In this document: positions 1-64,000 of the stretch, piece after piece | Layout: each line of letters opens with the position of its first letter | Numbering within the stretch: position 1 is the stretch's first letter | Source: Armatimonas rosea | GTDB taxonomy: Bacteria > Armatimonadota > Armatimonadia > Armatimonadales > Armatimonadaceae | NCBI RefSeq assembly: GCF_014202505.1 | Contig: NZ_JACHGW010000002.1 | Coordinates: 248,001-312,000 of the forward strand | Direction: 5' to 3' | Length of the DNA stretch: 64,000 nt | The notes under the pieces: model-generated | Told to the model about the DNA's origin: nothing | Database searches by the model: none | What the model saw: only the letters and a program-made list of their open reading frames with translations | Translations under genes and position numbers: made by a program

Positions 1-162
1 TGTCAGCCGTGCCCTCCAGGTCGTCCCGCCATCGAAGAACGCGAGCTGGTTTTTGGTCTTTCCCCCGGGCCCACGGAAGAGAACACGAACATCGTTTTTC
101 TCGGGGTCAAAGGGATTTCCCAGCGCACTGGGCAAGGGAAACAAAGTTTCATAGGTCGTCAT
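1..162 (-). CDS. DUF5060-type domain protein, 5' fragment (probable glycoside hydrolase)
   Basis: Only the first 54 codons are in the window; the frame is open to the left edge. The start is the ATG at 162. The peptide begins MTTYETLFPLPSALGNPF and continues with a hydrophobic beta pattern, a GPGGKT turn and FFDGGTTWRARLT. This order (N-P-F-D, GPGGKT, F-DGG-TW-R) is how I recall the beta-sandwich DUF5060 module at the N-terminus of putative TIM-barrel glycosidases. No signal peptide is visible, so the protein could be cytoplasmic or start further upstream. Family assignment is recognition from a short stretch; the catalytic domain is not seen. Confidence 0.55.
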   Translation of the reverse strand, partial: MTTYETLFPLPSALGNPFDPEKNDVRVLFRGPGGKTKNQLAFFDGGTTWRARLT

Positions 163-234
163 GAAAATATTTTAGCTGATTTTTATCAGATTTGGCCTTG
201 CTCACCCGTTCTAGGGGCGGAGGAAGACAACCTG

Positions 235-918
235 ATGTACCACACACGAATCCGCGAGCTCCCGACCGAAGAGCGGCCCCGGGAGCGCCTGATCCACTAC
301 GGCGCCGATGCGCTCTCGGTCTCGGAGCTCCTGGCGATCTTGCTACGAACCGGCACGGAGAAGTATAGCGCGGTCGGGCTGGCGGACCATCTGTTGGCCC
401 AGTTTGGCAACCTGCGTGGGCTGGCCCACGCCACCATTGAGGAGCTTGCGGGCGTCCATGGGATTGGGCCCGCGAAGGCGGCGCAGCTCAAGGCGGCGAT
501 CGAGCTAGGACGGCGGCTCGTGGCGGCGAGCCCGGAGGAGCGCACCAAGATCCGCTCCCCACGCGATGTCTATAACTTGCTGGGGCCGATGCTACGGGAG
601 GAGAAGCGGGAGCACTTTATGGCGCTTCTCTTGGACACGAAGAACGGGGTCCTACGGAGCCGGACGGTCTCCGTGGGCGATCTCTCTAGTAGTATTGTCC
701 ATCCACGTGAGGTCTTTGCGGAGGCGATCCGGCACTCCGCGGCGAGCCTGATTGTCGCCCACAACCATCCGTCAGGCGATCCGGCTCCCAGTCCGGAGGA
801 TATCGCGGTCACCAAGCGCCTCGCGGAGGCAGGGGAGCTGCTTGGGATCGAAGTGCTAGATCATATTGTCTTGGGGGACAACCGCTGGGTCTCACTCAAG
901 GAGAAGGGGCTCTTCTAG
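235..918 (+). CDS. radC: RadC family JAB/MPN-domain protein
   Basis: 227 residues, the usual RadC length. The N-terminal third carries a helix-hairpin-helix-like segment (GVHGIGPAKAAQL, about residues 73-85). The C-terminal JAB/MPN metallo-fold has the diagnostic AHNHPSGDP motif near residue 178, with the HxH and Ser/Asp zinc ligands present. Despite the name, a direct role of RadC in DNA repair is doubtful and its substrate is unknown. A purine-rich GGAGGAAG lies just upstream of the ATG, so this gene is probably Shine-Dalgarno led. It converges tail-to-tail on the next gene, overlapping it by 4 bases. Confidence 0.93.
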   Translation: MYHTRIRELPTEERPRERLIHYGADALSVSELLAILLRTGTEKYSAVGLADHLLAQFGNLRGLAHATIEELAGVHGIGPAKAAQLKAAIELGRRLVAASPEERTKIRSPRDVYNLLGPMLREEKREHFMALLLDTKNGVLRSRTVSVGDLSSSIVHPREVFAEAIRHSAASLIVAHNHPSGDPAPSPEDIAVTKRLAEAGELLGIEVLDHIVLGDNRWVSLKEKGLF

Positions 919-3900
919 AACTTCACCCCGAGCTTGGCCTCGGCCTTGTAGTCGGTGCGCTGGGTGCTGGAGGCGACCGCAAGGTTCGAGGTCATGGTTC
1001 CGCCCATGGTGAAGTTGACTGCAGAGCCCACATTATGGGTTACCCCGAGGGTGTAGACCTGCAAGCCCTTTGGCCCGGCACCGTAGAAGAATGTATTTTT
1101 GTACGAGCCATTGAAGTTGGTGTAGCGGTTGAAACGCAGCCCCAGGGTGAGCTGGTACTCTCCGAAGGTGGGGGCTCCGGCTTTAATGGCCTCGGGGTTC
1201 TTGGCATCGTACTCGTTCATGGCGTAGGTGCCGCCCAGCTGGATCGCGCCGAGGTTGGCCGCGAGCCCGTACTCACGCCGGGTCAATGCGGTGATCTGGT
1301 TCTGCTTGGCGGGATCCTCAGGGTTGAGGACATAGGCCCCGGTCACCTGAAAACCGGAGAAGGGCCGGAGTGCGAGCTTTGCATTGGCGGTATCCAGGTT
1401 CGCGGCGACATTGGGGGTTGGAGTTCCTAGAGCAAAGCGATCCTTAAGGTTTCCGGTAAACTGAAAGGCGCTCTTGTCGGTGCCCAGCGCTGCGCCGTAC
1501 TGTGTTGTCCCCACACGTGTCGTCCCATCGTCGGTGGACTGCCAGGCACCGGTGAGCTTGGTACCCGGAGCTGGCATGAGCTCTGCCCCTGTGGTGAGGC
1601 TCGATATATTTTTTGTGGTTCCCGTGCTCTTATCGGGCATGATCGGGGTGATGTACTGGTCTTTTTGCTCCGCAGAGAGCACGACTTTCGGCGAGGGCTG
1701 GAGCTTGACTCCGACACCTTGCTTTTGCTCGGTCGCGGCGCCTGTCTCAGCCTGCCCAGTCGTCAGGGTGATGGTGGCTCCCGTTCCCTTGGTGCCTCCT
1801 GGAGCGGCAAGCGAGAGCGCGGTCTCCTGGGAGACACCCGTTGTCTTGGGATCGGGGGTATTGATCTCTGCTTGGGTGGTGCGGACAATGGCATCGGCCG
1901 CTCCAAGCTTGCTGGTGAGCTCCGTCTTATTGGTAACCAGCTCCGTCTTACGGGCAGCAGGGTCGGTTTTATCGTCTTCGGTGCGGATAAAGGCAAGGGT
2001 TGGGCGTTTAGGGCTGCTCACGAGCCGGACTTGAAAGGTGGCGAGGTCGGCTTCCGTGGACTTCTGGTCTGCCGTGACAACATTATTTTGCTGAAGCTGG
2101 TAGGCAAGGTCAGCCGACCCGATTTTATGGGCGACATCGTAGCGGCTGGCGACCGCTCCAAACCAGTCCTTGCCCTCTTGCTTGCGCTCATCCTCCGAGC
2201 GGAAGAAGCCGAACTTGGGCTGCTTTTTCCCATCGCCGTAGCCCAGGTTGTAGGCTTGCTGCTCGATATCAAAGCGCTTTTTATCCGGGGTAACTTGGTC
2301 GGCACTGGTGGACTTCACATCGACACTCAGGGGGCCAAACTGATTTTTCAATCCCGCGATATTGCTATCGGTCTTAGTGATCCCTGCGGCATCGGTGCGC
2401 TCCTCATCCACCCGAGTGAGCTGAAGCGCTGGCATGCCGGGCTTCTTCCCGCTGTAGTTGAGTCCGAGGGTTTGGGTCTCAAGCTCGACCTGTTTTTTAT
2501 CGGGAGTGGCGGTGAGGACTTTCTGCGTCCGTGCCACCAGGTCCGCGACTCCAAACTGCCCCGCCCGCAGCTTGCTGGCGAGCTCGGCTTTATCTGTCCC
2601 TGAGCCAACTCGGACACCGGCTGGGTTGATCGTAAAATCATTATTGCGGGCGATATTGAGGCTCGGCTGGTTCTTGGGTGCGTAGGCCAGGTTGTAGGCT
2701 TCCTGGTAGACCTGAGTCACCTGCTTGACATTTTTCTCGTTGGTGGCGACACGGCTCTTGTTGGTCTTTGCGTTAAAGGCGATCCCGCTGACATTGCCCG
2801 CTAAGTCGCCCTTCTCCACCTGTGAGCCTGTCTTGAAGCCGGTGATATCGGTCTTGGAGTCCTCAACACGGTTCAGGTTGAGGGTTGGAGCACCTTTCGC
2901 ATTCAGGTTAAAGGCAAGGTTCTCCTGGAGGGCAGCGCTCTGCTTCTTATCTGGAGCCGTGGTCGTGGTCTCGTTGCGCTTAGCGACAAGGTTGGCGGCT
3001 CCGACCTTACCCGCAAAGTCCCCGCCCTCCGTGACAATGGCGGTGAGCTGGCCCTTGGCATCGGTCTTATTCTCCGTGTTGCGGAGGAGGTTGGCGACAG
3101 GGGTGCCTTTGGTGCCTCCCAGCCGAAAGCCCAGGCTCTGTGCCTCAGTAGCACCCTTGCCATTCAGGTCTCGAATCTCACTGCGCCCGACATTGAAAGC
3201 GAGCCACTGGGCCGCGGTCATTCGGCCCGCCATTCCAAGACTCTGTACCGCGTCGGAGTAGCCTAGGCTCTTACCAACACTGGAGGCAAAGTCCTTCCCA
3301 CTGCGCAGAAACGAGAGATCTACTCCATTTTTAGCATTGCCTGCACCGTAGCCCAGTTTCATTCCCAGCTTATCCGCCGCCACTCCCGTGGTGGTGCCTT
3401 GTCCCCCCGCGTCTGGGGCGAAGTTGAGCTGCGAGGTAAAGCCCCCTCCCAGTAGCTGGCTCTTGGAGCCTAGGTTAAGAACCATGCGTGGCCCATTGGT
3501 ATCTGCTGTTGGCATCGCGGTCATGGAGAGATTAGCGATCCCGAGGGCGGCGAGGGAGACAGTCAGGGGAGCAGCAGGGGTGGCATTGGGGTTCTTCTGG
3601 GCAATGCCAAGATAGTAGCCATAGCGTATCCGAACGAGCTGTGTTCGCTTAATGGGGAGCTGGAAGGCAAGCTCACCTTTAGTGACATCTATATTGTAGG
3701 AGCCTGCTCCCAAGAGTTTCCCGTCCAAAAACACCTGGACAGGGTTCCCGACGCCCGTTTGGAAGTTGCGCCATGTCAGCACATACGGGCCAGGTTTCTC
3801 TTGCCCGAGGAAGGTGTCATCTGCCATCGTCGGCAGGGCAAGGTTGGTGGCGTACTTGGGGGTTTGCTGGAGCTGAAGGATACTACTACGCACAGGCGGC

Positions 3901-4046
3901 GGCGGTGGTGGTGTGGGCTGCTGCGCCCACACCTGCACTCCCGCGACGAGCGGCAAGACGAGCGAGAGGGTGAGGCAGGCCTGCCTCGGGACGACTCCCT
4001 GTTTGTGTGTGCTTGTTTTAATCCTTCTCATGGTGACGGTTTGCAT
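915..4046 (-). CDS. large repeat-containing outer-membrane beta-barrel protein
   Basis: 1043 residues, no family recognised. A basic N-terminus and hydrophobic core ending VWAQQ form a signal peptide, followed by a PTPPPPPP linker. Residues about 90-150 form a small beta module (VFLDGKLLGAG, VRIRYGYYLG). Residues about 345-760 hold roughly six degenerate units of 70-80 residues, each with a D/A-x-V-x-R strand, a TPDKK turn, a YNLGY-like strand and an R-x-E-D-x-K-T-D turn. The C-terminal 280 residues alternate polar and hydrophobic residues and end in LGVKF with a terminal Phe, typical of BAM-inserted barrels. Either ATG (4046, or 4031 at residue 6) could be the start. Function unknown; a surface adhesin or porin-like barrel is an inference. 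Confidence 0.8.
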   Translation of the reverse strand: MQTVTMRRIKTSTHKQGVVPRQACLTLSLVLPLVAGVQVWAQQPTPPPPPPVRSSILQLQQTPKYATNLALPTMADDTFLGQEKPGPYVLTWRNFQTGVGNPVQVFLDGKLLGAGSYNIDVTKGELAFQLPIKRTQLVRIRYGYYLGIAQKNPNATPAAPLTVSLAALGIANLSMTAMPTADTNGPRMVLNLGSKSQLLGGGFTSQLNFAPDAGGQGTTTGVAADKLGMKLGYGAGNAKNGVDLSFLRSGKDFASSVGKSLGYSDAVQSLGMAGRMTAAQWLAFNVGRSEIRDLNGKGATEAQSLGFRLGGTKGTPVANLLRNTENKTDAKGQLTAIVTEGGDFAGKVGAANLVAKRNETTTTAPDKKQSAALQENLAFNLNAKGAPTLNLNRVEDSKTDITGFKTGSQVEKGDLAGNVSGIAFNAKTNKSRVATNEKNVKQVTQVYQEAYNLAYAPKNQPSLNIARNNDFTINPAGVRVGSGTDKAELASKLRAGQFGVADLVARTQKVLTATPDKKQVELETQTLGLNYSGKKPGMPALQLTRVDEERTDAAGITKTDSNIAGLKNQFGPLSVDVKSTSADQVTPDKKRFDIEQQAYNLGYGDGKKQPKFGFFRSEDERKQEGKDWFGAVASRYDVAHKIGSADLAYQLQQNNVVTADQKSTEADLATFQVRLVSSPKRPTLAFIRTEDDKTDPAARKTELVTNKTELTSKLGAADAIVRTTQAEINTPDPKTTGVSQETALSLAAPGGTKGTGATITLTTGQAETGAATEQKQGVGVKLQPSPKVVLSAEQKDQYITPIMPDKSTGTTKNISSLTTGAELMPAPGTKLTGAWQSTDDGTTRVGTTQYGAALGTDKSAFQFTGNLKDRFALGTPTPNVAANLDTANAKLALRPFSGFQVTGAYVLNPEDPAKQNQITALTRREYGLAANLGAIQLGGTYAMNEYDAKNPEAIKAGAPTFGEYQLTLGLRFNRYTNFNGSYKNTFFYGAGPKGLQVYTLGVTHNVGSAVNFTMGGTMTSNLAVASSTQRTDYKAEAKLGVKF

Positions 4047-4120
4047 TCCCTCTAGAGATACTGTTGGTCTGCGTCTCCGGTTCCCTTAGACTATATTCTA
4101 CCGCCGACGTTTCACTTTTG

Positions 4121-4156
4121 AAACAAAAAGGCCTCCCCTCTCATGAGGGGAAGCCT
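4121..4156 (-). terminator. Rho-independent terminator
   Basis: On the minus strand a 12-bp stem (arms 4145-4156 and 4129-4140, one G-T wobble) with a four-base loop is followed by TTTTTGTTT. It lies just after the small secreted-protein gene and separates it from the large barrel gene. Confidence 0.88.
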
Positions 4157-4183
4157 GACAATAAGGATTCGGTGGAAGCGAGA

Positions 4184-4501
4184 CTAGTCACCACCACCCC
4201 AGGAGATGTTGGGGGCAATGCTAGCAAACGAAGTCCACGAGATGTTGTCCGTAACGACGCTACCATTCGGATTGACTCCAGTAACGGTAACACCACTTGA
4301 TGAGGTCGAAGCTACCACAATTGCTCCCGCAGAAAGGGTCTTTGTACCATTTCCGCTTGTCCACTCAATATTGTCATTGGCAGTGCCCACGATGACGCTG
4401 TCAACGGCCGCGATAGCAACCGGGGCTGCCTGGACCATTGCGGGGGCGCTGAAGATACCCAGGAGGGCACAGGCTCCCAGTAAAGCAAAGATTCGTTTCA
4501 T
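4184..4501 (-). CDS. small secreted protein
   Basis: 105 residues. MKRIFALLGACALLGIFSAP followed by a VQA-A cleavage-like site is a textbook Sec signal peptide. The mature part (about 80 residues) is Ser/Thr/Gly/Val-rich, contains two copies of a D-N-I-E/S-W-T-S motif and ends NISWGGGD. It contains no mature Cys, so it is exported but not lipidated. Its strong consensus promoter, roughly 120-base leader and dedicated terminator suggest a highly expressed single-gene unit. No family recognised. Confidence 0.75.
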   Translation of the reverse strand: MKRIFALLGACALLGIFSAPAMVQAAPVAIAAVDSVIVGTANDNIEWTSGNGTKTLSAGAIVVASTSSSGVTVTGVNPNGSVVTDNISWTSFASIAPNISWGGGD

Positions 4502-4656
4502 ACTCTCTAACCTTTCTAACTTGAACTTTTAAACTGACTCACCACTTCACTTTGCCGAGGATTTATTTTCCTCTGACAAGATCTCCTTTGGGTGTAGAGG
4601 GTATCCCTCGATACCTAGAGATACTATATTTAATCTGAGAATTTTGCTGTTGTCAA
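4502..4656 (-). promoter_or_regulatory. strong sigma-70 promoter with long structured leader
   Basis: Minus strand: perfect TTGACA at 4656-4651, a 17-base spacer, then TTAAAT at 4633-4628. The transcript would have a leader of about 120 bases before the ATG at 4501. The leader contains a GGTATC/GATACC hairpin (4600-4615) and an AAAGGAG stretch far from the start. An 11-base AGTATCTCTAG near the leader start recurs just before the start of the neighbouring large barrel gene. Confidence 0.65.
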
Positions 4657-4710
4657 GTGGTGTGAGATTTCTCCCTCAGGGTAATTTTACGAGTCTTTTT
4701 GAAGGGAACT

Positions 4711-4743
4711 GAAAAAAAGAGAGGCCCATCAAGGGGGCCTCTC
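4711..4743 (-). terminator. Rho-independent terminator
   Basis: On the minus strand GAGAGGCCC pairs with GGGCCTCTC and is followed by seven T residues. It ends the 4770-5111 gene. Confidence 0.88.
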
Positions 4744-4769
4744 GGTCAGGGGAGCAAAGCGCGTCGGGG

Positions 4770-5111
4770 TTAGAGGTGCTGGGCACGCTCTGCGCGAAGC
4801 TGGTCTACAAGCGATTGAGGGGATAGATACGGCAGGATCGCACAGGCAAGAATCACAGGCCAGACTATTGCTTCGACCCCATCCTCAATCCCAAAGGGCG
4901 AACCGAAGATCAGTGTGAGGAGCTCAAGGGGAACCTCAAGCACCTGAATCACCAACATCCCTGCTATCCCTAGTACAAGCGCCAGTGCTTTCTCAGCGAG
5001 GGGAAGACGCTTGTCTCTGAGGAGAGCAAATCCTAGAGCGATATCTACCCTGCGGCGAATCGCTACGGTTGCTGCTTGTGCGCCTGCCATCTTGAGTTGC
5101 TGTTTGTTCAT
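4770..5111 (-). CDS. small integral membrane protein
   Basis: 113 residues with two predicted membrane segments (around residues 41-62 and 83-100) separated by a short acidic loop containing GSPFGIEDGVEAIVWP. The amphipathic N-terminus and the RLPLAEKALALVLG segment resemble YkvA-type DUF1232 proteins, but I do not claim membership. An AGGAGGG Shine-Dalgarno sits 6 bases before the ATG and the gene has its own terminator, so it is monocistronic. Function unknown. Confidence 0.72.
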   Translation of the reverse strand: MNKQQLKMAGAQAATVAIRRRVDIALGFALLRDKRLPLAEKALALVLGIAGMLVIQVLEVPLELLTLIFGSPFGIEDGVEAIVWPVILACAILPYLSPQSLVDQLRAERAQHL

Positions 5112-5167
5112 CGAACCCTCCTGTACTTAGTCACTCTAGAGAGCATTATTGTTGCGGAAAGTGAGGC

Positions 5168-5193
5168 GTAACCAAAGCGGGCACTTCTACGTC
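5168..5193 (+). promoter_or_regulatory. candidate ECF-type promoter
   Basis: GTAAC at 5168-5172 and CGTC at 5190-5193 are 17 bases apart. This matches the AAC / CGTC pattern of many ECF sigma promoters and lies about 55 bases before the ECF sigma gene, suggesting autoregulation. Confidence 0.4.
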
Positions 5194-5248
5194 AAGAAGG
5201 GTGTGAAAGAGTTAACACCCTGCCTGGATATGGTAGCCTAGACCAGCA

Positions 5249-5932
5249 ATGACTCCACGCGACGATGATCTCGCAGACCGTGTGCTTGTCCAGCGAACCC
5301 TGGCAGGTGATGCCGATGCCTTCACGCTCCTGCATCGGCGCTACTATGCGCGGGTATTTCGTCACGCCCTCTTTCGGTGCCGAAGCACAGCCGATGCGGA
5401 AGATATTGCCGCCGAGACCTTTGTTAAAGCCGTTCACTACCTGCCCCAGTACCGCTTCCAGGGCGAGTCGATCCTCCCTTGGCTCTGCCGCATCGCAACC
5501 AATCTCGTGATCGACCAAGGGCGGCGCACCCATGGTCAGACCCCCCTCTCGCTGGAGAGTGCCGCCGACGATGTCCGTGCCCTGATGGAGAACCTGCGCG
5601 ACGAAGGCCCGAATCCTCACGAGCTTGCGGAGCGTCACGAGACCCAGTCCCTGATTCGAACGGCAATCGCGCGGCTTGCGCCGGATCAGGCGGATGCGAT
5701 CCTGCTGCGCTTTGGGGGCGATCTGTCTCTACAAGAGATTGCACTGGCGCTAGGACGCACGGAAGGGGCCGTGAAGTCACTGATCCACCGCGGGCTGGTA
5801 AACTTACGCAAGACTCTTCTTGAGGAAGCGCTACAAGGAAAGATCATGGAGCAACGGCGGCAGACCAGTATCCAAGAAGCCACCCAGACCGAGGCCCCCA
5901 AAAAACGTTATGGAACCCACATCGAACTCTAA
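5249..5932 (+). CDS. ECF-family RNA polymerase sigma factor
   Basis: 227 residues. Region 2 (about residues 22-95) includes DADAFTLLHRRYYARVFRHA, the core-binding DAEDIAAETF segment and PWLCRIATNLVID. Region 4 (about residues 148-195) has the DxxDAILLRF start and the helix-turn-helix LSLQEIALALGRTEGAVKSL. The protein has about 35 residues beyond region 4, rich in Glu, Gln and Lys, somewhat longer than a minimal ECF factor. The next gene starts inside its 3' end. The stimulus is unknown. Confidence 0.93.
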   Translation: MTPRDDDLADRVLVQRTLAGDADAFTLLHRRYYARVFRHALFRCRSTADAEDIAAETFVKAVHYLPQYRFQGESILPWLCRIATNLVIDQGRRTHGQTPLSLESAADDVRALMENLRDEGPNPHELAERHETQSLIRTAIARLAPDQADAILLRFGGDLSLQEIALALGRTEGAVKSLIHRGLVNLRKTLLEEALQGKIMEQRRQTSIQEATQTEAPKKRYGTHIEL

Positions 5933-6281
5933 TACCGCCGCTGGTGGCGTCAGCCTGCTCTCCCCAGCACTTCACCGGGTGCTAATCTCGCTTTTGGAGG
6001 GGGAGAGCATCAGCGAGAAAGACCGCGCGGCGCTCACAGAGGCGGAGTGGGACGAGCTTCGGGCTCTGGCACGCACGGCAAATCTGACCCGCCTGACTCT
6101 CCACCAGCCCGATCCCACGCCCCAGGCACAGGCCAGCGCCCTGGCCCAGGCGCAGAAGACCTTGGCGGAGGTGGGCCCCCGTGTCTCCCATAACCCGGCC
6201 TCACTTGCCCCCAGCGAGCCACGTCCCACCTGGCTAGAGCGCCTCAAGAGCTTCCTGAGGATCGAAGAGGACAGGGACTAA
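5910..6281 (+). CDS. hypothetical protein coupled to the ECF sigma factor
   Basis: 123 residues from the ATG at 5910, which overlaps the sigma gene by 23 bases and implies translational coupling. An upstream in-frame start at 5820 would force a 113-base overlap and is rejected. The product is soluble, with no membrane helix and no Cys/His zinc ligands. It has a helical LEGESISEKDRAALTEAEWDELRAL-like region near residues 30-55 and a Pro/Ala/Gln-rich tail. Position suggests an anti-sigma or co-regulator, but it lacks the usual zinc anti-sigma motif, so this is inference only. Confidence 0.6.
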   Translation: MEPTSNSNTAAGGVSLLSPALHRVLISLLEGESISEKDRAALTEAEWDELRALARTANLTRLTLHQPDPTPQAQASALAQAQKTLAEVGPRVSHNPASLAPSEPRPTWLERLKSFLRIEEDRD

Positions 6282-6287
6282 ACAAGC

Positions 6288-7151
6288 ATGGCTGTGACAC
6301 GCCTCTCGTACAAAGGGTGGAGTGATGCACTGCGCCTGAGCAACGGTACCCTTGAGGCGATAGTGGTGCCGTCGGTGGGGCGCGTGATGCGCTTTGGCTT
6401 TATCGGTGGCCCCAACCTGCTCTGGGAGAACAAGACGGTCGCGGGAAAGCCCATCAAGCTGGGGGAGTGGGCCAATACCGGCGGCGATAAGGTCTGGGTC
6501 TGGCCGCAAGACGACTGGCCCAACCGGATGCCCAATGCCTGGCCACCCCCTGCCGCGCTGGACCAAGCACCCCACCAGGCCGAGATTCTGGGGGACTACG
6601 GCGTGTTGCTCACCAGTAGCCTCGTGATCGGCTGGGGTCTGCGCTGTGAGCGGGCATTAGTATTGCTTCCCAAAAGCCAGGCTCTTGTCATGACAAGCAC
6701 GCTCCGAAAAGTGCGCGACGGGGCAGACTTCCCCGTCGCACCGTGGACTGTCACCCAGGTCGCCGCGGCCCCCACGGTCTGGGTACGCCGGCGCGACGGC
6801 TCACTCCAGGCACACCAGCGCGACCCGAAGAACTCTACGAAGGCCTTCTTTGATGCTGAGGTGCTTGCTCATGTTCAGGGGGATACCCTCCTCACCGTAC
6901 GAAGCGCGTCTCCTCCCGATAACGCGGGGGCGACCTACGCCCGCCCCACCGACCGTGCCCAGGTCTACTGCAACGCCGACGATCCCTGGTTTGGGCAGAA
7001 CGGGATGACCAGCTACACAGAGCTGGAGCTCACCGCGCCCCTCAAGACTCTCAAGCGTGGAGAGACGCTCTCCCTAGTCACGGCCTTAAAGGCGGAGATA
7101 TTGCGTACAAACCAGCCACTGGAGCCTCAGTTATTATCTATGATACACTAA
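6288..7151 (+). CDS. DUF4380 / aldose-epimerase-like protein
   Basis: 287 residues, all-beta pattern without a signal peptide. The N-terminal VPSVGRVMRFGFIGGPNLLWEN and the W-x-N-T-GGDKVWVWPQDDWP region around residues 60-75 are the features I associate with DUF4380, a galactose-mutarotase-like fold probably acting on a sugar. Catalytic residues are not established. It sits 6 bases after the ECF partner gene and 4 bases before pnuC, so it may be cotranscribed with either. Confidence 0.65.
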   Translation: MAVTRLSYKGWSDALRLSNGTLEAIVVPSVGRVMRFGFIGGPNLLWENKTVAGKPIKLGEWANTGGDKVWVWPQDDWPNRMPNAWPPPAALDQAPHQAEILGDYGVLLTSSLVIGWGLRCERALVLLPKSQALVMTSTLRKVRDGADFPVAPWTVTQVAAAPTVWVRRRDGSLQAHQRDPKNSTKAFFDAEVLAHVQGDTLLTVRSASPPDNAGATYARPTDRAQVYCNADDPWFGQNGMTSYTELELTAPLKTLKRGETLSLVTALKAEILRTNQPLEPQLLSMIH

Positions 7152-7155
7152 TGCA

Positions 7156-7731
7156 ATGAGCCCCCTTGAGATTGTCGCAACCGTTTTTGGCCTCCTGAGT
7201 GTCGCACTGACCGTCCGACAGAATATCTGGTGCTGGCCGACGGGTCTGGTGCAGGTTGTTCTCTATATCTTTATCTTCTACCAGGCCAAGCTCTACTCCG
7301 ATAGCATCCTTCAAGTGCTCTATGTTGTCTTCCAGTTCTATGGCTGGTGGCACTGGCTCCACGGCGGGCGTGAGCGCACCAGCGCTCCGGTCACGCGGCT
7401 ACGTCCCCAAGCGCTGAGCGGCTGGATCGTTGTTGGGATTATTGGGAGCTTGCTCTGGGGCTCTGTTATGGCACGCTTCACGGATGCGGCTCTGCCCTAC
7501 CCGGATGCCTTTGTGGTCGTGCTGAGCCTCGTGGCGCAGTGGCTCCTCACGCGCAAGGTCCTGGAGTCTTGGCACTTCTGGATCGCGGTCGATGTGCTGG
7601 CAATCGGGGTGTACGCTCTCAAACGGCTCTACTTGACGTCGGGGCTCTATGCGGTCTTTCTTGTCCTGGCGGTGCTGGGGCTCCTGGCGTGGAAGAAGGA
7701 GCTGGATCGTCCATGCACACGACCGGCCTGA
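7156..7731 (+). CDS. pnuC: PnuC nicotinamide riboside transporter
   Basis: 191 residues with about seven membrane segments. The N-terminal half carries the family hallmark WPTGLVQVVLYIFIFYQAKLY and QVLYVVFQFYGWWHW, the aromatic lining of the vitamin channel. PnuC imports nicotinamide riboside by facilitated diffusion, driven by cytoplasmic phosphorylation. The downstream nadR overlaps it by 19 bases, coupling uptake to trapping. No NiaR/NadR operator or riboswitch-sized leader is seen. Confidence 0.95.
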   Translation: MSPLEIVATVFGLLSVALTVRQNIWCWPTGLVQVVLYIFIFYQAKLYSDSILQVLYVVFQFYGWWHWLHGGRERTSAPVTRLRPQALSGWIVVGIIGSLLWGSVMARFTDAALPYPDAFVVVLSLVAQWLLTRKVLESWHFWIAVDVLAIGVYALKRLYLTSGLYAVFLVLAVLGLLAWKKELDRPCTRPA

Positions 7732-8702
7732 CCCTGGGGAAGTTCGCTCCCCTCCACAAGGGCCATGAGCACCTGATCCAGACCGCTTGCTCCCAGGTGG
7801 ACTCGCTGATCTGCCTGATCTACGACTCGCCGGAGGTAACGACAATTCCTCTGGAGACCCGCTCGCGCTGGCTGCGCACCCTCTTTCCTACGGTCGAGGT
7901 GATCGAGCTACGCGGGGCACCGCAGGAGGTGGGCGAGACGCCCGAGATCAAGAGGCGTCACGAGGACTTTATCCTGGGGGTTCTCGGGGGGCGCAAGATC
8001 ACCCACTTCTTCTGTAGCGAGTTCTATGGGGAGCACATGAGCCAGGCGCTGGGTGCCCTCAACTGCCTTGTCGATCCCGCACGCAACACGGTCCCCATCT
8101 CGGGCACGGCGATCCGGGAGAGTCCCTTTCTTCACCGAGAGAGGCTCAGCCCCCTGGTCTACCGGGACCTCATTACTCATGTTGTCTTGCTGGGAGCTCC
8201 CTCGACCGGTAAGACCACCCTGGCCGAGGCACTTGCCCAGCGCTTTCAGACCACCTGGATGCCCGAGTACGGCCGTGAGTACTGGGAACAGCACCAGAGC
8301 GAGCGGCGGCTCAGCCTGGAGCAGCTGGTGGAGCTTGCCGAGGGGCACTGGGAGCGCGAGGAGCGAAAACTCCAAGAGGCCAATGGCTACCTCTTCACCG
8401 ATACCAACGCGCTGACTACCTACCAGTTCTCGCTCTACTACCACGGCACGGTGCACCCTCAGCTCGTGGAGTACGCCAGCCGCTGCAACGACCGCTACGA
8501 CCTGGTACTTGTCTGCGACACGGACATCCCCTACGACGACACCTGGGATCGCTCAGGGGAGACCAACCGACAGGAGTTTCAGGAGCAGATCCTCGCCGAC
8601 CTGGAGGCGCGCAGCATCGCCTACACGCTTCTCCAAGGCTCGCTGGAGCAGCGGATCGCGACCGTGGAGCAGGTGCTCGGGCGGCTGCCCCGTAAGCCAT
8701 GA
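7713..8702 (+). CDS. nadR: bifunctional NMN adenylyltransferase / ribosylnicotinamide kinase
   Basis: 329 residues from the ATG at 7713, where homology begins at once with GLTLGKFAPLHKGHEHLI. Domain 1 is a nucleotidyltransferase with HKGH and the ISGTAIRES motif near residue 130. Domain 2 has the kinase P-loop GAPSTGKTT near residue 163 and the NMRK-like EYGREYWE segment. The enterobacterial N-terminal DNA-binding domain is absent, so this form is enzymatic only. It phosphorylates nicotinamide riboside brought in by PnuC and adenylates NMN to NAD. Confidence 0.95.
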   Translation: MHTTGLTLGKFAPLHKGHEHLIQTACSQVDSLICLIYDSPEVTTIPLETRSRWLRTLFPTVEVIELRGAPQEVGETPEIKRRHEDFILGVLGGRKITHFFCSEFYGEHMSQALGALNCLVDPARNTVPISGTAIRESPFLHRERLSPLVYRDLITHVVLLGAPSTGKTTLAEALAQRFQTTWMPEYGREYWEQHQSERRLSLEQLVELAEGHWEREERKLQEANGYLFTDTNALTTYQFSLYYHGTVHPQLVEYASRCNDRYDLVLVCDTDIPYDDTWDRSGETNRQEFQEQILADLEARSIAYTLLQGSLEQRIATVEQVLGRLPRKP

Positions 8703-8723
8703 GTGCTTTCTAGGGTTTTTCTG

Positions 8724-8729
8724 TACAAT
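8724..8729 (+). promoter_or_regulatory. -10 box of a leaderless transcript
   Basis: TACAAT ends 6 bases before the ATG at 8736, so transcription would begin at or next to the start codon. It selects this ATG over the frame's upstream start at 8703. Confidence 0.6.
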
Positions 8730-8735
8730 GGCTCT

Positions 8736-9182
8736 ATGAAAGAACTCCTCCTTTTGGGCTTGCTCCTGGCACAGCCTCCCAAGCCGGCACCTCTCTACGA
8801 TGAAAAGGCGAGCGGTGCACAGCAGATCGAGAAGGCGCTTGCCGAGGCCAAGAAGAGCAAGAAAAATGTGCTCTTGCAGTTTGGGGCCAACTGGTGCCAC
8901 TGGTGCCATAAGCTCCACGAGCTGTGCGAGAAAGACCCGGCAATCGCGGCGGAGCTGAAGAAGAGCTTTGTGGTGGTCTTGATCGATGTGAATCAGAAGC
9001 ACAACGACGATATCAACCAGCGCTACGGTAACCCGACCAAGTTTGGCCTTCCCGTGATCGTGGTTCTCGATCCTGCCGGGAAGCAGCTCTGGACGCAAGA
9101 CACGGGCAAGCTGGAGGAGCGCGACCACCACGATCCCGCCAAGGTGCTCGCCTTCCTGAAGGAGTGGGCTCCCAAGCGCTAG
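8736..9182 (+). CDS. exported thioredoxin-fold protein with WCHWC active site
   Basis: 148 residues. A short hydrophobic start (MKELLLLGLLLAQPPKPAP) looks like a signal peptide or anchor. The thioredoxin-like domain has FGANWCHWCHKLH near residue 50, giving a C-H-W-C redox pair, and the cis-Pro loop FGLPVIVVLDPAG. The DVNQKHNDDINQRYGNP insert is typical of thioredoxin_7-like proteins. Probable role: disulfide reduction or isomerisation outside the cytoplasm. Confidence 0.82.
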   Translation: MKELLLLGLLLAQPPKPAPLYDEKASGAQQIEKALAEAKKSKKNVLLQFGANWCHWCHKLHELCEKDPAIAAELKKSFVVVLIDVNQKHNDDINQRYGNPTKFGLPVIVVLDPAGKQLWTQDTGKLEERDHHDPAKVLAFLKEWAPKR

Positions 9183-9193
9183 CATCGTGTATA

Positions 9194-9216
9194 GCCCGAG
9201 GAACGAGTCCTCGGGC
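9194..9216. repeat. REP-A hairpin (ACGAG loop), solitary
   Basis: A 9-bp perfect stem starting GCCCGAGGA around loop ACGAG lies between the thioredoxin-like and methyltransferase genes. Same 8-5-8 architecture as the copies at 32106, 44024 and 50165. No T-run follows, so it is not a classic terminator. Confidence 0.75.
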
Positions 9217-9241
9217 AAACCTCGTTGCCTGGGCTTGCTTG

Positions 9242-9247
9242 TATAAT
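9242..9247 (+). promoter_or_regulatory. consensus -10 box of a leaderless transcript
   Basis: TATAAT ends 7 bases before GTG 9255. The in-frame ATG at 9246 overlaps the -10 box and could not be transcribed from it, which argues for GTG 9255 as the start. Confidence 0.6.
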
Positions 9248-9254
9248 GCAGGCC

Positions 9255-9989
9255 GTGGATGACGACGCGCTCTATTTCCCGCCTCTGGAGGGCTTTAACC
9301 GCCTGGCCGATACCTACGACCTCCGGCTCTCCGGCAACCCCGTGCTGATCATGGAGACGTCGCAGACCCTAGCGGCGCTCCCCAATGTTGCGGGCAAGGC
9401 GGTCGCGGATATTGGCTGTGGCACGGGGCGCTATGCCATCCAGCTCATGCGGCTAGGGGCCGAGCGCGTCGCGGGCGTGGACCTGAGCCCGGCGATGCTG
9501 GCCGTGGCGCAGCACAAATCGCAGAAGGCCGAGCTGCCGATCGAGTGGGGGATAGGCAATCTCTGTGAGCACATTCCGATCCCCGATGGCACGCTGGACG
9601 CTGCGGTCTGTGCCCTGACCCTGACCTTTGTCGAGAACCTGCGCCCCGCGTTTGCCGAGCTGGCGCGTGTCCTGAAGCCAGGAGGCGTCTTGGTGACCTC
9701 TGACCTGCACCCGCACGGCCTGACTCAGGAGCGCGCCGCCTCCAACGCTACTTTCCGCAAGGACCACGCCCCGTATCTGCGCTTCACCGACCTGCGCGGT
9801 CAGGAGTGCCGCATCCCGCGCCATCCGCACACCCTCTCGGAGTATGTCAACGCCGCCTACGCCGCTGGGCTGACCCTCACCGCTGCCGCCGAGCCGCTGG
9901 TGGACAGCCGCCTTGCGGTGACGTTTGGCGGCTTGAAGGAGAAGATTGGCATGCCCTTGGCGCTGGTCTTGAGGTTTGAGAAACAATGA
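9255..9989 (+). CDS. class I SAM-dependent methyltransferase
   Basis: About 244 residues from GTG 9255. Motif I VADIGCGTGRYAIQL, the acidic ribose-binding GVDLSPAML, and the post-motif LKPGGVLVTSDLHPHG define a UbiE/Methyltransf_11-type Rossmann fold. The substrate cannot be inferred; an insertion after strand 5 (HPHGLTQERAASN) suggests a small-molecule acceptor. It overlaps the next methyltransferase by 4 bases (ATGA), so the two are coupled. Confidence 0.87.
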   Translation: MDDDALYFPPLEGFNRLADTYDLRLSGNPVLIMETSQTLAALPNVAGKAVADIGCGTGRYAIQLMRLGAERVAGVDLSPAMLAVAQHKSQKAELPIEWGIGNLCEHIPIPDGTLDAAVCALTLTFVENLRPAFAELARVLKPGGVLVTSDLHPHGLTQERAASNATFRKDHAPYLRFTDLRGQECRIPRHPHTLSEYVNAAYAAGLTLTAAAEPLVDSRLAVTFGGLKEKIGMPLALVLRFEKQ

Positions 9990-10792
9990 GCACCTATAAA
10001 GAACAACACGAGAGTAACCGTGCCGCCTGGAGCGAGGCCGCACGCCGCTACGCCGCCGAGACCGAGGAGACGCTGGCGTTTTTGCGCGCCGGGGGAACCA
10101 ACTTTGTCGCCCCCGAGTACGATTTTCTGCGCCCCTTAATGCCCTGCGGCCGTGCGATTCACCTCCAGTGCGCCGGAGGGCGGGACACGCTCTCGCTCTG
10201 GAACTTGGGGGCGCGCGAGGTGGTCGGGGTGGATATCAACGACGAGATGATCGCGCTGGCCCAGCACCGCTCCGAGGCACTGGGGGCGCCCGCGCAGTGG
10301 TTTCGCTCTGATGTGCTGGAGACTCCTGAAGCGCTCAATGGCACCGCCGACCTGGTCTACACGGGGCGCGGCGCGGTCTGCTGGCTGATGGATATCGAGG
10401 GGTGGGCACGGGTGATCGCGCGGCTTCTGAAGCCAGGGGGGCACTTTTACTTCTTCGACGGGCACCCCTTTAGCTGGATCTGGGACCTGGCAGCGGATCA
10501 CTATGTTCTTGATCCTGAGTATGGCAACTACTTCGACCCCCGCACCCACACCGATGTCGGCTGGCCTACCACCTACATTCCGGCAGACTTTCAGCACGGC
10601 GCACTCGCCACCAAGTACGAGCGCCAGTGGACGGTCGCCCAGCTGGTGAATGCGCTGATCGGGGCGGGGCTGGTGATTGAGAAACTAGGAGAGCACCCGG
10701 ATACGTACTGGGACGCGTTCCCGAACATCCCGCCCGCCGAGCTGGCTAAGCTTCCCCAGACCCTCTCGATTCTGGCGCGGAGACCGTCGTAG
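9986..10792 (+). CDS. class I SAM-dependent methyltransferase
   Basis: 268 residues. Motif I is HLQCAGGRDTLSLWNLGA, followed by VVGVDINDEMIALAQ and LLKPGGHFYFFDGHPF. The long C-terminal segment with ADHYVLDPEYGNYFDP and TYIPADFQHGAL is typical of Methyltransf_11/25 proteins of unknown substrate. It is translationally coupled to the preceding, only distantly similar methyltransferase and lies 3 bases before recF. Confidence 0.87.
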   Translation: MSTYKEQHESNRAAWSEAARRYAAETEETLAFLRAGGTNFVAPEYDFLRPLMPCGRAIHLQCAGGRDTLSLWNLGAREVVGVDINDEMIALAQHRSEALGAPAQWFRSDVLETPEALNGTADLVYTGRGAVCWLMDIEGWARVIARLLKPGGHFYFFDGHPFSWIWDLAADHYVLDPEYGNYFDPRTHTDVGWPTTYIPADFQHGALATKYERQWTVAQLVNALIGAGLVIEKLGEHPDTYWDAFPNIPPAELAKLPQTLSILARRPS

Positions 10793-10795
10793 CCC

Positions 10796-11929
10796 ATGCA
10801 GGTCAGTCGGCTGGAGCTCACGGACTTTCGCAACTACGAGCGCTTAGAGTTCACTCCTGGTGCAGGGCTCAATGTGCTGGTCGGCCCCAATGCACAAGGC
10901 AAGACCAACGTGCTGGAGGCCCTCTACACCCTCGCCACCACAAAGTCCCACCGCACGAGCCGGGACACGGAGCTGGTGCGCTTCGGGGCACCGCTGGCAC
11001 GCGTGACCGCCGAGGTGCAGAAGCTCGGGGAGATCACGAGCGACCTGGAGCTGGCCATTGGTGCCGGCGGGGTGGGGACCTCGGGCAAGCTGGTGAAGCT
11101 GGGCGGGAGCAAGCAGCCGCGCCTCACCGACCTGCTGGGGCACCTCAATGCCGTGCTCTTTGCCTCGACCGACCTCGATATTGTTCGTGGGGAGCCCGAC
11201 GAGCGCCGGCGCTTTCTCAACTACGAGATCAGCCAGCTCTCGCCGCGCTACGCCCTGGCGCTGGCAGCGTATCGCAAGGCGCTGGAGGGGCGCAACCGGC
11301 TCCTGAAGGACTTCAAGCACGGGCACGGCGATGTGGCATCGCTGGAGGCCTGGACCGGGCCGGTGGTCGAGCACGGAGCAAAGCTGATCGAGCGGCGCCA
11401 GGCCTGGCTAGAGCGCCTCACCGCGCTCGCGGCCCCTATCCATGAGGCGCTCACGGGGGGCCTGGAGACACTCCACGTCGGCTACATCGCCTCGTTTCCC
11501 CTGACCGAGGCCAGCATCCCCGAGGCATTTGTCGCCGCCCTGAAAGCCGCTCGCCGGGAAGAGACCGCGCGGGGAGTCACGACACTCGGGCCCCAGCGCG
11601 ACGACCTGACCTTTCGCATTGGCCCCCCCGGCGGCATGCTTCTCGATGCGCGCACCTACGGCTCCCAGGGCCAGCAGCGCACGGTCGCGCTCGCCCTACG
11701 CCTCGCGGAGCGGCAGCTGATCGAGGAGACCATCGGGGAGCCGCCGATCGTCCTGCTCGACGATGTCCTCTCCGACCTCGACGAGAGCCGCCGCAACCAG
11801 ATCTTCGCGCTCTCGCTCTCTGGCGGCCAGACCTTCCTCACCACCACCGACCTCGCCCCAATCCCCCTTGATGCCGTCAAAAACGCCCGCGTCGTCACCG
11901 TCCGCCAAGGCGTCTTCCGAGACGCGTAG
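10796..11929 (+). CDS. recF: DNA replication/repair protein RecF
   Basis: 377 residues, full length. Walker A GPNAQGKTNVLEALY, the SMC-like signature YGSQGQQRTVALALRL and Walker B PPIVLLDDVLSDLDESR are all intact, as is the N-terminal LTDFRNYERLEF. RecF loads RecA at ssDNA-dsDNA junctions with RecO and RecR. The common dnaA-dnaN-recF-gyrB neighbourhood is absent; it follows two methyltransferases closely enough to be cotranscribed. Confidence 0.96.
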   Translation: MQVSRLELTDFRNYERLEFTPGAGLNVLVGPNAQGKTNVLEALYTLATTKSHRTSRDTELVRFGAPLARVTAEVQKLGEITSDLELAIGAGGVGTSGKLVKLGGSKQPRLTDLLGHLNAVLFASTDLDIVRGEPDERRRFLNYEISQLSPRYALALAAYRKALEGRNRLLKDFKHGHGDVASLEAWTGPVVEHGAKLIERRQAWLERLTALAAPIHEALTGGLETLHVGYIASFPLTEASIPEAFVAALKAARREETARGVTTLGPQRDDLTFRIGPPGGMLLDARTYGSQGQQRTVALALRLAERQLIEETIGEPPIVLLDDVLSDLDESRRNQIFALSLSGGQTFLTTTDLAPIPLDAVKNARVVTVRQGVFRDA

Positions 11930-11932
11930 TGC

Positions 11933-11951
11933 CAGGAGGTTTACCGTCCTG
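11933..11951. repeat. REP-B hairpin (TTTAC loop)
   Basis: CAGGA and TCCTG arms surround a TTTAC-centred loop just after recF. On the minus strand GGACGGTAAACCTCCTG matches GGACGATAAACGTCCTG at 48386-48370 at all but two positions, so it is a copy of the same small repeat. Confidence 0.6.
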
Positions 11952-11970
11952 ACACGCCGAATCTCTTTCT

Positions 11971-14900
11971 ATGAACCGACGCGCGTTTCTCGCCACCAGC
12001 TTTGCCCTCGCCACCGCCCCCACACTCGCCCAGACCCCCACTCAAAACCCCGCTCAATCTCCCCCTTCCTTCGTCCCGACGAAGTCGGAAACAGAGCGAA
12101 GGAAGGGGGCCGGGGGGATGGATGCCCCGCTAACCCCCGCCGACTTCCAGACCCCTCCCCTAGAGGCGCGGCCCCACACCTGGTGGCACTGGATGAACGG
12201 CAATATCTCCCACGAGGGAATCACCGCGGACTTAGAGGCGATGGCGCAGGCGGGGATCGGCGGGGCGCAGATCTTCAATGTGGACCAGGGAATCCCACTG
12301 GGGAAGGTGCTCTACATGACCCCCGAGTGGCGGCAGGCGATGGTGCACGCCGCCAAAGAGGCCAAGCGCCTCGGTCTGGAGCTGTGTTTTCACAACTGCG
12401 CGGGCTGGTCGAGCTCGGGCGGCCCCTGGATCACGCCGGAGTTTGCCATGCAGGTGCTCACCTGGTCGGAGACCACGGTCAAGGGCGGCGAGAAGCTCAC
12501 GCTCACCCTGAAGGAGCCCGAGAAGCGAGAGAAGTACTACAACGATATCGCGGTGCTGGCGGTGAAGATCCCGGCGGGGGGAGACACGGCGCGCCTGCAA
12601 AATATCCGCGCCAAGGCCCTCTTTGACCGGGGTGGCGATGGTCTCGGGCTCAATGTCAAGGGGGTCGCGGGCGAGGGCGCGGCCATGGAGGGGGCGATCG
12701 CGGGCGACGATATCCGGGTCTTACAGTGCACTGCGGAGGGCAAGCTGACCTGGGACGCGCCGGCGGGGGACTGGCTGCTGCTGCGCATGGGGCACACGCC
12801 CACCGGCGCGGTGAACGCACCGGCACCCGAGGCGGGCCGCGGCCTAGAGTGTGACAAGCTCAGCCGGGAGGCGCTGGAACTGCACTGGGAGAAAGGGGTC
12901 GCGCCGCTGCTGACCGACATGGGGCCGGAGCTGGTGGGCAAGTCGTTTAACAACGCCCTAATCGACTCCTACGAGATGGGGAGCCAGAACTGGACCCCGA
13001 AGCTGCGCCGCGCCTTTATCGCCCAGCACCGCTACGATCCTTTGCCTTGGCTCCCCACGGTCACCGGGCGCGTGATCGGGAGCCCTGAGCAGACCGAGCG
13101 CTTCCTCTGGGACTGGCGCCGCACGATCGCCGATCTCTTTGCGGAGAACTACACGGGGCGCTTTAGAGAGCTCTGTCACGAGAATAAGATGCAGTTCTCG
13201 GTGGAGCCCTACGGCAATGGCCCCTTCGACAACCTCCAGCTCGGGATGCAGGGCGATATCCTCATGGGCGAGTTCTGGGTGCCCGGCGGCGGCGCGGGCG
13301 AGACCGTCAAGATCGCGGCGAGCTGCGCGCATGTCATGGGGCGCAAGATTGTCGGGGCGGAGTCGTTCACGGCGGGCGAGTTTGAGGGACGCTGGCAGGT
13401 CGAGCCCTACGGGATCAAGGCGCTGGGGGATCGGATGTTCACCCAGGGAGTCAACCGCTATATCTTCCACCGCTACGCCCACCAGCCGTGGATCGGGCTG
13501 AGTCCGGGGATGACCATGGGGCCGTGGGGCTCGCACCTGGAGCGCACCCAGACCTGGTGGAAGCAAGCCGCGACCTGGCTGACCTATGTCGCGCGCTGCC
13601 AGCACCTGCTCCAGTCCGGGCGCTTTGTGGCCGATGTGCTGACGTTCTGCGGCGACGATGCCCCCAACGATCTCTACCGACCGAGCCTGCCGCTCGGCTA
13701 CGACTACGATGGCTGCGACCGCACGGCGCTACTGACCGCCAAGGTCGACAAGGGCGAGGTTGTCTTTCCGAGTGGCGCGCGCTACAAGGTCCTGATGATC
13801 CCCGACTCGCTCTGGATGACCCCACAGACCGCCGCCAAGCTGGTGGAGCTGAGCAAGGCGGGCGCGAAGATTGTCGGGCGAAGGCCCGAGAAGTCCCCGA
13901 GCCTGGTGAACTACCCGGCGTGTGATAACGAGGTGAAAGCACTCGGTGCACAGCTCACGCTCACCACGCTAGAGGCCGCGCTTCCTGCTCCCGATGTGCT
14001 GCTGCCCAAGGGGACTCCGTTTGTCTGGCTGCACCGGAGCACGCCCGATGCCGAGATATACTTTGTCAGCAACCAGCGCTACATGCAGCAGAAAGCGACC
14101 GTCGCCTTCCGCGTGACCGGCCGCGCCCCCGAGCTCTGGCACCCGGAGACCGGCACGACCGAGGCGGCACCGCTCTGGACAGCCGGCAAGGCCCACACCA
14201 ATGTCACGCTTGCCCTAGGTCCTGCGGAGTCGGTGTTTGTGGTCTTCCGCAAGGGGAGCAAGCCGGGCAAGAGCTTCGCCAAGATCGAGCGCACGGGCGG
14301 CACAACGCCCGTTGCCAAGCCGCCTGTCCTGGAGATTCTCTCCGCGCGCTACGAAGCCACCGATGGTGCCGGGGGCGCGGATGTCACGGCGAAGGTGCGC
14401 GAGCTGGTCGCTAAGGGGGAGACGGAGATCGGGGCCACCAACGCCAACTTCGGCGACCCGATCAACCTCCATGTCAAGCGCTTGGTGGTGCGCTACACGC
14501 TCGATGGCAAGCCACTGGAGAAGACGGTCGGGGAGAACGAGACCCTGATCCTGCTCGGCAGCGGCCCCGACAACGCCCTGCCGGAGTTCACGCTCACGGG
14601 CGGTAAGCTCCTGGCCTACACGCCGGGCACCTACGCCTTCACCGACCCGCGCGGCGCGCTCAAGCAACTCTCGGCCCCCGCGCTCCGCGAGACCCCGCTC
14701 ACGAGCTGGGAGCTGACCTTCCCTGGCAAAGAGCCGCGCACGCTGGAAAAGCTCGTCTCCTGGCCCGAGCTCACCGACCCGGACTCCAAGTACTTCTCGG
14801 GCACCGCCACCTATAAAACGACCTTCTCCCATACCCCCGACCCCACCCGCGCCGTGATCCTCGATCTGGGAATCGTCAAAAACTTCGCCGATGTGCTCCT

Positions 14901-15243
14901 CAACGGCCAGTCGCTGGGCACGCTCTGGAAGGCCCCGTGGCGCCTCGATATCACCGAATACGTGCGTCCCGGAAGCAACACGCTGGAGGTCAAGATCACC
15001 AACCTCTGGGTCAACCGGCTGATCGGCGACGAGCAGCTCCCGCCGGAAGAAGGGGTCGAGTGGACCGGCAAGACCGGCCCGATCAAGGCTTGGCCCAAGT
15101 GGCTGGTCGAGGGCAAGCCCCGCCCCGCCACGGAGCGTGTCACCTTCACCACCTGGCGCTACTGGACCAAGGACGACAAGCCCCTCGACTCCGGCCTCCT
15201 CGGCCCCGCCCGAATCTTGCAGGTTCCGACCCTGCCACTTTAG
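11971..15243 (+). CDS. GH106-like alpha-L-rhamnosidase, exported
   Basis: 1090 residues. A twin-arginine-type leader (NRRAFLATSFALATAPTLAQ) is followed by a low-complexity linker partly built from a palindromic repeat. From about residue 60, P-x-WWHWMNGNISHEGITADLEAM, GIGGAQIFNV and the FHNCAGWSSSGGPW segment are hallmark blocks of glycoside hydrolase family 106 rhamnosidases. The C-terminal part (about residues 930-1040) is a galactose-binding-like jelly roll (LGIVKNFADVLLNGQSLGTLWKAPW). It probably removes terminal L-rhamnose from plant pectins such as rhamnogalacturonans outside the cytoplasm. Catalytic glutamates were not assigned. Confidence 0.88.
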   Translation: MNRRAFLATSFALATAPTLAQTPTQNPAQSPPSFVPTKSETERRKGAGGMDAPLTPADFQTPPLEARPHTWWHWMNGNISHEGITADLEAMAQAGIGGAQIFNVDQGIPLGKVLYMTPEWRQAMVHAAKEAKRLGLELCFHNCAGWSSSGGPWITPEFAMQVLTWSETTVKGGEKLTLTLKEPEKREKYYNDIAVLAVKIPAGGDTARLQNIRAKALFDRGGDGLGLNVKGVAGEGAAMEGAIAGDDIRVLQCTAEGKLTWDAPAGDWLLLRMGHTPTGAVNAPAPEAGRGLECDKLSREALELHWEKGVAPLLTDMGPELVGKSFNNALIDSYEMGSQNWTPKLRRAFIAQHRYDPLPWLPTVTGRVIGSPEQTERFLWDWRRTIADLFAENYTGRFRELCHENKMQFSVEPYGNGPFDNLQLGMQGDILMGEFWVPGGGAGETVKIAASCAHVMGRKIVGAESFTAGEFEGRWQVEPYGIKALGDRMFTQGVNRYIFHRYAHQPWIGLSPGMTMGPWGSHLERTQTWWKQAATWLTYVARCQHLLQSGRFVADVLTFCGDDAPNDLYRPSLPLGYDYDGCDRTALLTAKVDKGEVVFPSGARYKVLMIPDSLWMTPQTAAKLVELSKAGAKIVGRRPEKSPSLVNYPACDNEVKALGAQLTLTTLEAALPAPDVLLPKGTPFVWLHRSTPDAEIYFVSNQRYMQQKATVAFRVTGRAPELWHPETGTTEAAPLWTAGKAHTNVTLALGPAESVFVVFRKGSKPGKSFAKIERTGGTTPVAKPPVLEILSARYEATDGAGGADVTAKVRELVAKGETEIGATNANFGDPINLHVKRLVVRYTLDGKPLEKTVGENETLILLGSGPDNALPEFTLTGGKLLAYTPGTYAFTDPRGALKQLSAPALRETPLTSWELTFPGKEPRTLEKLVSWPELTDPDSKYFSGTATYKTTFSHTPDPTRAVILDLGIVKNFADVLLNGQSLGTLWKAPWRLDITEYVRPGSNTLEVKITNLWVNRLIGDEQLPPEEGVEWTGKTGPIKAWPKWLVEGKPRPATERVTFTTWRYWTKDDKPLDSGLLGPARILQVPTLPL
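12061..12124. repeat. REP-D palindromic element inside a coding region
   Basis: 64 bases with complementary C-rich and G-rich arms and the core CCGACGAAGTCGG, itself palindromic. It aligns without gaps to 54752-54815 at roughly four-fifths of positions. Here it encodes about 21 residues of the linker after the rhamnosidase signal peptide. Confidence 0.75.
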
Positions 15244-15252
15244 GGCTGAGTC

Positions 15253-16323
15253 CTAGGCGGCTTTTTGGAGCTCTGTATGCGGGGGGAAGTGGAAGCGGTC
15301 GCGGCCGGCTTGCTTGGCATCGTAGAGGGCTTTGTCGGCGCGGTGGATGACATCTTCGGGGCGCTCTCCGGGCTGGGAGATGGCCCCGCCCATGCTGATG
15401 GTGAGGCTGAGGCCGCTGGGGAAGGCATGCTCGCGAATACTCGCCATGAGCCTCTCCCCAAGAGCTTGGATTTCGTCGGGGTGCGCGGTTGAGAGCAGGA
15501 GCAGAAACTCCTCGCCGCCCCAGCGTGCGGGGGTGGGGTGGGCGCTCAGGTACGCACGGAGCCGCGCCCCGACCTCCTGGAGGACCGCATCGCCGGTGCG
15601 GTGCCCGTGTATATCGTTGACACGCTTGAAGTGGTCGATATCCAGCAGGAGGATCGTGAAGGGCTGCTGGCTCTCCACCGCGCTCTCCAGAAGCTGCTGC
15701 ATCTGGCGGCGGTTGGTCAGGCCCGTGAGGGTGTCGGTCGAGGCCAGCGACTGCGCGAGGCCGAAGTGCTGCTTGAGGTCGGCGTAGAGGCTCAGGCACG
15801 CCGTGCACATCAGGCTCGCGGCGAAGTACTGGACCGCGGCGCTCAGGATCTCCGGGGTCGGGCGGAAGTGTCGCAAGCCCAACAGGAAGATCACGGTCTG
15901 TGCTGCGATAAAGCTATAGGCCGCCACCTGGGCGCTCCGCTGCCCCAGCACCAGAAAGGCCAGGATACACATCAGGGCGCTCCAGGGCCAGTTTGCCATA
16001 TCTCCCATGGTGTAGAGTGCCCCGGTGTAGCTCAGCTCGAAGGCATTGGCCGTCATAAAGAGTGCGGGGGCCGTGATCGCTAGGGCCACCAGCTGGCGCT
16101 CAGAGATGCGGCGTAGCGCTAGGAGGGTCCAGAGGAGGGAGAGGAGCAGGGCGATAATCGGCAGACAGAGCCGCCCGCTCATGCTCTGCTGCGGGGACCG
16201 GTAGGTCGTCCACCACGCGACAAGGGTAGCCACGACGCCCAGTGGGGTGAAGCACAGCGACAAGAGGCGCAGCTTCGCCTGCATGGCTGAGGGCAGTCCC
16301 GAGAGCGGTGAGATATCTGACAT
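15253..16323 (-). CDS. membrane-bound diguanylate cyclase (GGDEF), no I-site
   Basis: 356 residues from ATG 16323; the TTG two codons earlier is less likely. About six hydrophobic segments occupy residues 30-185. The GGDEF domain follows DTLTGLTNRRQMQ, with the active loop ARWGGEEF, so catalytic residues are intact. The position of the RxxD inhibitory site, five residues before GGEEF, reads SAHP, so product inhibition is probably lost. It makes c-di-GMP at the inner membrane. It is a tandem paralogue of the next gene, 53 bases away. Confidence 0.92.
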   Translation of the reverse strand: MSDISPLSGLPSAMQAKLRLLSLCFTPLGVVATLVAWWTTYRSPQQSMSGRLCLPIIALLLSLLWTLLALRRISERQLVALAITAPALFMTANAFELSYTGALYTMGDMANWPWSALMCILAFLVLGQRSAQVAAYSFIAAQTVIFLLGLRHFRPTPEILSAAVQYFAASLMCTACLSLYADLKQHFGLAQSLASTDTLTGLTNRRQMQQLLESAVESQQPFTILLLDIDHFKRVNDIHGHRTGDAVLQEVGARLRAYLSAHPTPARWGGEEFLLLLSTAHPDEIQALGERLMASIREHAFPSGLSLTISMGGAISQPGERPEDVIHRADKALYDAKQAGRDRFHFPPHTELQKAA

Positions 16324-16376
16324 GGTCAAACACTATCTTCGGACGGTGACGACCCGTTCTGGAGAGAGGAGGGCGC

Positions 16377-17453
16377 TTAGGCAGCATCGGCGAGGGGGGC
16401 CTTTTCATGGAAATGGAAGCGGTTTCGTCCCGTTTGCTTGGCCTGGTAGAGCGCCATATCGGCTCGGTGCACCACATCTTCGGGGCGCTCGCCAGCCACA
16501 TACTGCGCCCCGCCGATACTGAGGGTGAGGGAGAGCTTCTTGGGGAAGGTTCGCTTGCGTGTGTGTTGCAGGAGCGCCTCAGCAAACTGGTGCACTTCGT
16601 CGAGGGAGGCATCGGGCACGAGCACCAGAAACTCCTCCCCTCCCCAGCGACCAAGGAGGTCTTGGGGGCGAAGGCAGGTATGGAGGTGCTTGCTGAGCTC
16701 ACGGAGGACATCATCGCCGGTATTGTGGCCGTGCTGGTCGTTGACCTGCTTAAAGTGGTCGATATCGAGCAGGAGCAAGACAAAGCCGCGCTGCGTGGCG
16801 ACGGCCTCTTCCAGGTGGAGCTGCATCTGCCGCCGGTTGATAAGCCCGGTGAGCGAGTCCGTGGCCGCCATGAGCTGGACTTGCCCCATGTACTGCCGGA
16901 TATCGGAGGTGAGCCCGAGAACCCCAATGGCGATCAGGCTCGCGGCAAAGTGCTGGGTGAAGCTGATCTGCACCTCCGCTGTCGGGGTGAAGCGTCTCAG
17001 GCCACTGAGGTAGATCGCGATCTGAACCAGCAGAAACGCGACACTCACCCAGCGGGCTCTCTGGCGCTCCAGCGTGAGGGAGAGGAGCAGGTACATCACA
17101 AAGGTCCAGCCAAAGTTCCCCGGGTCACCATCGGTGTAGAGCGAGCCTGCCCAGGCATGCTCCAGCTCTTCCAAGCACAGGTGCAGGCAGATCGGGAGGG
17201 TGAAGGCCAGGGTCGCACGCTGGCCGCTCAAAAAGCGGAAGCGGGTGAGGAGCCAGATGGCGGTGAAGTAGACCAGTAAGAGGGGGAGGCCAAAGTAGGC
17301 CTCGGTGGCGACGTGCTTTGTCTGGCTGTTCTGCCAGATAGAGATCACGAGAACCAGAATCCCGAGGGGGGTGAGGGTAAGGGTCAGGCGACGCAGTTTC
17401 TCCTCGATAACGGGAGGCAGGTGAGGGGAAGGAGAGACTTCCGTCGCAGGCAC
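16377..17453 (-). CDS. membrane-bound diguanylate cyclase (GGDEF) with I-site
   Basis: About 358 residues from the GTG at 17453. The frame stays open to 17600, but a longer form would invade the divergent hydrolase gene, so the start is uncertain. Six hydrophobic segments precede DSLTGLINRRQMQ and the active loop GRWGGEEF. RPQD five residues upstream is a canonical inhibitory RxxD site, unlike the neighbouring paralogue. Length and layout match that neighbour, pointing to tandem duplication with regulatory divergence. Confidence 0.88.
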   Translation of the reverse strand: MPATEVSPSPHLPPVIEEKLRRLTLTLTPLGILVLVISIWQNSQTKHVATEAYFGLPLLLVYFTAIWLLTRFRFLSGQRATLAFTLPICLHLCLEELEHAWAGSLYTDGDPGNFGWTFVMYLLLSLTLERQRARWVSVAFLLVQIAIYLSGLRRFTPTAEVQISFTQHFAASLIAIGVLGLTSDIRQYMGQVQLMAATDSLTGLINRRQMQLHLEEAVATQRGFVLLLLDIDHFKQVNDQHGHNTGDDVLRELSKHLHTCLRPQDLLGRWGGEEFLVLVPDASLDEVHQFAEALLQHTRKRTFPKKLSLTLSIGGAQYVAGERPEDVVHRADMALYQAKQTGRNRFHFHEKAPLADAA

Positions 17454-17501
17454 ACTTAATAGTTTCGGGATACGCCCACCAATTCCATAGAGGCTTCTCC
17501 T

Positions 17502-19421
17502 ATGCCACCGTCGAACTTGGGAGGCATGATCGACCGAAAGTCTTTGGTGGCGCGTCACGACGTGGTGCTGACCCGTCCTGACCCCCTCACGCCGCTCCAA
17601 GTGGGCAATGGTGAGCTGGCGATGGCGGTCGATATCACGGGCCTACAGACCTTTCCTGAGTTTCATCGCTCGGCCATGCAGCTGGGGACACAGGCACAGT
17701 GGGGCTGGCACAGCGAGCCCAACCCGGCGGGCTACACGCTAGAGCAGGTGGAGACACGCTATGAGGGCGTCCCCTACCCTGACCAGTCCACTACCCCCGC
17801 CGGGCTCTGGCTGCGCGCCAACCCGCATCGCCTCTCTCTAGGGCTGCTGGGCTTTGCGGGGCTAGAGCTGGCGGCCCTGAGCGAGCACCAGCAGCGTCTC
17901 GTGCTCTGGGAGGGGCGGATCACCAGTCAGTTTCGTCACGCGGGGAAGCTCGTGGCGGTGGAGACACTCTGCCACCCGACCCAGGACCAGCTCGCTATCC
18001 AGCTCTCGCCAGGGGCACCGCCGCTACGCCTGCACTTCCCCGGCCCCGCGACCGACTGGCAAGGTCTCACCGAGAGCGAGCAGCACCGCACCACCGCCAC
18101 GCTTCAGGCCACCCGCGCCGACTTTGCCCGTCCGGGCTACCACGCTGCGCTGGTGTTCTCAAAGGGGGCTACGCTCACCCCGACCGGGCCGCACACGTTT
18201 CTGCTGACCGGAGCCCGCGAGGTCGTGCTGGCATTCTCCCCCGAGCCGCTTCCCGCACGGCTCCCCAGTTTCGCCGAGACACGCCGGGCTTGCACGCGCC
18301 ACTGGGAGCGCTTCTGGAGCACGGGCGGTGCGCTGGAGCTAGGGGAGTCGGGGCAGGAGCGTGAGCTGGAGCGGCGCGTCGTGCTCTCGCAGTACCTCAC
18401 CGCGATCCAGTGCGCGGGGTCGCGGCCACCGCAGGAGACGGGCCTGGAGCAGAACTCGTGGCACGGGAAGTTCCACCTAGAGATGCATCCCTGGCACGCG
18501 GCGCACTTTCCGCTCTGGGGCCGCGCCGCGCTTCTCGAGCGGAGCCTGCCCTGGTACGAGAAGACACTTCCTCGCGCGCAAGAGACCGCGCGGCGTCAGG
18601 GCTACGACGGTGCCCGCTGGCCTAAGATGGTCGGCGACGATGGCCGGGAGAGCCCTAGTCCGGTGGGGGTGTTCTTGCTCTGGCAGCAGCCGCACCTGAT
18701 CTTCTTTGCCGAGCTGCTCTACAAGAACAAACCCAAGAAAGCGACGCTGCAGCGCTACGAGACACTGGTCCAGGAGACAGCGGCGTTTCTGGCAAGCTAC
18801 GCCAAGAGCGGCTCGCTCGGCCCCAATCTTATCCCCGCTCAGGAGAGCTACAAGCCTGCGACCACGCGCAATCCCACGTTCGAGCTGGCCTATGTCTGGT
18901 GGGCGCTGGAGACCGCGCAGCTCTGGCGCACCCGCCTAGGCAAGCCACGCGACCCCGAGTGGGACCGGGTGCAGAGCGCCCTTCCCAAGCCGCTGGTCCG
19001 TGACGGTGCCTACGCCGCGATCTCGACACCACCCTACACGATCACGCGCGATCACCCGTCGATGGTGGCGGCCTACGGGCTCCTACCCAAGACCCCGTTG
19101 ATCGAGCCCGACATCATGAAAAAGACGCTGCTTGCTGTCGAGAAGAGCTGGGACTGGCCCACGACCTGGGGCTGGGACTACCCCATGCTGGCCATGACCG
19201 CCGCGCGCCTCCAGCTCCCCGAGCAGGCCATCGCGTTTCTGCTCCTCGACACGCCCAAGAACCGCTATCTCGCCAATGGGCACAACTACCAGCGCCCGAA
19301 CCTGCCGCTCTACCTACCAGGCAACGGCGGGCTGCTCTACGCCGTGGCGCTACTGGCAAGCGAGAAGGCCTTCCCCGCGAGCTGGGCGGTCAAGGCCGAG
19401 GGCCTGCAAGCGCCGCTCTAG
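17502..19421 (+). CDS. GH65/GH95-like (alpha/alpha)6 glycoside hydrolase
   Basis: 639 residues from ATG 17502; the ATG at 17526 is an alternative. No signal peptide. The N-terminal beta domain opens with DPLTPLQVGNGELAMAVDITGLQTF, the way GH65/GH95-type enzymes begin. The helical barrel contains NSWHGKFHLEMHPWHAAHF, LPWYEKTLP and QGYDGARWPKM, equivalent to the GA-R-x-P-W region of clan GH-L. Substrate unknown; a cytoplasmic oligosaccharide hydrolase or phosphorylase acting on imported glycans is plausible. The family call is structural recognition only. Confidence 0.7.
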   Translation: MPPSNLGGMIDRKSLVARHDVVLTRPDPLTPLQVGNGELAMAVDITGLQTFPEFHRSAMQLGTQAQWGWHSEPNPAGYTLEQVETRYEGVPYPDQSTTPAGLWLRANPHRLSLGLLGFAGLELAALSEHQQRLVLWEGRITSQFRHAGKLVAVETLCHPTQDQLAIQLSPGAPPLRLHFPGPATDWQGLTESEQHRTTATLQATRADFARPGYHAALVFSKGATLTPTGPHTFLLTGAREVVLAFSPEPLPARLPSFAETRRACTRHWERFWSTGGALELGESGQERELERRVVLSQYLTAIQCAGSRPPQETGLEQNSWHGKFHLEMHPWHAAHFPLWGRAALLERSLPWYEKTLPRAQETARRQGYDGARWPKMVGDDGRESPSPVGVFLLWQQPHLIFFAELLYKNKPKKATLQRYETLVQETAAFLASYAKSGSLGPNLIPAQESYKPATTRNPTFELAYVWWALETAQLWRTRLGKPRDPEWDRVQSALPKPLVRDGAYAAISTPPYTITRDHPSMVAAYGLLPKTPLIEPDIMKKTLLAVEKSWDWPTTWGWDYPMLAMTAARLQLPEQAIAFLLLDTPKNRYLANGHNYQRPNLPLYLPGNGGLLYAVALLASEKAFPASWAVKAEGLQAPL

Positions 19422-20551
19422 CCGTCCTCGGGGTTGTCGGCATCGGCGGGGCGAGGGCCGACCGTCATGATCCAGCGGACATCGAGCGCGTCCCACTCGT
19501 AGATTGCCCTCTCGCCGCCGCCGTTCCAGTAGCGGTTTCCCGTCGGGGAGAGCGGGCCGTCGGGGCTGTTGCGCCGCGCGGTCCAGGTCTGGTTGCCGGC
19601 GGGGTCGTTGACAAGGATTCGTTTACCGTCGGCGAGAAAGCCCCGTGCGGTCATCAGGTGCCCGGCGGGGGTGACTCGGGTGCCCAGGATCACGGGCCGG
19701 CCGGCGCTGAGCTCCGCCTTGACACGCGCAAAGGTGGCTTTCTCGTTGTAGAGGATCGCGGCGGTGGGGAAGTCGGGCTTTAGGTAGGCCAGCATCTTGG
19801 CGTGGACCGCGCCGCTGTTGGGCTCACAGACCGCATCGTCGATCTCCTGGATGTAGCCGCCCCAGGCGCTCACGTGGGGGTACGACGCCGCCACGGTGAC
19901 GGGCTTGGGGCGGCGCTTGCCCAGCCCGGCGAGCAGCATGATCATCGAGCAGGGGCCGCACGAGCCGCCGCCATCGAAGCTATCGGGCGAGTCCCAGACC
20001 TGCATGACATAGGGCAGCTTGAGGTCCACGACAGGCGCGGCGGGCGGGAGCGGGGCCACATCGCCAAAGTGCCACGGCGCGGGCGGGCCGGTCGGGGCGC
20101 TCCGGCCCCAGGCGAGCTTCTCCGCGGAGGGCCGTGTCACGGGGATCTTCTCAAAGCGTCCCTCGCCGCCCGCGGCAAGCGCATCGAGCACCTGGTTGGC
20201 GTAGGCATGGCCCGCCGCGCCCTCCGTGCCCGTGCCGTAGCGTCCCAGGGCGTAGAACCAGCACTCCAGGATATTGCGACCGTCCTCAAGCCGCCCATTG
20301 CCCAGGATCGGTGCGCGGTTCCAGCAGAGATAGAGCTGGCGTGCGCCTTGGTCGATATTGTAGGCCGCATCGGTTACAAGCCGTTCGATGTCGCTTCGTC
20401 CCGCGGTCGTCACACCCAGCACCCCGACCCGCTCGGGAGTGCGGTGGCTCTGCTGCCAGCGGCTCTCGTGCCAGGCCAGGGCACGCAGGAGCACGGTCGG
20501 AATCCGCCAGCGGCGTGCGGCATCGTCGAGGAGGGCGGGGATGGGAGGCAT
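19418..20551 (-). CDS. transglycosylase-like / C39-like peptidase fusion
   Basis: 377 residues, no signal peptide. Residues 1-140 resemble a lytic-transglycosylase/SLT fold (LLRALAWHESRWQQSH with a candidate catalytic Glu, and NIDQGARQLYLCWNRAP). Residues 170-370 form a papain-like C39-type domain: the nucleophile in GGGSCGPCSMIMLLAGLG, a His in GHLMTARGF and the conserved VNDPAGN. Such pairs suggest peptidoglycan hydrolysis with peptide cleavage, or binding, but export is unexplained. It converges on the upstream hydrolase with a 4-base overlap. Confidence 0.65.
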   Translation of the reverse strand: MPPIPALLDDAARRWRIPTVLLRALAWHESRWQQSHRTPERVGVLGVTTAGRSDIERLVTDAAYNIDQGARQLYLCWNRAPILGNGRLEDGRNILECWFYALGRYGTGTEGAAGHAYANQVLDALAAGGEGRFEKIPVTRPSAEKLAWGRSAPTGPPAPWHFGDVAPLPPAAPVVDLKLPYVMQVWDSPDSFDGGGSCGPCSMIMLLAGLGKRRPKPVTVAASYPHVSAWGGYIQEIDDAVCEPNSGAVHAKMLAYLKPDFPTAAILYNEKATFARVKAELSAGRPVILGTRVTPAGHLMTARGFLADGKRILVNDPAGNQTWTARRNSPDGPLSPTGNRYWNGGGERAIYEWDALDVRWIMTVGPRPADADNPEDG

Positions 20552-20563
20552 AGCGCTATTCTA

Positions 20564-20703
20564 CCCCCTCGATGGGAACGAGGGGGCTGGAGAGCCTTCG
20601 GCTGGGAAGGCCGTTCCGGCCATGGGAACGCGGCCATGGGCGGCACGCCCTTTGTGTCCGAGGCACGAGGACAGCAAGACGCCCCCCTCCCACGGGGGCG
20701 ATC
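20564..20703. repeat. REP-C composite palindromic element
   Basis: About 140 bases between two divergent genes. It starts with a perfect 8-bp stem CCCCCTCG/CGAGGGGG and ends with a 26-base hairpin unit (20678-20703) that is the exact reverse complement of 46407-46432. The flank before that unit (CCTTTGTGTC...) is also similar to 46488 onward. It supplies no open reading frame. Confidence 0.7.
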
Positions 20704-20717
20704 TAATACGGGCGGGA

Positions 20718-20723
20718 TAAAAT
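20718..20723 (+). promoter_or_regulatory. -10 box of a leaderless transcript
   Basis: TAAAAT ends 6 bases before the bpt ATG at 20730, immediately after the REP-C element. Confidence 0.55.
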
Positions 20724-20729
20724 GGCGCT

Positions 20730-21437
20730 ATGCGTGTTCTGCAAACCCTGACAACCGGCCCCGAGCCCTGCACCTACCTGCCCGACCAGGAGGCGACCCT
20801 GGAGCACGTTGTGGTCGCGCAGCTCAGCCCCGAGGAGTACGAGCAAAAAATGAACGACGGCTGGCGCAAGTTCGGCCCGGTGCTCTTTCACCCGGTGTGT
20901 GCGCGCTGTCAGGAGTGCCGGCCGCTACGGATTCCCGTGGCGGAGTTTGTGCCCAGTCGGTCGCAGCGGCGGGCGCTGGCAAAGAACGCGGGCCTGGAGG
21001 TGCGCTACGCTCGCCCGACCATCGAGCCGACTCGCTTGGCGCTCTACAACCGCTACCACCAGCACCAGGAGGCGCAAAAAGGCTGGCCCGTGGGGGAGCG
21101 CGACACCGACGACTACGCGTTCTCGTTTCTCCACAACCCGGTTCCGGCGGTCGAGATCAGTGTCTGGGAGGGGGAGAGCCTGCGTGCCATTGTCCTGGCC
21201 GATGTGACTCCCAGCACGGTCTCGGGGGTCTACCACTACTACGATCCAACGAGCGAGGGCAGTAGCCTGGGCACCTTTGCCATGCTCCAGACCATCGCGC
21301 TCGCTCAGAAGCTGGGCAAGCCCTGGGCCTACTTTGGCTACTGGATCGCGACGTGTCCCAGCCTCTCCTACAAGGCCAATTTCCGGCCCTGTGAGGTGCG
21401 CCAGGACGACGGCCAGTGGCAGCGCTTGTTCGTGTAA
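20730..21437 (+). CDS. bpt: aspartate/glutamate leucyltransferase-like (Bpt/Ate family)
   Basis: 235 residues. The N-terminal ATE module has PEPCTYLPDQEA and the Cys cluster PVCARCQECRPLR. The C-terminal GNAT-like half has the family signature GVYHYYDPTSEGSSLGTF and YFGYWIATCPSLSYK. Enzymes of this family transfer Leu (Bpt) or Arg (Ate) from aminoacyl-tRNA to acidic or oxidised N-termini, marking proteins for ClpS/ClpAP-type degradation. Bacterial length and the Bpt-like N-terminus favour leucyl transfer, but specificity is not proven. Confidence 0.9.
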   Translation: MRVLQTLTTGPEPCTYLPDQEATLEHVVVAQLSPEEYEQKMNDGWRKFGPVLFHPVCARCQECRPLRIPVAEFVPSRSQRRALAKNAGLEVRYARPTIEPTRLALYNRYHQHQEAQKGWPVGERDTDDYAFSFLHNPVPAVEISVWEGESLRAIVLADVTPSTVSGVYHYYDPTSEGSSLGTFAMLQTIALAQKLGKPWAYFGYWIATCPSLSYKANFRPCEVRQDDGQWQRLFV

Positions 21438-21442
21438 AACTC

Positions 21443-21484
21443 CGTAGAATTACCAGGTTGACGCGTAGAATTACCGGGTATACT
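21443..21484 (+). promoter_or_regulatory. promoter with tandem operator-like direct repeats
   Basis: A 16-base direct repeat CGTAGAATTACC-A/G-GGT occurs at 21443-21458 and 21464-21479, a period of exactly 21 bases (two helical turns). TTGACG (-35, 21458-21463) lies between the copies and TATACT (-10, 21479-21484) follows the second. This layout suggests an activator or repressor binding one DNA face at the PEP-CTERM gene promoter. Confidence 0.6.
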
Positions 21485-21521
21485 GTCCTCAGTATTTTAA
21501 CGGGGTAACCGAGGGAATTCC

Positions 21522-22223
21522 ATGACACAAAAATCTATTTTCGCTATATTGGCAACTCTTGTGGTTGGGTCAGGGGCACAGGCTCAGATCGTTTACTCCA
21601 ATGATTTTGAGACAACAACGGGAGGCTTCTCCAATGGAGCGCTCGTTAGCCATGCAACTACCGCAAACCCCTTGGGGCCGACCTCAAAGTTCCTTGGGCT
21701 TTTCTCGGACAATACGGTTACCCAGCTTACCCTGACCGGGCTCACTCCCGGAAGTGTCTACGACCTCACGCTCGATCTGCTGATCAAGGGCTCCTGGGAC
21801 GGCAACTCCGCGACAGTCGGCCCCGATGTCTGGCGGGTGAAGGCGGGGGGAAGCACGCTGGTAGACACGACCTTCTCCAATGTCGCGGGCTCGAACCAGT
21901 CGTTCTCCCGCAATGGCTATATCGGTGGCCCCGGGAACTTTGCCCCCGGCACCGATGCCTCCGTGGTCAACAACGACCTGGGGGTGTTCAGCCACTACGC
22001 TATCTATAAGTTCGATAAGATCGCCCTACCGCAGATCGAGTTCACTCCCGCGACAAGCTCGCTCGTCATCACCTTTGAGGGAGCCAACCTACAGGGAGTG
22101 CCCGATGAGTCTTGGGCAATCGACAACGTGACCGTGGCCGGGCGAGGGAGCGCGATCCCGGAGCCGGGGACGCTGGCTCTGGTGGGGCTTGGGGCACTGG
22201 CGCTGCTGCGCCGCCGCAAGTAG
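21522..22223 (+). CDS. PEP-CTERM sorted exported protein
   Basis: 233 residues. Signal peptide MTQKSIFAILATLVVGSGAQAQ, then a beta-rich extracellular domain beginning VYSNDFET and containing LTLTGLTPGSVYDLTLDLLI and a VNNDLGVFSHYAIYKF segment. The tail IPEPGTLALVGLGALALLRRRK is a full PEP-CTERM signal: PEP motif, membrane segment and Arg cluster. Such proteins are processed by an exosortase, not encoded here, and usually go to the envelope or exopolysaccharide matrix. A GAGGGA Shine-Dalgarno precedes the ATG. Confidence 0.9.
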   Translation: MTQKSIFAILATLVVGSGAQAQIVYSNDFETTTGGFSNGALVSHATTANPLGPTSKFLGLFSDNTVTQLTLTGLTPGSVYDLTLDLLIKGSWDGNSATVGPDVWRVKAGGSTLVDTTFSNVAGSNQSFSRNGYIGGPGNFAPGTDASVVNNDLGVFSHYAIYKFDKIALPQIEFTPATSSLVITFEGANLQGVPDESWAIDNVTVAGRGSAIPEPGTLALVGLGALALLRRRK

Positions 22224-22231
22224 CGCCTGTC

Positions 22232-23812
22232 ATGACCGCTGACTATCTCCTAACCGATGCCCGTGTTTTTGATGGCACGGGCAATCCGTTTTTCTATGCC
22301 GATGTGGCGATTGCGGGCGAGCGGATTGTCGCCGTGACCGCCCCGGGTTGTTTCCCCCGCGAGAGTGCCCGCACCGTGCTCTCACTCCCTGGAAAGATCC
22401 TCTGCCCCGGCTTTATCGATATCCAGAGCCACTCGCTGCATCCCTACCTCAAAGACGGTCGGGGGCTCTCGAAAGTGACCCAGGGCGTGACCACCGAGAT
22501 CCTCGGCGAGCTCTGGACCCCCGCTCCTTTTGGGGGGCGACGCACGGAGCGGCCGAGCGATGCCCCTACCTGGCGGCACTTCTCCGACTGGCTCCGACAC
22601 TACGAGACCCGGGGCGTCTCCGTGAACCTCGGGAGCTTTGTGGGCGGTGGAAGTGTGCGCGAGTGGGCCTGCGGCTGGGATGCGGAGACGCCCACCGACC
22701 ACCAGCTGGAGCAGATGCGCCAGGTCACGGCAGAGGCGATGGAGGAGGGGGCTTTTGGGATCGCGCCTGCCCTGATCTACCCGCCCGACTCCTACTCCAC
22801 CGACCACCAGCTCACGGAGTGTGCGCGTGTGGTGGGGCGCTTTGGGGGGCTCTACATTGTCCACCTGCGCTCTGAGGGCGATGGGCTCCTGGAGAGTATC
22901 GAGGCGACCGCGGAGCTCTCCCAGCTCTCGGGCTGCCCGGTCGAGCTCTACCACCTGAAGGCCTCCGGGGAGCGCAACTGGGACAAGATGCCCCGCGCGA
23001 TCGAGCGGATCACCGAGCTCCGTGAGCAGGGCGTCGATATCACGGCGGACATGTACCCCTACATCGCCAGTGGGACGGGGCTCTCGGTCCTGATTCCCAA
23101 CTGGGCACACGAGGGCGGCAAGCTCTACGAGAACCTCGCCGACCGCGAGACACGCCGCCGTATCCACACGGAGATGCTAGCCCCCCAGGCCGCGACCGGG
23201 GACTTTGCCAGCAGCGACCGGGGCGGCCATGTCATGCCTCTGGACTTCCGCAAAGACCAAAACAAGCGCTTTGTCGGGCTTCGGCTTACCCAGATCGCGG
23301 AGCAGCTGGGCTGTGACTGGGCCGCGGCGGCGATCGACCTGCTCCTCTCCGAGGGCCAGCGCATCGGGACCGTGTTTTTCTCCATGTGCGAGGAGAACCT
23401 CAAGCTCCAGCTCCAGCAGCCCTGGGTGAAGATTAGCACCGATGCGGGCGGCCTCGACCCCGCAACCCAGGCCAATCCCGTCCATCCCCGTGCCTACGGC
23501 ACCTACCCGCGTGTGCTGGGTAAGTACGTCCGCGACGAGCGCATCCTGACCTGGGAGGAGGCGATCCGGAAGATGACCAGCGCGGTCGCCGAGCGCCTGC
23601 GCCTCCGTGACCGCGGCCAGGTACGCGAGCGCTTCTTCGCCGATCTCGTGGTGCTCGATCCTACGACCGTTGCAGACCGCGCGACGTTCACCGATCCCCA
23701 CCAGCTCTCAGTCGGGATCGAGTGGGTCTTTGTAAATGGCATACCCGTGGTTGAGCGTGGGGAGCATACAGGAGCACTGCCTGGTAAGGCTCTGTTTGCA
23801 AATCATTCATAA
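22232..23812 (+). CDS. D-aminoacylase-like amidohydrolase with altered metal site
   Basis: 526 residues from ATG 22232, 8 bases after the PEP-CTERM gene. The start MTADYLLTDARVFDGTGNP and LPGKILCPGFIDIQSHS are typical of N-acyl-D-amino-acid deacylases (amidohydrolase superfamily). The usual HxH of the first barrel strand reads Q-S-H, and the segment where D-aminoacylases carry a metal-binding Cys (GNCG) reads LGELW. Later ligands appear present: IVHLRSEG, YHLKASG and STDAGG. It could be a diverged D-amino-acid amidase/deacylase; loss or shift of one metal site is an inference. Confidence 0.82.
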   Translation: MTADYLLTDARVFDGTGNPFFYADVAIAGERIVAVTAPGCFPRESARTVLSLPGKILCPGFIDIQSHSLHPYLKDGRGLSKVTQGVTTEILGELWTPAPFGGRRTERPSDAPTWRHFSDWLRHYETRGVSVNLGSFVGGGSVREWACGWDAETPTDHQLEQMRQVTAEAMEEGAFGIAPALIYPPDSYSTDHQLTECARVVGRFGGLYIVHLRSEGDGLLESIEATAELSQLSGCPVELYHLKASGERNWDKMPRAIERITELREQGVDITADMYPYIASGTGLSVLIPNWAHEGGKLYENLADRETRRRIHTEMLAPQAATGDFASSDRGGHVMPLDFRKDQNKRFVGLRLTQIAEQLGCDWAAAAIDLLLSEGQRIGTVFFSMCEENLKLQLQQPWVKISTDAGGLDPATQANPVHPRAYGTYPRVLGKYVRDERILTWEEAIRKMTSAVAERLRLRDRGQVRERFFADLVVLDPTTVADRATFTDPHQLSVGIEWVFVNGIPVVERGEHTGALPGKALFANHS

Positions 23813-23840
23813 TTTATTTTTTCTCAAGCTAGTTCTTTGC

Positions 23841-23846
23841 TATACT
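23841..23846 (+). promoter_or_regulatory. -10 box upstream of the AfsR-like gene
   Basis: TATACT ends 10 bases before the ATG at 23857, giving at most a few bases of leader. No convincing -35. Confidence 0.45.
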
Positions 23847-23856
23847 GCAACGGAAT

Positions 23857-26391
23857 ATGAGCACGAGCTGGCGTATCACGTGTATTGGCCCCTTACAAGC
23901 CTCCGATGGCACGCAGGTAGTGACTGCATTTCCCTCCCTCCCCGCCAAGCTACTCCTCGCATCGCTCGCCCTGCGTCCCGGGGAGCTGGTGCCCCGCGAT
24001 ACCCTCTGTGAGCGTCTCTGGCCCGACGACGAGCCTGAGCGCCAGCGTGCTCGCTTTCGCTGGACCCTCTCGCGCTTGCGGAAGCTCCTCGCCCCGGAGC
24101 TCTTTGTCTCCAGTGGAAATAGTGCGGTCGGCCTTGCCCCCGGGACCACCAGCGATGTCGCGGAGTTCGATGCACTCGTCCGTGCTTCCCTCCGTCCCGG
24201 TATCTGCCACGACGAGCTTCGTGCGCTTCACGAGCAGCTAGAGGAGCTCTACAAAGGGGAGTTTCTCGCGGGACTGACCGGGGAGTGGGTTGAGACGGAG
24301 CGCGAGCGCCGGGCTCAGCAGCTCAAGAGAGCTATCCTACCCGGTGATATTGTTCTCCCTGATGTCCCCCCTAAACCGATCCCTGGGATCGGTTATTTTG
24401 GACGGGAACAAGAGAGGCGCACTCTCCGTACCTTTGCTCAGTCCGCCCAGCGCCTCTTGACCGTCACGGGAACGGGAGGGCTGGGCAAGACGCGCCTGGT
24501 TCGTGAGGAGCTCCTCTCGGAAGCGTTGCTCTTTGTCCCGATGGCGGCCCTCACGGACGCCAGTGGGCTCTTCGATCTCTTGCGCGAGCTCCTCAAGCTC
24601 CCCGCCTCCGGCTACGGTCCCGTTCAGGAGCGGGTGACCGAGCATCTTAAGACCCGCGGTAAGACCCTCCTCCTCCTAGACAACGCCGAGCAGATCGCCG
24701 AGGGCCTCGCCCCTCTGCTGGAGACACTCCTCGTCCAGTGCCCAGCACTCCAGCTGGTCGTGACATCGCGCCGTCGGCTCAAGATGGAAGACGAGCAGGT
24801 ACTGAAGCTGGAGCCGCTCCCACAGCGTGTTGCGGAGGCGCTGTTTTTGGACCGTGCTCAGGCCACTAACCCCCAGTTTGCCCAAACCGCCCCAGGCAAG
24901 GCGCAGGTAGCTGCGATCTGTAAGCTCTTGGAAGGCATTCCCCTCGCGCTGGAGATCGCCGCCGCCCGTGCCCTCCTGGTGAGCCCTGCCCAGATGCGCC
25001 AGGAGCTGGAGACCCGCCTGCGCTTTCTCGTCCGCCTGCGTGGCGCTGAGGCACGCCAGCTCAGTGTTCGTGCGGCTCTAGAGTGGTCCTACGAGCTCCT
25101 CTCGCCCCAAGCCCGCCTAGCGTTTCGTCGTAGTGGCGTCTTCCGCGGCGGCTTCACCCTCGCCGCCGCCCGCTTTGTCTTCGGCGACGAGCCTCCAGTG
25201 CTCGATGCGCTCCAAGAGCTCATCGAGCACTCTCTCCTCAAAGCCGACTACCACGATGATAACGAGACCGAGCGGGTGCGCTACACCATGCTCGAAGTCA
25301 TCCGCGAGCTCGCGGAGCTACTCCTCAAGGAGATCCCTGCGGAAGAAGCAGCTAGTTGCGGCTATCACGGCAGCTTTTATCTGCTCCGAGCAAAGCATGT
25401 GAGCGAATGTCTCAAAGCAGGTAGCTGGGCCGATGCGGCTGAGGAGCTAAAGCAAGAGCGTGCAAACCTACGTCAGCTTGTGGGTCAGGCAGTACAAAAG
25501 AAACAGGTGGACGTGCTCTATGAGCTTGTTCAAGCGGTGGGGGTGGCGTGGATACAGGTTGGCTTTTGGCAGGAAGCAGACCATCTCCTTGCGGGAGCGG
25601 AGCACTTATTCCCTCGTGAGAGTAAAGGACTAGCCGATGTCTTGACCTTGCAGGCGGTCTTAGCAAGGCGACGGGGTGAGGGAGAGGTTGCTCTCCCGAA
25701 ATGGCGGCAGTGCCTTGAGATTCATCAGAGACGCCAAGATAAGTTTCGAGCGGTGATTGCCTATATTGAGATTATCTCGCAAGCGATAGATGAAGGCGAT
25801 CTATCTTTTGCCCAGCAAGATCTTGCAACATTAAACGCTATCAAGGATGATGTGCAGCTCTCGGATATAAATAAGATAACGATTGACACACTGAGTGCTC
25901 GGATTAAGTTTGCCCTATCACTCTTTGAAGAATCCTTAAGTTTGTCAATTGAAATTATTAATAATTGCAAGAAAATAGATATCGACGATGCTTATTGGGT
26001 TGGTATTGTTTCTCATATTGTTCCTGTTTTTATACACTGTAGGGATTGGCAATTTTTAGATGATGTATTGCATGATGCGATAAGAAAATCTTTCCTTTCA
26101 AAACAAATATTTACGATGGGGATATTGCTGATGCAGGCAGGTAATGCCTTTGTCGAAACGGGGCAAGTGCTTGCAGCCATTCAGTCGTTTTGGCTTGCAC
26201 ATAAAATTCATCAAGAGCTTGATTCACGGTATCGAAAGAAATGTGAGCAGTCTTTGGGAGAGGCGATTCATCAGTATGGCACCTTCCCGGGAGTCGAGCA
26301 GTGGCTTTGTAAGGTAGAAGGAAAGCCTTGGAGCAGTATCTACACTGCAAATACCTTGCCAACATTTCGTCCGTACAATGACTTTAAATAG
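23857..26391 (+). CDS. AfsR/SARP-like regulator with NTPase (STAND) domain
   Basis: 844 residues. Residues 1-85 form an OmpR/SARP-type winged helix (LPAKLLLASLALRPGELVPRDTLCERLWP). Residues 95-150 form a bacterial transcriptional-activation domain (LEELYKGEFLAGLTGEWVETERER). The NB-ARC-like ATPase has P-loop TGTGGLGKTRL near residue 206 and Walker B TLLLLDNAEQ near 268. The C-terminal 350 residues are helical, TPR-like. Such proteins integrate a signal and activate nearby promoters. From about 25730 the DNA turns AT-rich without breaking the frame, so the sensor end may have a different origin. Confidence 0.88.
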   Translation: MSTSWRITCIGPLQASDGTQVVTAFPSLPAKLLLASLALRPGELVPRDTLCERLWPDDEPERQRARFRWTLSRLRKLLAPELFVSSGNSAVGLAPGTTSDVAEFDALVRASLRPGICHDELRALHEQLEELYKGEFLAGLTGEWVETERERRAQQLKRAILPGDIVLPDVPPKPIPGIGYFGREQERRTLRTFAQSAQRLLTVTGTGGLGKTRLVREELLSEALLFVPMAALTDASGLFDLLRELLKLPASGYGPVQERVTEHLKTRGKTLLLLDNAEQIAEGLAPLLETLLVQCPALQLVVTSRRRLKMEDEQVLKLEPLPQRVAEALFLDRAQATNPQFAQTAPGKAQVAAICKLLEGIPLALEIAAARALLVSPAQMRQELETRLRFLVRLRGAEARQLSVRAALEWSYELLSPQARLAFRRSGVFRGGFTLAAARFVFGDEPPVLDALQELIEHSLLKADYHDDNETERVRYTMLEVIRELAELLLKEIPAEEAASCGYHGSFYLLRAKHVSECLKAGSWADAAEELKQERANLRQLVGQAVQKKQVDVLYELVQAVGVAWIQVGFWQEADHLLAGAEHLFPRESKGLADVLTLQAVLARRRGEGEVALPKWRQCLEIHQRRQDKFRAVIAYIEIISQAIDEGDLSFAQQDLATLNAIKDDVQLSDINKITIDTLSARIKFALSLFEESLSLSIEIINNCKKIDIDDAYWVGIVSHIVPVFIHCRDWQFLDDVLHDAIRKSFLSKQIFTMGILLMQAGNAFVETGQVLAAIQSFWLAHKIHQELDSRYRKKCEQSLGEAIHQYGTFPGVEQWLCKVEGKPWSSIYTANTLPTFRPYNDFK

Positions 26392-26408
26392 GTAGAAAGA
26401 ATTAAAAA

Positions 26409-27428
26409 ATGTCTTATGAAATAGTTGGGTTAGTGCCTACGGTCGTTCCTGGGCAGTCGGACAGCCAAGCCTTTGGTATCGAGACTGCAGGATCCCTTGA
26501 TGGGTTCAATATGAGATATGGGGACGATGATAACATTATACTAGGAAAAATTCAGCTAGATAGTAATGTTTGTTTGCCATCTCAGCTAAAATATGGTTTA
26601 AAAACTGTCGATCAACTACATGAACTAATGCTCAAGCCGCGAGATTCAATCGCTGATGCCCTTAAAAAGAAAAATCCGACATTGAAGCCTTGTGATATCA
26701 TGTCCTCTGAGCGCCCAATTATCATGTGTAGCTTTGATAGACAGCAACGTGAAAGCTTGTTAAGTGTTGATGAAAGGCATGTGCAGGCTTTTGCACATAC
26801 CAATATCGTAAATATGTCTGCACCGAGTCCTTTTAGATCGCTGATAGAGGATTCAATGGTGGATGAGCTGCTAGCTCATCCCTCTCCACAAGATGCCTCT
26901 GGGATCTACTGGGATCAGATTCTAAAGTTTCCTGACCTACCTGACTACGTGAAAGACATTATCCAATACCGTAAGAAGTTTGATACTGAGTTTACGCTGT
27001 TGGGTGGTCAAGATAGCTTGAGTGAAAGTACTGGCAATGCTCTGAAGAACGTAGTATATATACGTTATATAAACGATGTTGATTACTATATTCATTTTGA
27101 GATAGATGAAAAAATAATAGAGGACTATCACTATGCTCTAATACGTGAGCCCATTTTGCTGGAAGTGATTTTAAATAGCCCGAATTTTCGTAGGGCACTT
27201 GTATCAGAATTGCCCGATGGGAACTTGAATGCTGAATTCCATGAGTCTGTTTCGACAATGAAATTTAAAGTGCGTGAGAATAACTTTAACATCCTGTATC
27301 AGCCCCGGAAAGCGGAGGATGTCACCATTGCCTCCCCCGCCCCCAAGCACTGCGTGAAGTGTAGTGGGAGTGGCTTTGAGCTCTATAATGGAGTTCTTGT
27401 TCCTTGGATCTATGACTGCGGTGCATAG
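26409..27428 (+). CDS. unrecognised protein with C-terminal CxxCxGxG motif
   Basis: 339 residues, no family recognised. It starts 17 bases after the AfsR-like gene and is probably cotranscribed. No signal peptide or membrane helix. A mixed alpha/beta body includes SPFRSLIEDSMVDELLAHPS near residue 140 and a charged FEIDEKIIEDYHYALI segment near 225. The last 25 residues carry HCVKCSGSGFE, an exact DnaJ-type CxxCxGxG half zinc-site, and a final YDCGA. Most of the gene is markedly AT-rich with rare-looking codons (ATA, TTA, AGA), but its last 120 bases return to local composition. It could be a target or partner of the flanking regulators. Confidence 0.72.
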   Translation: MSYEIVGLVPTVVPGQSDSQAFGIETAGSLDGFNMRYGDDDNIILGKIQLDSNVCLPSQLKYGLKTVDQLHELMLKPRDSIADALKKKNPTLKPCDIMSSERPIIMCSFDRQQRESLLSVDERHVQAFAHTNIVNMSAPSPFRSLIEDSMVDELLAHPSPQDASGIYWDQILKFPDLPDYVKDIIQYRKKFDTEFTLLGGQDSLSESTGNALKNVVYIRYINDVDYYIHFEIDEKIIEDYHYALIREPILLEVILNSPNFRRALVSELPDGNLNAEFHESVSTMKFKVRENNFNILYQPRKAEDVTIASPAPKHCVKCSGSGFELYNGVLVPWIYDCGA

Positions 27429-27565
27429 AGCAGTGCTCGGTAGCTCCTTGGTGGTCCAGGTCCCTTAGCCTAGATCATCTGGGAGCTATATATTTCCACG
27501 TGAGCTTCACACGTTTTGCAAACACCTGGCCCTGTACCCTCTCGGTATTCAAAAAATAGAGGGTC

Positions 27566-28066
27566 GTGATGATTCGAATATTAGGTGATGTGGTGGTAGC
27601 GGGGCGAACCGATTTCCGTACGCGTAAGTGCCGTGAGCTTCTCGGGATTCTTGTCTGTCATCGGGGGAGGGCTATCTCCCGCGAGACTCTGGGGGAGCTG
27701 CTCTGGCCGGGGGAGGACCCATCCGTGCAGCGGAGTCGCCTGCGCTATGAGCTCTGTATGCTCCGTCGCCACCTGTCCCGTGAGGTACTCCAGACCCAGG
27801 GCCATGATTTCGTTCGGATGAGCGCTCCCTCCGACTACGAGCAGTTTATTCGGGCGGCCTGTCAGGCGATGCGGCTCAGTGTTGTCGGGCAGCGGGTGGT
27901 GGCAGTGGAAGAGGCTCTGGCCTACTACCAAGGGGAGCTCTTGCCAGGGCACTTTTCCGAGTGGGTTCTCATGGAGCGTCAGCGCCTTGAAGGACTTCGT
28001 GAAGCCCTCCTGATGCGGCTGCAAGAGGACTTACCCACACCCCCTCCCTCAGACTTTGCGTACTAG
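27566..28066 (+). CDS. short SARP/BTAD-type regulator
   Basis: 166 residues. An N-terminal winged helix (RKCRELLGILVCHRGRAISRETLGELLWPGE) is followed by a BTAD-like helical segment ending YYQGELLPGHFSEWVLMERQRLEGLREALL. No NTPase or TPR part follows; the protein stops at a Pro-rich tail. It is the domain equivalent of the first 165 residues of the AfsR-like protein 1.2 kb upstream, with normal local GC. A DNA-binding regulator, or a decoy that heterodimerises with the large protein, are both possible. Confidence 0.8.
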   Translation: MMIRILGDVVVAGRTDFRTRKCRELLGILVCHRGRAISRETLGELLWPGEDPSVQRSRLRYELCMLRRHLSREVLQTQGHDFVRMSAPSDYEQFIRAACQAMRLSVVGQRVVAVEEALAYYQGELLPGHFSEWVLMERQRLEGLREALLMRLQEDLPTPPPSDFAY

Positions 28067-28070
28067 AGGG

Positions 28071-28805
28071 CTACTTCACCTTGGCGGGCTTGTTGGGGCT
28101 CTCTGCGGGACGGGCGAAGTCCGAGTCGGGGAGGGGGAGGTTGTTCTGGACCTGGGTGAGGGTCATGACGAGCTCCAGATCGCGGGTTGTTTGGCGCATC
28201 TGAAACGACGTCCGGATACCGTTATTGGTGCGCCAGTCATTGAAGTAGGTGATGGTGTTCATCTTGCCTTGGGGAGTTGCTTGGGCCTGATCGGTGCGGG
28301 TGAGCAAGAGCGTGGTGGTATCGTGGAACTGGAGGATCGGGGCGCTGCCGTCTTTGGGAAATAGCCGAAGCTTGTAGAAACTTGTGTTGCCTGCCTTGCT
28401 CACACCGAGGTTCTCCACCCGCTTGAAGAGATTGCGCCAGTTTTGCGGGGCGATACTCTGGAGGGCCTGGAGGCGCAGCTGTGCCAGCTCCTCACCCTTG
28501 AGAAGGCGCAGGCCCAGATTGGGGTCGCGGGCCCAGCCCTCCTTGCCGTCGTAGCCCATGGCCACCTCACCCAGATCGGGGAGGACCATGCGGAGCAAGA
28601 ACTTGTTGGGGGCCTTGCTCTTGATCTCGACGCTACCCGGCTGTTTTTGGCCCGTCAGCTGTACCGTGCCGACCGCAACAGAGCTTGTCAGCTGGGCGTA
28701 GGCGGAGCTGCCGGTGTTCTTGAGAAAGCCATCGAGGACCTGCTCGGCGGACAGCTTAGGTTTGGGGGAGGGCGACGCCACCCGAGCGGCGGGTTTGTGT
28801 TGCAT
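28071..28805 (-). CDS. LolA-like outer-membrane lipoprotein-sorting-type protein
   Basis: About 244 residues from ATG 28805. After a Pro/Lys-rich start comes SAEQVLDGFLKNTGSSAY and then a run of beta strands with IKSKAPNKFLLRMVLPDLGEVAMGYDGKEGWARDP, the pattern of LolA/LolB-fold proteins (half-barrel that binds lipids). No signal peptide is visible from either start, which is odd for this fold. The next ATG upstream (28814) overlaps the -10 box, supporting 28805. Convergent with the short SARP gene. Confidence 0.65.
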   Translation of the reverse strand: MQHKPAARVASPSPKPKLSAEQVLDGFLKNTGSSAYAQLTSSVAVGTVQLTGQKQPGSVEIKSKAPNKFLLRMVLPDLGEVAMGYDGKEGWARDPNLGLRLLKGEELAQLRLQALQSIAPQNWRNLFKRVENLGVSKAGNTSFYKLRLFPKDGSAPILQFHDTTTLLLTRTDQAQATPQGKMNTITYFNDWRTNNGIRTSFQMRQTTRDLELVMTLTQVQNNLPLPDSDFARPAESPNKPAKVK

Positions 28806-28812
28806 GGCTTGC

Positions 28813-28818
28813 ATGATA
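28813..28818 (-). promoter_or_regulatory. -10 box of a leaderless transcript
   Basis: Minus-strand TATCAT ends 7 bases before ATG 28805; a weak TTGTTT -35 lies 16 bases further upstream. Confidence 0.45.
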
Positions 28819-28881
28819 CCGTATGAAAATTTGCAAACAATAGTTCTTAACGTGATTTTTACTGTTTAGGTTCAATCACCA

Positions 28882-28911
28882 TTGACAGTTATAAACACAC
28901 GGGGTTATAAT
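28882..28911 (+). promoter_or_regulatory. near-perfect sigma-70 promoter of the yggS-sepF operon
   Basis: TTGACA at 28882-28887 and TATAAT at 28906-28911 with an 18-base spacer. The GTG start follows 14 bases after the -10, so the leader is only about 8 bases, without room for a Shine-Dalgarno. Confidence 0.8.
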
Positions 28912-28925
28912 GGCCCGCATACAGA

Positions 28926-29624
28926 GTGCAGAACGAGATCACAGAGCGTGTTTTTTATCTCCGCGAGAGAATTGCGGTAGCGGCTGCCTGTGCGGGGCGG
29001 TCACCCGACGAGATCACACTAGTCGGAGTCAGTAAGCGTCACTCCAGCGAGTCGGTGCGTGCGGCATGGGACGCGGGAGTGCGTGAGTTTGGGGAGAACT
29101 ACATCCAGGAGGCGCGTGACAAGTGCGCGCAGCTGGGCGAGCTTCCCGGGCTTCGCTGGCACTTGATCGGAGGCCTGCAGTCTAACAAGGCCCGGCTTGC
29201 GGTTGCCCTCTTTGATGTGGTGCAGACCGTGGACCGGCTCTCGCTGGCTCAGGTGCTCTCACGAGAAGCGGAAAAACAGGAAAAAGAGCTTGCGGTTCTG
29301 GTGGAGGTCAACCTTGCAGGGCAAGAAAACCGTGCGGGGGTTGCGGAGCCAGAGGCACTAGCGCTTTGTGAGCAGGTCGCGGCACTGCCGAACCTGCGTC
29401 TTTGTGGCTTGATGGGGATGGCGCCTCTCCGTGCGGATGCGGAGGCGATACGGCCCCATTTTGCGCGTCTGCGGCACCTCTACGAGGCCCTCCCCGAGGC
29501 AAATCGAAGGGTTCTCTCCATGGGGATGTCGGGGGATTTTGAAGCGGCGATTGCCGAAGGGGCTAACCTTGTGCGGATTGGGACAGCTCTTTTTGGCCAG
29601 CGCCCTAGCGTGAGCACTACTTAA
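28926..29624 (+). CDS. YggS/PLPBP pyridoxal-phosphate homeostasis protein
   Basis: 232 residues from GTG 28926. The PLP lysine lies in LVGVSKRHSSE, followed by the family signature FGENYIQEARDK and the phosphate-binding GMSGDFEAAI near the C-terminus. YggS-type proteins are single-domain alanine-racemase-fold proteins that buffer PLP and have no confirmed catalytic activity. It heads a yggS-sepF-proC-nagZ run; yggS-sepF linkage is conserved in many Gram-positive and cyanobacterial genomes. Confidence 0.95.
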   Translation: MQNEITERVFYLRERIAVAAACAGRSPDEITLVGVSKRHSSESVRAAWDAGVREFGENYIQEARDKCAQLGELPGLRWHLIGGLQSNKARLAVALFDVVQTVDRLSLAQVLSREAEKQEKELAVLVEVNLAGQENRAGVAEPEALALCEQVAALPNLRLCGLMGMAPLRADAEAIRPHFARLRHLYEALPEANRRVLSMGMSGDFEAAIAEGANLVRIGTALFGQRPSVSTT

Positions 29625-29649
29625 ATATTTTAGTCAGGAGCGAGGAAGA

Positions 29650-30192
29650 ATGTACAACGCCCACGAGCGTCATGATGAGCAGGAAGAGCAGGGAGTCGGT
29701 TTTAAAGATCGCCTAAAGAGCCTCTTTGGGTTGCGTCCCCTGTCGGCAGAGGTCGATGAAGACGAGGGCTTCGACGATTCCGAGCCCCCGGCGGCCCGAC
29801 TGGGCTATGCTCCCCGCGCGGGAGCGGTAGCGACACTTACCACCGCCCCCGCGGCAGCGACAGCAGCAACGAACATGACCACCCGGAACACGACCTATCG
29901 GCTCTCGTCGGTGCGTGATAGCTCCATTACGATCATGCCCGCCAACTCCTTCTCCGATGTCCAGAAGGCGGCGGACCGCCTCAAGCAAGGCGAGCCGCAG
30001 ATTCTCAACCTGGAGAAGACCTCTCCCGAGGTTGCCGAGCGCCTGATCGACTTCCTCAATGGGGTCACCTATGCGCTGGATGGCTATGTGGAGAAGGTGG
30101 CGGATGGAGCGTATCTCTTCACCCCTGCCAATATGGCGATTCATGCCGACCGGCCCAGCGAGCAGCCCAAGCCGTTCTTTGATCGCCTCTAG
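29650..30192 (+). CDS. sepF: cell division protein SepF
   Basis: 180 residues. The short N-terminus FKDRLKSLFGL is the amphipathic membrane-targeting helix. An acidic then Ala/Thr-rich linker follows, and the C-terminal SepF domain (about residues 88-170) contains FSDVQKAADRLKQGEPQILNLE and the DFLNGVTYALDG segment that binds the FtsZ tail. SepF anchors and bundles FtsZ, suggesting an FtsZ ring tethered through SepF. GAGGAAG lies just before the ATG. Confidence 0.94.
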   Translation: MYNAHERHDEQEEQGVGFKDRLKSLFGLRPLSAEVDEDEGFDDSEPPAARLGYAPRAGAVATLTTAPAAATAATNMTTRNTTYRLSSVRDSSITIMPANSFSDVQKAADRLKQGEPQILNLEKTSPEVAERLIDFLNGVTYALDGYVEKVADGAYLFTPANMAIHADRPSEQPKPFFDRL

Positions 30193-30993
30193 ATGACACT
30201 GGCGGTTCTCGGGACCGGCAAGCTAGGCGGCGCGATCCTGCGCGGCTGGGTGCGTGCCGGGCTGTTTGCTCCGAGTGAGATCGCCCTGCCCGCGCGCGCA
30301 TCGGGGCGCGCGCTGGCGGCGGAGCTCGGTGCGCGTGTCGCGGGCTCGAATGGGGAGACCGTGGCAGGAGCTGAGATCCTCCTGCTGGCGGTCAAGCCCT
30401 ACCAGCTCGCCTCCGTGCTCACCGAGGTGCGTGACCAGCTCCCTCCTGAGTGCCTGGTGCTCTCGGTCGCAGCAGGTGTCTCCACGACGGCGCTGGAGGC
30501 AGTTCTCCCGGATCGCCAGCCCGTGCTGCGTGTTCTTCCCAATACCCCCGCCCAGATCGGCGCAGCGGCATCGGCGTTCTGCCGCGGAGCCGCAGCCACC
30601 AACGATCATGCGGCGACAGTCACCCGGCTTTTCTCCGCGCTAGGGCTCTGTATCGAGGTCGCCGAGAGTCAGATGGATGCGGTAGTGGGCGTGGCTGCCT
30701 CGGGCGTGGCGTTTGTCTATCTCTTCCTGGAGGCCCTGACCGATGGGGGAGTTCGCATGGGCCTGCCCCGCGCTGCCGCCCGCCAGCTCGCCGCACAGAC
30801 CCTGGTGGGGGCCGGACAGCTCGCGCTGGAGACGGGCCTGCACCCGATGGAGCTCAAGGATGCGGTCACGACCCCGGGGGGCACGACCATGGCGGGAATC
30901 GCCGTGCTGGAGAGTGCTGCCTTCCGAGGGATCGTCATGGAGGCGGTTCGCGCGGCCACCGAGCGCTCGGCGGAGCTGGGGCGTCCTAAGTGA
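30193..30993 (+). CDS. proC: pyrroline-5-carboxylate reductase
   Basis: 266 residues, starting directly after the sepF stop (TAG-ATG). The N-terminal Rossmann motif is LGTGKLGGAILRGW, followed by LLAVKPYQL. The C-terminal helical dimer domain has the P5CR signature (MELKDAVTTPGGTTMAGIAVLE). It catalyses the last NAD(P)H-dependent step of proline synthesis. Its place in the division operon is widespread, probably through PLP/proline housekeeping rather than a shared pathway. Confidence 0.95.
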   Translation: MTLAVLGTGKLGGAILRGWVRAGLFAPSEIALPARASGRALAAELGARVAGSNGETVAGAEILLLAVKPYQLASVLTEVRDQLPPECLVLSVAAGVSTTALEAVLPDRQPVLRVLPNTPAQIGAAASAFCRGAAATNDHAATVTRLFSALGLCIEVAESQMDAVVGVAASGVAFVYLFLEALTDGGVRMGLPRAAARQLAAQTLVGAGQLALETGLHPMELKDAVTTPGGTTMAGIAVLESAAFRGIVMEAVRAATERSAELGRPK

Positions 30994-32096
30994 GCCTAAC
31001 ACTGAGCCTGGAAGAGCGCGTCGGGCAGCTCTGCTGCTTTGGCTGGCATGGGCGCACGTGCCTGGACGAGCAAGCCCGTGTCTGTGTGCAGGAGCTCCAT
31101 GCGGGAGCGATGGTGGTCATGGGCCGCAACCTCCACGACACGACCCAGCGCCCGTTGCCGCAGATCGACGCCCCCGCGGTGCGGGCGATGCTCGATGCGC
31201 TCCAAGCCCTTGCCAAGACCCCGCTCTTGATCGCGACCGACCAAGAAGGGGGCCGGGTGGCACGTTTTGGCACCGCGCCCTTCACCCCTGCACCTGCCGC
31301 TGCCGCTCTTGAGAGCACTGAGGCTGCCTATGCGAGCGCGCTCCAGACCGGGCGCGAGCTGGCGACAGTCGGGGTGAACATGAACTTTGCGCCGGTGGCG
31401 GATATCAACTCCAACCCAGAGAACCCGGTGATTGGCGACCGCAGCTTTGGGACAACCCCGGAGGCGGTCACTCCCAAGCTCCTCGCACAGCTCCAAGGCT
31501 ACACGGACTCTGGGATTCTCTCTTGCCTGAAGCACTTCCCCGGACACGGCGATACCAGCACCGACTCCCACTTCTTGTTGCCGACACTTCCCCACACGCT
31601 GGCGACTCTGGAGGCTCGGGAGCTTGCGCCGTTTCGAGCGGGGATTGCGGCGGGTGCCCCCGCGGTGATGACGGCCCACATTCTCTTTCCTGCACTGGAC
31701 ACGGCGCTTCCCGCGACCATGAGCCCGGCGATCTTGACCGGTCTGCTCCGGGAGACCCTGGGTTTTCAGGGGCTGATTGTCACGGACTGCCTGGAGATGC
31801 GGGCGGTTGCGGACCACTGGGGCACGGCTCAGGCCGCCCTCGCCGCGGTGAAGGCAGGGGCAGACTTGGTCCTGGTCTGCCACACCCTGGAGCGCCAGCG
31901 CGAGACCTACGAGACCCTGCTCGCCGCCGCCCGCTCGGGGGAGCTTTCTGAAGCACGCCTCAACGAGGCCGTGACCCGTGTTCTTGCCGCTAAGGCGCGA
32001 GTGACCTCGGTGCCCTTTGACCCCACCCTCCTTGGGGGAACACAGCACGCCACGGCAGCGACAACCTTAGGCTCCGAAGCGCCTAGGCTTTCGTGA
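30990..32096 (+). CDS. nagZ: GH3 beta-N-acetylhexosaminidase (NagZ-type)
   Basis: 368 residues from GTG 30990, which overlaps the proC stop by 4 bases. GH3 family hallmarks: ATDQEGGRVARFG, the KHFPGHGDTSTDSH catalytic loop with the His/Asp pair specific to NagZ-type enzymes, and the nucleophile-bearing GLIVTDCLEMRAV. No signal peptide, so cytoplasmic. It releases GlcNAc from anhydro-muropeptides during wall recycling, consistent with the division gene sepF upstream. Confidence 0.92.
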   Translation: MSLTLSLEERVGQLCCFGWHGRTCLDEQARVCVQELHAGAMVVMGRNLHDTTQRPLPQIDAPAVRAMLDALQALAKTPLLIATDQEGGRVARFGTAPFTPAPAAAALESTEAAYASALQTGRELATVGVNMNFAPVADINSNPENPVIGDRSFGTTPEAVTPKLLAQLQGYTDSGILSCLKHFPGHGDTSTDSHFLLPTLPHTLATLEARELAPFRAGIAAGAPAVMTAHILFPALDTALPATMSPAILTGLLRETLGFQGLIVTDCLEMRAVADHWGTAQAALAAVKAGADLVLVCHTLERQRETYETLLAAARSGELSEARLNEAVTRVLAAKARVTSVPFDPTLLGGTQHATAATTLGSEAPRLS

Positions 32097-32105
32097 CGCC
32101 TTATG

Positions 32106-32230
32106 GCCTGAGGAACGAGTCCTCCGGCTTAAGAGGACTACGGCTGATGAATCAGCCAAGGAATCTGCAAGAGAGGTTTGCCTCGTTTACGGGGCGTCGC
32201 CCTCTCAAGCCGGATCCCTTGTGGTTCCGG
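32106..32230. repeat. REP-A inverted pair reaching into the GH144-like gene
   Basis: Left unit: hairpin 32106-32128 with loop ACGAG plus tail CTTAAGAGGACTACGGCTG. Right unit, reversed: hairpin 32210-32230 (7 of 8 stem pairs, loop ACAAG on the minus strand) plus tail CTTGAGAGGGCGACG. The right unit encodes the last seven codons and the stop of the GH144-like gene. Same layout as 44024-44141. Confidence 0.8.
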
Positions 32231-33383
32231 CCTTCGTAAAGCCCGCGGTGCTCAGGCCTTGCTTGAGGTAGGGATGCTCTCCCACCAGCTTCCAGAGCAG
32301 GCCCGTCTTGGAGTTCTCCCACGCCAGGAGCGCCATCCCCAGATCGATCCCTATCACATCGGTGTCGAACCAGTTTTTGTCGGCGTTGAGGGCGTTGGAG
32401 AGGCCATAGCGCCCGGTGATCTTCTCACCAAAGCGGCGCTGGAGCGAGGCGAGCGCTTTTTTCGTCAGCTCGGGGACGAAGAGAGCTCCCGCCATCGCGG
32501 CGGTGGGGGCGACTGTCCCGTCGTGGTCCCCATCGCGCGGGGACTGGGCGCCATAGCCGACTGGCGGGGGCTGGTCGCAGGCGGTGATGCCCCAGACTCC
32601 GTCGCGGTAGGTGACAAAGCGCTCGGCATTCTTGGCGCAGAACGCTGCGTTGGCCTCGTGGGAGCGCTGGAAAATTCCCCACCAGTCGCGGCCCTGGCGG
32701 TCCTTGAGGCCCTTCAAGTTCACGTAGCCGGGCGTCATCTGCGCCCAGAACGCAGGGACGGCGGGGGTCTCGGTGAAGGTGAGCGCGTCCCACGATGACT
32801 GCGGGAGCGGGTGCGTGGGGACTCCCAGGGCGAGGAGATAGAGGTAGCTCGCCTCGGTGTAGCCGCTCCAGCGCGCCGGGATAAACCCCGACTCGGGCTT
32901 CCAGCCCATGCTGGGGGCCGCGCCGTTGTTCTGCATCCAGGGCCAGTCGGTGCGCGCGACCAGGGCATCGGCGCGCTCGGCACACTCTCCGCCAAAGAAG
33001 CGGCCCGCCGCCAGAGCCCCAAGAAAGAGAAGGGTGGAGTCGATCGACGAGAGCTCGCAGCTCCAGACCCGCTTGCCATCGCGCCAGTCGATAAAGTGGT
33101 AGAAGAAGCCGTGGTGGTGGGGGAGCTCCTGGCTCAGAAAGCGCAACGTGAGCAGGGCACGCTGCTCCGCGGAAGCGGCGGAGACCCAGCCGCGGCCCAC
33201 CCCAATCGGTAAGGCTGCCAGTGCATAGCCGGTCGCTGCCACCGAGGCAACCGTGTAGCGATCGGCCGCTCCTATATTCTTGGCGCGGTCCTTGGTCAGT
33301 CCCGTGCTGGGGTGGGTCTCGTGCCAGAAGAAGTCGAAGGCACGGTGGGCCAGTACCTCAAGGGAGAGGCTAGTCTTCCTCAT
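32205..33383 (-). CDS. glucoamylase-fold hydrolase (GH144/GH162-like beta-1,2-glucanase)
   Basis: 392 residues from ATG 33383, 11 bases inside the upstream gene. No signal peptide. An (alpha/alpha)6 pattern with LAHRAFDFFWHETHPSTGLTKDR, HHHGFFYHFIDWRDGKRVW and the CELSSIDSTLLFLGAL block is typical of the Glycoamylase (PF10091) family, which includes endo-beta-1,2-glucanases. GYGAQSPRDGDHDGTVAPTA is a further conserved patch. The last residues (GTTRDPA) and the stop come from a palindromic repeat, so the natural C-terminus was probably replaced. Confidence 0.8.
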   Translation of the reverse strand: MRKTSLSLEVLAHRAFDFFWHETHPSTGLTKDRAKNIGAADRYTVASVAATGYALAALPIGVGRGWVSAASAEQRALLTLRFLSQELPHHHGFFYHFIDWRDGKRVWSCELSSIDSTLLFLGALAAGRFFGGECAERADALVARTDWPWMQNNGAAPSMGWKPESGFIPARWSGYTEASYLYLLALGVPTHPLPQSSWDALTFTETPAVPAFWAQMTPGYVNLKGLKDRQGRDWWGIFQRSHEANAAFCAKNAERFVTYRDGVWGITACDQPPPVGYGAQSPRDGDHDGTVAPTAAMAGALFVPELTKKALASLQRRFGEKITGRYGLSNALNADKNWFDTDVIGIDLGMALLAWENSKTGLLWKLVGEHPYLKQGLSTAGFTKAGTTRDPA

Positions 33384-33720
33384 CGAAGGGCTCGTCATCG
33401 GCGGCACCCGACGTATCGGTGTAGTTGCTGATCTCCTCGCCGCGGAAGACCGTGATCAGGAAGTCCTCGCGGTCGAAGTTGGGAAGATACGACTGCGCGA
33501 TATCGTCGTCGATCTGCGCGATCAGGCCCTCTTCCTGGTCGATGGGGAGGTCCACTTCCAGCAGCAGGGTGCCATGGATCGTGTCGTGGGCGTAGTGCAG
33601 GTCGATCTGCCCAATCCGCCGGTCGTCGTCCCAGATCAAGTAGACCTCGCTGCTCTGGGTGCGGACAAGCCGAATCAGCTTGTAGTTGGTGGGGACGCGA
33701 TCTTCGTTCATTGCAGACAA
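33370..33720 (-). CDS. hypothetical acidic protein
   Basis: 116 residues, no family recognised. The pattern RVPTNYKLIRLVRTQSSEVYLIWDDDRRIGQIDLHY followed by alternating beta strands suggests a small beta-barrel or Sm-like fold, with an Asp/Glu-rich tail (DDEPFDEED). No signal peptide. Its stop lies 11 bases beyond the downstream hydrolase start, so the two are coupled. It is separated from ftsH upstream by a strong terminator. Confidence 0.65.
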   Translation of the reverse strand: MSAMNEDRVPTNYKLIRLVRTQSSEVYLIWDDDRRIGQIDLHYAHDTIHGTLLLEVDLPIDQEEGLIAQIDDDIAQSYLPNFDREDFLITVFRGEEISNYTDTSGAADDEPFDEED

Positions 33721-33757
33721 AATAATACCGCCGGGCGAAGGATTTCGCCCGGCGGTA
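33716..33757 (-). terminator. Rho-independent terminator of ftsH
   Basis: A perfect 14-bp stem (33726-33739 with 33744-33757) and four-base loop are followed on the minus strand by TATTATTTTG. Confidence 0.92.
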
Positions 33758-33777
33758 GTGGCTAAGTTTTCTCTTAG

Positions 33778-35772
33778 CTAGGCCATTCCTGGTTCGAGGC
33801 GCGGCCGTGGGGTGGTCGGTCGTGTCGGCTCGCTGGGCTCGCTTGGGGCGGGCGGAGCGGGGGGCACGGGCGGCTCGGGCTTTGTGGGCGGCTCGGGCTG
33901 ACGCCCTCCGACCACGGGAGCGATCGCATCCTGAATCAGAGCCAGGAACTCGTCGCGGTCCAGGGTCTCGCGCTCCATCAGCGCATCGGCCAGCCGGTCC
34001 AGGACCACGCGGTTGGTGTGGAGGATGTCCTCGGCGCGCTTGTAGTTGCGGTCGATAATGCTCTGGATGTCCTCGTCCACGATCTTGGCGACCTCATCGG
34101 AGTAGTCGCGCTCCTCCATCGTGCCGTTGGGGCCGAGGAAGTTTCCGCCGTGGCGCTTGCCGATCCGTCGGTTGCCGATCCGCTCGCTCATGCCGAACTC
34201 ACAGACCATGGCGCGTGCGATCTCGGTGACCTGTCCGAGGTCGTTGGACGCCCCCGTGTCGAGGCCGCCGTCTTGGCCGTAGGTCAGGATCTCCGCGATT
34301 CGTCCGCCCAGGGCCATGGCGATCATGTCTTCCATCTCGGCCTTGGTCTGGTTGTAGCGGTCCTCGGTCGGGAGGGTGATGGTCACGCCCAGAGCGCGGC
34401 CACGCGGCAGGATGGTCACCTTGTGCAGCGGGTTGGCATTGGCCAGGAGCTCGGCGATCAGCGCGTGCCCGGCCTCATGGACTGCGGTGCGACGCTTGGC
34501 GACCGTGGTCATCAGGCGGTTCTTGCGTGCCGGCCCCATCATCTCGCGGTCGATCGCCTCTTCAAACTCCGCCATCTCGATCTTGGTCTTTTCGCGGCGT
34601 GCGGCCAGGATCGCGGCCTCGTTGACCAGGTTGGCGAGCTCGGCACCGGCGAAGCCAGGGGTGCGCTTGGAGATGCTCTCTAAGTTGACATCATCGCCCA
34701 TGGGCTTGCCACGGGTGTGGACCCCCAGGATCGCCTCGCGGCCCTTGGCATCGGGGGCATCCACCACCACGCGGCGGTCGAAGCGGCCCGGACGGAGCAG
34801 GGCGGGGTCGAGCACATCGGGGCGGTTGGTCGCGGCGATCAGGATCACGCCGGCGTTGGGGTCGAAGCCGTCCATCTCGACAAGGAGCTGGTTGAGGGTC
34901 TGCTCACGCTCATCGTGGCCGCCGCCCCAGCCGGCCCCACGCTGGCGTCCGACCGCGTCGATCTCGTCGATAAAGACCAGCGCGGGGCGGTTCTGGCGCG
35001 CGGTGTCGAAGAGGTCGCGCACGCGGCTTGCGCCCACGCCGACAAACATCTCGACAAAGTCCGAGCCGGAGATATGGAAGAAGGGAACCTGCGCCTCGCC
35101 GGCAATCGCGCGGGCCAGCAGGGTCTTGCCCGAGCCGGGAGGGCCCAGCAGCAAAACACCCTTCGGAATCTTGGCCCCCAGCGCCTGGAAGCGACGGGCG
35201 TTCTTCAGAAAATCGACGATCTCCTGGAGCTCTTGCTTGGCCTCCTCCACCCCCGCGACATCGTCGAAGGTCACCTTCGGGACGTTCTCATTGGGACGGC
35301 GGATCCGGGACTTGGTGAAGTTCAGGGCCTGGTTGTTGCCATTTTGTGCGGCACGGCTAAAGACCATGTAGATCACACCGGCCAGCAGGAGGAAGGCAAG
35401 CACAGGGAAGAGGGAGGCCAGCACGAAGTCCATCGGGCCCTCGGGCTCTTGGCCAAAGGAGACGCCTTTCTCGCTCAGAAGCTTCATCAGGCGGCTGCGC
35501 TCGGGAGCTTCAGGGGGCAGGGCTACTTGGAAGTCGAGGGGACCATGGTTGCCATGAGCCGAGGGTGAGTACTTGCCCAAGAAGACATTTTTATAGAACT
35601 TCCCAGACGCGATCACGTCCCCCTGGTCAACCTCTTTCAGGAACAGACCATAGTCAACCTGTTTTCGCTGATTGAACCATGGCAGAGGCGTACGCGAGAG
35701 CGTCGCCTTGAGCAGAAAACCCATGGTAATCACAAAAACAACCAGTAGACCCAGCCGTAAATTACGGTTCAA
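33778..35772 (-). CDS. ftsH: ATP-dependent zinc metalloprotease FtsH
   Basis: 664 residues from TTG 35772, with GAGGAGG 8 bases upstream. Two membrane segments (about residues 6-24 and 110-130) flank a periplasmic region. The AAA module has Walker A GPPGSGKT, Walker [10 protein letters not shown] and the second region of homology ([21 protein letters not shown]). The zinc site HEAGH and its third Asp ligand region are present. The Pro-rich tail (about 35 residues) is typical of bacterial FtsH. It degrades misassembled membrane proteins and selected regulators. Confidence 0.97.
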
Positions 35773-35859
35773 ACGGAAAGCCTCCTCGGAACTTTCAGGG
35801 ATAAAGACGCGCTGTTATCGCGGTAATCTCCCCTGACAAGCCCCGCAAATAGTACGGGC

Positions 35860-35865
35860 ATTATA
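35860..35865 (-). promoter_or_regulatory. extended -10 promoter of ftsH
   Basis: On the minus strand TATAAT is preceded by TGG (extended -10 TGn). Transcription would give a leader of about 80-90 bases ending in GAGGAGG, so ftsH, unlike many neighbours, has a conventional leader. No riboswitch fold recognised in it. Confidence 0.6.
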
Positions 35866-35958
35866 CCACGCAGGAATTATCGGGTTCGGTGACGAATGTC
35901 TCCAGTCATCCTCTGTAATTTAGTACGTTAGTGCAAGATAGGGGGTTCCCGAAACTGG

Positions 35959-35964
35959 TATACT
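35959..35964 (+). promoter_or_regulatory. extended -10 of a leaderless transcript
   Basis: TATACT, preceded by TGG, ends 7 bases before GTG 35972. Confidence 0.55.
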
Positions 35965-35971
35965 TCCCGAC

Positions 35972-36451
35972 GTGCAGGAGGCTTTCTTTGTCCGTTCCGC
36001 CTCACCGGGAGCCGTGCTACGCTTCCTGGAGCGCCTCGCGCGGCGCGGGGAGATGCTCCCCCCTGAGGTGCTGATCTCCGATGCTCTCGGGGAGGGCCAG
36101 TGGCGTGCTCTCCCGGTCGGTGGCCTGGCCGGAGTCGCGGCCCGCCTCGCGCTGGCCTTTCCGCCCGATGTTCTTCACCTGCAAGAGACCCCCGACGGCT
36201 GGGCCTGGACACGCTACACCAGCGACGGCCCCAGTGAGGTTGGGACGCTCCCCCGCAAGCGGCTCTTGGAGCAGCGCGCGCCGGTTGTGCGCTGGGCACA
36301 GCAGCAAGGCCTCCCCCTCACGCGCCTGACCCGCCCGCCCCACACCCTCGACTATGAGACCGTCGCCCAGCTCGACCAGCGCAGCCTCCTGCTCGAAGAC
36401 ACCCCACGCCTCTATCGTTTCTCCCTCGGGGCGGTACAATTACCCCAATGA
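35972..36451 (+). CDS. hypothetical protein upstream of ispH
   Basis: 159 residues from GTG 35972, chosen because a TATACT box ends 7 bases before it. Soluble, Leu/Arg/Pro-rich, without recognised motif: FFVRSASPGAVLRFLERLARRGE at the start and a QRSLLLEDTPRLYRFSLG tail. It overlaps ispH by 4 bases (ATGA), so readthrough coupling is likely. Function unknown. Confidence 0.6.
   Translation: MQEAFFVRSASPGAVLRFLERLARRGEMLPPEVLISDALGEGQWRALPVGGLAGVAARLALAFPPDVLHLQETPDGWAWTRYTSDGPSEVGTLPRKRLLEQRAPVVRWAQQQGLPLTRLTRPPHTLDYETVAQLDQRSLLLEDTPRLYRFSLGAVQLPQ
36435..36440 (+). promoter_or_regulatory. internal -10 box before ispH
   Basis: TACAAT ends 7 bases before the ispH ATG, inside the 3' end of the preceding gene. 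It could give ispH its own leaderless transcript. Confidence 0.5.
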
Positions 36452-37407
36452 ACGTTCTTCTGGCGGGTCCGCGCGGCTTCTGTGCGGGAGTCGATCGGGC
36501 GATTGAGATCGTGGAGGTGGCGCTGGAGGTCTATGGCGCACCGCTCTATGTCCGGCACGAGATCATCCACAACGAGCATGTCGTGGCGCGGCTGCGCGAG
36601 CGCGGCGTGGTCTTCACGGACTTCCTGAGCGAAGTCCCCGAGGGCAGCAATCTTATCTTCTCCGCACACGGCGTCTCGCCCGCCGTCCGCGACGAAGCCG
36701 CGGCGCGGGGGCTCAATGTGATCGACGGCACCTGCCCGCTGGTCACCAAGATCCACTTGGAGGTCCATAAGTTTCTCAAGCGTGGCTACGGCATCTTCTT
36801 CATCGGGCACCGTGGCCATGTGGAGACCGAGGGGACGATGGGCGAGGCGCCGGGCAAGCTGATCTTAGTCTGTGAGGAGCACGAGGTCGCCCACCTGCCC
36901 GAGCCACCCGACGAGAAGCTGATCTACCTCACGCAGACCACGCTCTCGATTGATGAGACCCGCGGGATCGTGGACGCGCTCAAGGCACGCTTTCCTCGGA
37001 TGGAGAACCCGCCGTCGTCGGATATCTGCTACGCGACCCAGAACCGCCAGGACGCCGTGAAGGTGCTCGCCCAGAAAGCCGACACGATCCTGGTGATCGG
37101 CTCGCAGACCTCGTCGAACTCTCGCAGCCTGCGCCAGGTGGCTGAGGCCCACGGAGCCCGCGCCTTCCTCATCGACGATGCGAGCTTCCTCACCGATGCT
37201 ATGCTCGACGGCGCCCAGACGGTCGGCGTCACCTCCGGCGCGTCTGCCCCTGAGGACATCGTCCAAGGCGTGATTGAGGCCCTCCGCGACCGCGGCGCCG
37301 AGAGTGTCGAGGAGTTCCGCGTCCTGGAAGAGGATGTCGAGTTCAAGCTCCCACCCGGGCTGGTGCAGCTCCTCCCCCCTAACCCCCGCCGAGCGGGGGG
37401 ACAATAA
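36448..37407 (+). CDS. ispH: 4-hydroxy-3-methylbut-2-enyl diphosphate reductase
   Basis: 319 residues. The three Fe-S cysteines lie in GPRGFCAGVDRAIE, DGTCPLVTKIHLEV and SDICYATQNRQDAV; the substrate-binding SSNSRSL and the FIGHRGHVETEGTMGE loop are intact. It catalyses the last step of the non-mevalonate isoprenoid pathway, yielding IPP and DMAPP. The C-terminal RRAGGQ and the stop fall inside a long inverted repeat (37382-37446), so the tail is probably repeat-derived. Confidence 0.97.
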   Translation: MNVLLAGPRGFCAGVDRAIEIVEVALEVYGAPLYVRHEIIHNEHVVARLRERGVVFTDFLSEVPEGSNLIFSAHGVSPAVRDEAAARGLNVIDGTCPLVTKIHLEVHKFLKRGYGIFFIGHRGHVETEGTMGEAPGKLILVCEEHEVAHLPEPPDEKLIYLTQTTLSIDETRGIVDALKARFPRMENPPSSDICYATQNRQDAVKVLAQKADTILVIGSQTSSNSRSLRQVAEAHGARAFLIDDASFLTDAMLDGAQTVGVTSGASAPEDIVQGVIEALRDRGAESVEEFRVLEEDVEFKLPPGLVQLLPPNPRRAGGQ

Positions 37408-37446
37408 GGAATCCGATTCCTCTTATTCCCCCCGTTGGACGGGGGT
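37382..37446. repeat. long inverted repeat over the ispH stop codon
   Basis: Two 31-base arms (37382-37412 and 37416-37446) match at about 24 positions around a 3-base centre; each arm itself holds a CCCCCG/CGGGGG hairpin. It contains the last codons of ispH and could act as a transcript end, but lacks a T-run. Confidence 0.7.
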
Positions 37447-37458
37447 AGGGCTGTTAGG

Positions 37459-37464
37459 TACAAT
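37459..37464 (+). promoter_or_regulatory. -10 box of a leaderless transcript
   Basis: TACAAT ends 5 bases before ATG 37470. Confidence 0.55.
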
Positions 37465-37469
37465 CTGGC

Positions 37470-38294
37470 ATGGCACAAGTCACGAAAGAGATGCTGCGGG
37501 AGCGCTTTGTAGAGGCGGGGCTGCAGGCGTTCTGGCCACAGATCGAGCGTGTCGTTCGGCCTGCCATTCAGGTACACTCTTCGCCCTGTTCTGATGACAG
37601 CCTGGCGATTGGAGCTTCCAAGCGCGGCGGTGCGCCGGATTTGCCCGTGGATTTTGTTTGGCCTGAACGAGGCGGGGAGCCTTGCGATTTTTTCTGTCAG
37701 ATCAATCTGGAGGCAACGGCTTCATTTGATGTCGAGGGACTTCTGCCCAAGGCAGGTCTGCTGTCGTTCTTCATCTCGAAAGACCAAGTGGTCGAAGGTG
37801 AGCTAAACGGCGATCCTGTCTTTTTTTTCGCGTCTGAAGTCCCCCTCACCCGACAGAGTAACGAGCGGGTAGAGGAACTCATGAAGTATTCCGAGGTGAT
37901 GCGGTATGAGTTCGACTATACGTGGTCATTTCCAAATAACTCCGCGAAGCTGAACTTTCTAGGGAGAGGCACAGAGGCTAAAGATTTATTTGTTGGCGTT
38001 TCTTGGGAAGTAGGTGGTGGGGATTGTTTACTGGGGCATCCTGACGACTACCAATGGGATCAAGAGCCAACTTGTGAACTAACCTACCGAGGAGTGACAT
38101 GGCAAACTCGTAGCGACTCCCCGGAAGCATGGGCTTCTCTATATGCAGAGGTAGAGCAGATCGCTTTTGATAACTGGCTGTGCCTCTTCGATACATCTGA
38201 CGATTTCGGTGTGTTCTCGCTGAGCTACTGCATCCGTCGAGATGATCTAGCACGGCAGGATTTCTCTAAGACCATCCTGATCGCCGTGAACTGA
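37470..38294 (+). CDS. DUF1963 (YwqG-like) protein
   Basis: 274 residues, no signal peptide. The GASKRGGAPDLPVDFVWPE block, CDFFCQINLEA and GLLSFFISKDQ follow the DUF1963 pattern (GG-x-P-x-LP-x-x-x-WP, F-x-x-Q-I-x-L). Near residue 185 GHPDDYQWDQEP is the usual second conserved patch. Function unknown; in other genomes such genes often sit near polymorphic-toxin immunity genes, which is not the case here. GC is somewhat lower than its neighbours, which may mean recent acquisition. Confidence 0.82.
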   Translation: MAQVTKEMLRERFVEAGLQAFWPQIERVVRPAIQVHSSPCSDDSLAIGASKRGGAPDLPVDFVWPERGGEPCDFFCQINLEATASFDVEGLLPKAGLLSFFISKDQVVEGELNGDPVFFFASEVPLTRQSNERVEELMKYSEVMRYEFDYTWSFPNNSAKLNFLGRGTEAKDLFVGVSWEVGGGDCLLGHPDDYQWDQEPTCELTYRGVTWQTRSDSPEAWASLYAEVEQIAFDNWLCLFDTSDDFGVFSLSYCIRRDDLARQDFSKTILIAVN

Positions 38295-38345
38295 GGACTT
38301 GTCCCAAAACCTCTGCGCGTCCTCGGGACGCTCCCAACCCGGAGG

Positions 38346-38364
38346 CGGGGATTTCCAATCCCCG
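38346..38364. repeat. small hairpin between DUF1963 and fucosidase genes
   Basis: CGGGGATT and AATCCCCG flank a TCC loop. There is no T-run; it may be another palindromic repeat fragment. Confidence 0.45.
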
Positions 38365-38382
38365 ATCCCCCCATCCGCCGGG

Positions 38383-38388
38383 TAAAAT
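38383..38388 (+). promoter_or_regulatory. -10 box of a leaderless transcript
   Basis: TAAAAT ends 6 bases before ATG 38395. Confidence 0.55.
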
Positions 38389-38394
38389 ATCCCC

Positions 38395-40185
38395 ATGAAA
38401 CGCACGTTTTTCGATGCTGACCGCGAGCGGAGGATGGCCTGGTTCCGTGAGGCGCGGTTTGGGATGTTTATTCACTGGGGACTCTACGCCGTGCCGGGTG
38501 GGGTCTGGAAGGGCCGCGATATTGGGGGAGTCGGGGAGTGGATCTTTAACTCCGCCCAGATCACGGTCGCGGACTACGAGCCGCTCCAGCAGCAGTTCAA
38601 CCCCGTGCAGTTCAGCGCCAAGGAGTGGGTGCGGACCGCCAAGGACGCCGGGATGCGCTATATCGTCATCACCAGTAAGCACCACGATGGCTTCTGTCTG
38701 TGGGACTCCAAGCTCACGGACTGGGATGTCATGGGGACGCCGTTCAAGCGCGATATCCTCAAAGAGCTCGCCGCGGAGTGCCAGAAGCAGAAGGTCAAGC
38801 TGTGCTTCTACCACTCGATCATGGACTGGCACCACCCGGACTACCTGCCGCGCCGTGGCTGGGACAAGCGCCCTACGGCGGAGGCGAACTTCAACCGCTA
38901 TGTCGAGTACATGAAGGGCCAGCTCAAGGAGCTTCTGACCAACTACGGCCCGATTGGGATCGCGTGGTTCGACGGCGAGTGGGAGGGGACCTGGACCCAC
39001 GAGCGCGGCGAGGACTTGTATAAGTTTGTGCGCTCGCTCCAGCCCAGTATCATTGTCAATAACCGGGTTGATAAGGGCCGCCAGGGCATGGCCGGGATGA
39101 CCAAGGGCGAGTTTGCCGGCGACTACGGCACCCCCGAGCAGGAGATTCCCGCCAACGGCTTTGGCGAGGGCGTCGACTGGGAGTCCTGCATGACCCTCAA
39201 CGACACCTGGGGCTTTAAGAGCAAGGACACGCACTGGAAGTCCGCAGAGACGCTCCTCAAAAACCTGATCGACTGCGCCAGCAAGGGCGGCAACTACCTC
39301 CTCAATGTCGGGCCGACCCCCGAGGGGACCTTCCCCGCCCCGATTGTCGAGCGCCTTGGCATGATGGGCAAGTGGCTCAAGGCCCACGGCGAGGCGATCT
39401 ACGGGACACAGGCGAGCCCGTTCCCGAGGCCGCTCTCGTGGGGGCGTGTGACCCGTAAGGGGAGCAAACTCTACCTCCATGTCTTCGATACCAGCCAGCC
39501 CCGGATCGTCCTCCCCGGCCTGAAGACACGCATCAAAGGCGCCCACACGCTGGTGGGCTACAGCAAGCCGGGCACGCTCCAGATCGACTCGCGGGGCAAC
39601 CGCACGGGCTCGTTTAGTTTCAGCAAGGAGCGCATCCCCGTACCTGCAGTCGCCAGCCCGGAAGGAGTGGCCCTCACCCTCCCCGAGCGCCTCAAGGACC
39701 AGACCATTCCCGTGATTGTCTTGGAGCTTGACGGCCCGCCTGTGGTGGAGGCCACGCTGCCGAGCCAAGATGCCCAGGGAACCGTAACGCTTGTCGCCGC
39801 CGATGCCAAGATCGAGGGAGGTACCGCGCGCTACGAGGCCGAGAAGAACTGTATTGGGTACTGGACCGACATAAAAGACACGGTGAGCTGGGAGTTTCAG
39901 CTCACCAAGCCCGGAAACTTTATCCCCGAGCTACAGCTTGCCGCCCCGCGCTCGGCGGCGGGAGCGCAGTACACGCTAGAGGTTCGCACGGGAGGAACCG
40001 TCACCCGCTGGAGCGGTCTTGTCCCCGACACCGGCGACTGGAACGCGTTTCAGACGGTCGTGCTGGCACCTCCACCCGGCCCCTACGCGCTGGGAGTGGG
40101 GCGCTACGTCCTCCGCGTGATCCCCAAGACCAAACCCGGCGAGGGCGTGATGAACCTGCGGAGTGTGCGTCTCAAGCCCGTGTGA
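38395..40185 (+). CDS. GH29 alpha-L-fucosidase
   Basis: 596 residues without a clear signal peptide. It opens with WFREARFGMFIHWGLYAVPGG, the strongest GH29 signature; SKHHDGFCLWDSK and GPIGIAWFDGEWEG follow, the latter containing the expected nucleophile Asp. GNYLLNVGPTPEGTF closes the barrel. Residues 360-450 form a beta domain and the last 140 residues a carbohydrate-binding-like jelly roll. It hydrolyses alpha-L-fucosyl ends of plant or algal glycans; linkage preference is unknown. Confidence 0.93.
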   Translation: MKRTFFDADRERRMAWFREARFGMFIHWGLYAVPGGVWKGRDIGGVGEWIFNSAQITVADYEPLQQQFNPVQFSAKEWVRTAKDAGMRYIVITSKHHDGFCLWDSKLTDWDVMGTPFKRDILKELAAECQKQKVKLCFYHSIMDWHHPDYLPRRGWDKRPTAEANFNRYVEYMKGQLKELLTNYGPIGIAWFDGEWEGTWTHERGEDLYKFVRSLQPSIIVNNRVDKGRQGMAGMTKGEFAGDYGTPEQEIPANGFGEGVDWESCMTLNDTWGFKSKDTHWKSAETLLKNLIDCASKGGNYLLNVGPTPEGTFPAPIVERLGMMGKWLKAHGEAIYGTQASPFPRPLSWGRVTRKGSKLYLHVFDTSQPRIVLPGLKTRIKGAHTLVGYSKPGTLQIDSRGNRTGSFSFSKERIPVPAVASPEGVALTLPERLKDQTIPVIVLELDGPPVVEATLPSQDAQGTVTLVAADAKIEGGTARYEAEKNCIGYWTDIKDTVSWEFQLTKPGNFIPELQLAAPRSAAGAQYTLEVRTGGTVTRWSGLVPDTGDWNAFQTVVLAPPPGPYALGVGRYVLRVIPKTKPGEGVMNLRSVRLKPV

Positions 40186-40239
40186 GCCTTTCCAGAGACT
40201 TGCAACCAAATCCCCTCGCCGAGTGTTCTTGGTGGTACG

Positions 40240-41064
40240 ATGCTCGAACTCAAGAACCTGACCAAGCGCTACGGCGAGCGGGTCGCGGTGGACCGGCTCT
40301 CGCTCTGTGTGAAACGAGGGGAGCGCTTCGGATTGCTCGGCCCCAATGGCGCGGGGAAGACCACGACCATCTCGATGCTGGTAGGGGCCCTCAAGCCCGA
40401 TAGCGGGGAGATTCTCTTCCACGGCGAGCCGCTGCAGGGCGAGACCGACCCGCTGAAGCGCAAGATCGGCTATGTCCCGCAGGAGCTGGCCCTCTACGAA
40501 GACCTGACAGCGGCGGAGAACCTGCGCTTCTTTGGCGCGGTCTACGGCTTGGTCGGGGCGGCGTTGGCAGAGCGGGTGCGCTACGGGCTGGAGCTGGTGG
40601 GGCTGACCGACCGCGCCAAGAGCCGGGTGCGGACCTTCTCCGGTGGGATGAAGCGCCGCTTGAACCTGGCTGCCGCCCTGCTCCACGAGCCGGAGCTGCT
40701 GGTGCTCGACGAGCCCACGGTCGGGGTGGACCCACAGAGCCGCAATGCGATCTTCGAGGCGCTCCAGGGGCTGGCACAAAACGGTCTGACCCTGCTCTAC
40801 ACCACCCACTACATGGAGGAGGTCGAGCGCCTCTGTGACCGGATCGCGATCATGGACCAGGGGCAGATTGTCGCCGAAGGAACCCAGGCCGAGCTCTCCG
40901 AGCTGCTCCCCACGGAGAAGAGCCGCACGATTACACTCGCCGCCGACGATGCCACTCTCGCCTTGCTGGCGGCCCATGGGCTCTCGTGGCGCGAGGGCGG
41001 GGAGCGTGGGGGGCTGGAGTCGGTGTTTCTGCACCTGACCGGAAGGAGCCTGCGCGACGAATGA
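40240..41064 (+). CDS. ABC transporter ATP-binding protein (NatA/CcmA-like)
   Basis: 274 residues. Walker A GPNGAGKTTTISML, signature FSGGMKRRLN, Walker B LLVLDEPTVGVDP and the switch His in LYTTHYMEEVERLC are all present. The C-terminal 60 residues form the small domain found in DrrA/NatA-type exporters. The permease gene overlaps its stop by 4 bases, so the pair makes an ABC-2-type exporter. Substrate unknown. Confidence 0.94.
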   Translation: MLELKNLTKRYGERVAVDRLSLCVKRGERFGLLGPNGAGKTTTISMLVGALKPDSGEILFHGEPLQGETDPLKRKIGYVPQELALYEDLTAAENLRFFGAVYGLVGAALAERVRYGLELVGLTDRAKSRVRTFSGGMKRRLNLAAALLHEPELLVLDEPTVGVDPQSRNAIFEALQGLAQNGLTLLYTTHYMEEVERLCDRIAIMDQGQIVAEGTQAELSELLPTEKSRTITLAADDATLALLAAHGLSWREGGERGGLESVFLHLTGRSLRDE

Positions 41065-42377
41065 ACACCGTTTTTAGGGCACTGGTCGCCAACGACCTGC
41101 GTCTTTTTTTCTCCGACAAGCGGGCGATGGTCGCCACTATCTGTGTCCCGATCTTAATCGCCTCGTTCTTTGCGATGATCTTTGGCGGGGGCGGCGGTGA
41201 CAGCAAGAAAGCGGCGGTCGCGGTTCTGGTGGCGGACAACGACCAGAGCGCTGTCTCCCAGAAGATTATCGCGGGCCTCAAGAGCGAGGGGAGCTTTGCG
41301 GTCACCCCCGCCAGCGAGGCAGAGGCGCGCGCGGCGGTGGGCAAGGGCAAGGTCTCGGTGGCGCTGGTGATCCCGGCGGAGTTTGGCAAGCTCTCCGCGA
41401 GCGCTGTCTTTAACCCGCTAGCCCCTCGTCCCAAGCTCACGTTTCTCTATGATCCGTCGCACAACGCCGACCTGCAGCTCGCCCGTGGCCTGATGACCCA
41501 GCAGGTGATGCAGGTGGTCAGCCAGGAGGCCTTTGCCAACCCGGACACGAGCGGTGTCAGCGCAGCGCTGCAGAGTGTGGAGGTAGACACGACCCGTAGC
41601 CCGCAGGAGAGGTCCGCCCTTGTCAACCTGCTCAAGAGTGTCCAGAGCTACCAGAGCACGCCGCATACCGAGGGCACGGGCACGGAGCGGGGAGGGATGG
41701 GGATGTCCACGCCCTGTGAGCTTGCCAGCGAGGCCGTTGTTGCCAGTGGCACGGACTCTCCCAAGGACGCCAGCGGTGGAAAAGCGGGCGCGACCCATGT
41801 CTTTGTGGGGATGGGGATTCAGGGGCTGCTCTTCTTTGCCATTGACCTTGCGATTGGCATGGTGCGCGATCGGCGGCTGGGTCTCTGGAAGCGCCTGCGC
41901 GCCGCGCCGCTCTCCCGCCTGATGCTCCTGGGAAGCCGCTGGATCTCATCGGCGATCATCGGTCTCGTGGTGCTCGCGGCGGTGCTCGCCTTTGGGAGTG
42001 TCCTCTACGGCATTCGCATCCACGGGAGCCTGCTGGGGTTTGGCCTCTTGGCGGTCGCTTCGGCGCTGATGGTCAGCTCCTTTGGACTGCTGATCGCCGC
42101 GCTCGGGCGCACGGAGGGGCAGTGCCGCGCTGCTGCCGTGCCCGCGGTGCTGACCATGAGCTTTTTAGGGGGTGCCTGGATTCCTACCTTCATGATGCCC
42201 GCCTGGGTGCAGCCGGTCTCAAAAGCACTCCCGACCCGCTGGGCCGTGGACGGCTTCGACCTCGTGACCTGGCGCGGCCTAGGCCTCACCGAGGCACTCC
42301 CCGCCCTGGGGATCGTCACCGTCTTTGCCCTCGTGTTTGCGGGAATCGCGCTCGCCCGCTTCCGCTGGGAGGACTAG
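41061..42377 (+). CDS. ABC-2 type transporter permease
   Basis: 438 residues from ATG 41061. One membrane segment near the N-terminus (ICVPILIASFFAMIFGG) is followed by an extracytoplasmic region of about 220 residues, and then five C-terminal membrane helices with the YhgE/ABC-2 pattern, including FFAIDLAIGMVRDRRLGLWKRLRAAPLSR and the FLGGAWIPTFMMPAW loop. This architecture is typical of ABC-2 exporters such as NatB. Translationally coupled to the ATPase. Confidence 0.92.
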   Translation: MNTVFRALVANDLRLFFSDKRAMVATICVPILIASFFAMIFGGGGGDSKKAAVAVLVADNDQSAVSQKIIAGLKSEGSFAVTPASEAEARAAVGKGKVSVALVIPAEFGKLSASAVFNPLAPRPKLTFLYDPSHNADLQLARGLMTQQVMQVVSQEAFANPDTSGVSAALQSVEVDTTRSPQERSALVNLLKSVQSYQSTPHTEGTGTERGGMGMSTPCELASEAVVASGTDSPKDASGGKAGATHVFVGMGIQGLLFFAIDLAIGMVRDRRLGLWKRLRAAPLSRLMLLGSRWISSAIIGLVVLAAVLAFGSVLYGIRIHGSLLGFGLLAVASALMVSSFGLLIAALGRTEGQCRAAAVPAVLTMSFLGGAWIPTFMMPAWVQPVSKALPTRWAVDGFDLVTWRGLGLTEALPALGIVTVFALVFAGIALARFRWED

Positions 42378-42380
42378 GGG

Positions 42381-42689
42381 TCAGGGGGCTACGAGAAAGC
42401 GCCCGCTGCGGGAGCCCACTGTCGTGGCGAGGCGCAGCTCGTACTCGCCACGCTCTGCGGTGGTGGGGACATAGAGAGAGATCGAGTACTCTAGCTCCTG
42501 GCGCTGCACCAGGCCGATGGGACGCCAGATATCCGGGGGAGGGGTGGGGGGAATGCCGCCGTAGCTGGAGCCCTGAAAAACAAGCTCCTCATTGCACCAT
42601 ATCTGGAAAGCACCGCCGGTTGTACGGTTGTTTTCATCTAGGATGAGGCGGATTTTGCCGCCGGGAGAGACTTGGGGGAGAGAGGCCAT
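42381..42689 (-). CDS. hypothetical beta-rich protein
   Basis: 102 residues, no family recognised. Alternating strands (GGKIRLILDENNRTTGGAFQ, ELEYSISLYVPTTAERGEYEL) suggest an Ig-like or beta-sandwich fold. No signal peptide is seen. A minus-strand TACAAT ends 9 bases before the ATG. Convergent with the ABC permease gene (3 bases apart) and divergent from the DUF1080 gene. Confidence 0.6.
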   Translation of the reverse strand: MASLPQVSPGGKIRLILDENNRTTGGAFQIWCNEELVFQGSSYGGIPPTPPPDIWRPIGLVQRQELEYSISLYVPTTAERGEYELRLATTVGSRSGRFLVAP

Positions 42690-42698
42690 CTAGGCACG

Positions 42699-42704
42699 AT
42701 TGTA
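42699..42704 (-). promoter_or_regulatory. -10 box near the start of a hypothetical gene
   Basis: Minus-strand TACAAT ends 9 bases before ATG 42689; a nearly leaderless transcript is likely. Confidence 0.45.
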
Positions 42705-42767
42705 CCATAGTAAAACTTGTATCAAACCTTGCGAGCTGTTCCGCTTGTGAGGAAACAGATTTTTCGT

Positions 42768-42773
42768 TACACT
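42768..42773 (+). promoter_or_regulatory. -10 box of a leaderless transcript
   Basis: TACACT ends 6 bases before ATG 42780 and so supports that start over 42717. Confidence 0.55.
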
Positions 42774-42779
42774 ACGGCT

Positions 42780-43484
42780 ATGCGATTTTTTCAAGATGGT
42801 TACACCGACACTCCCTTCTTGCCGGGCGGCAAGTGGCGTGTCCATGACAAGTTCCGCCCTCGTCCTGCGGTCGTGACGCCTCCAAAGGAGGGGCCCTTTA
42901 CGCCGCCGCCCGCCGATGCCAAGGTTCTCTTCGATGGCACCAACACCGATGCTTGGACCCGCCCCTGGAAGATCGAGGACGGTGCGATGGTGGTGACCAA
43001 GGGCCTCGGGAGCAACGAGACCAAGGAGAAGTTTGGGGACATGCAGCTCCACCTGGAGTTCGCCACCCCCGTGGAGGTCAAGGGCAATGGCCAGGGCCGT
43101 GGCAACTCGGGTGTGATTATCCAGGGCCGCTACGAGATCCAGGTGCTTGATTCCTACAACAATGAGACCTACGCCGACGGTCAGTGCGGCGCGGTCTATG
43201 GGCAGAACCCGCCGCTGGTGAACGCCTGCCGCAAGCCGGGTGAGTGGCAAGCCTACGACATTCTCTACACCGCGCCCAAGTTCGCCGCCGATGGCAAGCT
43301 AGAGAGCCCGGCCTACGTGACCGTGATCCACAATGGGATTCTCCTGCACAACCACCGGGAGATCCTCTGGCCCGTGGCACACCGCGATGTCAATAAGTAC
43401 GCCGCGCATGGCCCCGCGCCGCTCCAGCTGCAGGACCACGGCAACCCCACCCGCTTCCGCAATATCTGGATTCGGCCCCTGTAG
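42780..43484 (+). CDS. DUF1080 (3-keto-disaccharide hydrolase-type) protein
   Basis: 234 residues from ATG 42780. The concanavalin-like fold is shown by KVLFDGTNTDAWTRPWKIEDGAMVV, FGDMQLHLEFATP, GRGNSGVIIQGRYEIQVLDSY and LQDHGNPTRFRNIWIRPL, all standard DUF1080 blocks. No signal peptide is visible. Members cleave 3-keto-glycosides in some Bacteroidota and Planctomycetes pathways; the partner dehydrogenase is not in the window, so activity is an inference from family. Confidence 0.9.
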   Translation: MRFFQDGYTDTPFLPGGKWRVHDKFRPRPAVVTPPKEGPFTPPPADAKVLFDGTNTDAWTRPWKIEDGAMVVTKGLGSNETKEKFGDMQLHLEFATPVEVKGNGQGRGNSGVIIQGRYEIQVLDSYNNETYADGQCGAVYGQNPPLVNACRKPGEWQAYDILYTAPKFAADGKLESPAYVTVIHNGILLHNHREILWPVAHRDVNKYAAHGPAPLQLQDHGNPTRFRNIWIRPL

Positions 43485-43496
43485 ACGCCCTTCCGA

Positions 43497-43988
43497 CTAG
43501 GCTCCCCCATCATTGGGGGCTGGGGGGGCAAAGATCGGGCCACGCGTCTTGCGTAGCAGCAGCTCCGCGTGGCCCGTTACCAAGAAGTTCTCCAGTCGCC
43601 CGACTTGCTCAAAGCCGTGCCGCGCGTAGAGCCGCTGGGCATCGGTGTTGAAGTCGGTGACACAGATAAACATGTTGTTGTGCCGCGCGAAGATGCGCTC
43701 CTCGGCAAAGCCAATCAGTGCGCTGCCGATCCCCCGGCCGCGCTGCTCCGGCGCGACACAGAGAATCTGCAGGTAGCCCACAAACGGCCCGCCAAAGTTG
43801 AGCAACGCAATCCCCACGGGCGTGTCGTCGCTGTCCACGGCCACCCACTTCTCCAGCCCGACCCGCCGCAAGGCCCACTCGCTCTTTGCTTGATCGAACC
43901 CAAGCGCAATCCACGGCTCCGACGCCGTCAGCCAGCCCGCACAGCGCTCCACTTCGTCCTCGGCCAGCTCCCGAAAGGTCATGTCCAT
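43497..43988 (-). CDS. GNAT family N-acetyltransferase
   Basis: 163 residues from ATG 43988, chosen because TACACT ends 6 bases upstream and homology begins there (MDMTFRELAEDEVERC). The acetyl-CoA loop is VAPEQRGRGIGSALIGFAEE, followed by FICVTDFNTDAQRLYARHGFEQVGRLENF. Acceptor unknown. The last 12 residues (including FAPPAPNDGGA) are encoded by a repeat also found inside the DUF1501 gene. Confidence 0.9.
   Translation of the reverse strand: MDMTFRELAEDEVERCAGWLTASEPWIALGFDQAKSEWALRRVGLEKWVAVDSDDTPVGIALLNFGGPFVGYLQILCVAPEQRGRGIGSALIGFAEERIFARHNNMFICVTDFNTDAQRLYARHGFEQVGRLENFLVTGHAELLLRKTRGPIFAPPAPNDGGA
43501..43533. repeat. REP-E element, copy in the GNAT gene
   Basis: 33 bases starting GCTCCCCCAT and containing TTGGGGGC and a G7 run. 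It matches 48552-48584 at 29 of 33 positions, though the host frames and strands differ. Confidence 0.7.
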
Positions 43989-43994
43989 GGCCTC

Positions 43995-44000
43995 AGTGTA
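43995..44000 (-). promoter_or_regulatory. -10 box of a leaderless transcript
   Basis: Minus-strand TACACT ends 6 bases before ATG 43988. Confidence 0.55.
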
Positions 44001-44023
44001 CAAGAAACCTCTTCCTAAAGTAA

Positions 44024-44141
44024 CCCGGACAACGAGTGTCCGGGCTTGAGAGGACGACGGGCACCTGCGTGCCCAGTAGATTCGGTTGGCTGCGAAGGCA
44101 GCCGTAGCCCTTTTAAGCCCGGACACTCGTTGTCCGGGCTT
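44024..44141. repeat. REP-A inverted pair (BIME-like)
   Basis: Left unit: 8-bp stem CCCGGACA around ACGAG (44024-44044) plus tail CTTGAGAGGACGACGG. Right unit, reversed: 11-bp stem (44115-44141) plus minus-strand tail CTTAAAAGGGCTACGGCTG. The spacer is about 40 bases. It fills the gap between the divergent GNAT and DUF1152 genes. Confidence 0.85.
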
Positions 44142-44170
44142 CCTCGTTCCTCGGGCATTTTTAAAAGATG

Positions 44171-44176
44171 TACAAT
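44171..44176 (+). promoter_or_regulatory. -10 box of a leaderless transcript
   Basis: TACAAT ends 5 bases before ATG 44182. Confidence 0.58.
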
Positions 44177-44181
44177 CAAAC

Positions 44182-45144
44182 ATGGATTTTCTGAAGCTCC
44201 CTATTCTTGAGCGGCTCCAGAGTGCGCAGACAATCTTGCTAGCCGGGGCGGGCGGCGGCTACGATATCTTCGCGGGGCTCCCTCTCTACTTTGCCTTGAA
44301 GGCGCAGGGCAAGACCGTCCACCTGGCCAATCTTTCCTTTAGTTCGATCTATGCCAGTAATGGCAAGCGCATCGGTGAGGTGAATGAGCATGTTGTCCGG
44401 GTGACCCATGAGACACAGCCCGAGCTGTCCTACTTTCCCGAGCTCTATCTCGCGCAGTGGTTCTGGGAGAAGCGGCGCGAGAAGGTACCGATTTACTGCT
44501 TCGATAGGACAGGCCCGCGGCCGCTCACGGCGATGTACCAGCACCTGGTGCGCCACTTGGGCGGCGTGGATGCGCTCGTTCTGGTCGATGGGGGAACCGA
44601 TAGCCTGATGCGCGGCGATGAGCCCAAGCTAGGGACACCCGAGGAGGACCTGGCCTCGCTGCTGGCCGCCGATGCCCTGCAGGGGGTGGGGAGCAAGTCG
44701 CTGGTCTGCCTGGGGTTTGGGATCGATGTCTTTCATGGGGTCTGTCACCACTATTTCCTAGAGGCGGTGGCAGAGCTGACCGAGAAAAACGCCTACCTGG
44801 GCTGCTGGTCGCTCCTACCACACCTCCCCGAGGTCAAGGCGTTTTCCGCCGCCTACGACTACACACGAAAGCACATGCAGAGCAGCATTGTAAACTCGTC
44901 GATCCTGGCGGCGATTGAGGGGAAGTTCGGCAACTGGCACGAGACGACGCGCACCGAGGGCAGCGAGCTCTACATTAACCCGCTCATGGGGCTCTACTGG
45001 GCCTTCGACCTGCCGGCCGTCGTGGAGCGCCATCTCTTCATCCGCGAGCTGGCAGAGCACGACGAGTGGATTGACCTCGCCCGCGCGATCTTCCAGCGCC
45101 ACCTGAACCTGGAAAAGCGCGAGTGGAAGCACTTGCCGATGTAG
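44182..45144 (+). CDS. DUF1152 family protein
   Basis: 320 residues from ATG 44182, selected by the TACAAT box 5 bases upstream; a 32-codon extension into the repeat is rejected. The Rossmann-like start TILLAGAGGGYDIFAGLPLYFAL, then VHLANLSFSSI and LVLVDGGTDSLMRGDE, are the DUF1152 blocks. A later GFGIDVFHGVCHHYFLEAVAEL is also conserved. The fold suggests nucleotide or SAM binding, but no activity is established. Cytoplasmic. Confidence 0.88.
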   Translation: MDFLKLPILERLQSAQTILLAGAGGGYDIFAGLPLYFALKAQGKTVHLANLSFSSIYASNGKRIGEVNEHVVRVTHETQPELSYFPELYLAQWFWEKRREKVPIYCFDRTGPRPLTAMYQHLVRHLGGVDALVLVDGGTDSLMRGDEPKLGTPEEDLASLLAADALQGVGSKSLVCLGFGIDVFHGVCHHYFLEAVAELTEKNAYLGCWSLLPHLPEVKAFSAAYDYTRKHMQSSIVNSSILAAIEGKFGNWHETTRTEGSELYINPLMGLYWAFDLPAVVERHLFIRELAEHDEWIDLARAIFQRHLNLEKREWKHLPM

Positions 45145-45157
45145 GACAGGGGAGATC

Positions 45158-45318
45158 AAAGGCCATCTCCCCCGGCCTCGTCCCTCGGCCACCCCCTCTT
45201 CCCCGGTTCGCTCCTTCGTCGCGGGAAGAGGGGCAACCGGAAAGCCTCTCTTCCCGGTGAGGAACGAACCAGCAGGGGAAGAGAGGTGGCGAGCCCTAGC
45301 GAGCCGGAGAGATGGCTT
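45158..45318. repeat. C/G-rich palindromic repeat block
   Basis: About 160 bases with paired runs (CCCCTCTTCCCC with GGGAAGAGGGG; CTCTCTTCCC with GGGAAGAGAGG) and a GAGGAACGA core. Its central part resembles the insert in the GT2 gene near 54640-54720. No gene is seen in it. Confidence 0.55.
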
Positions 45319-45323
45319 TTAGG

Positions 45324-45329
45324 TACAAT
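45324..45329 (+). promoter_or_regulatory. -10 box of a leaderless transcript
   Basis: TACAAT ends 7 bases before ATG 45337 and excludes the upstream in-frame ATG at 45286. Confidence 0.58.
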
Positions 45330-45336
45330 ACCGACC

Positions 45337-46392
45337 ATGTTAAATTTTGACTTATTGAAGACGTTGTGTGAGACACCGGGGATTCCTTCCCGCGAGGAGC
45401 CGATTCGCGAGGTCGTGATCGAGGCGCTGACGCCGCTGGTGGACTCGGTCTCGGTGGACGTGATGGGCAATGTGATCGGGCACAAAAAAGGGACGGGAGG
45501 CCCCAAGGTGCTGATCGCGGCGCACATGGACGAGATCGGGTTTATGGTCAAGCACATCGACGACAAGGGATTTATCCGCCTGCAGCCGGTGGGGGGATTC
45601 GACCCGCGCAACCTGGTTGCCCAGCGGGTCTGGGTGCATGGGTTTGCGGGCGAGTCGCTGCTCGGGGCGCTCATGCCCTCTAGCAAGCCGATCCACACCG
45701 CCAGCGCCGAGGAGCTTGCCCGCCCGCCGAAGCTGGAGGGGCTCTTTGTGGACCTGGGGCTCCCCGCCGACGAAGTAAAGAAGAAAGTGGAGATCGGCGA
45801 TCAGGTGACCTTGGCACGTACCTGCGAGCAGATCGGGAACCATATCACGTCCAAGACCCTCGACAACCGCCTCTCGGTCTTTATCATGATCGAGGCGATT
45901 CGTGCGATGAGCGGCCACCAGTGCGAGATCTACGCCGTGGCGACGGTTCAAGAGGAAGTGGGCCTGCGTGGCGCGACGCCGGCGGCCTACGCCCTGGAGC
46001 CCGATATCGCGATCGCGCTCGATGTCACCCTGGCGCTGGATATCCCCGGCGGCGATGCGGCGGAGCAGATCACCCAGCTCGGCAAGGGCACCGCCATCAA
46101 GATCATGGACTCGTCGCTGCTGTGCCACCCCAAGCTCGTGCGCCACTTCCGCGATGTCGCCGAGGCCCAGAGTATCCCTTACCAGCTGGAGATTCTCGCC
46201 CGCGGCGGCACCGATGCCGGCGGGATGCAGCGCGTGCGGGGCGGCATTCCCAGCTTCACGCTCTCGACCCCCTGCCGCTATGTCCACACGGTCAATGAGT
46301 CGGCCGCGGTCTCGGATATCGAGGCGAGCATCCAGCTACTCTCTGCTTGGCTGGAAGAGGCCCACACCCGTACCTACGGCTACAACGCGTAG
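45337..46392 (+). CDS. M42 family metallo-aminopeptidase
   Basis: 351 residues from ATG 45337. Binuclear metal site residues are visible: AAHMDEIGFMV (His, Asp), SKTLDNRLSV (bridging Asp), the catalytic Glu pair in TVQEEVGLRGA, ALDVTLALDIPGG (Asp) and the late HTVNESA His. GGTDAGGMQ is the substrate loop. M42 peptidases form 12-subunit tetrahedral shells and trim peptides in the cytoplasm; some are annotated as endoglucanase M or glutamyl/leucyl aminopeptidases. Specificity is not predictable here. Confidence 0.94.
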   Translation: MLNFDLLKTLCETPGIPSREEPIREVVIEALTPLVDSVSVDVMGNVIGHKKGTGGPKVLIAAHMDEIGFMVKHIDDKGFIRLQPVGGFDPRNLVAQRVWVHGFAGESLLGALMPSSKPIHTASAEELARPPKLEGLFVDLGLPADEVKKKVEIGDQVTLARTCEQIGNHITSKTLDNRLSVFIMIEAIRAMSGHQCEIYAVATVQEEVGLRGATPAAYALEPDIAIALDVTLALDIPGGDAAEQITQLGKGTAIKIMDSSLLCHPKLVRHFRDVAEAQSIPYQLEILARGGTDAGGMQRVRGGIPSFTLSTPCRYVHTVNESAAVSDIEASIQLLSAWLEEAHTRTYGYNA

Positions 46393-46406
46393 AGAGCTCG
46401 CCGTTT

Positions 46407-46541
46407 GATCGCCCCCGTGGGAGGGGGGCGTCAACGAGTGCTTCGCGCTAGAAAGGCCTCCGGCCATACCAAATTATGGCCGGAGGCCTTCGTGTCGGAG
46501 CCCGCGACGACAGATAGACGCCCCCGTTCATGGGGGCGATC
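46407..46541. repeat. REP-C composite palindromic element
   Basis: 135 bases. The ends are inverted GC hairpins (46407-46432 and 46517-46541). The centre is a perfect 16-bp stem (46453-46468 with 46475-46490). The left hairpin is the exact reverse complement of 20678-20703. It may also serve as a transcript end for the convergent M42 and lexA genes. Confidence 0.78.
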
Positions 46542-46567
46542 ACAAACGGGGGCGATCACACGGCGAG

Positions 46568-47179
46568 CTAGTTGTACTGCCGCATCGTCAGCACGACCTT
46601 GCCCAGGATGCTGGCGTTCTTGGTGATGATAGGTTTCATGTACTTGTTCTCCGGCTGGAGGCGAATCCCATTGTCACCGGCGGGGTAGAACGTCTTGACC
46701 GTCGCTTCATCCTCGATCAGCGCCACCACAATCTCGCCGGAGTTGGCGGTCTCTTGCTTGCGCACCACGACCAGGTCGCCATCGAAGATTCCCGCGTCCA
46801 TCATCGAGTCGCCCTTGATCTTGAGCATGAAGCAGTCTGCATCACGGGGAACAAGCGCCTCGGGGAGGGGGTAGCTCTCCTCGATATTCTCGGTCGCAAA
46901 GATCGGAGCACCCGCCGCCACGCGGCCCAGGAGGGGAACCGTGACCGTGCGCCGACGGGTCATCGGGGCACCGTCCATGAGTAGCTCCACCGAGCGGTAC
47001 TTATAGGGGTCGCGCTTGATGTAGCCCTTCTCCTGCAGTGAGTTCAGGTGCTTCTGGACGGAGCACGACGAGCGCAGGCCCGTGAGCTTTCCGATCTCGC
47101 GCACGGTGGGAGCTTGCCCGTCACGCATCAGTGCCTGACGGATCACTTCTAGAATCTCTTGTTGTTTGGCCGATAGCAT
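46568..47179 (-). CDS. lexA: SOS repressor LexA
   Basis: 203 residues from ATG 47179 with GAGGAAG upstream; a longer frame is rejected because homology starts at LSAKQQEILEVIRQ. The winged-helix recognition region (PTVREIGKLTGLRSSCSVQKHLNSLQ) is recognisable. The autocleavage bond lies in GRVAAGAPIF (Ala-Gly), the nucleophile in KGDSMMDAGI and the general base in ATVKTFYPAG, all conserved. RecA-stimulated self-cleavage would derepress SOS genes. Confidence 0.96.
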   Translation of the reverse strand: MLSAKQQEILEVIRQALMRDGQAPTVREIGKLTGLRSSCSVQKHLNSLQEKGYIKRDPYKYRSVELLMDGAPMTRRRTVTVPLLGRVAAGAPIFATENIEESYPLPEALVPRDADCFMLKIKGDSMMDAGIFDGDLVVVRKQETANSGEIVVALIEDEATVKTFYPAGDNGIRLQPENKYMKPIITKNASILGKVVLTMRQYN

Positions 47180-47213
47180 TACATCACTTCCTCTCAGGTA
47201 AAAGTTTGTTTGC

Positions 47214-47229
47214 AGGGAGTATACACTAG
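47214..47229 (-). promoter_or_regulatory. lexA promoter with imperfect palindrome
   Basis: Minus-strand TATACT (47223-47218) is the likely -10. It lies within AGTGTATACT, which is symmetric at 8 of 10 positions and could be an autoregulatory LexA site. No known Gram-positive or proteobacterial LexA box matches. Confidence 0.35.
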
Positions 47230-47251
47230 TTTGCCCTTTTTTGCCACGCGG

Positions 47252-47257
47252 TAGAAT
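47252..47257 (+). promoter_or_regulatory. -10 box of a leaderless transcript
   Basis: TAGAAT ends 7 bases before ATG 47265. The preceding GCCACGCG-G-TAGA recurs almost identically before the Gly-rich peptide gene at 49915. Confidence 0.52.
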
Positions 47258-47264
47258 GAGGGCC

Positions 47265-48209
47265 ATGCTTGTCGAGTTTGGGTTTCTCTTTGGGAAGGTG
47301 CTCGCGCCGATTCTGCTCCTTGTGGCGCTGGGGGCCCTGCTCAAGAAGCGCCACCCGGTCGAGATGCAGACCCTCTCCAACCTCCAGCTCTATCTGTTTA
47401 TCCCTGCATTTCTCTTTGTCCATATCGCCGACTCCAAGCTGACCCTGCCGCAGATCGGGGGGATCGCGGGGACTATCTTGCTGATCCAGGGGCTCTTGGC
47501 GCTCCCGCTCTACGGTCTCCTGCGCTGGCGCAAGGTCCCGCAGGAGACCCTCGCCGTGGTCTTGCTGGCATCGGTGATCTTCAATGCGGGCAACTTTGGG
47601 ATTCCTGTGGCTCTGCGCGCCTTTGGCAAGCCCGGCGGTGAGGTGCAGGCGCTGGTGATCATGACGGCTAATCTCTCGCTCTGGGTGCTGGGCTACGGCC
47701 TCTCCGCGGCGATCACAGGAGGCGGCTGGCAGGGGCTCAAGGAGATCCTCAAGCTCCCGATTCTCTATGTCATGGCGGCGGGGCTGACCGTCCGCGCCAC
47801 CGGCTGGCACCTCCCCGAGCCCATCGACTACGCCCTGCACCTGGTCTCCGATGGCCTCGTTCCCCTTGCCCTGGTGACCCTCGGCGTCCAGCTGGCGACC
47901 CAGTGGCGGCTCCCACGCTGGAAGCTCATTCTGCCGGTCGCCTTCTTCAAGCTCCTCGCCTTACCCGCGATTGCGGGGCTGGTGGTCTGGAAGCTCGGGC
48001 TCTGGCCCTGGCCCGGCGCCCAGCTGATCGTCGCCTCTGCCGGCCCCACTGCGGTGAACTCCATCTTCCTGGCTATCGAGCAAAAAGGCGATGTCGAGCT
48101 CGCCGCAGAGTGTGTCTTCTGGAATACCCTGCTCTCGGCCATCACGGTGACCATCATCCTCGCCGTGGTGATCCGCCTGGGAGGTGTCCCGCCAGGAATG
48201 TCACAGTAG
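47265..48209 (+). CDS. AEC (auxin efflux carrier-type) transporter
   Basis: 314 residues from ATG 47265, about ten membrane segments in two five-helix halves. The first half has LLVALGALLKKRHPVEMQTLSNLQLYLFIPAFLF and the second VVLLASVIFNAGNFGIPVALRAFG with the characteristic crossover N-x-GNFG-x-P. ASAGPTAVNSIFLA near residue 265 is the second-half conserved patch. AEC members export malate, malonate or auxin-like carboxylates; the substrate here is unknown. Confidence 0.92.
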   Translation: MLVEFGFLFGKVLAPILLLVALGALLKKRHPVEMQTLSNLQLYLFIPAFLFVHIADSKLTLPQIGGIAGTILLIQGLLALPLYGLLRWRKVPQETLAVVLLASVIFNAGNFGIPVALRAFGKPGGEVQALVIMTANLSLWVLGYGLSAAITGGGWQGLKEILKLPILYVMAAGLTVRATGWHLPEPIDYALHLVSDGLVPLALVTLGVQLATQWRLPRWKLILPVAFFKLLALPAIAGLVVWKLGLWPWPGAQLIVASAGPTAVNSIFLAIEQKGDVELAAECVFWNTLLSAITVTIILAVVIRLGGVPPGMSQ

Positions 48210-48261
48210 CTGCGGGTCGCGTCTTGTGTGTTGTGATGTGTATTGTGTGCAACTTCCTACT

Positions 48262-48388
48262 GCACGATAAACGTGCGGCTATTGGGCGCCCGCCCAGAGG
48301 GCACCCGGCGCCGCGCCTTCAGCGGATTTTTACCGACGAGGAACGAGGAGACGGCCAAAGGCCCTACAGCAGGACGTTTATCGTCCCT
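48262..48388. repeat. REP-B inverted pair (ATAAA loop)
   Basis: Left hairpin 48262-48276: GCACG, loop ATAAA, CGTGC, tail GGCTATTGGGC. Right hairpin 48372-48386, reversed: on the minus strand GGACG, loop ATAAA, CGTCC, tail TGCTGTAGGGC. The middle contains GACGAGGAACGAGGAG, echoing the REP-A core. It fills the gap before the DUF1501 gene. Confidence 0.72.
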
Positions 48389-48433
48389 GATGTTTGTGCA
48401 GGAATAATCCCCCGTCGCCGCGAACCGTAGAGT

Positions 48434-49867
48434 ATGAACGAGCTGTATCGCACGCAAGATGCACTGAACCGTCGGACGTTTCTCAAGAGTGCGACGGGCC
48501 TTGGCCTGGCGGCACTGGGGCTGCTGGAGAACGAGGCGCAGGCACGCCCTGGCTCCCCCATTCTTGGGGGCGGGGGGGGCAAGGTAAAGCGGGTTATCTA
48601 TCTGTTCCAGTCCGGGGCGCCCAGCCAGTTCGAGCTCTTCGATAGCAAGCCGACCCTGGAGAAGTACCGCGGCCAGAACCTCCCCGAGTCGATCCGCAAG
48701 GGCCAGCGCCTAACCACGATGACCAGTGGGCAGAGCAACTTCCCGACCGCGCCGTCGTCGTTTGGCTTTAAGAAGCACGGCCAGAGCGGGATCGAGCTCT
48801 CGGACTTGTGGAAGCACCTGCCCGAGGTCGCCGACGAGCTGTGTGTGATCCGCTCCATGAACACCGAGGCGATCAACCACGACCCGGCTATCACGTTCTT
48901 CCAGACCGGCTCGCAGCTGGCGGGGCGGCCCAGTATCGGCGCGTGGCTGAGCTACGGGCTGGGGACCCTGAACAAAGACCTGCCGGCCTACGTGGTGCTC
49001 ACCAGCAAGGGGAGCGGCCGCCCCGACGACCAGCCGCTCTACGACCGGCTCTGGGGAGCGGGGTTCCTGCCGACCCAGCACCAGGGGGTGAAGCTGCGCA
49101 ACTCCGGCGACCCGGTGCTCTATCTCTCCGATCCCGATGGCGTCGACCGGGGCACGCGCCGCGAGATGCTCGATGAGCTCGGGGCGCTCAATAAGCTCAA
49201 GCTGGCCCAGACCGGTGACCCGGAGATCGCCACCCGCATCAGCCAGTACGAGCTGGCCTTTCGCATGCAGGCATCGGTGCCCGAGCTGGCGGACCTGAGC
49301 AAGGAGTCGCAGGCGACCCTGGAGATGTACGGCCCAGATGTCAACCGCCCCGGCAGCTACGCCCACAACTGCCTCCTGGCGCGCCGGCTCTGCGAGAAAG
49401 GTGTCCGGTTTATCCAGCTCTTCCACATGGGCTGGGACCACCACGGCGGCCTGCCCAATGCGATCAAGGGCCAGCTCAAAGACACCGACCAGGCCACCGC
49501 GGCACTGATCAAGGACCTCAAGCAGCGCGGGATGCTCGACGATACCCTGATTGTCTGGGGCGGGGAGTTTGGGCGCACGGTCTACTCACAGGGCGCTCTG
49601 ACCATGGACAACTACGGCCGCGACCACCACCCGCGCTGCTTCTCGATCTTTATGGCGGGAGCGGGGGTCAAGCACGGGGTGACCATTGGCGAGACCGACG
49701 AGTTCTCCTACAATATTGTCAAGGACCCTGTCAGTGTCCACGACCTCCACGCTACGATCCTGCACCTGCTCGGGGTCGATCATAAAAAGCTCACCTACCC
49801 CTACCAGGGCCGCGACTTCCGCCTCACCGATGTCTACGGCGAGCTGGTCAAGCCGATTCTTGCATAA
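48434..49867 (+). CDS. DUF1501 family exported protein
   Basis: 477 residues. Tat leader NRRTFLKSATGLGLAALGLLE. The sulfatase/alkaline-phosphatase-like DUF1501 fold is shown by VIYLFQSGAPSQFELFDSKP, LCVIRSMNTEAINHDPAITFFQTG, FHMGWDHHGGLPNAIKGQLKDTDQATAALI, VWGGEFGRT and GRDHHPRCFSIFMAGAG. These usually pair with DUF1800/DUF1553 proteins in Planctomycetes and Armatimonadota; that partner is not adjacent. A repeat (48552-48584) encodes the Gly-rich linker after the leader. Function unknown. Confidence 0.92.
   Translation: MNELYRTQDALNRRTFLKSATGLGLAALGLLENEAQARPGSPILGGGGGKVKRVIYLFQSGAPSQFELFDSKPTLEKYRGQNLPESIRKGQRLTTMTSGQSNFPTAPSSFGFKKHGQSGIELSDLWKHLPEVADELCVIRSMNTEAINHDPAITFFQTGSQLAGRPSIGAWLSYGLGTLNKDLPAYVVLTSKGSGRPDDQPLYDRLWGAGFLPTQHQGVKLRNSGDPVLYLSDPDGVDRGTRREMLDELGALNKLKLAQTGDPEIATRISQYELAFRMQASVPELADLSKESQATLEMYGPDVNRPGSYAHNCLLARRLCEKGVRFIQLFHMGWDHHGGLPNAIKGQLKDTDQATAALIKDLKQRGMLDDTLIVWGGEFGRTVYSQGALTMDNYGRDHHPRCFSIFMAGAGVKHGVTIGETDEFSYNIVKDPVSVHDLHATILHLLGVDHKKLTYPYQGRDFRLTDVYGELVKPILA
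48552..48584. repeat. REP-E element, copy in the DUF1501 gene
   Basis: Second copy of the 33-base element at 43501-43533 (29 of 33 identical), here read on the plus strand as a PILGGGGGK-type linker. Confidence 0.7.
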
Positions 49868-49914
49868 AAAATTTCTTTAGCAAGTTCGTTTCGCCACGCG
49901 ATAGAGAAAGCATC

Positions 49915-50016
49915 ATGAACTTAACACAGGCCAGCTTTGGAAACGGACACTTCAGCGGCGGCGCGGCACTAGCCCGTGGCGGCGCGGGTGGCCCCTACGG
50001 TGGCAGTAGCGGATAG
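49915..50016 (+). CDS. 33-residue Gly-rich peptide
   Basis: A short frame of 33 codons plus stop, beginning MNLTQASFGNGHFSGG and ending GGPYGGSSG; about 40% Gly with Phe, His and Tyr but no Cys. Support: a promoter-like GCCACGCGATAGAGA just upstream that matches the context before the AEC gene, and a strong terminator starting 18 bases after the stop. The unit is thus transcribed separately or as the tail of the DUF1501 transcript. It could be a RiPP-like precursor or a small structural peptide; no modifying enzyme is adjacent. Confidence 0.5.
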   Translation: MNLTQASFGNGHFSGGAALARGGAGGPYGGSSG

Positions 50017-50033
50017 GTTAGAGAAGCTTTTTT

Positions 50034-50077
50034 AACCAGCTCCTGCCCCGTGCCGGAGCTGGTTTTTTGTTTTTTTA
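50034..50077 (+). terminator. Rho-independent terminator
   Basis: Perfect 10-bp stem AACCAGCTCC/GGAGCTGGTT with an 11-base loop, then TTTTTTGTTTTTTT. Confidence 0.92.
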
Positions 50078-50085
50078 GTGTGTTT

Positions 50086-50160
50086 GCGCTCGTGGTGTAG
50101 TTTGGTCAACATATCAGCTTGCCATGCTGAAGACCGCCGGTTCGAGTCCGGTCGAGCGCT
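50086..50160 (+). tRNA. tRNA-Gly (anticodon GCC)
   Basis: 75 bases with a perfect 7-bp acceptor stem GCGCTCG/CGAGCGC, D arm, anticodon stem TCAGC/GCTGA with loop TTGCCAT (anticodon GCC), T arm with TTCGAGT and discriminator T. CCA is not encoded. Confidence 0.96.
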
Positions 50161-50164
50161 TGAT

Positions 50165-50185
50165 CCCGAGGAACGAGTCCTCGGA
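50165..50185. repeat. REP-A hairpin between tRNA genes
   Basis: CCCGAGGA, loop ACGAG, TCCTCGG: the same sequence as 9195-9214, sitting 4 bases after one tRNA-Gly and 4 bases before the next. It lacks the conserved tail. Confidence 0.7.
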
Positions 50186-50189
50186 TAGT

Positions 50190-50260
50190 GCGCCTGTGGT
50201 GTAGAGGAAACGTATCGGCCTTCCACGCCGAGGTCGCGGGTTCGAGTCCCGCCAGGCGCT
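50190..50260 (+). tRNA. tRNA-Gly (anticodon UCC)
   Basis: 71 bases. Acceptor stem GCGCCTG/CAGGCGC, anticodon stem TCGGC/GCCGA with loop CTTCCAC (anticodon TCC), T arm GCGGG-TTCGAGT-CCCGC, discriminator T. CCA not encoded. Confidence 0.96.
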
Positions 50261-50285
50261 CTTGGTTTTTTTGGTTTTGAGTTTT

Positions 50286-50359
50286 GGGCTCGTGGCTTAA
50301 TTGGGTAGAGCATCGGTCTTGCACACCGACGGTTGCAGGTTCAAGTCCTGTCGAGTCCA
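50286..50359 (+). tRNA. tRNA-Ala (anticodon UGC)
   Basis: 74 bases. Acceptor stem GGGCTCG/CGAGTCC includes the G3-U70 pair that is the alanine identity element, with discriminator A. Anticodon stem TCGGT/ACCGA, loop CTTGCAC (anticodon TGC). CCA not encoded. Confidence 0.96.
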
Positions 50360-50362
50360 TTT

Positions 50363-50815
50363 TTATCTTGCGAAGAGCTGGCCGTCGATATCGGCGAAGG
50401 CCTTGAACTCCAGCGCATTGCCCGTGGGGTCCATCAGAAACAGGGTCGCCTGCTCCCCGACCTGGCCGGCAAAGCGGATGTAGGGCTCGATCACAAAGCG
50501 CACGCCTTTTTCTTTAAGCCGCGCCGCCAGCGCCTCCCAGACCGGCATCTCCAGGATCACGCCGTAGTGGGGCACCGGGACTCCGTGGCCATCCACCCCG
50601 TTGTAGTGCGACTCCAGCTGGCCGTCTTTGCCCAGATTGGGGTTGAGGTGGCAGACAAACTGGTGCCCAAAGAGATTGAAATCCACCCAGTGCTCTGCGC
50701 TGCGCCCCTCCGAGCAGCCCAAGATACCTCCATAGAACTCCCGCGCCTCAGCGATATCCCGCACCGGGACCGCGATATGAAACGGGGTCAGCCCACTCTT
50801 GCTCTGTTTTTCCAT
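50363..50815 (-). CDS. VOC (glyoxalase/dioxygenase-fold) protein
   Basis: 150 residues from ATG 50815, supported by a TACACT box 7 bases upstream. Two beta-alpha-beta-beta-beta modules: [26 protein letters not shown] and [22 protein letters not shown]. Metal-ligand candidates are His 16 in the first module and the Glu in [13 protein letters not shown]. The middle ([16 protein letters not shown]) matches the dioxygenase-like subgroup. Substrate unknown. Convergent with the tRNA cluster. Confidence 0.88.
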
Positions 50816-50822
50816 GGAGGCA

Positions 50823-50828
50823 AGTGTA
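50823..50828 (-). promoter_or_regulatory. -10 box of a leaderless transcript
   Basis: Minus-strand TACACT ends 7 bases before ATG 50815. Confidence 0.55.
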
Positions 50829-50835
50829 CCCGCTC

Positions 50836-51084
50836 CTAGGTGACTACGGTCCAGTCCGCGATCACATCCCGAATCCCCGAGCGCTGGCGCAGGCCTTTGA
50901 GCAGGGCATCGCGCTCGGCGGAGAACGTGGTCTCGTGCCCGCGAATGGCCCGGACCTTCCCGTAGAGATGGATGACTCCGTGGGTGCACTGCACCTGCAC
51001 CTCGCCGCAGTCGACACTATGACGTGCCATCTCGGTTCGAATATGGCGGTTCTGCTCTTTCGCTTCCGCCTTGTTGTTACTCAC
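50836..51084 (-). CDS. BON-like domain protein
   Basis: 82 residues from GTG 51084 with GAGGT upstream. The core [23 protein letters not shown] followed by a helix and [12 protein letters not shown] has the beta-beta-alpha-beta pattern of BON domains, which bind phospholipids or appear in stress proteins. No signal peptide, so this copy is cytoplasmic. Weak overall evidence; could also be a free-standing small regulator. Confidence 0.6.
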
Positions 51085-51110
51085 AGCCTACCTCATTGTC
51101 TGCACCCTTG

Positions 51111-51147
51111 AAAAAACAAAAAGCGCACAGGCTTCGAGCCTGTGCGC
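51111..51147 (-). terminator. Rho-independent terminator
   Basis: Perfect 11-bp stem (51123-51133 with 51137-51147), three-base loop, then TTTTTGTTTTTT on the minus strand. It ends the 51185-51457 gene. Confidence 0.93.
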
Positions 51148-51184
51148 AAAGATGCACCTGCACAGTACCACAGTTTCAGGAGCG

Positions 51185-51457
51185 CTAGGGGCGAAACCAA
51201 AAATAAACGCTGGGGAGCCCTCCCAGGCCCAAGAGCCAGCCTGCAAGCCGCACAAAGGAGACCCGGCCCGCGCTCCGACTGAGACCCGCTGCGATCACGA
51301 TGGGGAGCCACATCGTCAGCATCCCCAGTGTCCCCCAGAGCTCGTTGACAGAGGGATTTCCACGGTACTGCGCGATGCCTATGGGCAGCCACCACCACTC
51401 GACAATAAACAGTAATCCCAGAGCGACCGAGCTGATTGTCTGTGCCAGTAGTTTCAT
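51185..51457 (-). CDS. small three-helix membrane protein
   Basis: 90 residues from ATG 51457, preceded by GATACT 6 bases upstream. Hydrophobic segments at about residues 7-27, 42-60 and 68-86, with WWWLP at the end of the first. The reading frame stays open far upstream but that part is antisense to other genes and is rejected. No family recognised. Confidence 0.65.
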   Translation of the reverse strand: MKLLAQTISSVALGLLFIVEWWWLPIGIAQYRGNPSVNELWGTLGMLTMWLPIVIAAGLSRSAGRVSFVRLAGWLLGLGGLPSVYFWFRP

Positions 51458-51463
51458 GGTCGT

Positions 51464-51469
51464 AGTATC
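51464..51469 (-). promoter_or_regulatory. -10 box of a leaderless transcript
   Basis: Minus-strand GATACT ends 6 bases before ATG 51457. Confidence 0.42.
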
Positions 51470-51538
51470 CGCTCTGCAGAGAGACTCGGAAATAGGCCGA
51501 TTGTCCCAGGGGAGGTCCTGAATTTGTGGGCGTCGTGG

Positions 51539-51544
51539 TATAAG
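51539..51544 (+). promoter_or_regulatory. -10 box of a leaderless transcript
   Basis: TATAAG ends 6 bases before ATG 51551. Confidence 0.5.
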
Positions 51545-51550
51545 CACTCT

Positions 51551-51904
51551 ATGGAACAAGCACGACTGGTACTGAAACTTCTGCATTTTGTCTCGTGGGC
51601 CGCGCTCTTGGGCGGGGTTCTGGCTCTCTCTAGCGCCGCCGAGAAGCGCCTCGCCGCCAGCGCGGTCTGGGGGGCACGCCTCGCCTTTGTCACGGGCCTC
51701 TTGCTCGTCGGGATCAAGGAAGGGCTCGCCAAGAGCGGCGGCGATCCGGTCAACCACATGAAGATCGGGATCAAGCTGCTCCTGGGCCTCGCGGTGGTCG
51801 GGATGATCGAGGCGAGCCGCAAGAAGGGCCTGAATAGCGGCATGTACGCCGGCGTGATCGGTGTGAGCCTGCTGGCGATCGCCGTGGCGATATTTTTGAA
51901 GTAA
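51551..51904 (+). CDS. small membrane protein
   Basis: 117 residues from ATG 51551. Four hydrophobic segments (about residues 5-27, 40-56, 71-86 and 97-116) separated by short charged loops (EKRLAAS, KSGGDPVNHMK, SRKKGLNSG). The layout resembles small integral-membrane proteins such as DUF2269/CopD-like subunits but no heme or metal ligand pair is visible beyond a single His in each of two helices (LLHFVSW, NHMK). Function unknown. Confidence 0.68.
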   Translation: MEQARLVLKLLHFVSWAALLGGVLALSSAAEKRLAASAVWGARLAFVTGLLLVGIKEGLAKSGGDPVNHMKIGIKLLLGLAVVGMIEASRKKGLNSGMYAGVIGVSLLAIAVAIFLK

Positions 51905-51907
51905 CAG

Positions 51908-51932
51908 CCGCCGCCCCGGTTCTCGGGGCGGA
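51908..51932. repeat. GC hairpin after a small membrane-protein gene
   Basis: CCGCCCCG and CGGGGCGG flank GTTCT: again an 8-5-8 hairpin, without a T-run. Possibly a further repeat family member; loop sequence differs from REP-A and REP-B. Confidence 0.45.
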
Positions 51933-51974
51933 AACAACGCAGGAAAATAACAATTTCTTCCCGAACCTTGCCCT

Positions 51975-53045
51975 ATGTTTAACGGACTTGGAATGAACCT
52001 CGGGAACCTCTCCCGGCTCTCGATGGCAAAGACGCGCTCGATCTCTCCGGAGAACTTCACGGGCGAAAAGGGCAAGGGGGGGATGTCTACCGACGGCCCC
52101 GCTAAGGAGTGCGCCCGCGACCTCGGCGTGGGCTGGAAGCTCAGCCCGTATGTTAAGATCGCTGCGGGAACGACGTTCACACTGGCCGAAATAGAGGGCC
52201 CCGGGGCGATCCAGCAGATCTGGATGACCCCGACCGGCAACTGGCGCTACTCGATCCTGCGGTTTTACTGGGACGACGAAGAAACCCCGTCGGTGGAGTG
52301 CCCGGTGGGGGACTTCTTCGCCAATGGCTGGTGCCAGTACGCCCACGTGAACTCGCTGCCGGTCTGTGTCAACCCGGGAAGCGCGTTTAACTGCTACTGG
52401 GAGATGCCCTTCCGCAAGAAGTGCCGCATCACGCTGGAGAATATCGGCTACGACGAGATGGTGCTCTACTACCAGATCAACTACACGCTGACAGACATTC
52501 CTGATGACGCCGCCTATTTCCACGCGCAGTTCCGCCGCACCAACCCGCTTCCCTACAAAGAGGTCTACACGATCCTCGACGGCGTGAGCGGCCACGGGCA
52601 GTTTGTCGGGTGCTACATGGCCTGGGGCGTCAACAACACCGGCTGGTGGGGGGAGGGCGAGATCAAGTTCTTCCTCGACGGCGACGGCGAGTTCCCGACG
52701 ATCTGCGGCACCGGCACCGAGGACTACTTCTGCGGCTCCTACAACTTTGATCGCAACGGTCAGTACACCGAGTTCTCGACTCCCTACGCCGGCCTGCCGC
52801 AGGTGATCCGCGGCGATGGTGCGTATAAATGCCAGCAGCGCTTCGGGCTGTATCGGTGGCACATCATGGACCCCGTGCGCTTCGAGTCCGATCTGAAGGT
52901 CACGATCCAGGCCCTCGGCTGGCGCAGCAAGCACCGCTACCTACCCCTCCAAGACGACATCGCCTCGGTCGCGTTCTGGTACCAAGCCGAACCTCACGCC
53001 CCGTTCCCCGCACTGCCAGACCGGGACTACCTAGAGGTGATCTAA
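51975..53045 (+). CDS. GH172 (DUF2961) glycoside hydrolase-like protein
   Basis: 356 residues. A jelly-roll pattern with ISPENFTGEKGKGGMSTDGPA, GPGAIQQIWMTPTGNWRYSILRFYWD and VGDFFANGWC, and the family signature GTGTEDYFCGSYNF near residue 255. DUF2961 is glycoside hydrolase family 172, acting on difructose dianhydride or arabinofuranosides through a Glu pair; the Glu in GTGTEDYF is a candidate. No signal peptide, so it probably acts on imported oligosaccharides. Confidence 0.92.
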   Translation: MFNGLGMNLGNLSRLSMAKTRSISPENFTGEKGKGGMSTDGPAKECARDLGVGWKLSPYVKIAAGTTFTLAEIEGPGAIQQIWMTPTGNWRYSILRFYWDDEETPSVECPVGDFFANGWCQYAHVNSLPVCVNPGSAFNCYWEMPFRKKCRITLENIGYDEMVLYYQINYTLTDIPDDAAYFHAQFRRTNPLPYKEVYTILDGVSGHGQFVGCYMAWGVNNTGWWGEGEIKFFLDGDGEFPTICGTGTEDYFCGSYNFDRNGQYTEFSTPYAGLPQVIRGDGAYKCQQRFGLYRWHIMDPVRFESDLKVTIQALGWRSKHRYLPLQDDIASVAFWYQAEPHAPFPALPDRDYLEVI

Positions 53046-53465
53046 AGCCCAGCCGGGTTCTTGCTGCTGAGGCCGCTGCCATCGCCAACGCTCCAAGGTG
53101 CTGAGGACGTCTTTGAAATGAAACTTCAAGATAACGGAATCAGCACCTGCTTCATGAAGAGGGCGCGTGACCTTGCGGGCTTCATCAACGACGTTGGACA
53201 TAAACGGGAGGGCAATAACTGGTAGATGCATGAGTGAGGGCTGTTGCCGAATCCAGTAGATCAGCTCTTGGCCATTTACATCGGGCATGAAGTTCGCGGT
53301 GACAATGGCATCTACCGAGTGTTCTCGTAAGCGATCTTGCGCTGCCGCACCGTTCTCTGCTTCGATGACAAGAAGAGTTGCCCGCTTCGCGAGCCAACCC
53401 TCTTTGATATAGTTACGGACACGTTCCTCTGGCTCCACAAGCAAAATCGTGCGTGGCTCGGACAT
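53031..53465 (-). CDS. degenerate response-regulator receiver protein
   Basis: 144 residues, a single receiver-fold domain (RTILLVEPEERVRNYI, AIVTANFMPDVNGQELIYWIR, VILKFHFKDVL). Aligned to CheY, the phosphoacceptor Asp position is Ala (T-A-N-F-M-P), the acidic pair reads E-P, and only the late Lys (LKFHF) is kept. It is therefore probably a phosphorylation-independent pseudo-receiver. It starts 3 bases after the Uma2 stop and ends 15 bases inside the convergent GH172 gene. Confidence 0.82.
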   Translation of the reverse strand: MSEPRTILLVEPEERVRNYIKEGWLAKRATLLVIEAENGAAAQDRLREHSVDAIVTANFMPDVNGQELIYWIRQQPSLMHLPVIALPFMSNVVDEARKVTRPLHEAGADSVILKFHFKDVLSTLERWRWQRPQQQEPGWALDHL

Positions 53466-53468
53466 GGA

Positions 53469-54041
53469 TTAGGGCTCAAAGAGGTCATCGACTGGCATGG
53501 TCCAGCCGGGGACGGCGGGTTCGGCGTCGGCGTTTTCGCCTCGGGTGAAGGTGGCTTCGGGAGTTGTGGCTCCGCTGGCGGGGGTGTACTTGCGGACGAT
53601 CACTTCCTCACCGAGCAGGTCTACGTCCCAGACCACTAGGCACCCTGCGGCGAAGTAGTCGTGGCGCTTTTGCTCTAGCTCGTGCTCGGCGATAACCCCA
53701 TAGTCGTTCTCAGAGCGCACCTCGGCGGCGAAGCGCGGTGCCCCCTCATAGAACTTCATCCCCGAGTTCGGGCCTTCGTAGTACGCCGCGTCGGGTGAGA
53801 ACGAGCGGCGGTGCGGAAGATCGACCACGAACCCTGCGTTATCGGCGACCGTGACTCCGGGGAGGCCAGTTCCCCGAACATGCAGGCGAAGCGAGACCGC
53901 GATCTCCAGAGCAGCAAAGCTGGGAGCACGTCCGGTGGGCATCAGCGGAACCACCTGTCCGTATAGTAGCTCTGCCTTTCCCGAATATCGGCAGAGATCG
54001 TCGAGAGTCGCCTCAAGTTCTTGAAGTGCAGGTAGTGCCAT
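53469..54041 (-). CDS. Uma2 family (DUF820) nuclease-fold protein
   Basis: 190 residues from ATG 54041 with AAGGAG 8 bases upstream. PD-(D/E)xK-like core: FSPDAAYYEG (Asp), APRFAAEVRSENDYG (E-x-R in place of ExK) and a helical KRHDYFAAGCLVVWDVD block, the usual Uma2 pattern. Uma2 proteins occur in large lineage-specific families; enzymatic activity and role are unproven. It lies 19 bases after the GT2 gene and may be the tail of that operon. Confidence 0.86.
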   Translation of the reverse strand: MALPALQELEATLDDLCRYSGKAELLYGQVVPLMPTGRAPSFAALEIAVSLRLHVRGTGLPGVTVADNAGFVVDLPHRRSFSPDAAYYEGPNSGMKFYEGAPRFAAEVRSENDYGVIAEHELEQKRHDYFAAGCLVVWDVDLLGEEVIVRKYTPASGATTPEATFTRGENADAEPAVPGWTMPVDDLFEP

Positions 54042-54060
54042 CGCATCGCTCCTTGTCGAA

Positions 54061-55179
54061 TTATATCGCCATCCGATCCCGGCGGGGGAGCTTTTGGTTG
54101 AGGATCGCCAGCGGCCAGAGGAGCCAGAGGGGGAAAGGGGGGAGTTCCCCCGAGGGCTTGAGGCGGGCGCAGAGCATGCCGAGAAGCGCGGCGGCTCCGG
54201 CGTCTCTGGAGCGCCCCCCCACAAACGAGGCGAGCCAGAGCCCTTGCCGGAGCCAGGTGCGTGTGTACTGCTGTTTTTGCTCCGCGGAGCCGTGGCGCAG
54301 CGCGACCGTGCGGGAGTTGCGGAAGGTGTAGAACAGCGAGCGTGGAGACTCAGAGCCGCCCGTGGACGCACTGCCCTTGTGCCAGGCGGGCGCGTCAGGG
54401 ACAACGAGGCACTTTCCGTTTAGCTTGAGGCACAGGTCGATATCCTCGTAGTAGGCAAAGAGGGCTTCGTCGAAGCCCCCGACGCGCTCAAAATCGGTGG
54501 CACGGACCAGCAGAGCGCAACCCGAGCAGAAGTCGGTGGGGCCGGGACCTGTAACGTGGCGTGCGATGACGAACTCGTGGAGCGTGAGCTGGCCGCGCTC
54601 GAACCAGAGGGGGAGGGCACTCTCCTGGGCACTCCCCCCGGCCTCCGCTCGTTCCTCGCTCTGGCCGACCCCCTCTCCCTCTGGTTCCGCGTTCCGCGGG
54701 AGGAGAGGGGGTGCCGAGGAACGAGGCGGGGGAGTGCCACCCCCTCTGACTCCCCCTCCCTTCCCCCCGACGAAGTCGGGTTTCAGGGGAAGGGAGGGGG
54801 CCGGGGGGAGGGATGTCAACCTGGGGAGGGATGCCGGGAGGGATCCAATCCGCGGCGAGACCGCCACAACATCGTCAGTGAGGGCGGCGTGGAGCTTTTC
54901 TAGCGTATCGGCGGCAAGGGTGGCGTCGTTGTTGAGGAAGAAGAGGTGAGTGGCACCGTCGGCGAGGGCTTGTTTGGCACCGACATTGCACCCGCCGGCG
55001 AAGCCCAGGTTGCGCCCGTTGCGGATCACCACGTCGGCGGTGAGCGTCTCGAGGGAGCCATCGGTGGAGCCGTTGTCCACGAGGTAGACCCGGTGCGGGA
55101 GAGTCGAGGCCGCGAGGCTCTCCAGGCAGCGCTTGGTATCGTCGCCGCCGTTCCAGTTGAGGACAATCACCGCTAGCAC
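54061..55179 (-). CDS. GT2 family glycosyltransferase with repeat-derived insertion
   Basis: 372 residues from GTG 55179, overlapping the upstream gene by 7 bases. GT-A fold: LAVIVLNWNGGDDTKRCLESL, the VDNGSTDGS motif, NLGFAGGCNVG and the metal-binding FLNNDATL. The C-terminal half has SGCALLVRATDFERVGGFDEALFAYYEDIDLCLK, as in rhamnosyltransferases. Between VSPRI and LWFERG a Gly/Pro/Arg/Glu-rich stretch of about 78 residues interrupts the catalytic domain; its DNA (54612-54846) is made of palindromic repeats. It may be tolerated as a surface loop. Confidence 0.9.
   Translation of the reverse strand: MLAVIVLNWNGGDDTKRCLESLAASTLPHRVYLVDNGSTDGSLETLTADVVIRNGRNLGFAGGCNVGAKQALADGATHLFFLNNDATLAADTLEKLHAALTDDVVAVSPRIGSLPASLPRLTSLPPAPSLPLKPDFVGGKGGGVRGGGTPPPRSSAPPLLPRNAEPEGEGVGQSEERAEAGGSAQESALPLWFERGQLTLHEFVIARHVTGPGPTDFCSGCALLVRATDFERVGGFDEALFAYYEDIDLCLKLNGKCLVVPDAPAWHKGSASTGGSESPRSLFYTFRNSRTVALRHGSAEQKQQYTRTWLRQGLWLASFVGGRSRDAGAAALLGMLCARLKPSGELPPFPLWLLWPLAILNQKLPRRDRMAI
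54612..54846. repeat. palindromic-repeat insertion in the GT2 gene
   Basis: About 235 bases of C- and G-rich inverted segments, including two GAGGAACGAG-type cores (one in each orientation, near 54650 and 54717) and the REP-D copy 54752-54815, homologous to 12061-12124. Its first half resembles the intergenic block at 45158-45318. Reading frame is kept. Confidence 0.72.
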
Positions 55180-56288
55180 AGGCCCAGTGCCTCCAGGCGT
55201 GCACGCATCGCGGCGGCGGTGTGGACGACTCTATGGCGCTCGATGCTGCCCCTTGCCTTCTCGCCGAGGGCTTGGGCGGCCTCGTGGAAGTCGTAGACAG
55301 AGCGCAGGCGACGCGCGGCGTGCTCGAGATCCGGCTCGGCCCAGAGCTGCCCGGCTTCGTAGGGATAGAGAGTCTTCTCCAAGGGCTTGAGCGTGAAGTC
55401 TACGGGCAGGCTATTGTCGGCGTTCAGGAACTCCGTGTTGCCCGACCAGTTGGTCGCGATCACCGGCTTGCCCAGCGCCAGCGCCTCTAAAAGATGCAGA
55501 CCAAAGCCCTCGGCACGGTGGAGCGAGACAAAGGCATCGCAGAGGGAGAGGAGGCTCGCTTGCTCGGGGAGGGTGAGCGTCCGGTCGACGAAGGTCACCG
55601 GGAGGCCGGTCGCGGCCCGGCGGAGCGCTTCTGCCTGGGCAGGATGGTTCTCGGCGTGCAGGGTCTTGATGGCCAGGTGCCCCCGCTCGCCGTCGGCGAA
55701 GGCCTGGGCAAACGCCTGGAGCGTCCCCTCGGGGTTCTTACGGTAGACGTTGCTGTCGTAGTCAAAGGCGGTCAGAAAGAGTGTCGCATCGTCGGGGAGA
55801 GCAAAATCGGCGCGGGTGAGGCGGGGATCGGGCTGGGGCGGGGTGAAGGGGTAGGGCAGGAGCTGGACCGGGCAGGGGCACTTGGGCGCGATCGCATCGC
55901 GGCAGAACGTGCTGGTCACCCAGAGCTCGTGGAACCTGGCGAGGCAGGGGACAAGGCGGTCGGGGAGCTCTGGGGTCTCCCAGAACCACACCCCGATATT
56001 GCAGCGTCCGGCAAAGTAGCTCTCGCCGTGCTGCTGTGCCAGCGCCTCGACCGAGTCCGTGTTGAGGGTCACGAGATTGACGGCATAGGGATTGGGGTGG
56101 TTGAGCGTCACGGGGAGCCCGGTCGCCTTGGCCGCCTCCAGAAACGCTGCCGAGGCCGCCGCAACCCCGCGAACTCCCTCGAAGTGCCCGCTCACGTTCC
56201 ACCCGAGCGGGAGCTTGGTCTGGGCGGGGTCGCGCAGGAAGCCACGGCGCTTCCACGCCGAGGCAAGACGGTAGAGCGCCGTGGTCAC
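55173..56288 (-). CDS. GT4-like glycosyltransferase
   Basis: 371 residues from GTG 56288, which overlaps the upstream stop by 4 bases (GTGA). The C-terminal GT-B half shows AEGFGLHLLEALALGKPVIATNWSGNTEF, the E-x7-E nucleotide-sugar motif of GT4 enzymes. Earlier segments NIGVWFWETPELPD and ELWVTSTFCRDAI match mannosyltransferase-like proteins of O-antigen/EPS loci. Donor and acceptor unknown. Cytoplasmic face of the membrane. Confidence 0.9.
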   Translation of the reverse strand: MTTALYRLASAWKRRGFLRDPAQTKLPLGWNVSGHFEGVRGVAAASAAFLEAAKATGLPVTLNHPNPYAVNLVTLNTDSVEALAQQHGESYFAGRCNIGVWFWETPELPDRLVPCLARFHELWVTSTFCRDAIAPKCPCPVQLLPYPFTPPQPDPRLTRADFALPDDATLFLTAFDYDSNVYRKNPEGTLQAFAQAFADGERGHLAIKTLHAENHPAQAEALRRAATGLPVTFVDRTLTLPEQASLLSLCDAFVSLHRAEGFGLHLLEALALGKPVIATNWSGNTEFLNADNSLPVDFTLKPLEKTLYPYEAGQLWAEPDLEHAARRLRSVYDFHEAAQALGEKARGSIERHRVVHTAAAMRARLEALGLC

Positions 56289-58819
56289 CGCAAGAGGTCC
56301 ACGAAGGGCTCCAGGAGAGTCTCCAGAGGGAGGGCGCTCTGCCACTGTGACGCCTGTCGCCCCACCCGATCCGCGAGCAGGCGGCGGCGGGTCTCGGGGG
56401 CGCTCAGGACCTGCTCGACAAAGGCGACATAGCGTGCGGCGCACTGCGCGGGGTCGTGCTCGGTCGCGATCACCTGGTAGGCCCCCGCCGCAAGCCGTTC
56501 CCGGTAGGCAGTGTCGGTGAGGAGGAGGCGCAGGGCGGCCTCGATCTGCTCCACCTCGGTCTTGGGGTCCGTGGGGATCGGGAGCTTGTGGACGGCGGTC
56601 TCGGGGAGCTCGCCAAAGGAGCCGATATCGGTGGTGATGCAGGCACGGCCCCGGCTGAGAGTGCGAACCAGCGCCCCCGAGGTCTCGCCGCCAAAGGGCC
56701 AGCGCAGGCACAGGCAGATATCCGCCGCGTCGATCCAGTCGTAGAATGCGGGGACGGGGACATAGCCTGTGACCGTGACACACTCCCCCAGGCCGCGCTT
56801 CTTGATCTCGCTGGCAAAGTCTCCCACAAAGGCGCTATCCGGTCCCAAGAAGACCAGGTGCAGCTTGCCGCGCTCAGGCTGGAGCCGCGCAAAGGTATCG
56901 AGGAGGGGGACACTGCGCTTGGTGGCATGGATGATTCCCCCCGTGAGAAGGATTTTTGCGTCCTCCGGCAGGCCCAGCCGCTGGCGGAGCGCCCGCCGCT
57001 CGGCCTCGGTGGGGAGCGGTGCCTGGGTGGAGAGATCGACCAGCATGGGGATGTAGGTGATAAAAGGGTTGTCGCTGCCAAACTCTTGCTGCGCCCGGGT
57101 CGCCGCCCACTTGCTATGCAGGATCACCCCGAGCGAGCGCGTGAAGATGCGGCGGTTGCTGAAGCGCTCCTTGGCGGGCAGGCTCCCCAGATCGCTGGCA
57201 CGGAGCGCGGCCACGCGAAGCGCCTCCTGGGGGCCGTAGTGGTGGCGCAGCTCTTCGGCCACATCGACACCACGGACGGGGTTGTGTTCCAGATAGGCCA
57301 GCAGGCCATTGAGGTTGTAGTCGTGGAGGACCGTGATCCCGGGCCAGCGGCGCATCAGGCCGTACTCGGCGGCGTGGTGGGGGCTGTTGCCGATGTGGTA
57401 GAGCAGGAGGTCGAGGGGCTCGCCGCTCTCAAGCCGACGCTCCAAGCCCGAGAGGCGCTGTAGGGGGAGCGGGGCAGTGGGCTTGGGAGCATCGTTGCTG
57501 ACCAGCAGGGTCTGCGACCAGTGCGCCTCCAGATAGGGAAGGATCTCGGCGGTGTAGTCCGCGACCCCGGACTCACGGGGAGGCAAGGGGCTCAGTGTCC
57601 CCACCCGGAGCTTAGGTGCCGGTGCGAGGCGGCGCAGGGCCGGGTTGGCTCCCAGGGTCGGGAGTGCCAGGGCAAGCACCGCCGCCGTGCGCTCCGCACA
57701 GAGCGCCCAGGTGAAGCGTCCCGCCAGCGGGAGCGACTGTGCGGCCAGCTCGGTGCGCCAGGCGGTGTCGGTGAGGCCGTGGGTGATGAGCATGGCCAGG
57801 GCATCAAGGTCGGTGCCCTCGAATAGCGCCTCGGGGAGGGGGAGCACCTCGGGCAGCGACGAGTTATCCGCGGCGATACAGGGAGCGCCACAGGCCAGCG
57901 CCTCCGCCAGCGGGAGCCCAAAGCCCTCGTACAGCGACGGAAACACAAAGAGGCGGCAGAGCCCATAGAGCGCCCGTAGCTCGTCGTCGGTGACAAACCC
58001 TGTCAGGATCACACGCGTGCCCACCCCACACTCCGCCGCGAGCGCCTCCAGCTCCTTCCGGGTGGGTTCTGAGAGCTTGCAGGCCAGCACCAGGGGGCAG
58101 TCGCGCTGGAGCTCGGGGGAGAGGCGGGCGTAGGCGCGGATCAGCCCCTCCATGTTCTTGCGCCAGGTATCGCCGCCGGTGTAGAGCAAGAAGCTCTCGC
58201 CCAGCCCCCAGCGTGCCGTCAGCGCCGCGCTCCACTTAGTGCGCTCTGTACCCTCCAGCGGGCAGAAGAACGGCGCGACCCCTGCGTAGATCGTGTGGGT
58301 CTTGTGCTCGGGGACCTTGAGGAGCCGGATCGTGTCCTGGCGGGTCGCCTCCGAGATCGCCAAGACGCGGTCGGCGTGGGCGATATTCTCCAGCATCCGG
58401 CGGTAGCGCTGCTCGGTGGGGCTTCCCGGCTCGAAGTGCTTCTCGCCGTGTAAGAGTGGGATTAAGTCGTAACTGATTGTAATAAGTGGTACAGGGAGCC
58501 GGTGAAACGCGGGCAGGGTCGCGCCCTCCCACTCGATCGGGCTGGGCAGGAAGAAGGCATCGAGCCCTGCCACCAAGACCGCCACTTCGTAGAGGGCCTC
58601 GGCCTGTGCGGGCTGCTGGAGGTCTAGCGGCAGGAGCCTCACCTCGCGCCCAGTGAGCGTGAGCTCGGGAGCGGGGAGGTGGGCGCTGCCAAAAAAGACA
58701 TACTCGTGCTCGGGGTGGCTTTCGAGAAGTGCGGCTAGTAGCGCTCCGACATAGCGCCCGATCCCGCGGTGACGAGACCCCTCGGTCTGGAGGGCCTGAA
58801 GGTCGATCCCGAGCCTCAT
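56285..58819 (-). CDS. two-domain GT4 glycosyltransferase
   Basis: 844 residues: two GT-B units in one chain. Unit 1 (1-375) opens GIDLQALQTEGSRHRGIGRYV and carries SLYEGFGLPLAEALACGAPCIAAD. Unit 2 (about 395-800) opens LRVGTLSPLPPRESGVADYTAEI and carries HDYNLNGLLAYLEHN, AADICLCLRWPFGGETSGALVRTLSRG. In unit 2 the E-x7-E region reads GETSGALVRTLSRG, so it differs from unit 1. Such tandem enzymes often add two sugars alternately to a repeat unit. Overlaps both neighbours by 4 bases. Confidence 0.9.
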   Translation of the reverse strand: MRLGIDLQALQTEGSRHRGIGRYVGALLAALLESHPEHEYVFFGSAHLPAPELTLTGREVRLLPLDLQQPAQAEALYEVAVLVAGLDAFFLPSPIEWEGATLPAFHRLPVPLITISYDLIPLLHGEKHFEPGSPTEQRYRRMLENIAHADRVLAISEATRQDTIRLLKVPEHKTHTIYAGVAPFFCPLEGTERTKWSAALTARWGLGESFLLYTGGDTWRKNMEGLIRAYARLSPELQRDCPLVLACKLSEPTRKELEALAAECGVGTRVILTGFVTDDELRALYGLCRLFVFPSLYEGFGLPLAEALACGAPCIAADNSSLPEVLPLPEALFEGTDLDALAMLITHGLTDTAWRTELAAQSLPLAGRFTWALCAERTAAVLALALPTLGANPALRRLAPAPKLRVGTLSPLPPRESGVADYTAEILPYLEAHWSQTLLVSNDAPKPTAPLPLQRLSGLERRLESGEPLDLLLYHIGNSPHHAAEYGLMRRWPGITVLHDYNLNGLLAYLEHNPVRGVDVAEELRHHYGPQEALRVAALRASDLGSLPAKERFSNRRIFTRSLGVILHSKWAATRAQQEFGSDNPFITYIPMLVDLSTQAPLPTEAERRALRQRLGLPEDAKILLTGGIIHATKRSVPLLDTFARLQPERGKLHLVFLGPDSAFVGDFASEIKKRGLGECVTVTGYVPVPAFYDWIDAADICLCLRWPFGGETSGALVRTLSRGRACITTDIGSFGELPETAVHKLPIPTDPKTEVEQIEAALRLLLTDTAYRERLAAGAYQVIATEHDPAQCAARYVAFVEQVLSAPETRRRLLADRVGRQASQWQSALPLETLLEPFVDLLR

Positions 58820-59223
58820 GGTCGCTCCTGCTGCTCTTGCTTGAGGAGGGCGAGCTGCTCCTCAAGCTCCGCGATCCGCAGGCTGGCCTGGTGCGCGAAG
58901 CTATGGGCCGCGTCCAGCTCGCGCCGGTAGCCTTCGAGGACATTCTGGACGCTGTGATTGAAGAGCACCTGTCGCCGCAGCAGGGGGAAGAGCAGGGCGC
59001 GGCGTAGCACCTTGAAGAGGAGCTTGTGCGGGGGCCAGTTCCCGAGCTGAAAGGCGAAGTAGAGGTTGGGAAGCTCCAGAGCCGCTGGCGTGCGGGGGGC
59101 TTGGAGCCCCGCGACACCGCCCGCTCCCAGCGTGCTCGTGTCGGTGGGGGAGGTCGGGGCTATCTGGCTAGCGCGGGCGACATCCCGCATGCGCGTGAGG
59201 AGAGGATGTTCAGGTTCGTTCAT
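58816..59223 (-). CDS. small protein with C-terminal coiled coil
   Basis: 135 residues from ATG 59223. The N-terminal half is Ala/Pro/Thr-rich; then LYFAFQLGNWPPHKLLFKVLRRALLFPLLRRQVLFNHSV forms a basic amphipathic or membrane-associated stretch, and residues 95-132 are a heptad-like coiled coil (LRIAELEEQLALLKQEQQ). It overlaps the FkbM-like gene by 14 bases and the tandem GT4 by 4. The shared coiled-coil tendency with neighbours suggests an assembly partner of the glycosyltransferases. Confidence 0.65.
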   Translation of the reverse strand: MNEPEHPLLTRMRDVARASQIAPTSPTDTSTLGAGGVAGLQAPRTPAALELPNLYFAFQLGNWPPHKLLFKVLRRALLFPLLRRQVLFNHSVQNVLEGYRRELDAAHSFAHQASLRIAELEEQLALLKQEQQERP

Positions 59224-60376
59224 GGGAAAGATCAATAAGCGGGAGGCCCATCAGGAGCGCGTGCTGCTGCTCAAACGAGGCATGTGTCGGGACTCCGTCT
59301 TGGAGGAGCTCCGCGTGCCGGCCTGCGCGGTAGCCCTCGGTGCTGGTAAGGGCGCGGAGCGGGGGGCAGAGCCGCTCGCGGCGGACAAAAAACGCATTGA
59401 CACCGCTCTCGCTACAGCCCACAAAGGCGTAGCCCTTGCGCTCCCCTAGGGCACAGAGCGCGGCCAGCGACGCGCCAAAGTAGATGCCCGACGGGTGGGC
59501 GTCGCGCTTGACAAACGCGGGGTCGTAGGGGACCACTACGGCCTTCTCTGGGCCGAAGCGGTAGTTGAACTCAATGACGACGATATCCGCCGTGGTGCCG
59601 GTAATCGCCTCCCAGACCCAGTAGTCGTTGCCGTCGATATCGATAGAGAGCACCCCGATCTCTCCCGCGGCACCGTTGGCCTCTAAAAGGGAGTTGATGT
59701 TCTCTCGCGTGATAAATGCCTCCACGATCCCAAGCTCGTGCCACTGGGCAATGCTCTGCTGGCGCAGGGCCGCGACCGCCTCGGGGTTGCCTTCCAGCAC
59801 GAGCCCGCTCCAGCTCCAGCCCGCACTGAGGAGAAAGCGGGTGTTGCTCTGGGTGTAGTCCTCGATCCCGAACTCCACAAAGAAGCGGCTGCGGGGGGGG
59901 ATCAGGGTGAGGAGCCAGGCGAGAATGCCGTCCTCGCCAAACTGGGAGAAGACCTGAAACTCCGCATCGTGGAGGGTGGTGGTAGGGCGAGGGGCGACCT
60001 GGCGCGCCTCGATCCGTCCCAGCGCCGTGCGGGTGGCCTCGCGGGTGGGGGAGTCGGCATCCCAGGCCTGGTGGAGCCGGGCCGCGGCCTGCTCCGCCCA
60101 AGTGGCCCGTGCCTGTGCCTGGCTGAGCTCGTGGAGAAGCGCCTCGAACTCGGCGCGGCGGCCGGTCGTGCTCGCCTCCTGGTGGGCGTGTAGGCGGGCG
60201 AGCTCGGTGCGTAGCTCGGCCCCCTGCGCCGTGAGCTGCGCGGTCTGCTCGAGGAGCTGGGCGTTTTGGCTTGCCAGAGCGGCCACGGCAGTCTGCAGCT
60301 CCTGAAGCCGAATCGCGCTCTCTTCGATCCGCCAGAGCCGCTGACGCAGGGGGGTGAGCCAGCGCTTGATCATCAT
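59210..60376 (-). CDS. FkbM-like methyltransferase-fold protein with N-terminal coiled coil
   Basis: 388 residues. Residues 15-110 are a Gln/Ala/Leu-rich coiled coil (LQELQTAVAALASQNAQLLEQ onward). Residues 130-330 have a SAM-fold-like core seen in EPS loci: FSQFGEDGILAWLL, FFVEFGIEDYTQSNTRFLL, GLVLEGNPEAV, LSIDIDGNDYWVWEAI. FVEFG replaces the usual glycine-rich motif I, as in FkbM-type proteins. It may methylate a sugar, or act as a scaffold. 40 bases after wzt. Confidence 0.78.
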   Translation of the reverse strand: MMIKRWLTPLRQRLWRIEESAIRLQELQTAVAALASQNAQLLEQTAQLTAQGAELRTELARLHAHQEASTTGRRAEFEALLHELSQAQARATWAEQAAARLHQAWDADSPTREATRTALGRIEARQVAPRPTTTLHDAEFQVFSQFGEDGILAWLLTLIPPRSRFFVEFGIEDYTQSNTRFLLSAGWSWSGLVLEGNPEAVAALRQQSIAQWHELGIVEAFITRENINSLLEANGAAGEIGVLSIDIDGNDYWVWEAITGTTADIVVIEFNYRFGPEKAVVVPYDPAFVKRDAHPSGIYFGASLAALCALGERKGYAFVGCSESGVNAFFVRRERLCPPLRALTSTEGYRAGRHAELLQDGVPTHASFEQQHALLMGLPLIDLSHERT

Positions 60377-60416
60377 CGCCTCTTTGTAAGCTCTATTTTA
60401 GGTCGTGTCAAGCGCA

Positions 60417-61811
60417 TCACGCGGGGCGCTCCCACTCGACCGGGAGAAATACCCGCCCGTGGGTGACTCGCTCGTGGGTGACCGTAAAGCGCACGGCATC
60501 GTCGAGCTGGTCCTCCGGTGCCGCCGACCACTCGGGCTGGGTGGAGTCCGGGTAGAGGTTGACCTGGACACGGTACTCCCCTGCTGGCAGGGCGAGGAAG
60601 GGGAGCGTGAAGTGGAGCACGCCCTCGCCTTGGCTCTTGGCAAAAGAAATCTGATGGTCGTAGTTGCTGGTTGTAAAGAGATGCTGGTTGTCTTTAGTAT
60701 CAAAAATATCAAAGCCAATCGCAGGCTCGGGGAGGGGCTTGGGCGAGCGCCAGGCGATCTCCACGGAGAGCCGATCGCCGCACTTAAAGCTGGTGCGGGG
60801 CACGCCTTGGGAGTCGCGGAGGGTGACATGGGTGAGGCGGGCGCGGTTGGGGTCTTGCTTGCGCTCGGCCTCCGCGGCTTGGAGGAGGGCCTCGGCGGCG
60901 GCGCGCTCGGCCTCCAGGGCAGCGAGACGCTCTTGCTCGGCGCGCTCGGCCTCCTCGGCCTCGCGCTGCACCCGCTCCGCCTCTTGCCGTGCCTCTTCTT
61001 CCACGCGGCGCTTCTCTTCCTGCTGCGCCTCCCACTCCACGGGGTAGAGCCGCGCAAACTCGGCGTCCTCCCGCTCCCCGATCACCTCGTGGTAGTGGGC
61101 GATCGCCTCGGCGGTGGGGCCGATAAAGCGTGCCTTGCCATGGTCCAGCCAGACACAGGTCTCGCAGAGGAGCTCCACCTGGCCCAGGGAGTGGCTCACA
61201 AAGCAGACCGTCCCGCCTTTCTTCACAAAGTCTTTGAGGAAGCGCAGGCACTTGTTCTGAAAGAGCGCATCCCCCACGGCCAGGACCTCGTCAATGAGTA
61301 GGATCTCCGGGTCCAGGTGCGCGACAATGGCAAAGCCCAGGCGCATGTACATCCCCGATGAGTACCGCTTGACGGGGGTCTCCATGAAGTCCGCGAGCCC
61401 GGCAAAATCCACGATCCGGTCGTAGCGCTCGTGGACTTGCTGGCGCGAGAGGCCCAAGATAGAGCCCGCCAGGAAGACATTCTCCCGCCCGGAGAGATCG
61501 GGATGGAAGCCCGCCCCCACCTCGATCAGCGCCCCGACTCGGCCATGGACCGCGACAGTGCCCTCGGTGGGCTTGAGGATTCCCGTGAGGAGCTTCAGGA
61601 GCGTGGACTTGCCGCTCCCGTTGTGCCCGATAATCCCCACCGGCTGGCCCGGATGCACGACGAACGAGACATCGTCGAGCGCCAGAAACGAGCCCTTGGG
61701 CTGCTTCTCCCCCCGGAGCTGCCGGGCGAAGCGCTCGCGGAGGTCGCCCTGCGCCGTGTTCCGGGCGAAGCGCTTGGAGACCTTCTCGACAACTAGGGCG
61801 GGCTCGCTCAC
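60417..61811 (-). CDS. wzt: polysaccharide ABC exporter ATPase, Wzt-like
   Basis: 464 residues from GTG 61811. Residues 1-245: Walker A GHNGSGKSTLLKLL, signature KRYSSGMYMRLGFA, Walker B EILLIDEVLAVGD, and the TagH/Wzt-typical FLALDDVSFVVHPGQPVG. Residues 258-325 are a long Glu/Ala/Arg coiled-coil linker (EEKRRVEEEARQEAERVQRE and on). Residues 330-455 form a Wzt-C-type beta-sandwich that recognises the glycan end. The linker is unusual; Wzt normally joins the domains directly. The Wzm permease is not in the window. Confidence 0.92.
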   Translation of the reverse strand: MSEPALVVEKVSKRFARNTAQGDLRERFARQLRGEKQPKGSFLALDDVSFVVHPGQPVGIIGHNGSGKSTLLKLLTGILKPTEGTVAVHGRVGALIEVGAGFHPDLSGRENVFLAGSILGLSRQQVHERYDRIVDFAGLADFMETPVKRYSSGMYMRLGFAIVAHLDPEILLIDEVLAVGDALFQNKCLRFLKDFVKKGGTVCFVSHSLGQVELLCETCVWLDHGKARFIGPTAEAIAHYHEVIGEREDAEFARLYPVEWEAQQEEKRRVEEEARQEAERVQREAEEAERAEQERLAALEAERAAAEALLQAAEAERKQDPNRARLTHVTLRDSQGVPRTSFKCGDRLSVEIAWRSPKPLPEPAIGFDIFDTKDNQHLFTTSNYDHQISFAKSQGEGVLHFTLPFLALPAGEYRVQVNLYPDSTQPEWSAAPEDQLDDAVRFTVTHERVTHGRVFLPVEWERPA

Positions 61812-63025
61812 AGCTTGAAGATACTGCGCAGGAAGAAGAGCCCCTGCACCCCTCCTACCACTTGATTGATCACCGTGTTGGGGTCGGCGTGGCGCACCGA
61901 CGGAACATAGACAAGGTCTTGTGGCTTGATCTCGGGGTTGCGCTCGGGCTTGAAGTCCTTGAGGTACTTACCCCAGTCGAACTCCCCCAGCAGGGTGTAC
62001 TTGCCATCGGGGCCAAGGCGTGCGATCTTGATCGCCCCGATCCGCGCCTGACCGGTGGTGACACTGGCATTGGCCATGACATCTTGCAGGTACATCTTGC
62101 GGTCTTGGGGGATCGGGTACTTACGCGAGCCGCCCAGCTCACCCCAGACATAGACAAAGTCTTGGGAGGCGGGAATCTCGAGCGTATCCAGGTCCTGAAG
62201 CGGAACCTCGGGGATGGTCTCGTCGGTGAGGAGTGCGTAGAGATCGAGCTTGGTGGTGGTCTCAGGGGAGCTCACATCGCCGGGTACTGTCTTGCGCTTG
62301 AGGAGCACGTGGCGCAGGTCGCCGGAGGCATTGGTGACCGTGTAGCCAAACTGGGTGAGGACAGCACGTACCCCAAAGCGCTCGTCGATCTCGTGCAGGC
62401 CGCGTGGCCCCTCGCCCTTGATAAACAGGCGCTTGCGGAGCGGCTGGTCCATGGTGAGCGTGTCGCCCTCCATCAGGAGAATATTCTGCGGGTGGTCGGG
62501 GCTCTTGAGAATCCCCACGATATCGAGGGTAAGCGGCGCGGGGCGGTTGGGGTTGAGCAGGCGGACGGTGATGCGGTCGGGCTGGGGAATCCCCCCGAGG
62601 AGGGTGAGGAGCTCCGTGACACGCCAGCCGTTCTTGAGGTCCAGATCGCGGCCCCAGGTCGCGTTGCCACGGACATAGATCCGCCGGATACGGGTGCCGA
62701 CCAGCGCCACTTGCACCTGGCCGGGGCGCAGGCGCAGCTTGCCCTCTTTCTGGAGCGCCTCGGTGAGCTTGGTGGCGAGCTCCGCACAAGTGAGGCCGCG
62801 CACGGGGACGGGCGTGAGCAGGCGTGGCATCCGCAGGGCACCGTCTATAGGGACGCGCACCGCTCGGTTGAGGTAGCCGTGCCGGTCCACCTCGATCTGC
62901 ACGACATCGTCGGTGTCGAGCTTGTAGTCGGTGGGGACACTGAGGGGTGCGCTGGGGAGGGGCGGAATAGGCGGCTGGGGGGCCTGCACTCCCAAGAGAA
63001 AGAGGGTGGCGAGAAGGGGGGTCAT
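61808..63025 (-). CDS. outer-membrane polysaccharide export protein (Wza-like)
   Basis: 405 residues. Signal peptide MTPLLATLFLLGVQAPQ without a lipobox Cys. The PES domain follows: YKLDTDDVVQIEVDRHGYLNRAVRVPIDGALRMPRL, then ALQKEGKLRLRPGQVQVALVG. Two or three SLBB-like repeats follow (IYVRGNATWGRDLDLKNGWRVTELLTLLGGI; VYVWGELGGSRKYPIPQDRKMYLQDVMANA). It would form the periplasmic/outer-membrane channel. Overlaps GumC and wzt by 4 bases each. Confidence 0.92.
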   Translation of the reverse strand: MTPLLATLFLLGVQAPQPPIPPLPSAPLSVPTDYKLDTDDVVQIEVDRHGYLNRAVRVPIDGALRMPRLLTPVPVRGLTCAELATKLTEALQKEGKLRLRPGQVQVALVGTRIRRIYVRGNATWGRDLDLKNGWRVTELLTLLGGIPQPDRITVRLLNPNRPAPLTLDIVGILKSPDHPQNILLMEGDTLTMDQPLRKRLFIKGEGPRGLHEIDERFGVRAVLTQFGYTVTNASGDLRHVLLKRKTVPGDVSSPETTTKLDLYALLTDETIPEVPLQDLDTLEIPASQDFVYVWGELGGSRKYPIPQDRKMYLQDVMANASVTTGQARIGAIKIARLGPDGKYTLLGEFDWGKYLKDFKPERNPEIKPQDLVYVPSVRHADPNTVINQVVGGVQGLFFLRSIFKL

Positions 63026-64000
63026 GCTTTTTCCTCCAGAGCAGCGAGCGCGGGGAGCTCCTCGGCGGCCACCACCCCATGGAAGCGTGGGGTGTAGCCA
63101 TTGGTGAGGAGCCGCCGTGCCCGCGCGACACTCTCCTCGACCGGCGTGTCGGGCGAGGCGACTAGGACCAGGCCTCCCGCGAGCCGCTCCAGCGGGCTGA
63201 CCGTGCGGACATTCCAGACCGCTGGGCCTGCGAGCAAGATCAGGTCATTGCCAGCGGCGGCGAGGTTCGCGAGCTGCTGGGGAAGCTCCGCCAGCGATGC
63301 GCCATCGACCTCCAGCTGGGCCACTTTGACACCGTCTTGTCCCAGGACCTTCGCCACCTGTGCGGCCAGGGTCGCCGTGCGGTTGTCGGAGCGCACCCCG
63401 AGCAGGAGGCGCACCGGAACCGGCTCGCCGGGCTCGCGGTGGGCCAGCCAGTAGCCGATCTCCCGGAGCCGGTCTTCGTCGCGCGCCGTTAAGTGCTCGG
63501 TCTGGGCCGTGGGCGCGGTTCCCAGGAGCGGAATCCCCCCGACCAGCGGGAGCGCCGGCAGGGGCTCGTCGAAGTACGGCAGCTCGGGCGCGGCGGGCTT
63601 GTTGGAGAAGTACTCCGCCAGGAGCGAGAGACCAATTCCCAGAAAGAGCCCTAGAAAGACCGAGAGGATCGTGTTGAGCAGCGGCTTGGGCGAGAGCGGG
63701 ATATCGGGCTTGCGTCCCCAGTCGATCACGCGCACATTGGGCTGTCCGGTCGCTTCTTTGAGGGTCGCGGCGATCAGGCCGGTCTGGGCGGTCTTATCCG
63801 CCTCGGCGGCGGCTTCGAAGGCGGTGCGGAGGGTTAGGTACTGGAACTGCTTGTCGGCGAGGCCGGTCTGCTCTCTCTCCAGCGCATCGAGGAGCTTTTG
63901 GGTCTCGTTGATCGTCGTGCGGACCGTGGTCAGGCTGGTCTTGGCGCGGAGGAGCTCGCTCTGGATATTGGTGAAGTCCGGGTTCCGCCCGACATTCTTG
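63022..64000 (-). CDS. GumC/Wzz-type chain-length protein with degenerate kinase domain (3' part)
   Basis: The frame is open to the right edge; about 325 C-terminal residues are present. First a coiled coil (TNIQSELLRAKTSLTTVRTTINETQKLLDALE), then RVIDWGRKPDIPLSPKPLLNTILSVFLGLFLGIGLSL, the Pro-rich second membrane segment of PCP/GumC proteins. The cytoplasmic tail aligns to a BY-kinase (Wzc) domain, but the P-loop position reads LGVRSDNRTATLAAQVA, without GKT/S, and no Tyr cluster follows. It probably controls glycan length without kinase activity. Confidence 0.86.
   Translation of the reverse strand, partial: KNVGRNPDFTNIQSELLRAKTSLTTVRTTINETQKLLDALEREQTGLADKQFQYLTLRTAFEAAAEADKTAQTGLIAATLKEATGQPNVRVIDWGRKPDIPLSPKPLLNTILSVFLGLFLGIGLSLLAEYFSNKPAAPELPYFDEPLPALPLVGGIPLLGTAPTAQTEHLTARDEDRLREIGYWLAHREPGEPVPVRLLLGVRSDNRTATLAAQVAKVLGQDGVKVAQLEVDGASLAELPQQLANLAAAGNDLILLAGPAVWNVRTVSPLERLAGGLVLVASPDTPVEESVARARRLLTNGYTPRFHGVVAAEELPALAALEEKA

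Follow-up and report, generated by a model that had tools for sequence, protein, structure and literature searches.

Effector-swapping STAND systems are already known. Two published accounts (PMC7159879, PMC8195603) describe STAND conflict systems whose caspase-like and cyclase effectors are interchangeable, and a third (PMC10907252) presents the C-terminal repeats of antiviral STAND proteins as sensing phage proteins. The Avs, bNACHT, VMAP, and AP-ATPase systems of the former two share with the locus described here and its relatives a central STAND NTPase, a C-terminal repeat sensor, swapping of caspase-like protease and cNMP cyclase effectors at the N-terminus, and rapid evolution. Our locus has a SARP head and a companion gene, neither of which was found for those systems in the accessible text of the two accounts, and neither its STAND protein, P1, nor the companions matched a PADLOC system. 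A second point of reference is Streptomyces AfsR, a SARP-NOD-TPR activator (PMC10936776; PDB 8k60, 8jke, and 8hvr). The order of winged helix, BTAD, NB-ARC/NOD, and TPR is common to AfsR and P1, with the TPR part of P1 assigned through our alignment A1. Unlike AfsR, P1 has a short BTAD region and a dedicated companion, and its TPR subfamily also bears protease and cyclase heads.

We analyzed a 64,000-nucleotide stretch of Armatimonas rosea (contig NZ_JACHGW010000002.1, positions 248,001 to 312,000), referred to as the window, in which P1 is followed by the genes P2 and P3 (Table 1). All three are intact open reading frames on the plus strand at the positions given in the original prediction, and 17 bases separate the P1 stop from the P2 start. 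P3, which had been described as a winged helix and BTAD only, was found with Pfam and NCBIfam to hold a winged helix plus approximately 60 BTAD residues; an in-frame ATG at 27569 provides an alternative start for a protein of 165 aa. The genes adjoining P1 to P3 are housekeeping-like, and the right-flank protein labeled LolA-like had no Pfam match. Promoter and terminator scans of the locus revealed no convincing site.

Table 1. Features of the P1-P2-P3 locus, in positions of the window.
Feature	Positions	Strand	Description
Left flank, amidohydrolase	22232-23812	+	85% identity in same-genus genome G001
4.26-kb segment	23813-28070		Contains P1, P2, and P3; missing at the orthologous site in G001
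P1	23857-26391	+	844 aa; STAND (NB-ARC/TPR) protein with SARP-type head
P1 effector head	23857-24351	+	Winged helix and short BTAD; approximately residues 1-165
P1 NB-ARC/STAND NTPase	24397-25095	+	Approximately residues 181-413
P1 C-terminal TPR-type sensor region	25354-26391	+	Residues 500-844; alignment A1; defines the subfamily
AT-rich stretch	25800-27300	+	Spans the P1 sensor end and P2
P2	26409-27428	+	339 aa; predicted divergent member of the companion family
P2 conserved core	27072-27425	+	Residues 222-339; YIHFE, FNILYQ, CxxC, NGVLVPWIYDC; from profile alignments
P3	27566-28066	+	166 aa from GTG; SARP head alone (winged helix and part of BTAD)
Right flank, labeled LolA-like	28071-28814	-	247 aa; 70% identity in G001

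The head of P1 matched Pfam Trans_reg_C at 23 bits, which is below the cut-off, and the NCBIfam AfsR model over residues 4 to 152. In the NTPase region, which contains a GTGGLGKT motif, AAA_22 was found above its cut-off (32 bits) and NB-ARC below it (12.8 bits). P1 combines a P-loop NTPase with C-terminal repeats, as is characteristic of STAND proteins, and its relatives exceed both the NB-ARC and the TPR cut-offs. Likeness to AfsR itself was limited, as P1 scored 57.4 bits against AfsR model NF053617, for which the curated cut-off is 1430, and the AfsR cryo-EM structures matched in sequence only residues 5 to 154 of P1. The closest relative of P1 with a named record belongs to a MAG from the same family of Armatimonadetes.

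The C-terminal region of P1 has few homologues, and each top match outside the host genome adjoins an unannotated P2-like gene. We searched a profile of this TPR region (A1) in 291 genomes of the phylum and took loci scoring at least 94 bits, of which 30 were inspected and four more at that score stand outside the count. A companion gene was next to the STAND gene in 25 of the 30 loci, lying either downstream in the same orientation or convergent to it, and in 16 of 21 when the nine seed loci were removed. At L197, the companion was found on the same contig approximately 1.3 kb past the STAND gene, and at four of the 30 loci (L193, L200, L208, and L209) no companion was found near the STAND gene. 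Among the 25 adjacent companions, 16 are supported by profile scores, seven form cluster B, which is linked through its C-terminal half (E = 4.5e-5), and two form the weakly linked cluster D. Profile tests connected companion cluster A with the companions of L168 to L170 (E = 9.6e-7) and with that of L165 (E = 1.7e-6). Companions share an ordered pattern: close to the start is a DDxxW strand, followed by LxxLLxxPxxW, a strand of the form VHL/YIHF, a helix, and an xNIxYQ-like strand, and the tail is of the form Cys...IKxY. The idea that P1 and P2 would occur together in other genomes was thus borne out by the P2-like genes that adjoin P1-type STAND proteins at these 25 of 30 loci.

A companion profile (A2) matched approximately 20 loci in 15 of the 291 genomes, with 14 of the loci adjoining an A1-type STAND gene. 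Eight matches lay outside the set used to build the profile; two of these were adjacent to a STAND gene, one was near, and five stood alone, with no STAND gene within 1.5 kb, so the companion family is not strictly tied to a STAND gene. The association between STAND genes and companions is strong but not exclusive. Homologues of the middle gene that mostly lacked either regulator would have spoken against the original prediction; such homologues were found in part with respect to DNA-binding regulators, but they are not mostly separated from the STAND-TPR core. Weak tblastn matches to the L165 companion (L176 to L183) were set aside, none being located beside a P1-like gene. Two companion copies without an adjacent STAND gene (L228 and L232) both lie beside a gene that by eye resembles DUF1800, which suggests that the family also occurs in another, independent context. 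The closest paralogue of P1 has an AT-rich companion of 482 aa (L063, 6494 to 7942, plus strand; G000:C2:182893-184341), which begins 23 bp downstream and lies 90 kb from the P1-P2 pair.

The same NB-ARC-TPR core as in P1 was found on different N-terminal effectors. Winged helix/BTAD heads are present at three loci (P1, L063, and L165), CHAT heads at five loci with companions (L194, L195, L198, L203, and L206) and at L208 without one, and class III cyclase heads at seven loci (L168 to L171, L201, L207, and, weakly, L204). L205 has an AAA_35 head, and L166, L167, L196, and L199 have a short head without a Pfam effector. The CHAT heads retain the His and Cys motifs HFxGHG...LSGC, with HFSGHA and LAAC as a variant in L206, and the cyclase motifs KSLGDG and NRVxR are retained in L171 and L204. 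The view of P1 as an AfsR-like NTPase regulator therefore stands for the domain order but not for the core as that of a SARP/AfsR regulator, since CHAT and cyclase heads occur on the same core. Because the companion remains constant while the output head changes, its expected point of action would be the sensor or the switch rather than the output.

P2 is not a chance open reading frame. It remains open for 339 codons, compared to a longest run of 253 in 2,000 second-order Markov simulations of 1,500 bases with the same composition, and the remaining five frames of the region are full of stops. We detected no match to P2 in Pfam, NCBIfam, PHROGs, or PADLOC; no direct homologue in 100 relatives, genome contigs, viral contigs, plasmids, phages, or PDB sequences; and no significant similarity in a comparison with the L063 orphan alone. 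Folding of P2 as a single sequence was poor (pLDDT of 32). Against a profile of 19 companions built without P2, L165, and L063, P2 aligned by hhalign over residues 227 to 321 with an E-value of 3.1e-5, and the three SARP-linked members (P2, L165, and L063) together matched the remaining family at 1.8e-7. P2 also matched the L165 companion by blastp (E = 1e-4) and the companion profile by hmmsearch (E = 0.0083 without L165 and 0.0035 with it). With a global alignment, P2 scored above all 4012 reversed decoys; some other profiles or alignments ranked it below decoys, and the case for its membership is therefore built on the profile-profile score, the bridge through L165, its position, and the order of its motifs. 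The invariant residues of A2 are, in order, P31, G68, H132, C226, and Y253, and by eye P2 contains a Pro (LKP), a His (YIHFE), a Cys, and a Tyr (WIYDC) in this order, with the Gly not evident. These sequence comparisons indicate that P2 is a very divergent member of the companion family and its hardest to place.

As judged from three orthologous pairs across three species, the companions are real, fast-evolving proteins: dN/dS values of 0.19 to 0.22 indicate purifying selection, and identities are 77 to 80% for the companions versus 89 to 94% for their STAND partners. The GC content of the companion was lower than that of its partner in 19 of 19 pairs. For both P1 and L063, the AT-rich stretch begins inside the STAND sensor end; at P1, GC content is 32 to 48% from approximately 25,800, inside the gene, to approximately 27,300, versus 60 to 65% around it. 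Either fast evolution or exchange of the sensor and companion as a cassette would explain this pattern. An AlphaFold2 model of the L199 companion from a 12-sequence alignment (pLDDT of 87.8 and pTM of 0.84) predicts an alpha/beta domain with a final long beta hairpin bearing the conserved Cys and Tyr. Searches with this model found no convincing relative by Foldseek in PDB (best E = 0.24) or BFVD (best E = 0.01) or by VIA (best Z of 2.7 over 82 residues, with an rmsd of 4.0). The modeled fold is possibly new, a weak or missing structural match being no proof.

In the same-genus genome G001, the orthologues of the amidohydrolase and the LolA-like gene (stop at 8589 and end at 8576 of L132, respectively) are convergent and share a 14-base overlap that leaves no intervening sequence, and synteny continues on both sides. 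Since the segment is missing there between syntenic flanks, P1, P2, and P3 were gained or lost as one 4.26-kb block. We found no terminal repeats and no mobility gene at the ends of the segment. The host genome contains approximately 45 P1-like (AfsR-like) genes with varied downstream genes, and the same search with an E-value limit that was tenfold stricter gave 11 matches in G001. One AfsR-like gene of G001 (L146, 5105 to 5948, plus strand; G001:C91) is broken over two frames and is probably a pseudogene.

The adjacency of the genes, the effector swap, the family relationship, the fast evolution, and the absence from the sister genome together point to P1 and P2 as a two-gene, NLR-like sensing module in which P2 is the partner of the TPR/NTPase core, a reading to which we assign a probability of roughly 0.6. 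P1 would serve as a STAND switch in which an NB-ARC NTPase is joined to a TPR sensor at the C-terminus and to an N-terminal output head that can be exchanged, and P2 would be dedicated to the core and not to the head. P2, a small soluble protein, would most likely bind the TPR region physically, where it could be a watched protein (a ligand or guardee) or a co-sensor. If P2 were then bound or modified by an invader or stress signal, the change could release the NTPase, which would oligomerize and bring the heads together, and a role of the pair in conflict or defense may be envisaged. As the head of P1 is of the SARP DNA-binding type, its output should be a transcriptional response, and in relatives a caspase-like CHAT protease head or one of the class III cyclase kind would provide the output. 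MalT-type STAND regulators are controlled by partner proteins. Such a STAND-TPR transcription factor, held and released by a partner, offers a possible mechanistic parallel for P1 and P2, although head and companion differ. More broadly, that the companion family, possibly with a new fold, is a shared partner of a STAND-TPR subfamily in which transcription factor, protease, and cyclase outputs are exchanged is a proposition that we regard as evenly balanced.

The variety of genes downstream of the roughly 45 AfsR-like paralogues in the host genome and the absence of P2 from direct searches would also fit P1 being an ordinary AfsR/SARP regulator and P2 an unrelated young gene acquired alongside it. 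However, homologous companions occupy the same place beside the nearest relatives of P1, and protease and cyclase heads are present on related cores; this explanation is further weakened by the profile match of P2, and we consider it unlikely. CHAT proteases are known to act on products of neighboring genes, which, with the adjacency of the companion genes, raises the alternative that the companion is a substrate or target of the head, through CHAT cleavage or regulation by the SARP head, for example; retention of the companion across protease, cyclase, and DNA-binding heads renders this quite improbable. Many members keep a C-terminal tail that contains Cys and ends in an IKxY-like motif, which might instead recall a peptide precursor composed of a long leader and a modified, Cys-containing C-terminal core that acts as a signal or product. 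We rejected P2 as such a RiPP precursor and regard the idea as highly improbable, since no modifying enzyme is encoded next to P2 or at any of the inspected loci and the tail is conserved, not hypervariable, with its beta hairpin modeled within the domain (pLDDT of approximately 70 to 95).

Our preferred reading of P1 and P2 as a pair leaves out P3, which the original prediction had included in a three-gene module as a short regulator competing with or bridging P1. The pairing part of this proposal holds, as it recurs, but the membership of P3 does not: no short winged-helix/BTAD gene was found beside the homologous pairs tested, where the matches to P3 were STAND N-termini only. P3 is an intact gene with the orientation of P1 and P2 and with host-like codon use, its DNA-binding part is kept, and we found no strong terminator in the P2-P3 interval, all of which would suit a three-gene module. 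Against it, P3 ends at the pre-NTPase linker, its tail DLPTPPPSDFAY stopping at the point from which paralogues read on through LPxxLTxFFGRE to the NTPase, and P3 is nearer to L165, L071, L070, and L063 than to P1. We thus regard a module of all three genes as very doubtful. That P3 is a recent duplicate of the P1 head was rejected on the basis of the same closer relationships. The stop of P3 lies 4 bases ahead of the conserved right flank. Because truncation at the NTPase junction makes a relic more likely, P3 is probably an N-terminal relic of another STAND gene and a by-product of the locus, and it possibly still binds DNA.

The companion family of P2 and its link to SARP-type heads appear to be new. 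Neither a SARP/BTAD/AfsR head nor the companion family was found in the accessible text of PMC7159879 and PMC8195603, term searches found no mention of Armatimonadetes in the accessible text of these two or in PMC10907252, and a literature search found no paper linking Armatimonadetes with AfsR. SARP/AfsR-like proteins, usually read as regulators of antibiotic clusters, would thereby be tied to NLR-like, effector-swapping STAND systems, and the companion becomes a candidate for the molecule recognized by the TPR sensor. If the companion is watched or co-sensing, the pairs with three kinds of heads would be a natural experiment on how STAND sensors are triggered, with the same sensing event feeding into gene expression, proteolysis, or second-messenger signaling. 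The approximately 45 AfsR-like genes of the host would then be a receptor repertoire and not metabolic regulators.

Several AfsR-like genes of the host have AT-rich sensor ends and AT-rich neighbors. An AT-rich orphan of 163 aa without a Pfam match (L081, 4349 to 4840, minus strand) overlaps an AfsR-like gene by 4 bases. At L103 (4352 to 5140, minus strand; G000:C10), an AT-rich AfsR-like gene has a 4-base overlap with a divergent PP2C-type phosphatase, whose NCBIfam match (E = 1e-4) was below the cut-off; here a related receptor has another kind of companion. At L066 (G000:C12:29800-44800), a tandem pair of AfsR-like STAND genes is followed by short genes on the plus strand (9622 to 9804 and 10014 to 10448) for proteins of 60 and approximately 128 aa, which contain a repeated unit like TAAAKGxSLNHNESTLR, had no informative NCBIfam match, and could be repeat precursor peptides. 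Finally, a TPR-CHAT protein follows an AfsR-like STAND gene with a 4-base overlap at L078 (6287 to 8848, plus strand), and the TPR-CHAT proteins in this position, here and in one further neighborhood, contain the tandem linker repeats RPIIAPE and RPIDTPS.
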